Part shown: positions 1-20,687 of the stretch, piece by piece
Numbering within the stretch: the first letter of the stretch is position 1
Layout: each line of letters opens with the position of its first letter
DNA from: Lachnospiraceae bacterium
GTDB lineage: Bacteria; Bacillota; Clostridia; Lachnospirales; Lachnospiraceae
Assembly: GCA_017420605.1 (NCBI GenBank)
Contig: JAFOIS010000075.1
Span: 1-20,687, forward strand
Direction of reading: 5' to 3'
DNA length: 20,687 nucleotides
Translations under genes and position numbers: made by a program
The notes under the pieces: generated by a model
The model's input: the letters and a program-made list of their open reading frames with translations, nothing else
What the model was told of the DNA's origin: nothing
Databases searched by the model: none

Positions 1-126
1 CTCCTGCTCCGCCGCCGCGCCGGTCCGGCTGTCGATCGAGTCGTCCCGAAGGCAAAAGGAAACGAGATCACGGACGCTTGCCGTGATCTCACAGATCCCT
101 TCCTCTTCGCCTCTTCTGAACTCCAT
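1..126 (-). CDS. N-terminal fragment of a gene cut by the window edge; possible Rad3/DinG-type helicase
   Basis: An ATG at 124-126 on the minus strand follows a good ribosome site (GGAG, six bases upstream) and opens a frame of 42 codons that runs off the left edge without a stop. The peptide begins MEFRRGEEEG and continues with ITASVRDLVSFCLRDDSIDSR. The pattern SVRxLVxFxLRxxxIDxR resembles what I remember of the start of clostridial Rad3/DinG-like ATP-dependent helicases that carry an N-terminal nuclease-like domain. That match rests on memory of a short stretch, so the product is a suggestion only. The gene lies 54 bases downstream of the NYN-LOTUS gene on the same strand and is probably the next gene of the operon. 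Confidence 0.55.
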   Translation of the reverse strand, partial: MEFRRGEEEGICEITASVRDLVSFCLRDDSIDSRTGAAAEQE

Positions 127-180
127 ATCTTTCTCCGGATCCGGGCGGCGCACAGCGTTATGCCATGCGCGGCCGAATCC

Positions 181-1110
181 TCAGTGTCTCGGTACGTAAA
201 CGACTTTCCGATCGGCCTTTTCGCCCTGAATGGCGAGATTCGGAAGGCTGTCCACAAATTTGTATAGCTGGCTGTAGCCATACATTTTTACGTCGAAATC
301 CGGGAACTTCTTCCGGATCTCCTGACCGAGCGTCGAGAGCGCCATCGCTTTTCCGCCGTTCTTCCGGACGATCGATTCGATCTCCTGGCCGATATCCGTA
401 CTCTCCTCCTTGAACGAGATCACGGTATGATGGCCGGTCGTTTCGACTTTGAGAGAGCTTACGTCTGACAGGAATTTCGACAGCTGGCTGTATCCGAAGT
501 TCCGCACGTCAAAGTCCGGATAAATGTTGCGGAGTTTGCTGCCGATCTCGGAAAGATCCGTGGTCATCTTCCCGTTGTTCTCATTTTTCGTAAGGATATC
601 GATGATGGTCGATACGACGGCGTCACGGTCGATGGAAACACGTTCCGCTTTGCGCCGTTTCGGTTTTTCATCTTCGTCCTCCAGAAGATTCTCCAGTTCC
701 GTGAAGACCGTGCAGGCCGCGCGGAACGAATCCGGCGTCTTTTTTTCGCCCATGCCGATCAAGCTCTTGCCGGATTCCCTCAGGCGGCTGGCAAGCCTCG
801 TAAAATCACTGTCGCTCGATACGATGCAGAAGCCGTCGGTGTTGTCCGTATACAGAAGATCCATCGCGTCGATGATGAGCGCGGAATCTGTCGCATTCTT
901 GCCGGAAGTATTGGCGAACTGCTGGATCGGGATGATCGATTTCGCGAGAAGTTTTTTGGCCCAGCCCGCGTTCGCCGCGCTTGTGAAGTCTCCGTAAATG
1001 CGCCGGTACGTCACGATACCGTACTGGGCAAGTTCGTTCAGGATCCCGTCGATATACTTGTGTGATACGTTATCGGAATCGATGAGAAGTGCTATTTTTT
1101 TATCTTCCAT
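181..1110 (-). CDS. NYN-domain protein with two OST-HTH/LOTUS domains
   Basis: A 309-residue protein. Residues about 5-140 form a NYN (PIN-like) nuclease-type domain: LIDSDN near residues 9-14, the acidic NATDSALIIDAMD at 72-84, and the SSDSDF motif at 98-103 followed by RLASRLRESGKSLIGMGE. These acidic residues are those expected to bind metal in NYN/PIN enzymes acting on RNA. A charged linker (about 143-160) leads to two tandem OST-HTH/LOTUS domains (about 164-232 and 239-306). Each carries the same core, YPDFDVRNFGYSQLSKF and FPDFDVKMYGYSQLYKF. LOTUS domains are known as RNA-binding modules, so an RNA-directed nuclease is the likely role; the target is unknown. No signal peptide or membrane segment is visible, so it should be cytoplasmic. 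The start is ATG with a modest upstream GCAGG. It sits 39 bases after the PrsW-like gene in the polC operon. Confidence 0.88.
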   Translation of the reverse strand: MEDKKIALLIDSDNVSHKYIDGILNELAQYGIVTYRRIYGDFTSAANAGWAKKLLAKSIIPIQQFANTSGKNATDSALIIDAMDLLYTDNTDGFCIVSSDSDFTRLASRLRESGKSLIGMGEKKTPDSFRAACTVFTELENLLEDEDEKPKRRKAERVSIDRDAVVSTIIDILTKNENNGKMTTDLSEIGSKLRNIYPDFDVRNFGYSQLSKFLSDVSSLKVETTGHHTVISFKEESTDIGQEIESIVRKNGGKAMALSTLGQEIRKKFPDFDVKMYGYSQLYKFVDSLPNLAIQGEKADRKVVYVPRH

Positions 1111-1149
1111 TTTTACCTGCTTTCCTGCTTAATGGCATATTTCATTTTT

Positions 1150-1878
1150 TTATACGGGCGAATCGGTCGCGGATTCCCGTCTTACCAGGCGGAAAATGCC
1201 GATATAGAGCCCGATCACAAAGACAATAAATAGGATCATGGCCAGCGGGCTTCCGATCATCAGGCACGCGTCAAAGAACCCGTGAAGGAGGACCGCGAAA
1301 ACGTACGCGCATGTACGGTTGCGTGACGCGCTTTTTTCATCTCCGTACCGCTCAAACAGCTTTGCGCGTCCGAGAAACGTACCCATGATCACGGCAAAGG
1401 ACATATGTCCCGGGATCGAGAGGATCGCGCGGACCGGGGCGACCGAGATCCCGTACTGCATGACATAGAGCACGTTTTCAAATGCCGCAAACCCGAGTGA
1501 AACGAATACGGAATATACGATCGCATCAAAGCGGAAATTAAAGTTCGGATTCGACCAGGTACGCGCTTTGAGCAGAACGTACTTTGCTCCTTCCTCTACG
1601 GCCGCAACGACGAGGAACGCCATTACGATGGCATAGGAAGGGCTGTCCGGACTGAGCTGCGAAAGGTTGAGGATCTTTGTTCCGACCGTTTCGATGACGA
1701 TGGAGATGATCCCGGCCAGCATGCCGAGTACGATAAGGCCGAACAGTAGTCCCGCCGGTTCCTTTTCGATCCTGTCCCTTCGATAGATATAGATCATCAG
1801 GATGATGGCCGGCAGCAGCGCTGCCGCGATACCGAAGCCGTCGACAAGTTTCAGAAAAAAGAGGGGCAGAAAGAACAT
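1150..1878 (-). CDS. prsW: PrsW-family glutamic-type intramembrane protease
   Basis: A 242-residue multi-pass membrane protein of the PrsW/CPBP-like (M82) family, whose members cleave membrane-bound substrates such as anti-sigma factors. Family motifs are all visible: DRIEKEP after the first membrane segment (about 35-41), the EExxK motif in AAVEEGAKYVLLK (E95, E96, K99), FDAIVYSVFVSLGFAAFENVLY (E134), the IPGH motif (H158) and LLHGFFDACL (H199, D203). I chose the ATG at 1876-1878, which has AAAGGAGAAGAAAA directly upstream. A longer in-frame reading reaches 1947 but would overlap the end of polC and has no comparable ribosome site. The polC stop lies 13 bases upstream, overlapping the ribosome site region, which suggests coupled translation. 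No substrate can be named: the window contains no recognisable anti-sigma factor. Confidence 0.88.
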   Translation of the reverse strand: MFFLPLFFLKLVDGFGIAAALLPAIILMIYIYRRDRIEKEPAGLLFGLIVLGMLAGIISIVIETVGTKILNLSQLSPDSPSYAIVMAFLVVAAVEEGAKYVLLKARTWSNPNFNFRFDAIVYSVFVSLGFAAFENVLYVMQYGISVAPVRAILSIPGHMSFAVIMGTFLGRAKLFERYGDEKSASRNRTCAYVFAVLLHGFFDACLMIGSPLAMILFIVFVIGLYIGIFRLVRRESATDSPV

Positions 1879-1891
1879 TTTTCTTCTCCTT

Positions 1892-4800
1892 TCACCGGTC
1901 AAAGATAGACATCTGGTTCGATTCCGGGATCTGCCCGAGGATCCCAAGGTCTTCCATCAGATCCGCGATCGTTTTTGATACGTGCGAACGGTTGCGGAAA
2001 TCGTCTTTGCTCAGGAAACTGCCTTCTTTTGCGGCATTATAAAGACCCACGGCCGCCGTTTCTCCCAGGCCGTCGATCGCCGTAAATGCCGGCAGGATCT
2101 TTCCATCCACGATTTTGAAATGCTTTGCCGATGATTCATAGAGATCGATCGGCAGGAAGCTTATCCCGCGCGCATACATTTCCCGCGCGATATACATGTC
2201 GCGCAGCAGATCATCCTCCGTCGCGGTGCGCATATTCTTGCTTTTTTCCTCAAGTTCCCGGATATGGGCGCCGAGCCTTTCGGGGCCAAGGCACATCTTC
2301 TCGTAGGAAAAGCCTTTCGAACGGATCGAAAAATAGGCTGCGTAATACGCCGCGGGATAATAGACCTTATAATAGGCGATCCGGAGCGCGTTCATGACAT
2401 AGGCGGCCGCATGCGCCTTCGGGAACATATACTTGATCTGCTTGCAAGACCAGATGTACCAGTCCGGCACGCTGCACGCGCGCATCTCCTCTTCCATCTG
2501 CGGCGTGAGCCCCTTTCCCTTCCGGACGGATTCCATGATCTTAAAAGAGTGCTCGGGTTCGACACCGCGCCCGATCAGATAAAGCATAATGTCATCACGG
2601 GTGCAGATCGCTGTCGAAAGTGTCGCGTCCCCGTCCCGGATCAGCTTCTGGGCATTGTCGAGCCAGACGTTGGTGCCGTGCGAAAGACCCGAGATCCGTA
2701 TCAGTTCCGCAACGGTCGAAGGCTTCGTATCGAGCAGCATGCCGATAACGAAATTCGTCCCGAACTCGGGGATCCCCAGTACACCGAGCTGTACACCGCC
2801 GATGTCCTCCGGTGAGATCCCGAGCGCCTCCGTGGAACTGAACAGGGAAATGACTTTCGGATCGTTGAGCGGGACCGTTCGCGGATCGACGCCGGTCAGA
2901 TCCTGCAGCATGCGGATCATGGACGGATCATCGTGACCGAGAATATCCAGCTTTAAAAGGTTCTTATCGATCGAATGATAATCAAAATGTGTCGTGATGA
3001 CGCTGCCCGGCTTATTCGCGGGATACTGCACCGGCGTGAAGGTGTTGATATCCATTCCGCGCGGCACGACGATAACGCCTCCCGGGTGCTGACCGGTCGT
3101 TGCCTTTACACCCTCGCACCCGTGCGAAAGCCTCATGATCTCGCAGTTCCTTCTGACTTCTCCACGCTTTTCGAAGTACCCTTTGACGTATCCGATCGCA
3201 GTCCGGTCGGCTACCGTACCGATCGTACCGGCTTTGAAGGTCTGTCCCTTTCCGAAGATCTCTTCGGTATAGGCCTGCGCAACGTTCTGCTCCTCTCCGG
3301 AAAAATTGAGATCGATATCCGGCTCTTTATCGCCTTTGAACCCGAGAAACGTCTCAAACGGGATATCGAAGCCGTCTTTGCGGAGCGGTTTCCCGCAGAC
3401 AGGACACAGCCGGTCCGGCATATCGCACCCCGCCTCGCCCGTGTATTTCTTTACTTCTTCGGAATCAAAATCGACATAATGGCAGGACGTGCAGTAATAG
3501 TGCGGCGGCAGCGGATTCACCTCGGTGATATCCGACATCGTCGCGGCAAACGAAGATCCGACAGAGCCCCGCGATCCGACGATATATCCGTCTTCCTCCG
3601 ACTTCGCGACCAGCTTTTTCGCGATGATATACATGACGGAATAACCGTTGCCGATAATGGAATCCAGTTCCCGTGTAAGACGCTGCTCCACGATCGGCGG
3701 CAGCGGATCCCCGTACATCGCGTGTGCTTTCGTAAGGCACGATTCCTTCAGGATCTCCGAAGAATTCGGGATCGACGGCGGGCATTTTTCCGGATAGATC
3801 GGCGAAACGTTCCCGCACATGCCGGCGATCATGGCAGGAGCTTCGATCACGACTTCGCGGGCTTTTTCTTCGCCCAGATACGAAAACTCGGACAGCATTT
3901 CGTCTGTCGTGCGGAAATACAGCGGGGCGGTCTGCTCTTCGTCCATGCCGTGGCTGGAAAGAATAATGCGCCGGTAGATCTCGTCTTCCGGGTCGAGGAA
4001 ATGCACGTCGCCGGTCGCAACGACGGGTTTTCCGAATTCTTCTCCGTAAGAGACGATACGCCGGTTGATGTCGCGGATCTCTTCCGCTGTCGTAATGCCG
4101 TATCTTGCGTCGCCCAGAAGATAGGCGTTGTTGGATTGCGGCATGATCTCCAGATAATCATAAAACGAGATCAGACGCGCAAGTTCCGCATCCGGCGCAT
4201 TGCGCAGGATCGCCTGGTAGACTTCTCCCGCGGAACAGGCGGAACCGATGAGCAGTCCTTCCCTCTTTTTCGCAAGAAGACTCTTCGGGATGCGCGGACG
4301 GTTGCGGAAATACCGGAGGTGCGATTCGGACACCAGACTGTAGAGGTTCCGGCGTCCTTCTTCGCTCCGCGTAAGGATACATACATGGAAATACGGGGAC
4401 GACAGAATATGCTCATACGAGGAGCTTCCTTCCTCCGCCAGCTGCCGGAAAGAATCGATCTCTTTATCGCGCAGGTCATGCACCAGTACGCCGTACGCAT
4501 CCTTCATGGCGTCCGCGCGGTGTCCTGCACGGATATTTCCTTCGCATTTGACGTGCAGCGTCCGCGCGTAGCGTTCGAATTTCGCACGCGGCGGAATATC
4601 GTAAAAAAGACGAAGCGCGAGCATCATATCGAGACGGAGCGCAGGAAACGAAACGCCGGCCTCCTCCGCGGATCTTTCAAGGAAACCCATCTCCGCGCCG
4701 ATATCGAAAGCCGCAAGGCAGGCGCCTTCACAGAAAGCGGCAAAGCTTTTTACCGCATCCGTAACAGACGGCATGCCGGAAAGATCACGGTCCGAAAGAC

Positions 4801-6268
4801 CGGAGATCTGCTCAAACGCAAACGCGAGCGGAACGCCCGGATCTGCGAGCGTATGAAAACTGCGCACGGCGCCGCCGGGCTCGATGCGGTGCGCCGCGAT
4901 CTCGACGATATGATGCTTATACGGGCTGTGGCCTGTGGTAAGCAGAGAAAACACAACGACCGGGATCTCTCCGATTTTCTCTTCAGAAGCGCCTTCCACG
5001 ACGCGCCGGCTGTCGTCGACGAGATAACCTTCCATACCGTAGATGATCTTGAAATCAGCGTCTGCCGGAATACCGCCCTTGCCGCCGATCGTATGCAGCG
5101 CGTCCGGAAACGCCTGGACGATCCCGTGATCCGTCACCGCCATGGCTTTATGCCCCCAGCGGTAAGCCTGCACGAGAAGATCCTTAACGTCCGTTACGGC
5201 GTCCATTTCGCTCATTTTTGTATGGCAGTGCAGTTCGATGCGTTTATCGGGCGAACGGTCTTCCCTGATCGTCCGGATCGGATCCGCTTCACGGATCCCC
5301 GTCACACTGCGGATCATGAACTCGCGGTCGAATTCGTCATAGGCAGCTATGCCGTGCACGACCAGCGTTTTGCCGATGCGCAGCGTTTTCCTGAAAAGAT
5401 CCGCTTCTTCCTTTTCCGCAAACAGTTTCATCCGGATACTGTCGGTATAATCGGTAATGGAGAATGTAAAAATGACTTTGCCGGTTTTCGTCTCCCGTTC
5501 GTCGACCGCGAAAATATCGCCGCGTACGGTCACCTCGCCGGGTTCGGATGTGATCATATCCATCCGGACCGGTTCTCCCTCGAAACTTTTCCCGTAGATC
5601 ATATCGGGATCCGGGCGGACAAAACCTTTCCGGGAAGACGTTCTTGCATTGTGGGAAGGAAGCCGTACCTTCTTCCCTTCACTTTCCGCTTTTTCTTTGC
5701 GCGCGCGCCGGATCCGCATCAGTTCTTCTACGTGCGCGTCCACGGAACGGTCGTCTCCGGAGACCGTAAGGCTTTCGTCGGCAACGGACGTCATCGTGAC
5801 ACTGAAGCCCGCGCGTTCACGGAAAACACGTTCCAGATAGTCTGTCAGCCTTTCACTCATTTCCTCGGCGATCAGGCCGGCCGGCAGATGCCAGACTATC
5901 TCCCCGTCCGAAAAATCCGGCGAAGCGTCCGAAAGAAGTTCCGCCGTCAGCGGACTTCTCTCCGAGAGTTCATCGATGAGGCTTTTCTTATACTGTTCGT
6001 AGAACAGCTCCGGCGTATACCGCTCGGACAGCAGGAAACGTACGGACAGCTTCGCGTTCATCGAAAGACCGCTGAGTATCTGTTCCGTAAGCGCGTTTTC
6101 GAGTTCCCGGATCTCTCCGTAGGTTAGGAGATGCCGGCTTGCGGCATGCACGAAAAGGATATGCTTCGCGGAGCTGCAGAGCACGCGTTCGACCGTAATG
6201 GCAGAAAGCACCGCGGTAAGATCGTCTCTTACCGAAAGATCCGGGAAAACCTCTGTAAATGCTTTCAT
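1892..6268 (-). CDS. polC: DNA polymerase III PolC-type alpha subunit
   Basis: The replicative polymerase of low-GC Gram-positive bacteria, 1458 residues, close to the usual ~1440. Order of domains: N-terminal domain, OB fold (about 245-325), PHP domain beginning IELHCHT (344-350) with AVTDH (377-381), an inserted exonuclease-type domain (about 434-600), the rest of PHP (NLYSLVSESH, ATGDVHF), then the palm with SRGSVGSSFAA, a zinc motif with cysteines 926, 929, 948, 955 and 958, and PDIDLNFSGE (D984, D986). The tail contains QMSIF (1452-1456), which fits the sliding-clamp-binding motif found at the end of PolC. Oddity: in the exonuclease domain the catalytic acids are gone. VVFDxETTG reads VVFSLLTTG (S441, L443), the motif II aspartate is E526, and motif III is altered. 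The ATG at 6266-6268 has GGGAG ten bases upstream. It follows ispG by 54 bases. Confidence 0.97.
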   Translation of the reverse strand: MKAFTEVFPDLSVRDDLTAVLSAITVERVLCSSAKHILFVHAASRHLLTYGEIRELENALTEQILSGLSMNAKLSVRFLLSERYTPELFYEQYKKSLIDELSERSPLTAELLSDASPDFSDGEIVWHLPAGLIAEEMSERLTDYLERVFRERAGFSVTMTSVADESLTVSGDDRSVDAHVEELMRIRRARKEKAESEGKKVRLPSHNARTSSRKGFVRPDPDMIYGKSFEGEPVRMDMITSEPGEVTVRGDIFAVDERETKTGKVIFTFSITDYTDSIRMKLFAEKEEADLFRKTLRIGKTLVVHGIAAYDEFDREFMIRSVTGIREADPIRTIREDRSPDKRIELHCHTKMSEMDAVTDVKDLLVQAYRWGHKAMAVTDHGIVQAFPDALHTIGGKGGIPADADFKIIYGMEGYLVDDSRRVVEGASEEKIGEIPVVVFSLLTTGHSPYKHHIVEIAAHRIEPGGAVRSFHTLADPGVPLAFAFEQISGLSDRDLSGMPSVTDAVKSFAAFCEGACLAAFDIGAEMGFLERSAEEAGVSFPALRLDMMLALRLFYDIPPRAKFERYARTLHVKCEGNIRAGHRADAMKDAYGVLVHDLRDKEIDSFRQLAEEGSSSYEHILSSPYFHVCILTRSEEGRRNLYSLVSESHLRYFRNRPRIPKSLLAKKREGLLIGSACSAGEVYQAILRNAPDAELARLISFYDYLEIMPQSNNAYLLGDARYGITTAEEIRDINRRIVSYGEEFGKPVVATGDVHFLDPEDEIYRRIILSSHGMDEEQTAPLYFRTTDEMLSEFSYLGEEKAREVVIEAPAMIAGMCGNVSPIYPEKCPPSIPNSSEILKESCLTKAHAMYGDPLPPIVEQRLTRELDSIIGNGYSVMYIIAKKLVAKSEEDGYIVGSRGSVGSSFAATMSDITEVNPLPPHYYCTSCHYVDFDSEEVKKYTGEAGCDMPDRLCPVCGKPLRKDGFDIPFETFLGFKGDKEPDIDLNFSGEEQNVAQAYTEEIFGKGQTFKAGTIGTVADRTAIGYVKGYFEKRGEVRRNCEIMRLSHGCEGVKATTGQHPGGVIVVPRGMDINTFTPVQYPANKPGSVITTHFDYHSIDKNLLKLDILGHDDPSMIRMLQDLTGVDPRTVPLNDPKVISLFSSTEALGISPEDIGGVQLGVLGIPEFGTNFVIGMLLDTKPSTVAELIRISGLSHGTNVWLDNAQKLIRDGDATLSTAICTRDDIMLYLIGRGVEPEHSFKIMESVRKGKGLTPQMEEEMRACSVPDWYIWSCKQIKYMFPKAHAAAYVMNALRIAYYKVYYPAAYYAAYFSIRSKGFSYEKMCLGPERLGAHIRELEEKSKNMRTATEDDLLRDMYIAREMYARGISFLPIDLYESSAKHFKIVDGKILPAFTAIDGLGETAAVGLYNAAKEGSFLSKDDFRNRSHVSKTIADLMEDLGILGQIPESNQMSIFDR
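4469..4969 (-). other. Degenerate DEDDh exonuclease domain inside PolC
   Basis: Codons for residues about 434-600 of PolC. The fold-level pattern of the proofreading domain is easy to follow (VVVFSLLTTG, HHIVEIAAHRI, ISGLSDRDLSGMPSV, LAAFDIGAEMGFL, LDMMLALRLF, AGHRADAMKDAYGVL). The motif I acids (D and E of DxETTG) are Ser441 and Leu443. In motif II the sequence usually read as AHNASFDMGFL is AFDIGAEMGFL, so Asp becomes Glu526. In motif III the His583 is kept, but the following Asp is at +3 and +7 instead of +5. I checked the two motif I codons directly on the DNA (4946-4948 and 4940-4942). The reading frame is unbroken. Confidence 0.85.
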
Positions 6269-6322
6269 ATCTTTCGTGCTCCCGCGTATGCCGCGTTCAG
6301 TAAATTCGTGGGTACTATGTCT

Positions 6323-7378
6323 TTACGGCTGCCCGCTGCGGATCAGCTGCATCAGTGCCGGCACGAGTTCGTCCTCCGGCAGCTTTGCTATGATCTCCCC
6401 TTTACGGAAAAGCAGCCCTTCGCCGATTCCGCCGGCGATCCCGAAATCCGCTTCCTTTGCTTCACCCGGTCCGTTGACGACACAGCCCATCACGGCCACC
6501 TTGAGCGGCCTGTCGATGTCCCGTACAGCGTCCGTTACCTTTTTTGCAAGACCGATCAGATCGATCCGTGTTCTGCCGCACGTCGGACACGCAATCACTT
6601 CCACACCCTGTTTCCTGAGGCCCAACGTGCGGAGGATGCGTTTCGCGCACAGAACTTCTTCGACCGGATCACCTGTCAGGGAAACGCGGACCGTATCTCC
6701 GATCCCCTGATATAAAAGGATGCCGATCCCGACGGCGGACTTAACGATGCCGTCTTCCGGGATGCCTGCCTCCGTAATACCGATATGAACCGGGTAATCC
6801 GTCTGCTCCGCAAGGATCCTGTGAGCTTCGATGCATTCCGGCACGTCTGTCGTTTTGATGCTGATCACGATGTTTTCATAACCGAGCGACTCAACAGCCG
6901 CAACCTCTCCGAGTGCGGATTCCGCGAGTCCTTCTGCCGTGACGCCGCCGTATTTTTTGACGATATCCTTCCGCAGCGATCCGGAATTAACACCTACACG
7001 TATCGGGATGCCGCGTTGTTTCGCTGCTTCAACGACTGCGGATACCTCTTCTCTCCCGCCGATATTTCCGGGATTGATACGTACTTTATCCGCCCCGTTC
7101 CGGATAGAAGCGACAGCCAGCTTCCAGTCAAAATGAATATCCGCGACAAGCGGGATATGGATCGCGCGGCGTATCTTTGAGAGCGCCTCCGCATCCTCCG
7201 GGGATGGAACGGCGCAGCGCACGATTTCGCAGCCTGCTTCTTCCAGCGCATGGATCTGGCGGATCGTCGCGTCGGCATCCGCTGTCCGGGTATTCGTCAT
7301 AGACTGGATCAGGATCGGGTTTCCCCCGCCGATCACGGCATCGCCGATCCGTATCTCCCTGGTCTTATGCCGCATCAT
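6323..7378 (-). CDS. ispG: 4-hydroxy-3-methylbut-2-enyl diphosphate synthase (IspG/GcpE)
   Basis: This enzyme makes HMBPP from MEcPP in the methylerythritol phosphate (non-mevalonate) isoprenoid pathway, using a [4Fe-4S] cluster. The protein is 351 residues. The TIM-barrel half carries NPILIQSMTNT (20-30), VADIHFD (78-84) and KVRINPGNIG (98-107). The C-terminal cluster domain has ACPTCGRTRIDL (C264, C267) and VMGCVVNGPGEAKEADFGIAGG (C299, E306), giving all three cluster cysteines and the conserved glutamate. It overlaps dfrA: the dfrA TGA lies inside the ATGATG that begins ispG, and the ribosome site AGGAG is within the last dfrA codons. The second ATG (7375) is better spaced from AGGAG, so the true start may be one codon later. 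ispG next to polC is a familiar clostridial arrangement; the usual dxr and rseP neighbours are absent here. Confidence 0.97.
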   Translation of the reverse strand: MMRHKTREIRIGDAVIGGGNPILIQSMTNTRTADADATIRQIHALEEAGCEIVRCAVPSPEDAEALSKIRRAIHIPLVADIHFDWKLAVASIRNGADKVRINPGNIGGREEVSAVVEAAKQRGIPIRVGVNSGSLRKDIVKKYGGVTAEGLAESALGEVAAVESLGYENIVISIKTTDVPECIEAHRILAEQTDYPVHIGITEAGIPEDGIVKSAVGIGILLYQGIGDTVRVSLTGDPVEEVLCAKRILRTLGLRKQGVEVIACPTCGRTRIDLIGLAKKVTDAVRDIDRPLKVAVMGCVVNGPGEAKEADFGIAGGIGEGLLFRKGEIIAKLPEDELVPALMQLIRSGQP

Positions 7379-7866
7379 TTTCTCCTCTCATAGGTCATGA
7401 AACGGTAGATCACGTCAAAGTAGGTCTGTTCCTCGCCTTCTTCCGTAACTTCCCATTCCGGATCGCTGTCAAGATCCGGGAAATAGGTATCCGCGGCATA
7501 GGCAAAGTCAACGCGTGTCACGTAAGCGCGGTCCACGTATGGCAGAAACGCCCGGTAGATCTGGTCTCCGCCGATAATATAAACGTCGTCGGGATCTTCG
7601 TTTTTTACAAGTTCGAGCGCTTCTTCCACAGAATGCGCGCATTCTGCGCCTTCCGCCTGAAAATCAGGATTCCTGGTAAGAATGATGTTGCGCCTGTTTT
7701 TGAGCGGCCGTCCGCCGGGAAACGCGGCAAGTGTCTTTCTTCCGAGAACAACGCATTTTCCCTCCGTTTTCATGCGGAAAAACTTGCGGTCCGCCGGGAT
7801 CGATACAGGCTGTTTTCCTTCATTGCCGATGGCCCAGTTCTCATCTGCACAGACGATAGCGTTCAT
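7375..7866 (-). CDS. dfrA: Dihydrofolate reductase
   Basis: Reduces dihydrofolate to tetrahydrofolate with NADPH, regenerating the cofactor oxidised by ThyA, encoded just upstream. Length 163 residues is normal. Visible motifs: MNAIVCADENWAIGNEG at the start, IPADRKFFRMKT with the catalytic acidic residue, VVLGRKTLAAFPGGRPL, NIILTRN, and YIIGGDQIYRAFLPYVDRAYVT. The segment usually read as LPWHLPEDL is QPVSIPADR here, so the nearly universal active-site tryptophan (W22 in Escherichia coli numbering) is valine. I recall similar LVSIPAD sequences in Lachnospiraceae, so this is probably a clade variant rather than damage. The start ATG at 7864-7866 has GGAAGGAA upstream. It lies 41 bases after thyA, and its stop overlaps the ispG start. 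Confidence 0.96.
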   Translation of the reverse strand: MNAIVCADENWAIGNEGKQPVSIPADRKFFRMKTEGKCVVLGRKTLAAFPGGRPLKNRRNIILTRNPDFQAEGAECAHSVEEALELVKNEDPDDVYIIGGDQIYRAFLPYVDRAYVTRVDFAYAADTYFPDLDSDPEWEVTEEGEEQTYFDVIYRFMTYERRK

Positions 7867-7907
7867 ATTGATTCCTTCCTTTTTTCTTCCGTCAGTTTCG
7901 CGTACGT

Positions 7908-8756
7908 TCAGATCGCGACGGGAATATCCCGGATCTGCGGACCGTGCTCATAATTCTCAACGATGAGGGAGTCCGGCGTAAAGTCGTAGAAATCATGGAT
8001 ATCCGGATCCAGCGAAACGCGCGGCGCCGGGTACTGCGGCCTTTCGATCAGTTCCCGGATCAGCGGTATATGCCTGTCGTAGATATGGGCGTCCGCGATC
8101 ACGTGGAGAAGCACGCCTGCCGTCATGCCTACGGACTGCGCGATCATCATGAGCAGTACCGCATACTGCGCGACATTCCAGTTATTCGCGGCCAGAACGT
8201 CGTTGGAACGCTGGTTGAGCACCGCATTGAGCACGAGTTTATCTTTTCCTTCCTCGGCGGTCACATTGAATGTAACAGAGTATGCGCAGGGATACAGCGC
8301 CATCTCTGAAAGATCCGCGTGGTTATAGAGATTCGTCATGATCCGGCGGCTGAAGGGCGTGTTTTTCAGATCGTAGAGCACGCGGTCCGTCTGATCGAAC
8401 CAGCCTTCCTTATATTTGTGCTTCACACCCATCTGATAGCCGTAGGCCTTGCCGATCGAACCTTCCGGATCTGCCCAGGCATCCCAGATATGGGATTTGA
8501 GATCGTGCACGTTATTGGACTTTTTCTGCCAGATCCAGAGGATCTCGTCCGTGGCCAGCTTGAGCGCGGTGCGCCGAAGCGTCAGCGCGGGAAATTCCTC
8601 CCGGAGATCATACCGGTTTACAACGCCGAAACGTTTTACCGTATAGGCGGGCGTCCCGTCCTCCCAGTGCGGACGTATCTTTTCTCCTTCCGTGCTCGTG
8701 CCGTTCTCGAGAATATCCCGGCACATATCGACGAATACCCTGTCTGCGTAACTCAT
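7908..8756 (-). CDS. thyA: Thymidylate synthase
   Basis: Makes dTMP from dUMP with methylene-tetrahydrofolate. It is 282 residues and resembles the Bacillus subtilis ThyA type. Motifs: EILWIWQKKSNNVHDL, HIWDAWADPEGSIGKAYGYQ, RRIMTNLYN, the nucleophile cysteine in LYPCAYS (C157), NQRSNDVLAANNWNVAQY, and ADAHIYDRH, whose His and Tyr contact the substrate. The usual LGxPFN motif reads AANNWN; the final Asn that binds dUMP is kept. I recall ANNWN from other Lachnospiraceae. The ATG at 8754-8756 is chosen because GGAG lies six bases upstream. An in-frame TTG at 8771 lies ahead of that ribosome site and is less likely. First gene of the long operon, with its own promoter at 8875-8903. Confidence 0.96.
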   Translation of the reverse strand: MSYADRVFVDMCRDILENGTSTEGEKIRPHWEDGTPAYTVKRFGVVNRYDLREEFPALTLRRTALKLATDEILWIWQKKSNNVHDLKSHIWDAWADPEGSIGKAYGYQMGVKHKYKEGWFDQTDRVLYDLKNTPFSRRIMTNLYNHADLSEMALYPCAYSVTFNVTAEEGKDKLVLNAVLNQRSNDVLAANNWNVAQYAVLLMMIAQSVGMTAGVLLHVIADAHIYDRHIPLIRELIERPQYPAPRVSLDPDIHDFYDFTPDSLIVENYEHGPQIRDIPVAI

Positions 8757-8826
8757 AGTCTTCTCCGTCAAAAAATCAAGGCCCCGCTATCGCGCCGCGC
8801 CCGTATACCGTTTCGTTCACAGAACA

Positions 8827-8859
8827 ACGGCGCGCATCCTTCCGGTCACTGCGCGCCGT
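8827..8859 (-). promoter_or_regulatory. GC-rich hairpin in the thyA leader
   Basis: A perfect 10-bp inverted repeat (arms 8827-8836 and 8850-8859; ACGGCGCGCA pairing with TGCGCGCCGT) around a 13-base loop. It begins about nine bases after the predicted transcription start of the thyA operon. It is followed by TTGTTCTGT rather than a clean U-run. It could stabilise the mRNA 5' end, act as a weak terminator for lon read-through, or be part of an attenuator. Two downstream GGCGCG stretches (complement of 8791-8796 and 8796-8801) could pair with its 3' arm instead. Confidence 0.6.
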
Positions 8860-8874
8860 CATGATCCATGTGCT

Positions 8875-8903
8875 ATTATACGGAAAATACTATATTTTGT
8901 AAA
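8875..8903 (-). promoter_or_regulatory. SigA-type promoter of the thyA-dfrA-ispG-polC operon
   Basis: On the minus strand a TTTACA -35 box (8898-8903), a 17-base spacer and a perfect TATAAT -10 box (8875-8880). The predicted start is near 8868, giving a leader of roughly 110 bases before the thyA ATG. It lies between the lon stop and the hairpin. Confidence 0.8.
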
Positions 8904-8926
8904 GCGGACGATCCGGTCAACTACAT

Positions 8927-11260
8927 TTACTGAAACGGTGTATGGTACACCGGCAGTGTGATCCCGAGCGCATGATGCGCCACATCCTGTATCGTTTCGA
9001 CGGTTATGATCTTCAGCGTGTTTTTCACTTCTTCCGGGACATCTTCAAGATCCTTCTCATTGTCCTTCGGTATGAGGACGGTCTCGATCCCGGCACGCTG
9101 CGCCGCCATAAGCTTCTCCGGCAGTCCGCCGATGGGGAGAACCTGACCGCGCAGGGAGATCTCGCCTGTCATCGCAAGATGCGGATCCACGCATTTTCCG
9201 GTCATAAGAGACGTCAGCGCCGTAAAAAGCGTAATGCCCGCGGAAGGACCGTCTTTCGGCACCGCGCCCTGCGGAACGTGAATATGGATGTCTTTGTCGT
9301 CGATCCGTTCCTTTTCGCCGGTAAACAGAGACCGGACGAGGGATGCCGAGATCGAAGCGGACTCTTTCATCACGTCGCCAAGCTGTCCTGTCACGGTAAC
9401 ATGGCCGCTGCCCGGCATGGCGGAAGTTTCGATAAAAAGGATCTCCCCGCCGGCCTGCGTCCATGCAAGTCCCGTGGCAACACCGACCGGACAGGTGCGG
9501 AGGATCCGGTCGTGTTCGAGTTTCTTCCGTCCAAGATATTCATCCAGATTCCGTTCCGTGACCGAGACGCGTTCGCATTCCCCGCCGACGATCTTCGCAG
9601 CAGCGCTGCGCATCATGACGTCAAACTGCTTCCTGAGGCCCCGGACGCCCGCTTCCATGGTATAATCTGCGATCATCCTGCGGATGGCGCCGTCGCTTAC
9701 GCGGATCTGCTTTGCCTTAAGGCCTGCGTCCGCTCTCGCGCGCCGGAGCAGATGCTCCCTGCCGATATGGAACTTTTCGACCGGCGTATAACCGTTCAGG
9801 GTGATCACTTCCATCCTGTCAAGAAGCGGTCCCGGGATCGTGTCGAGCGTATTGGCCGTACAGATAAAGAATACCCGCGAAAGGTCGTACGGAACGTTCA
9901 TATAATGATCGGTAAACGTGACGTTCTGCTCCGGATCCAGCACCTCGAGCAGAGCGCTGGCGGGATCCCCGTTGAATCCGGCCGTCAGTTTATCGACTTC
10001 GTCGAGCACCATGACGGGATTCATGGCGCCGGCACGTTTGATGCCCTCCATGATACGTCCCGGCATGGATCCGATATAGGTACGCCGGTGTCCGCGTATC
10101 TCCGCTTCATCGCGCACGCCGCCGAGGCTTATGCGGACGTATTTCCGGTTCAGCGCTTCGGCAACGCTGCGGCCGAGGCTGGTTTTTCCGGTTCCGGGTG
10201 CGCCGACGAGAAGAAGGATCGTACCGGTCTGCTCTTTTCGGAGCGCCATCACGGCGAGCTGCTGCAGGATCCGTTCTTTTACCTTATCAAGTCCGTAATG
10301 ATCCCGGTCAAGTATGCGTTTCGCGCGCGCAAGATCGATCGGTCCTGTATCCTCCGCCTTCCATGCGAGCTGTGTGACGAATTCGAGATACGTCTCGAGC
10401 ATACTGCGTTCCGGATCGTTCGGCTGCGCTTCCAGATACCTGCGCAGAACACGCTCGATCTCTTTTTTAGCTTCCGCCGGCATGCCCGCCTGTTCGATCT
10501 TCATACGGTACTGGTCTTCTTCCGAGGCGGTTTCCGGATCCATATCATCGAGTTCCTGCTGCAGCATACCGATCTGTTTGCGGATCGCAGCCTTCTTATA
10601 CTGATTTCCTTCCGATTCGTCATACCGCCTGTTCAGTTCGACGCGCATGTCGATCGTGCCTTTAAAGCGAAGCAGCGCCTCCTGGATCAGTTCCGTGCGT
10701 TCTTTCATGGAGTCAGTGGAAAGAAGGGCGTACTTCTCCTCCGGACTCATGTCATAGAACTGGCAGAACATCGAAGCATAATCATGGATGCTCTCACAGT
10801 TCCGGATAAAAGACGCGGCTACCTGCCCGCCCTCAAACTGGCCGGAAAGCTCGATCGTCGTTTTTTTCAGGCCTTCCAGCGCTTCTTTTTCTCCTTCCGC
10901 AGTGATATCGGACACTTCGTCAAGTGTTATAAATCCGCCTTCCATCAGTTCCCCGACCCGCGAAAAGCCGGTAAGACGGACCTTTTCACGCGTCTTTACA
11001 TGGATACGGATACCGCCCGGGATCTCATTAATCTCGACAACGTCCGCCACAACGCCCAGACCGAAGAAATCCGCTTCTTCGATCTCGCCTTTTTCCTTCT
11101 GCTTATTGAGAGGAAGCAGAACGGTACGGTTGCCGTCGATCTTGATACGGCTCTTCTCTTCCTCGCTGAGCCGCTGTGTGCCGAGCTGGTATTCCACGTC
11201 CGGCAGGATCACGCAGTCGTAGGTCGGAATGATCAAGTATTGTTTGATTTTCTGTTCCAT
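8927..11260 (-). CDS. lon: ATP-dependent protease Lon (LonA type)
   Basis: A soluble hexameric AAA+ serine protease that degrades misfolded and regulatory proteins; 777 residues, normal for LonA. Order: N-terminal substrate-binding domain (about 8-205, starting YLIIPTYDCVILP), a helical region, the AAA+ module with Walker A GAPGTGKT (353-360) and Walker B PVMVLDEVD (415-423), then the protease domain with the catalytic serine in PKDGPSAG (S673) and lysine in GGLPEKL (K716). The spacing of 43 residues equals that of S679-K722 in E. coli. Start ATG at 11258-11260 has GAGGG upstream. It has its own consensus promoter and a perfect CIRCE element in the leader, so heat-shock control by HrcA is expected. 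No hrcA gene lies in this window. Confidence 0.97.
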   Translation of the reverse strand: MEQKIKQYLIIPTYDCVILPDVEYQLGTQRLSEEEKSRIKIDGNRTVLLPLNKQKEKGEIEEADFFGLGVVADVVEINEIPGGIRIHVKTREKVRLTGFSRVGELMEGGFITLDEVSDITAEGEKEALEGLKKTTIELSGQFEGGQVAASFIRNCESIHDYASMFCQFYDMSPEEKYALLSTDSMKERTELIQEALLRFKGTIDMRVELNRRYDESEGNQYKKAAIRKQIGMLQQELDDMDPETASEEDQYRMKIEQAGMPAEAKKEIERVLRRYLEAQPNDPERSMLETYLEFVTQLAWKAEDTGPIDLARAKRILDRDHYGLDKVKERILQQLAVMALRKEQTGTILLLVGAPGTGKTSLGRSVAEALNRKYVRISLGGVRDEAEIRGHRRTYIGSMPGRIMEGIKRAGAMNPVMVLDEVDKLTAGFNGDPASALLEVLDPEQNVTFTDHYMNVPYDLSRVFFICTANTLDTIPGPLLDRMEVITLNGYTPVEKFHIGREHLLRRARADAGLKAKQIRVSDGAIRRMIADYTMEAGVRGLRKQFDVMMRSAAAKIVGGECERVSVTERNLDEYLGRKKLEHDRILRTCPVGVATGLAWTQAGGEILFIETSAMPGSGHVTVTGQLGDVMKESASISASLVRSLFTGEKERIDDKDIHIHVPQGAVPKDGPSAGITLFTALTSLMTGKCVDPHLAMTGEISLRGQVLPIGGLPEKLMAAQRAGIETVLIPKDNEKDLEDVPEEVKNTLKIITVETIQDVAHHALGITLPVYHTPFQ

Positions 11261-11303
11261 ATATTACCCTCTGTCCTCAAAGACATGCTGTTGTTTTCAA
11301 ATG

Positions 11304-11330
11304 TTAGCACTCATACTATTCGAGTGCTAA
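11304..11330 (-). promoter_or_regulatory. CIRCE operator (HrcA binding site) of lon
   Basis: A perfect match to the CIRCE consensus: TTAGCACTC (11304-11312), a nine-base spacer, GAGTGCTAA (11322-11330). It starts four bases after the -10 box of the lon promoter, so bound HrcA would block initiation. CIRCE is the established operator of the HrcA repressor of groE and dnaK operons. It also lies about 125 bases before the divergent larC start, upstream of the putative larC promoter. Confidence 0.96.
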
Positions 11331-11334
11331 CATG

Positions 11335-11362
11335 ATTATAGCACGTACAAAAGCAATGTCAA
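11335..11362 (-). promoter_or_regulatory. Consensus SigA promoter of lon
   Basis: Minus-strand TTGACA (11357-11362) and TATAAT (11335-11340), both perfect, separated by 16 bases. The CIRCE operator follows immediately. The leader to the lon ATG is about 65-70 bases. Confidence 0.88.
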
Positions 11363-11366
11363 GTGA

Positions 11367-11395
11367 TTGCTTTATTCCATTTCCCACATTATACT
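11367..11395 (+). promoter_or_regulatory. Putative promoter of larC-larB
   Basis: Plus-strand TTGCTT (11367-11372), a 17-base spacer and TATACT (11390-11395). The -35 box is only a partial match. It would place the start near 11402, about 50 bases before larC, back to back with the lon promoter. A short stem (11401-11407 with 11416-11422, one G-U pair) lies at the start of the leader. Confidence 0.45.
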
Positions 11396-11454
11396 GAATA
11401 AGGTGTCTCACTAAGGACGCCTGTTTCGATTTATTGTTATGAACTGGTCTTATT

Positions 11455-12660
11455 ATGGAAAAACTTCTGTATTTCGAATGTGCTGAAGGCATCAGCGGCG
11501 ATATGGCCGTATCTTCGCTGCTCCATCTCGGTGCCGACTTCACCGGCCTGATGAAAACACTGGATTCCCTTAAACTTGCCGGTTACCGTGCGGAACTCGA
11601 AAAATTCGGAAACCGCGGGATCTCCACGTATCGTTTCAACGTCCTGCTGGATGATGAACGGCATCCGGACGATGCGGGCGGCGCCCGTGATCTTGCCGAC
11701 GTATTTGCGGTCCTGTCCCGTCTTTCCGATCCGCGTGTGCGCACGCTTTCGGAAGATATTTTCCGTATCGTTGCGGAAGCAGAGGCACAGGTACACGGAA
11801 AGCATATTCACGACGTTCATTTTCATGAAGTGGGCGCCGTCGATTCTATCGTCGATATCGTCTCTTTCGCGTTCTGCTACACGGATCTCGGCTTTACGGA
11901 TACCGTCCTTTCGTCTGTCACGGAAGGAACAGGGACTGTTCGCTGCGCGCACGGCGTGCTGCCGGTACCGGTACCGGCTGTCTGTGCGATCACCGAACGC
12001 TATAGTCTGCCGCTCCGCGTATCATCGCTTGCCGGGGAACGTATTACGCCGACCGGCGCCGCGATCCTCGCCGCCGTATGGCACGGTGCGGCACTTCCCG
12101 AAACCTATACGGTATGCGGCTGCGGCTACGGTTCCGGGCACCGCTGCGCACCGGACCCTTCGATGCTCCGCGCAATGGAGATCAGACCGCTTTACACAGA
12201 GAACGGCAGTCATCCGATGAACGATGCCGGTGAAGACACGATCATCAAGCTTGAATGCAATGTAGATGACTGCAGCGGCGAAGCGCTCGGTTATGTTATG
12301 GAGAAACTCCTCTCAGGCGGTGCGCGTGACGTCTTTTTCACTCCAGTAACCATGAAGAAGAACCGTCCCGGTACAATGATCTCCGTTTTGTGCACGCCGG
12401 ATCTTCGTCCCGCGATGGAACGGATCCTCTTTACCCATACGACGACGATCGGAATCCGCCATGAAACGATGTTCCGTACGGTTCTTCCCCGCCGCATCGA
12501 AACGGCTGATACGCCTTACGGACCTGTCCGTGCAAAAATCGTTACATACGGCTCAGAAGAATATGCCTATCCCGAATATGAATCCGTGCATGCGATAGCG
12601 GAAAAAAACGGCCTCCCGTACCGGAAGGCCTATGATCTGATCCGAACTTATTTCAGCTGA
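11455..12660 (+). CDS. larC: LarC, nickel insertion protein of nickel-pincer cofactor synthesis
   Basis: LarC inserts nickel into the pyridinium bis-thiocarboxylate precursor in a CTP-dependent reaction, completing the NPN cofactor used by lactate racemase LarA and related enzymes. The protein is 401 residues and carries both halves of the family in one frame: the N-terminal LYFECAEGISGDM (5-17), the histidine-rich HIHDVHFHEVGAVDSIVDIV, GERITPTGAAILAA, and the C-terminal IIKLECNVDDCSGEALGYVMEKL, GARDVFFTPVTMKKNRPG and TTIGIRH segments. In Lactiplantibacillus the gene is split into larC1 and larC2 and read by ribosomal frameshift; no frameshift is needed here. The start ATG fits the family N-terminus but has no clear ribosome site upstream (only GGT). 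larB follows after 13 bases. Neither larE nor larA is in the window. Confidence 0.94.
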   Translation: MEKLLYFECAEGISGDMAVSSLLHLGADFTGLMKTLDSLKLAGYRAELEKFGNRGISTYRFNVLLDDERHPDDAGGARDLADVFAVLSRLSDPRVRTLSEDIFRIVAEAEAQVHGKHIHDVHFHEVGAVDSIVDIVSFAFCYTDLGFTDTVLSSVTEGTGTVRCAHGVLPVPVPAVCAITERYSLPLRVSSLAGERITPTGAAILAAVWHGAALPETYTVCGCGYGSGHRCAPDPSMLRAMEIRPLYTENGSHPMNDAGEDTIIKLECNVDDCSGEALGYVMEKLLSGGARDVFFTPVTMKKNRPGTMISVLCTPDLRPAMERILFTHTTTIGIRHETMFRTVLPRRIETADTPYGPVRAKIVTYGSEEYAYPEYESVHAIAEKNGLPYRKAYDLIRTYFS

Positions 12661-12673
12661 TAAGGAAACCGCC

Positions 12674-13420
12674 ATGCAGAAAGATACGATCCGCACACTT
12701 CTTGAAAACGTCCGTGAAGGAACACTTTCGGTAGAAGAAGCGCTTCTGCGCTTCCGCGAAGCACCGTTCACGGATCTCGGCTACGCCAAAGTCGATCTGC
12801 ATCGCGAAATGCGGCAGGGAATGGCGGAGGTGATCTACGGTGCGGGAAAAATGCCGGCGCAGATCGAAGGGATCGTGAACGCCATGCTTTCGGCAGGCCA
12901 GAAGCGTATTCTCATCACGCGTCTTTCCGAAGATGCTGTCTCCGCCCTTCATGGCATTTCCGGCCTTACGTATTTCAAAGACGCCCGCCTTGCCCTCATC
13001 GGCGGAATTCCCGAACCAGACGGGAAAGGCACGGTCGTAGTCGCCTGTGCGGGGACGAGCGATCTGCCGGTCGCGGAAGAAGCCGCTGTCACCGCAGAGA
13101 TCTACGGCAACAAAGTCGTCCGTCTTTATGACGTTGGCGTATCCGGTCTTCACAGGACGCTCTCGCATCTTGACGAGATCATGGGCGCTAATGTGATCAT
13201 TTCGATAGCCGGCATGGAAGGCGCATTGACAAGCGTCCTGGGAGGTCTTGCCGACTGTCCTGTCATCGGTGTTCCGACCTCTGTCGGATACGGCGCGTCC
13301 TTCCATGGCGTTTCCGCCCTGCTTGCGATGCTGAATTCCTGTGCTTCCGGTGTTTCCGTCGTCAACATCGACAACGGTTTCGGCGCCGGCTATCTCGCCT
13401 CCATGATCAACCACCGTTAA
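12674..13420 (+). CDS. larB: LarB, carboxylase/hydrolase of nickel-pincer cofactor synthesis
   Basis: LarB carboxylates the pyridinium ring of nicotinic acid adenine dinucleotide and cleaves its phosphoanhydride, the first step towards the NPN cofactor. It is related to PurE-type AIR carboxylases. The protein is 248 residues with family motifs VVVACAGTSDLPVAEEAAVTAE, DVGVSGLHR, IAGMEGALTSVLGGL, PVIGVPTSVGYGASFHG and VSVVNIDNGFGAGYLA. The ATG at 12674 has AAGGAA eight bases upstream and follows larC by 13 bases, so the two are co-transcribed. The sulfur-inserting partner LarE and a LarA-type racemase must be encoded elsewhere if the pathway is complete. It ends 15 bases from the convergent beta-propeller gene, with no terminator visible between them. 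Confidence 0.95.
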   Translation: MQKDTIRTLLENVREGTLSVEEALLRFREAPFTDLGYAKVDLHREMRQGMAEVIYGAGKMPAQIEGIVNAMLSAGQKRILITRLSEDAVSALHGISGLTYFKDARLALIGGIPEPDGKGTVVVACAGTSDLPVAEEAAVTAEIYGNKVVRLYDVGVSGLHRTLSHLDEIMGANVIISIAGMEGALTSVLGGLADCPVIGVPTSVGYGASFHGVSALLAMLNSCASGVSVVNIDNGFGAGYLASMINHR

Positions 13421-13435
13421 ATCAGTACAGTGATC

Positions 13436-14509
13436 TCAGTCGGCTCTCCGGAGCCGTACATAACGCACGCCGGAAATGCCCTCCTGCTGGTACCAGAGCA
13501 CAACATAAAGACTGCCGTCCGGCAGCACCGTTACATGCGGCTCGCCGAACGAGAAATCCGTCCATTCGGTAAAGTCGCCGCTGCTCCCGCTCCTTGTCGT
13601 CGTAACGGCTTTCCATGCGACCTGATTCTCAAGCAGCGTTATTTCCTCTTCACCGACTTTCTCGAGCGCGATCCATACGCCGACCGGGCTTTCTTTTCTC
13701 TGATTGTAAACGATATAGACCGTATCATCGCTTCCGGGACAGGCTGCCGTGCTCTGCCCCCGGAACGGATGCGGTTTCGGACCGATGAACGATATGCCGT
13801 CGTTGGAGATCAGATACTGGTCCGGCGCCTCTTTGCTCGCCGTCTGCCAGGTCGAAACAAAGAGCCGGCCGCTCGAAAGCCGTACGAGCCACGCTTCGCC
13901 GTACTCGCACGGCGCTTCCGCTGCGGCGAATTTTGAGGAAACGAAGGTCCTGCCGCCGTCCGTGCTTTTCATCATGACCATGCAGCAGGTATCTGCCGTT
14001 TCTCTATGTCCGGTGGCTCTGTACGGAGAATAGATGAAGGTGATCGTTCCGTCTGCGTCGACCATCGCGCCGCCCGGATCTTCCGCCGCGCCTTCATAAG
14101 GAAGCGGGACACCCTGCGGTTCACCGAAATGGATACCGTCATCCGATATCGCATAGACGAGTTCGTTCTCTTTCATCGTTCCGCTTTCATCATCCCAGAA
14201 GTGTTCTCCCGGATAAGCGATATCCCACCAGACGCCGGCCAGAATATAGCGACCGTCGCCTGTCGGACGGATCGAAACGAAGATCGATTTCTTACCGATA
14301 TATGCCGGCCATACCGGCTGCGCTTCTGTCCACGTTTTCCCGTCCTTTGAGTAGGTTATCATAGTGACAAAATCGTTTGCGCCCCCGGTGGAATTCACCG
14401 TAAAAGTGCACACAAGGCTTCCATCTGCCAGAACAGCGGTACGTGACGCGCAAGTCAGGCAGTTTTTTCTCGTTGCGAATACGTCGCCTTCATCGATGAT
14501 ACGGAACAT
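13436..14509 (-). CDS. Leaderless sialidase-like Asp-box beta-propeller protein
   Basis: A 357-residue protein with the repeat pattern of the sialidase/BNR superfamily. Asp boxes (SxDxGxxF/W) appear at 54-60 (SKDGKTW), 122-128 (SDDGIHF), 182-189 (STDGGRTF) and 235-241 (SNDGISF). Strands such as AVLADGSLVCTF, RPTGDGRYILAGVWW, VDADGTITFIYSPY, RLSSGRLFVSTW and VTVLPDGSLYVVLWY complete a six-bladed propeller pattern. The N-terminus (MFRIIDEGDVFATRKNC) includes an early arginine as in sialidase-like enzymes, but I cannot assign the full arginine triad by eye. There is no signal peptide, so the protein should be cytoplasmic, unlike most bacterial sialidases. A glycoside hydrolase acting on imported or intracellular sugars is possible; the substrate is unknown. 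Start ATG 14507-14509 has AAGGAGAAGAT upstream. It is 58 bases after the metallophosphatase gene and probably in the same operon. Confidence 0.82.
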   Translation of the reverse strand: MFRIIDEGDVFATRKNCLTCASRTAVLADGSLVCTFTVNSTGGANDFVTMITYSKDGKTWTEAQPVWPAYIGKKSIFVSIRPTGDGRYILAGVWWDIAYPGEHFWDDESGTMKENELVYAISDDGIHFGEPQGVPLPYEGAAEDPGGAMVDADGTITFIYSPYRATGHRETADTCCMVMMKSTDGGRTFVSSKFAAAEAPCEYGEAWLVRLSSGRLFVSTWQTASKEAPDQYLISNDGISFIGPKPHPFRGQSTAACPGSDDTVYIVYNQRKESPVGVWIALEKVGEEEITLLENQVAWKAVTTTRSGSSGDFTEWTDFSFGEPHVTVLPDGSLYVVLWYQQEGISGVRYVRLRRAD

Positions 14510-14567
14510 ATCTTCTCCTTGCAGTTTTTTGAGCAGTTTTAAGTGGATGCATCCTTTGCTGCCGAAG

Positions 14568-16031
14568 CTATTCGATGATCAGCCGGTCGCCGGCATGCCG
14601 GTCGAGATGCTGATGAGAGGAAAGGTATTCGTCGATCACATCCCTGCAGGAGGTAGATACGATCCGTGATTTTCTCCCTTCCAGGATCTCCTCGGTGCTC
14701 TTTCCGAAGCCGATCTTTGTGTTCAGATAATGGAACCGCTGCAGACCGACTTTATAGAGCCGTCCGTCTTCCATCTCTTCACCGCGGAATTTGAATTCCC
14801 GGAAAGAGTGATCCGCGCGCGAATACACGACATGCAGCCCGTCGGAGAACTGATAAAACTCCGTATGGGCGCCTTCCCATACTTCATCACGCACCATGTA
14901 ACGGATCATCTCCCTGAAGACGGCTCCGCTGATCTCCAGAAGATAGACGGCGTCGTCATACGGAAAGGCCTCGCACAGATCGGAATACATGACGATCGGA
15001 CCCATTTCCTCCGTCCGTATACTTCCGGATCCGAGAAGCATGATGTCCACGCCCAGGCTGGACCGAAGTGCGTCCGAGAGAAGTCCGCCGAGTTCGGTTT
15101 CGCGGTTTCTTGAAGGATGCGTCAGCTTTCGCGCAAACCGGGTCACGACCCTCCCGTATTTCTGATCCGTTTTTTTCTTGAAATCACGGATCAGCTTTTC
15201 CATTGCTTCATCCTGCTCGCAGGTATTGGAACTGATCGGCACACACTGCCATTTCCAGCCGCTGACGCTGTTGGTCTCCGTATCGATGGTGATATCGAAA
15301 CGTCCGATCTGGTCGGTCCCGGTCCCCGCCTGCACAATGAGAATGTCATTGACAATCGCAGGTTCATCTATGAACGTGTGCGAATGGCCGCCGATGATCA
15401 CGTCCACGCCCCAGGCCGGATCCAGTATGGCGGCGAGCTTTTTATCCTCTTCAAAACCGATGTGGGTAAGCAGGACGGTAAAATCGATATCGATCGCGTT
15501 ATAGGCGTTGCAGATCTTACCGACCTCTTTTGCGGCTTCTTCAATGTTAACGAAAGATCCGATCACACCGTCTGTCTTTGTCTGCGCAATGACTTCCTCG
15601 GTAATAACGCCGATGAAAAGAACTTTCATCCCGCCGACTTCAAGTACGACATACGGCTTGAACAGACGCGCGTGGTTCGTCTTTATATAGAGATTCGAAT
15701 TGATGATCGGAAACTTCGCGCATTTTTCCAGAAACAGAAGATGCGCGACGCCGTAATCGGTTTCATGATTGCCGATCGTCACAACGTCCGGCGCCAGCAT
15801 GTTCATGATCTCGATCGTGGATATTCCCTGATACTCGGAATCGATCACGGATCCGCGGAACATATCGCCTGCTATGCAGTACAGCGTATTCGGCTCCGTC
15901 TCGCGGACCTTTGTGATATAGCCGGACAGAAGCGACACCCCGCCGATGAGCGCCTCGTCCGTATTTTCCGTGAGGAAATCTCCGTGCATGTCGTTGGAAT
16001 GCAAAAGAACAAGTTTCTGATACCGTTCCAT
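14568..16031 (-). CDS. Cytoplasmic 5'-nucleotidase-family metallophosphatase (YfkN/UshA-like)
   Basis: A 487-residue two-domain enzyme. The N-terminal calcineurin-type metallophosphoesterase domain shows all metal ligand motifs: HSNDMHGDF (D14, H16), CIAGDMFRGS (D56), TIGNHETDYG (N88, H89), LLTHIG and IIGGHSHTF. The C-terminal 5'-nucleotidase domain shows LGGLLSDALRSSLGVD, LLGSGSIRTEEMGPIVMY and EAFPYDDAVYLLEISG. The motif usually written NxGxxR reads GSGSIR, with glycine in place of asparagine, as I recall for some Firmicutes homologues. There is no signal peptide, while UshA and YfkN are exported. It probably hydrolyses a nucleotide or another phosphoester in the cytoplasm; the substrate cannot be read from the sequence. 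The ATG at 16029-16031 has AAGGGGG upstream. The gene follows the DUF4428-like gene by 35 bases. Confidence 0.9.
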   Translation of the reverse strand: MERYQKLVLLHSNDMHGDFLTENTDEALIGGVSLLSGYITKVRETEPNTLYCIAGDMFRGSVIDSEYQGISTIEIMNMLAPDVVTIGNHETDYGVAHLLFLEKCAKFPIINSNLYIKTNHARLFKPYVVLEVGGMKVLFIGVITEEVIAQTKTDGVIGSFVNIEEAAKEVGKICNAYNAIDIDFTVLLTHIGFEEDKKLAAILDPAWGVDVIIGGHSHTFIDEPAIVNDILIVQAGTGTDQIGRFDITIDTETNSVSGWKWQCVPISSNTCEQDEAMEKLIRDFKKKTDQKYGRVVTRFARKLTHPSRNRETELGGLLSDALRSSLGVDIMLLGSGSIRTEEMGPIVMYSDLCEAFPYDDAVYLLEISGAVFREMIRYMVRDEVWEGAHTEFYQFSDGLHVVYSRADHSFREFKFRGEEMEDGRLYKVGLQRFHYLNTKIGFGKSTEEILEGRKSRIVSTSCRDVIDEYLSSHQHLDRHAGDRLIIE

Positions 16032-16066
16032 TATGCCCCCTTATCTAGTTTATACAGGATCGTCGG

Positions 16067-16981
16067 TTATTTTACAGGGCTTCCGCAATACTCGCAGCAT
16101 CCGCTCGCGTCCGGAGTCGTGACCGCGCCGCAGGCAGGACACTTCACCGGTCCCTGCGGGGCCTGCGTCTTCGCGAACGTCTGTCTGCCGGATCCGAATC
16201 CTGTGCCGGCGCCGGCTGCGTAGGCAGGCGCATTGGATCTTGTATCCTGCTGAAGAAGCGCCGCTTTGATCTCGTTGCCCATTTTCAGGTATTCCTGATA
16301 TTCACGCGAAAGATTCACATTCGGCCCCTGTGTCCCGAAAGATGCGCCGATCCGGTTTCCCGCAGAAGGCCGGCTGCCTGCGCCGCTCACGCCGTTTACG
16401 ACGCGGTTCGCGATCATATGCGACATTCCGGCATAGCCGGTCTGCGCCTGCTGACGGGGATCGATCTCCACGTTTGAGGGATTGAGTTCGAAAGAGATCT
16501 CATTGATATAGGGATGATTGACTCGGATATTCATGTCGAAATCATATTCATAAATATAGCGCGGCGGATTATAACTGACTTCTTTACCGTCCGCATCCTT
16601 GCGCTTCTCTTCCCGTCTGCTTTCCTTAATGTCAAGATCGGCTCCCGTAACGTCCGAAAGATCGATCACGTCCGGATTGCTGTTCTGATAATTGCTGTTC
16701 CTGCTGACCAGAAACTTTTTCTGATTATCATCGATAAACACATAATAATTCTTTCCGAAAGATCTCGTCGGCGTAAAGCGCGCCACTTCGTTTTTATTGG
16801 CTTCGCGGTATTCGATCTGTGCCTTGATCTCTTCGACGGTGGAACTTCTCCGTTCTGAGAACCAGGGAGACAACTTTGCGGCGCAATTCTTGCAGCAGTT
16901 GCCGTCTTCCAGTTTCCTGTTTCCGAGCAGTCCGATCTTTTCGCCGCAGATATCGCAGTATTTCTTATCAAAAAGTCCCAT
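16067..16981 (-). CDS. DUF4428-like protein with N- and C-terminal zinc ribbons
   Basis: A 304-residue protein. It begins MGLFDKKYCDICGEKIG with a CxxC...CxxC zinc site (C9, C12, C30, C33), as in DUF4428 proteins, which are often annotated near stress-related genes. A middle domain (about 60-190) is rich in beta strands and includes a segment with YIYEYDFDMNIRVNHPYINEISFEL. A Gly/Ala/Ser-rich linker (about 195-270) follows, and the C-terminus is a second zinc ribbon, CPACGAVTTPDASGCCEYCGSPVK. No signal peptide or membrane segment is seen. The start at 16981 is chosen because AAGGAG lies directly upstream and the family N-terminus begins there; a reading from 17128 would add 49 residues without family resemblance. 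The function is unknown; zinc binding is inferred from the cysteine pattern. It heads the probable operon with the metallophosphatase and propeller genes. Confidence 0.82.
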   Translation of the reverse strand: MGLFDKKYCDICGEKIGLLGNRKLEDGNCCKNCAAKLSPWFSERRSSTVEEIKAQIEYREANKNEVARFTPTRSFGKNYYVFIDDNQKKFLVSRNSNYQNSNPDVIDLSDVTGADLDIKESRREEKRKDADGKEVSYNPPRYIYEYDFDMNIRVNHPYINEISFELNPSNVEIDPRQQAQTGYAGMSHMIANRVVNGVSGAGSRPSAGNRIGASFGTQGPNVNLSREYQEYLKMGNEIKAALLQQDTRSNAPAYAAGAGTGFGSGRQTFAKTQAPQGPVKCPACGAVTTPDASGCCEYCGSPVK

Positions 16982-17221
16982 GTTATGCTCCTTTCTCCGT
17001 AAAGGTTCCTTTATGTCCTGTTGCCATGCCGCTGCCAAATATCGCGCGGACAGAATATACCTTTTACATTGTATCAATACTTTGCATAAACTTCTACACT
17101 TTTCGGTCCGTATTGCGATATCTTTCACAACATTTCAGAATATTTAAGTTTGTTTTCCGTGAAATTGTACACTTTCTTTTTTCGGTATCCTGTGATTAAC
17201 TGATGGAGGAAAGGAGAAAAC
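16982..17221. other. Divergent intergenic region between the DUF4428-like gene and lplA
   Basis: 240 AT-rich bases that must hold two divergent promoters, but I cannot pick confident -35/-10 pairs. Candidates are weak: TTGTAC with TATCCT (plus strand, spacing only 15) and TACAAT (minus strand) without a -35 box. A near-palindrome, TAAAGGTTCCTTTA (17000-17013), lies in the leader of the DUF4428-like gene. Confidence 0.5.
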
Positions 17222-18217
17222 ATGCCTGCGAAATTCCGTTATCTGGAGACCGGTTCCCACGATCCGTATTACAATCTTGCCTTTGAGGAGTACGTCCTTA
17301 CGGAAATGCCGGATGCGGATCATCTGATCCTGTGGCAGAACGACAATACGGTCGTTGTCGGCCTCAATCAGAATACGCTTGCGGAGATCGACCTTTCCTA
17401 CGTCAGGGAGCATTCGGTCAACGTCGTACGCCGCTCCACCGGCGGCGGAGCCGTCTATCATGATCTCGGAAATCTGAATTATTCTTTTATCTGCGCTCTC
17501 GATGATACGAGAGATGCGATGAAAGAGGCTCTGACAAGGCCGGTCGTTGAAGCTCTCCGTTCTCTCGGTATCGACGCTTCCGTATCCGGCCGCAACGATA
17601 TCCTCGCAAACGGGCGTAAAGTCTCCGGTACCGCGGAACGTGTCTGGAAGAACCGCATTCTGCATCACGGCACCCTCCTTTTTGATTCCGATCCGGAACG
17701 TATCAGCGGCGCGCTGCGTACGGATCCGGAAAAATTCCGGTCCAAAGGCATTTCTTCCATACGCAGCCGCATCGGTACGATCCGGCCGCTGCTCTCACGC
17801 GATATGTCGATCGCGGAGTTCCGCCGGTATCTTCTTACGTACATCACAGGCGGGGATACGCTTCCGGAGTCCCTTCCGGAATCCGCTCTCGAACGCATCC
17901 GCGCGCTACGCGACGGCAAATATGCGACATGGGAATGGAACTTCGGAAAGTCGCCGCAATATACTTTTTCAAACAGCGTCCGGTTTCCGGGAGGAAGGGT
18001 CGAAGTCCGGGTGGATACGGAACACGGGAGGATACGCGACCTGGCGATCTTCGGCGATTTCATGTCCCTTATGCCGATGACAGAACTGCTTGAGGCCATG
18101 AAAGGCGTACCGTTTGAACGCGCCGCCGTCCTTGCGGTCATGGAACTTTATCCGACGGATCTGTATTTTCACTCGGTCACCGTCCAGGAAGTTCTCTCCG
18201 TCATTTTTCCGGTGTGA
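17222..18217 (+). CDS. lplA: Lipoate-protein ligase A
   Basis: Activates lipoate with ATP and attaches it to lipoyl domains or GcvH. The protein is 331 residues. The catalytic domain shows DPYYNLAFEEYVL (14-26), LILWQNDNTVVVGLNQN, the hallmark RRSTGGGAVYHDLGNLNYSF (70-89), and GRKVSGTAERVWKNRILHHGTLLFD with the conserved lysine K133. A C-terminal accessory domain follows (about 250-331, with WEWNFGKSP and FPGGRVEVRVD), so this is the full-length two-domain form. The start has a strong AAGGAG five bases upstream. It stands alone on the plus strand; no lipoyl-domain protein lies beside it. The stop is followed by a tRNA gene, with no convincing intrinsic terminator between. Confidence 0.95.
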   Translation: MPAKFRYLETGSHDPYYNLAFEEYVLTEMPDADHLILWQNDNTVVVGLNQNTLAEIDLSYVREHSVNVVRRSTGGGAVYHDLGNLNYSFICALDDTRDAMKEALTRPVVEALRSLGIDASVSGRNDILANGRKVSGTAERVWKNRILHHGTLLFDSDPERISGALRTDPEKFRSKGISSIRSRIGTIRPLLSRDMSIAEFRRYLLTYITGGDTLPESLPESALERIRALRDGKYATWEWNFGKSPQYTFSNSVRFPGGRVEVRVDTEHGRIRDLAIFGDFMSLMPMTELLEAMKGVPFERAAVLAVMELYPTDLYFHSVTVQEVLSVIFPV

Positions 18218-18247
18218 GCCATTGGCATCTGCCGATAAAAAATGTTG

Positions 18248-18276
18248 TTTACAAACAAAAAACGCTGTGCTATAAT
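18248..18276 (+). promoter_or_regulatory. Promoter of the tRNA-Val gene
   Basis: TTTACA (18248-18253), a 17-base spacer, and a perfect TATAAT (18271-18276). The tRNA begins 14 bases after the -10 box, giving a very short leader. Confidence 0.87.
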
Positions 18277-18290
18277 GCACAACGTACCTC

Positions 18291-18363
18291 GGAACGTTAG
18301 CTCAGCTGGGAGAGCATTCGCTTGACGTGTGAAAGGTCACAGGTTCGAGCCCTGTACGTTCCA
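18291..18363 (+). tRNA. tRNA-Val, anticodon GAC
   Basis: A complete cloverleaf in 73 bases. The acceptor stem is GGAACGT pairing with ACGTTCC and the discriminator is A. The D stem is GCTC/GAGC. The anticodon stem TTCGC/GTGAA has one G-U pair and the loop TTGACGT has GAC at positions 34-36. The T arm is ACAGG-TTCGAGC-CCTGT. The 3' CCA is not encoded. It has its own promoter and terminator and is not part of a tRNA cluster. Confidence 0.95.
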
Positions 18364-18364
18364 T

Positions 18365-18398
18365 AAAAAAATCACCTGCTTTCGCAGGTGATTTTTTT
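18365..18398. terminator. Bidirectional intrinsic terminator between tRNA-Val and the phasin-like gene
   Basis: Stem ATCACCTGC (18371-18379), loop TTTC, complementary arm 18384-18392, flanked by an A-run on the left and a T-run on the right. It therefore gives a U-run in both directions and can stop the tRNA transcript and the convergent minus-strand gene ending at 18416. Confidence 0.93.
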
Positions 18399-18415
18399 GT
18401 ACTCTTCTGTTACTC

Positions 18416-19012
18416 TTACTCTTCGGTCTTCTCTTCGGCAGGCGCTTCTTCCGCGGGCGCTTCTTCCGCAGGCGCTTCTTCAGCAGGTGCTTCTTCGGCA
18501 GGAGCTTCTTCAGCCGGAGCCTCTTCCTTTTCTTCACCGGAGATGACCGTGCCGATCGTCTTTGCGGCGTCCTTAAGTTCCTTCTTGGCAGCTTCCGCGA
18601 GCTTCGCGATTTCCGGCGCGATCTCTTCGTAATTTGCCTTGATCTCTTCTTTCACGCGTTCGGCGGCTTTTTTGGCCGTCTGCGCCGCTTTGGAATTGGC
18701 GGCGGTCTCCGCGGCCTGTTTTTCCTTTTCGACTGCTTCTTCCGTCTTCTCATCAACTTCGTCGACGGTCAGTTTGATCTTTTCACGTGTCTCTTCCGGA
18801 ACCTTCGCGGCTGCTTCGGCAAAGATATCATCCTTCTTGATCTTTGCCTTTTCGCGGAATTCCTTCGTCAGTTCCTTACCCTGCTCAACGGTCAGTTCAC
18901 CGCGCTTTACAAGTTCGTCAATGATCTCTTTCGACTTTTCGGCAGTCACAGCTACGGCGCCTACGCCTGCAAGCAGAAGCTTCTTGATCGCATTCGTGAA
19001 TTTCATTTTCAT
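18416..19012 (-). CDS. Phasin-like coiled-coil protein with a repetitive EEAPA tail
   Basis: A 198-residue, highly charged protein rich in Ala, Glu and Lys. The first 50 residues contain a short hydrophobic stretch (LLLAGVGAVAVT, about 12-23), then a segment with IIDELVKRGELTVEQGKEL. This resembles the N-terminus of small bacterial proteins annotated as phasin-like, so I use that name for the pattern only. Residues about 45-155 should form long amphipathic helices. The tail is six copies of EEAPA ending in EEKTEE. There is no clear polyhydroxyalkanoate gene in the window, so granule binding is not supported. Two start codons are close together: ATG at 19012, and ATG at 19006, which is better spaced from AAAGGA and may be the true start. 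It ends at the terminator shared with tRNA-Val. Confidence 0.8.
   Translation of the reverse strand: MKMKFTNAIKKLLLAGVGAVAVTAEKSKEIIDELVKRGELTVEQGKELTKEFREKAKIKKDDIFAEAAAKVPEETREKIKLTVDEVDEKTEEAVEKEKQAAETAANSKAAQTAKKAAERVKEEIKANYEEIAPEIAKLAEAAKKELKDAAKTIGTVISGEEKEEAPAEEAPAEEAPAEEAPAEEAPAEEAPAEEKTEE
18435..18524 (-). repeat. Six tandem 15-base units coding for EEAPA
   Basis: Six head-to-tail units of 15 bases (18435, 18450, 18465, 18480, 18495, 18510), all in frame. Their differences, such as GGCAGG, GCGGG and GCCGG variants, are mostly or wholly silent, so the encoded unit is identical each time. This suggests selection on the peptide, and the copy number may vary between strains. Confidence 0.9.
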
Positions 19013-19097
19013 TTTCCTTTCTTTTTATCGCCGTTTCCGGCCGGCTTAGTATTGTGCACTGTAAGAAAAAAGCTGACCTTTCCTTCTTCTGTTCCAA

Positions 19098-19106
19098 AGT
19101 ATATCA
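19098..19106 (-). promoter_or_regulatory. Possible extended -10 promoter of the phasin-like gene
   Basis: On the minus strand TGATATACT contains a TATACT box with the TG of an extended -10 element. No good -35 box lies 17 bases upstream. The resulting leader would be about 80 bases. A small inverted repeat (CTGCGC/GCGCAG) lies just upstream. Confidence 0.4.
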
Positions 19107-19192
19107 CATTTTTTACAGACTGCGCGTTTTTTGCGCAGAATTCATAAATTCTTCACGAAAATCTTGATTTTTATTTATGGATCGATGCCCTG

Positions 19193-20005
19193 CTAAAAGA
19201 TGCCGAGCTCCGGGATCTCGATCTTTTCCAGCGTCAGTCCCTTCGGCGGCGCGGTATCTCCCGCTGCGCTGCGGTCCCTTGCTTCAAGGATACGCATCAT
19301 CTCTTCCGGCGCCATCTGTCCGCTGCCGGCCAGGATCAGGGTCCCGGTAATGATCCGTACCATATTGTAAAGAAATCCGCTGCCGGAAACCGTATAGGTG
19401 ATAAGGTCTCCTTCCCTTGTCACTTCGGACCGGTAGATCGTACGCACTGTCGATTTTCCGGAAAATCCGGAGGAACAGAAAGAGGCGAAATCATGTGTGC
19501 CGACCAGATAAGAAGCGGCCGCGGCCATTTTCGATTCGTCGAGAGGATAATAATAATGAAGTGCATACCGCTGCCAGAGCGGGTCCGGTACTCTCCGGTT
19601 CATGATCCGGTAGCTGTACGTTTTTACGGAATCGCAGTGACGCGGATGAAAATTTCCCGGCACTTCCATGGATTCCATCACACGGATATCGTCCGGAAGA
19701 CGTGCGTTCAAAGCCAGTGCGATCTTTCCCGGCAGCATTTTCGCATCGCAGTCGAACACGACGAGGTTGTCGCGCGCGTGAACACCGGTGTCTGTCCGGC
19801 TCGCCCCGATCGTCCGTACATCGCCTCCGAACAGATCCCTGATCGCTTTTTCCAGGATATCCTGAATACCGACGGCGTTTGTCTGCGACTGGTATCCGTT
19901 GTAATTCGTACCGTCGTAGGCAAGATGAAGCAGGATGCGCCGTACATGCTCCGCATCCCTCTGCGCCGGTCTTTGATGTTCTTCTTTTTTTCGCTTACTG
20001 CTCAT
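19193..20005 (-). CDS. truA: tRNA pseudouridine synthase A
   Basis: Converts uridines 38-40 in the anticodon arm of tRNAs to pseudouridine. With the ATG at 20003-20005 the protein is 270 residues, typical for TruA plus a short charged N-terminal extension (SSKRKKEEHQRPAQRDAEH). Motifs: LAYDGTNYNGYQSQ (28-41), GASRTDTGVHARDN with the catalytic aspartate D72, PGNFHPRHCDSVKTYSY, and GSGFLYNMVRIITGTL. A longer reading from 20131 would lie inside maf and lacks family resemblance, so I reject it. The start overlaps the last codons of maf by 11 bases, which suggests coupled translation; no strong ribosome site stands at the usual distance. Confidence 0.94.
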   Translation of the reverse strand: MSSKRKKEEHQRPAQRDAEHVRRILLHLAYDGTNYNGYQSQTNAVGIQDILEKAIRDLFGGDVRTIGASRTDTGVHARDNLVVFDCDAKMLPGKIALALNARLPDDIRVMESMEVPGNFHPRHCDSVKTYSYRIMNRRVPDPLWQRYALHYYYPLDESKMAAAASYLVGTHDFASFCSSGFSGKSTVRTIYRSEVTREGDLITYTVSGSGFLYNMVRIITGTLILAGSGQMAPEEMMRILEARDRSAAGDTAPPKGLTLEKIEIPELGIF

Positions 20006-20627
20006 ATAATCTGAATCCGATCCTGTCGAGGTGACGCGAAAGCGCGGCGACCGGCAGACCGACGACGTTGCTGTAATCTCCTTCGATCCTGCCGATAAAA
20101 CGTGAGAAGACGCCCTGTATGCCGTAAGCACCCGCTTTATCCATCGGTTCCCCGGTAGATATATACCAGCATATCTCCCTGTCCGGCATCGGCTCTACAA
20201 ATACGGCGGTCTTTTCAAAGAAAGTGTCACGCTCTAAGACGCGGCGTTCCGCGATCTTCAGGATCGTCACGCCGGTAAAAACGTCATGCTGCCGCCCGGA
20301 AAGGCGTTTCAGCATGCGATACGCATCCTCTTCGTCTGCGGGCTTCCCGAGGATCATTTCGTCGGACGCAACGATGGTGTCCGCCCCTACTACAAAAACG
20401 CAGCCGCAGGGATCCGGCGATTCCGGCACGTCCTGACCGCTTAAGATGCGCTCCGCGGCAGCTTCCGCCTTCCGGACTGAAAGATACCGGACAGTATCTT
20501 CAGGCGTTCTGACGCTCTCAGGGAGCGTCTCAGAGGCTTCCTGCGTCATTACGATACACGGTATGCGGGCATTAGCAAGGATTTCTCTCCTCCGCGGCGA
20601 CGCGGAAGCAAGGATCAGGACGTTCAA
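19995..20627 (-). CDS. maf: Maf-family nucleoside triphosphate pyrophosphatase
   Basis: Maf proteins hydrolyse non-canonical or modified nucleotides (dTTP, UTP and modified forms) to the monophosphate. They are linked to septum inhibition in Bacillus. The protein is 210 residues: LILASASPRRREIL (4-17), VVGADTIVASDEMILGKPADEEDAYRML with D83, HDVFTGVTI, YISTGEPMDKAGAYGIQG and YSNVVGLPV. The start is taken as TTG at 20625-20627, since the family N-terminus begins there and GAGGAT lies upstream. The TTG overlaps the TGA of the preceding membrane-protein gene (TTGA). It overlaps truA downstream by 11 bases. Confidence 0.94.
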   Translation of the reverse strand: MNVLILASASPRRREILANARIPCIVMTQEASETLPESVRTPEDTVRYLSVRKAEAAAERILSGQDVPESPDPCGCVFVVGADTIVASDEMILGKPADEEDAYRMLKRLSGRQHDVFTGVTILKIAERRVLERDTFFEKTAVFVEPMPDREICWYISTGEPMDKAGAYGIQGVFSRFIGRIEGDYSNVVGLPVAALSRHLDRIGFRLYEQ

Positions 20628-20687
20628 AGAAATATCCTCAAAAGAATAAGCACGGCAAGATAAAGGATCAGAAGGGCATATGCGATA
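20624..20687 (-). CDS. C-terminal end of a membrane protein cut by the window edge
   Basis: Twenty codons in frame from the right edge to a TGA at 20624-20626. The peptide is almost wholly hydrophobic, beginning IAYALLILYLAVL and ending LLRIFL, and so looks like a last transmembrane helix. The stop overlaps the TTG start of maf. Family cannot be named from this length. Confidence 0.55.
   Translation of the reverse strand, partial: IAYALLILYLAVLILLRIFL

Follow-up and report, generated by a model that had tools for sequence, protein, structure and literature searches.

The principal finding of this analysis is that the PolC polymerase encoded in the window, the whole stretch of 20,687 nucleotides from a Lachnospiraceae bacterium (contig JAFOIS010000075.1), retains a full-length DEDDh-type exonuclease insert in which the catalytic residues have been replaced. 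To judge from the sequences of its relatives, the common ancestor of the genus had already lost this DEDDh centre, and the fold of the insert and the rest of the polymerase were kept. We consider it probable that the insert is a fold-retaining pseudo-exonuclease, that proofreading is carried out by the PHP site together with mismatch repair, and that the dead module possibly shapes the path of the DNA. The features concerned are:

1892..6268, minus strand: polC, PolC-type DNA polymerase III alpha, 1458 amino acids (open reading frame, Pfam domains, 1114.6 bits to the solved PolC 9qpc)
5012..5236, minus strand: PHP domain, part before the insert, ligands H347, H349, D356, H381 and E413 (alignment)
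4418..5011, minus strand: DEDDh-type exonuclease insert, 198 amino acids taken, with its catalytic site almost certainly dead and its fold apparently retained
4940..4948, minus strand: motif I, VVFSLLTTG, S441-L442-L443 for D-x-E (alignments including profile-profile)
4691..4693, minus strand: motif II, AFDIGAEMGFL, E526 for D (D526E; alignments including profile-profile)
4517..4534, minus strand: motif III, NIRAGHRADAMKD, I579 and R584 for H and D (alignments including profile-profile)
4001..4387, minus strand: PHP domain, part after the insert, ligands H628, C678, D754 and H756 (alignment)
2945..3319, minus strand: palm aspartates D984, D986 and D1108, all kept (alignment)

The polC reading frame is complete and uninterrupted in the list of open reading frames, and its product matches the PolC domain set in Pfam, with the OB and N-terminal II domains slightly below their cut-offs. 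By this domain set and its palm aspartates the protein is a PolC-type DNA polymerase III alpha, one of the two C-family polymerases matched in its own genome, and it has the PolC arrangement of an exonuclease module inserted in the PHP domain, here between E413 and H628. An earlier note on this DNA had described a full-length insert at 4469-4969, which are PolC residues 434-600, with the residues of motifs I, II and III lost. Three kinds of alignment bear this out and agree on the same columns, in which D, E, D, H and D of B. subtilis PolC and intact relatives are replaced in the window PolC by S441, L443, E526, I579 and R584: MAFFT with B. subtilis PolC and relatives, a profile-profile comparison of 25 dead with 15 intact domains, and HMMER against the solved PolC chains 9qpc and 2p1j, which covers motifs I and II only. 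None of the five positions varies among the 72 intact PolCs used for comparison, which speaks for more than chance. The codons changed are 4946-4948 (D441S) and 4940-4942 (E443L) in motif I, and 4532-4534 (H579I) and 4517-4519 (D584R) in motif III. PDB chain 9qpc_A has A-x-A at motif I, presumably as an engineered exonuclease-minus form. Another register for motif III was tried and rejected, the sole nearby histidine being H583, with Met at +5 and Asp at +3 and +7. Substitute acids at the metal sites, which the earlier note had named as what would speak against its reading, did not show up in a search with sequence and profile alignments. The Pfam exonuclease profile PF00929 is not listed for the whole window PolC scanned at E up to 1, and the exonuclease domain alone matches it (2.9e-8, 34.9 bits) starting at domain residue 25, right after motif I. 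With S, L, E, I and R in place of the five catalytic residues, the domain falls outside the active DEDDh exonucleases, and the loss of DEDDh activity in the window PolC is close to certain. The DnaQ fold of this class is found in a confident predicted model, in whose input alignment 15 of 42 rows were intact relatives, which agrees with the suggestion that the domain is kept for structure. Nor does the protein belong to the PolCs without exonuclease insert, as 198 residues are present here against 11-60 in deleted relatives.

The loss is not that of one odd protein. Of 61 genomes searched, 36 are others of the genus, and the PolC locus could be read in 29 of the 37 genus genomes (the window's own and 28 more), the remaining eight having PolC in pieces that were left unread. 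The exonuclease is dead in all 29. The motif I Asp position is occupied by S in 12, Q in 11, A in three, D in two and T in one, the motif I Glu position by V in 26, L in two and T in one, and the motif II Asp position by E in 18, G in four, V in two, Q in two, and A, M and D in one each. At motif III the His is kept in two sequences and the Asp position holds R in 27 and Q in two. The dead domains also have new residues in common across the genus, such as the Arg at the motif III Asp. It could be argued that other residues keep the DEDDh site active, or that the changes are sequence errors, and the motif I Asp kept in two sequences, the motif II Asp kept in one and the Glu at motif II in 18 might be taken to favour this. 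However, of the four original acids at most one survives in any genus sequence, all 29 lack the motif I Glu and the motif III Asp, the profile alignment is unambiguous and the separate genomes are concordant, so that we regard a still active site or faulty sequence as extremely improbable. The 28 other genomes likewise dispose of a sequencing or assembly error in the window itself. An ion pair of E526 and R584 in place of the metals was also considered and found no support, because the Arg remains where the Glu is replaced. In a tree built on the polymerase core, with the exonuclease columns left out, the 29 proteins and L035 form a single clade (SH-aLRT 99) in which the window protein branches first. 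Among the best 120 database hits to the window protein, 56 are dead (its own entry included) and 64 intact. A second PolC-like open frame, L139 (G019:C230), has 800 amino acids with an exonuclease domain scoring 4e-27, possibly from a mobile element.

The polC gene itself is not decaying, as the earlier note had held, and the rest of the polymerase is by this evidence under full constraint. Across the 72 intact PolCs and B. subtilis 265 core columns do not vary, and of these the window protein keeps 252 and the genus 96.6% on average; of 32 invariant exonuclease columns the window keeps 13 and the genus a mean of 47.6%, the five catalytic columns being retained in 0-7% of the genus. L129, in whose genome PolC contains a stop and whose intact row is misaligned at the PHP domain, was excluded from these counts. 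Mean pairwise identity within the genus is 0.751 for the core and 0.471 for the exonuclease, against 0.743 and 0.650 among 23 intact relatives. In six same-genus pairs dN/dS is 0.056-0.242 for the dead domain and 0.015-0.105 for the core, and in the five intact pairs with finite values it is 0.012-0.127 for the exonuclease and 0.013-0.052 for the core, with several dS values saturated. The lower identity and the dN/dS values of the dead domain therefore indicate that constraint there, though relaxed, persists.

The PHP domain, which the earlier note had described as intact, has its nine canonical ligands, HHDHEHCDH. This pattern occurs in 29 of 29 genus PolCs and in 20 of the 21 other lost rows of the tree (in the remaining one, L233, just four positions can be read). 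Among the database proteins all 56 dead and all 26 deleted ones have it, many of these rows being near-copies. An intact PHP site in lost PolCs is expected anyway and provides no statistical test, because relatives with an intact exonuclease have it as well (64 of 64 in one database set and 94 of 94 in another). No PolC with both the DEDDh and the PHP sites lost was seen among the fully readable rows. In Bacillus-type PolCs, by contrast, all 120 hits have an intact DEDDh site and the PHP pattern HHDHEHCNH, with Asn as ligand eight. The available text of PMC12926913 gives HHDHEH[C/H]DH as the nine-ligand criterion for a PHP proofreading exonuclease, and the window PolC has this pattern. The portion of PMC5636811 at hand reports that the M. 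tuberculosis PHP exonuclease is inactive when D226 is mutated, D226N being a catalytic mutant, that no PHP exonuclease activity is found in G. kaustophilus PolC, in which one ligand is changed, and that in firmicutes a DEDD insertion replaced PHP proofreading. From the D-x-H motif, D226 would correspond to D754 here; the Asn at ligand eight in Bacillus-type PolCs resembles the mutation that abolishes the mycobacterial PHP exonuclease. The statement in the excerpt of PMC3919608 that the nine PHP positions are strongly conserved across the PolC group sits uneasily with the Asn in these 120 proteins, and the part of PMC3656037 available has no bearing on PHP activity. A proofreading-deficient polC allele was used to make conditional hypermutators of B. 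subtilis (PMC11890065).

We therefore read the earlier note's statement that the organism would need a separate exonuclease or would tolerate more mutation as incomplete: the PHP site of the same enzyme offers a candidate third possibility. Under the pseudo-exonuclease reading, the PHP site of the PolC polypeptide itself would remove mismatched primer ends, and DnaE1 would do so with its own PHP site, MutS/MutL repair acting as a backup behind PHP excision. PHP motifs of DnaE1 were found by pattern in 20 of 20 genus loci read, and in the window organism the dnaE gene is truncated where its contig ends. The dead module would persist because it sits in the PHP loop adjoining the active site and could there influence the course of the DNA or the folding of the PHP domain.

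Loss of the exonuclease is not confined to this genus. In a family-wide PF00929 screen of 397 genomes, 368 gave a match at or below 1e-20 and 29 gave none; such a screen undercounts PolC losses because a PF00929 match can be a stand-alone protein. Among the 29 match-less genomes two belong to the genus and nine were unlisted; the other 18 were read, together with two low scorers (G564 and G480), to give 20. Four of these PolCs are dead with the insert present (G480, G535, G367 and G423), nine have the insert deleted (G491, G469, G564, G381, G508, G526, G553, G372 and G534), one is intact (G605), one is cut with motif I intact (G566), and five genomes are unreadable or without PolC (G500, G492, G542, G596 and G561). 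The motif I Asp is missing from all four dead domains, of which G480 retains the Glu and the His and G535 two Asp in this alignment. A second sample of 26 genomes of the order, mostly picked for weak PF00929 results, contained six PolCs with the insert deleted (G087, G097, G169, G193, G127 and G166), one dead (L061, in G331), two intact (G332 and G333), two cut with motif III kept (G304 and G195) and one fragment (G217). In a quick tree of 75 rows the intact or lost state requires at least six changes, and eight maximal lost clades are counted. A tree that unites all 50 lost rows is rejected (p-AU 2.4e-6), and so are trees that unite the 35 dead rows (p-AU 7.9e-9) or the genus with L061 (p-AU 0.0045), although some placements, including that of L233 with L231, are unsure owing to long branches. 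Exonuclease loss by substitution or by deletion thus recurs in the order, and a single origin is rejected. It is possible, and we put it forward tentatively, that the PHP site is the sole proofreading nuclease of PolC throughout the genus, with the DEDDh proofreader silenced and retained as a wall of the PHP site that has no catalysis of its own, and that the order has seen this reversal six times or more (eight if losses cannot be undone), each readable case having an intact PHP site. The same survey weakens a guide role of the module, the insert being dispensable and trimmed to a short linker in other lineages. Dead, shrunken and deleted forms would be steps by which the exonuclease domain vanishes. 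Two inserts are intermediate in form, that of L229 (G469) with about 60 residues of Gln/Asn/Thr-rich linker and that of L232 (G367) as a shrunken dead domain of 172 residues.

The other 14 of the 26 order genomes, such as G063 and G108, have DnaE-like matches only, some of the assemblies being rated 95-100% complete, so PolC may be lost altogether in part of the order, although the assemblies are possibly incomplete. Such apparent losability would suit the view that DnaE1 took over bulk synthesis and that PolC, as an auxiliary enzyme, may lose fidelity. The core of the genus PolCs, however, is as constrained as that of intact relatives, and we consider this view very unlikely.

The polymerase might have no proofreading nuclease at all, relying on base selectivity and mismatch repair and tolerating a higher mutation rate, with the PHP domain serving as structure only. 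Mismatch repair is widely present, as MutS_I matches occur in 37 of 37 genus genomes, some as fragments (the organism's own mutS lies at a contig end), and MutL exceeds its cut-off in 20 of 23 genomes searched, the organism's own, G002 and G004 being the exceptions. A structural role of the PHP domain in E. coli Pol III is described in the available part of PMC3666897. On the other hand, all nine PHP ligands are kept throughout, and no mutator sign or faster evolution was seen in PolC-core and IspG distances, a weak and indirect test with one very long outgroup branch. Median PolC-core distances to B. subtilis are 1.609 for the genus and 1.570 for intact rows (25 rows, B. subtilis itself at 0 among them), with 1.687 for five other dead rows and 1.707 for deleted rows; IspG distances do not differ between the genus and intact rows in a tree with a very long outgroup branch. 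Taken together, a PolC without any proofreading nuclease appears unlikely.

Another enzyme might also proofread in trans. The earlier note had suggested searching for a separate DnaQ-like exonuclease. The sole PF00929 match over cut-off in the organism's own genome is a KapD/ERI-1-like DEDDh protein, present in 34 of 37 genus genomes (three partial), and PF00929 searches of the genus genomes yielded no DnaQ-like protein common to the genus, the remaining PF00929 proteins being patchy. The KapD-like protein is an unspecific candidate and was rejected as a specific compensator, since 47 of 79 other genera of the family have it too (E below 1e-25) and shorter relatives are present in families whose PolC retains its exonuclease; the KapD-like protein has no match in G020, a genome 97% complete. 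A Pol I-type exonuclease was likewise rejected, the own genome having no PF01612 match; such matches occur in six of 28 genus genomes searched, two of them below cut-off, and three (G004, G018 and G027) coincide with PF00929 proteins. No second PolC or DnaQ protein was found in the own genome, where absence is no proof in an assembly 93.9% complete in 332 contigs. Proofreading in trans, for instance by the KapD-like protein, is thus rather improbable. The KapD/ERI-1-like exonuclease at L001:1414-2343 (G000:C328) has a cysteine-rich C-terminal part; full-length relatives are common in the family, and in other families of the order mainly the exonuclease part matches.

A PolC that is exonuclease-less by deletion is already known. 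In the consulted portion of PMC3919608 the insert is lacking in 6% of PolCs, all but one from Clostridia and Negativicutes, and deleted-insert PolCs were also found here in neighbouring lineages. Those variants resemble the window PolC in that they are clostridial, coexist with DnaE1, have no DEDDh proofreader and keep the PHP site intact, but their insert is absent, whereas here it is full length, folded according to the model, and dead. The retained dead domain would therefore be a new form; the open-licence literature searched yielded no description of a PolC exonuclease that is dead yet kept across a genus. The M. tuberculosis DnaE1 described in PMC5636811, as far as its available text goes, has the same nine-ligand pattern and is proposed to proofread with it, the activity being shown by experiment there and inferred here; the loop by the active site of DnaE1 contains no exonuclease domain. 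Retained dead DnaQ-like domains with inactive 3'-5' exonuclease are also known from Pol I-type polymerases including PolA2/APEX (PMC12926913, in the part available), which are A-family enzymes, unlike the replicative C-family PolC of the window. The same partial text states that in the C-family it is PHP that is inactivated and not the DnaQ proofreader. The genus appears to show the reverse of this rule, recurring elsewhere in the order, with the other polymerase domains fully constrained, and such natural DEDDh-minus PolCs would make PHP proofreading in PolC directly testable.

Elsewhere in the window, an NYN domain protein with two OST-HTH/LOTUS domains is encoded near polC (181-1110, minus strand), and the protein encoded at 18416-19012 (minus strand), which matches nothing in Pfam, is acidic and rich in lysine and has an APAEE repeat at its C terminus. 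A gene pair at 11455-13420 (plus strand) matches a nickel insertion protein (LarC-like) and an AIR carboxylase-like domain, the latter gene being one that we take to be LarB-like.
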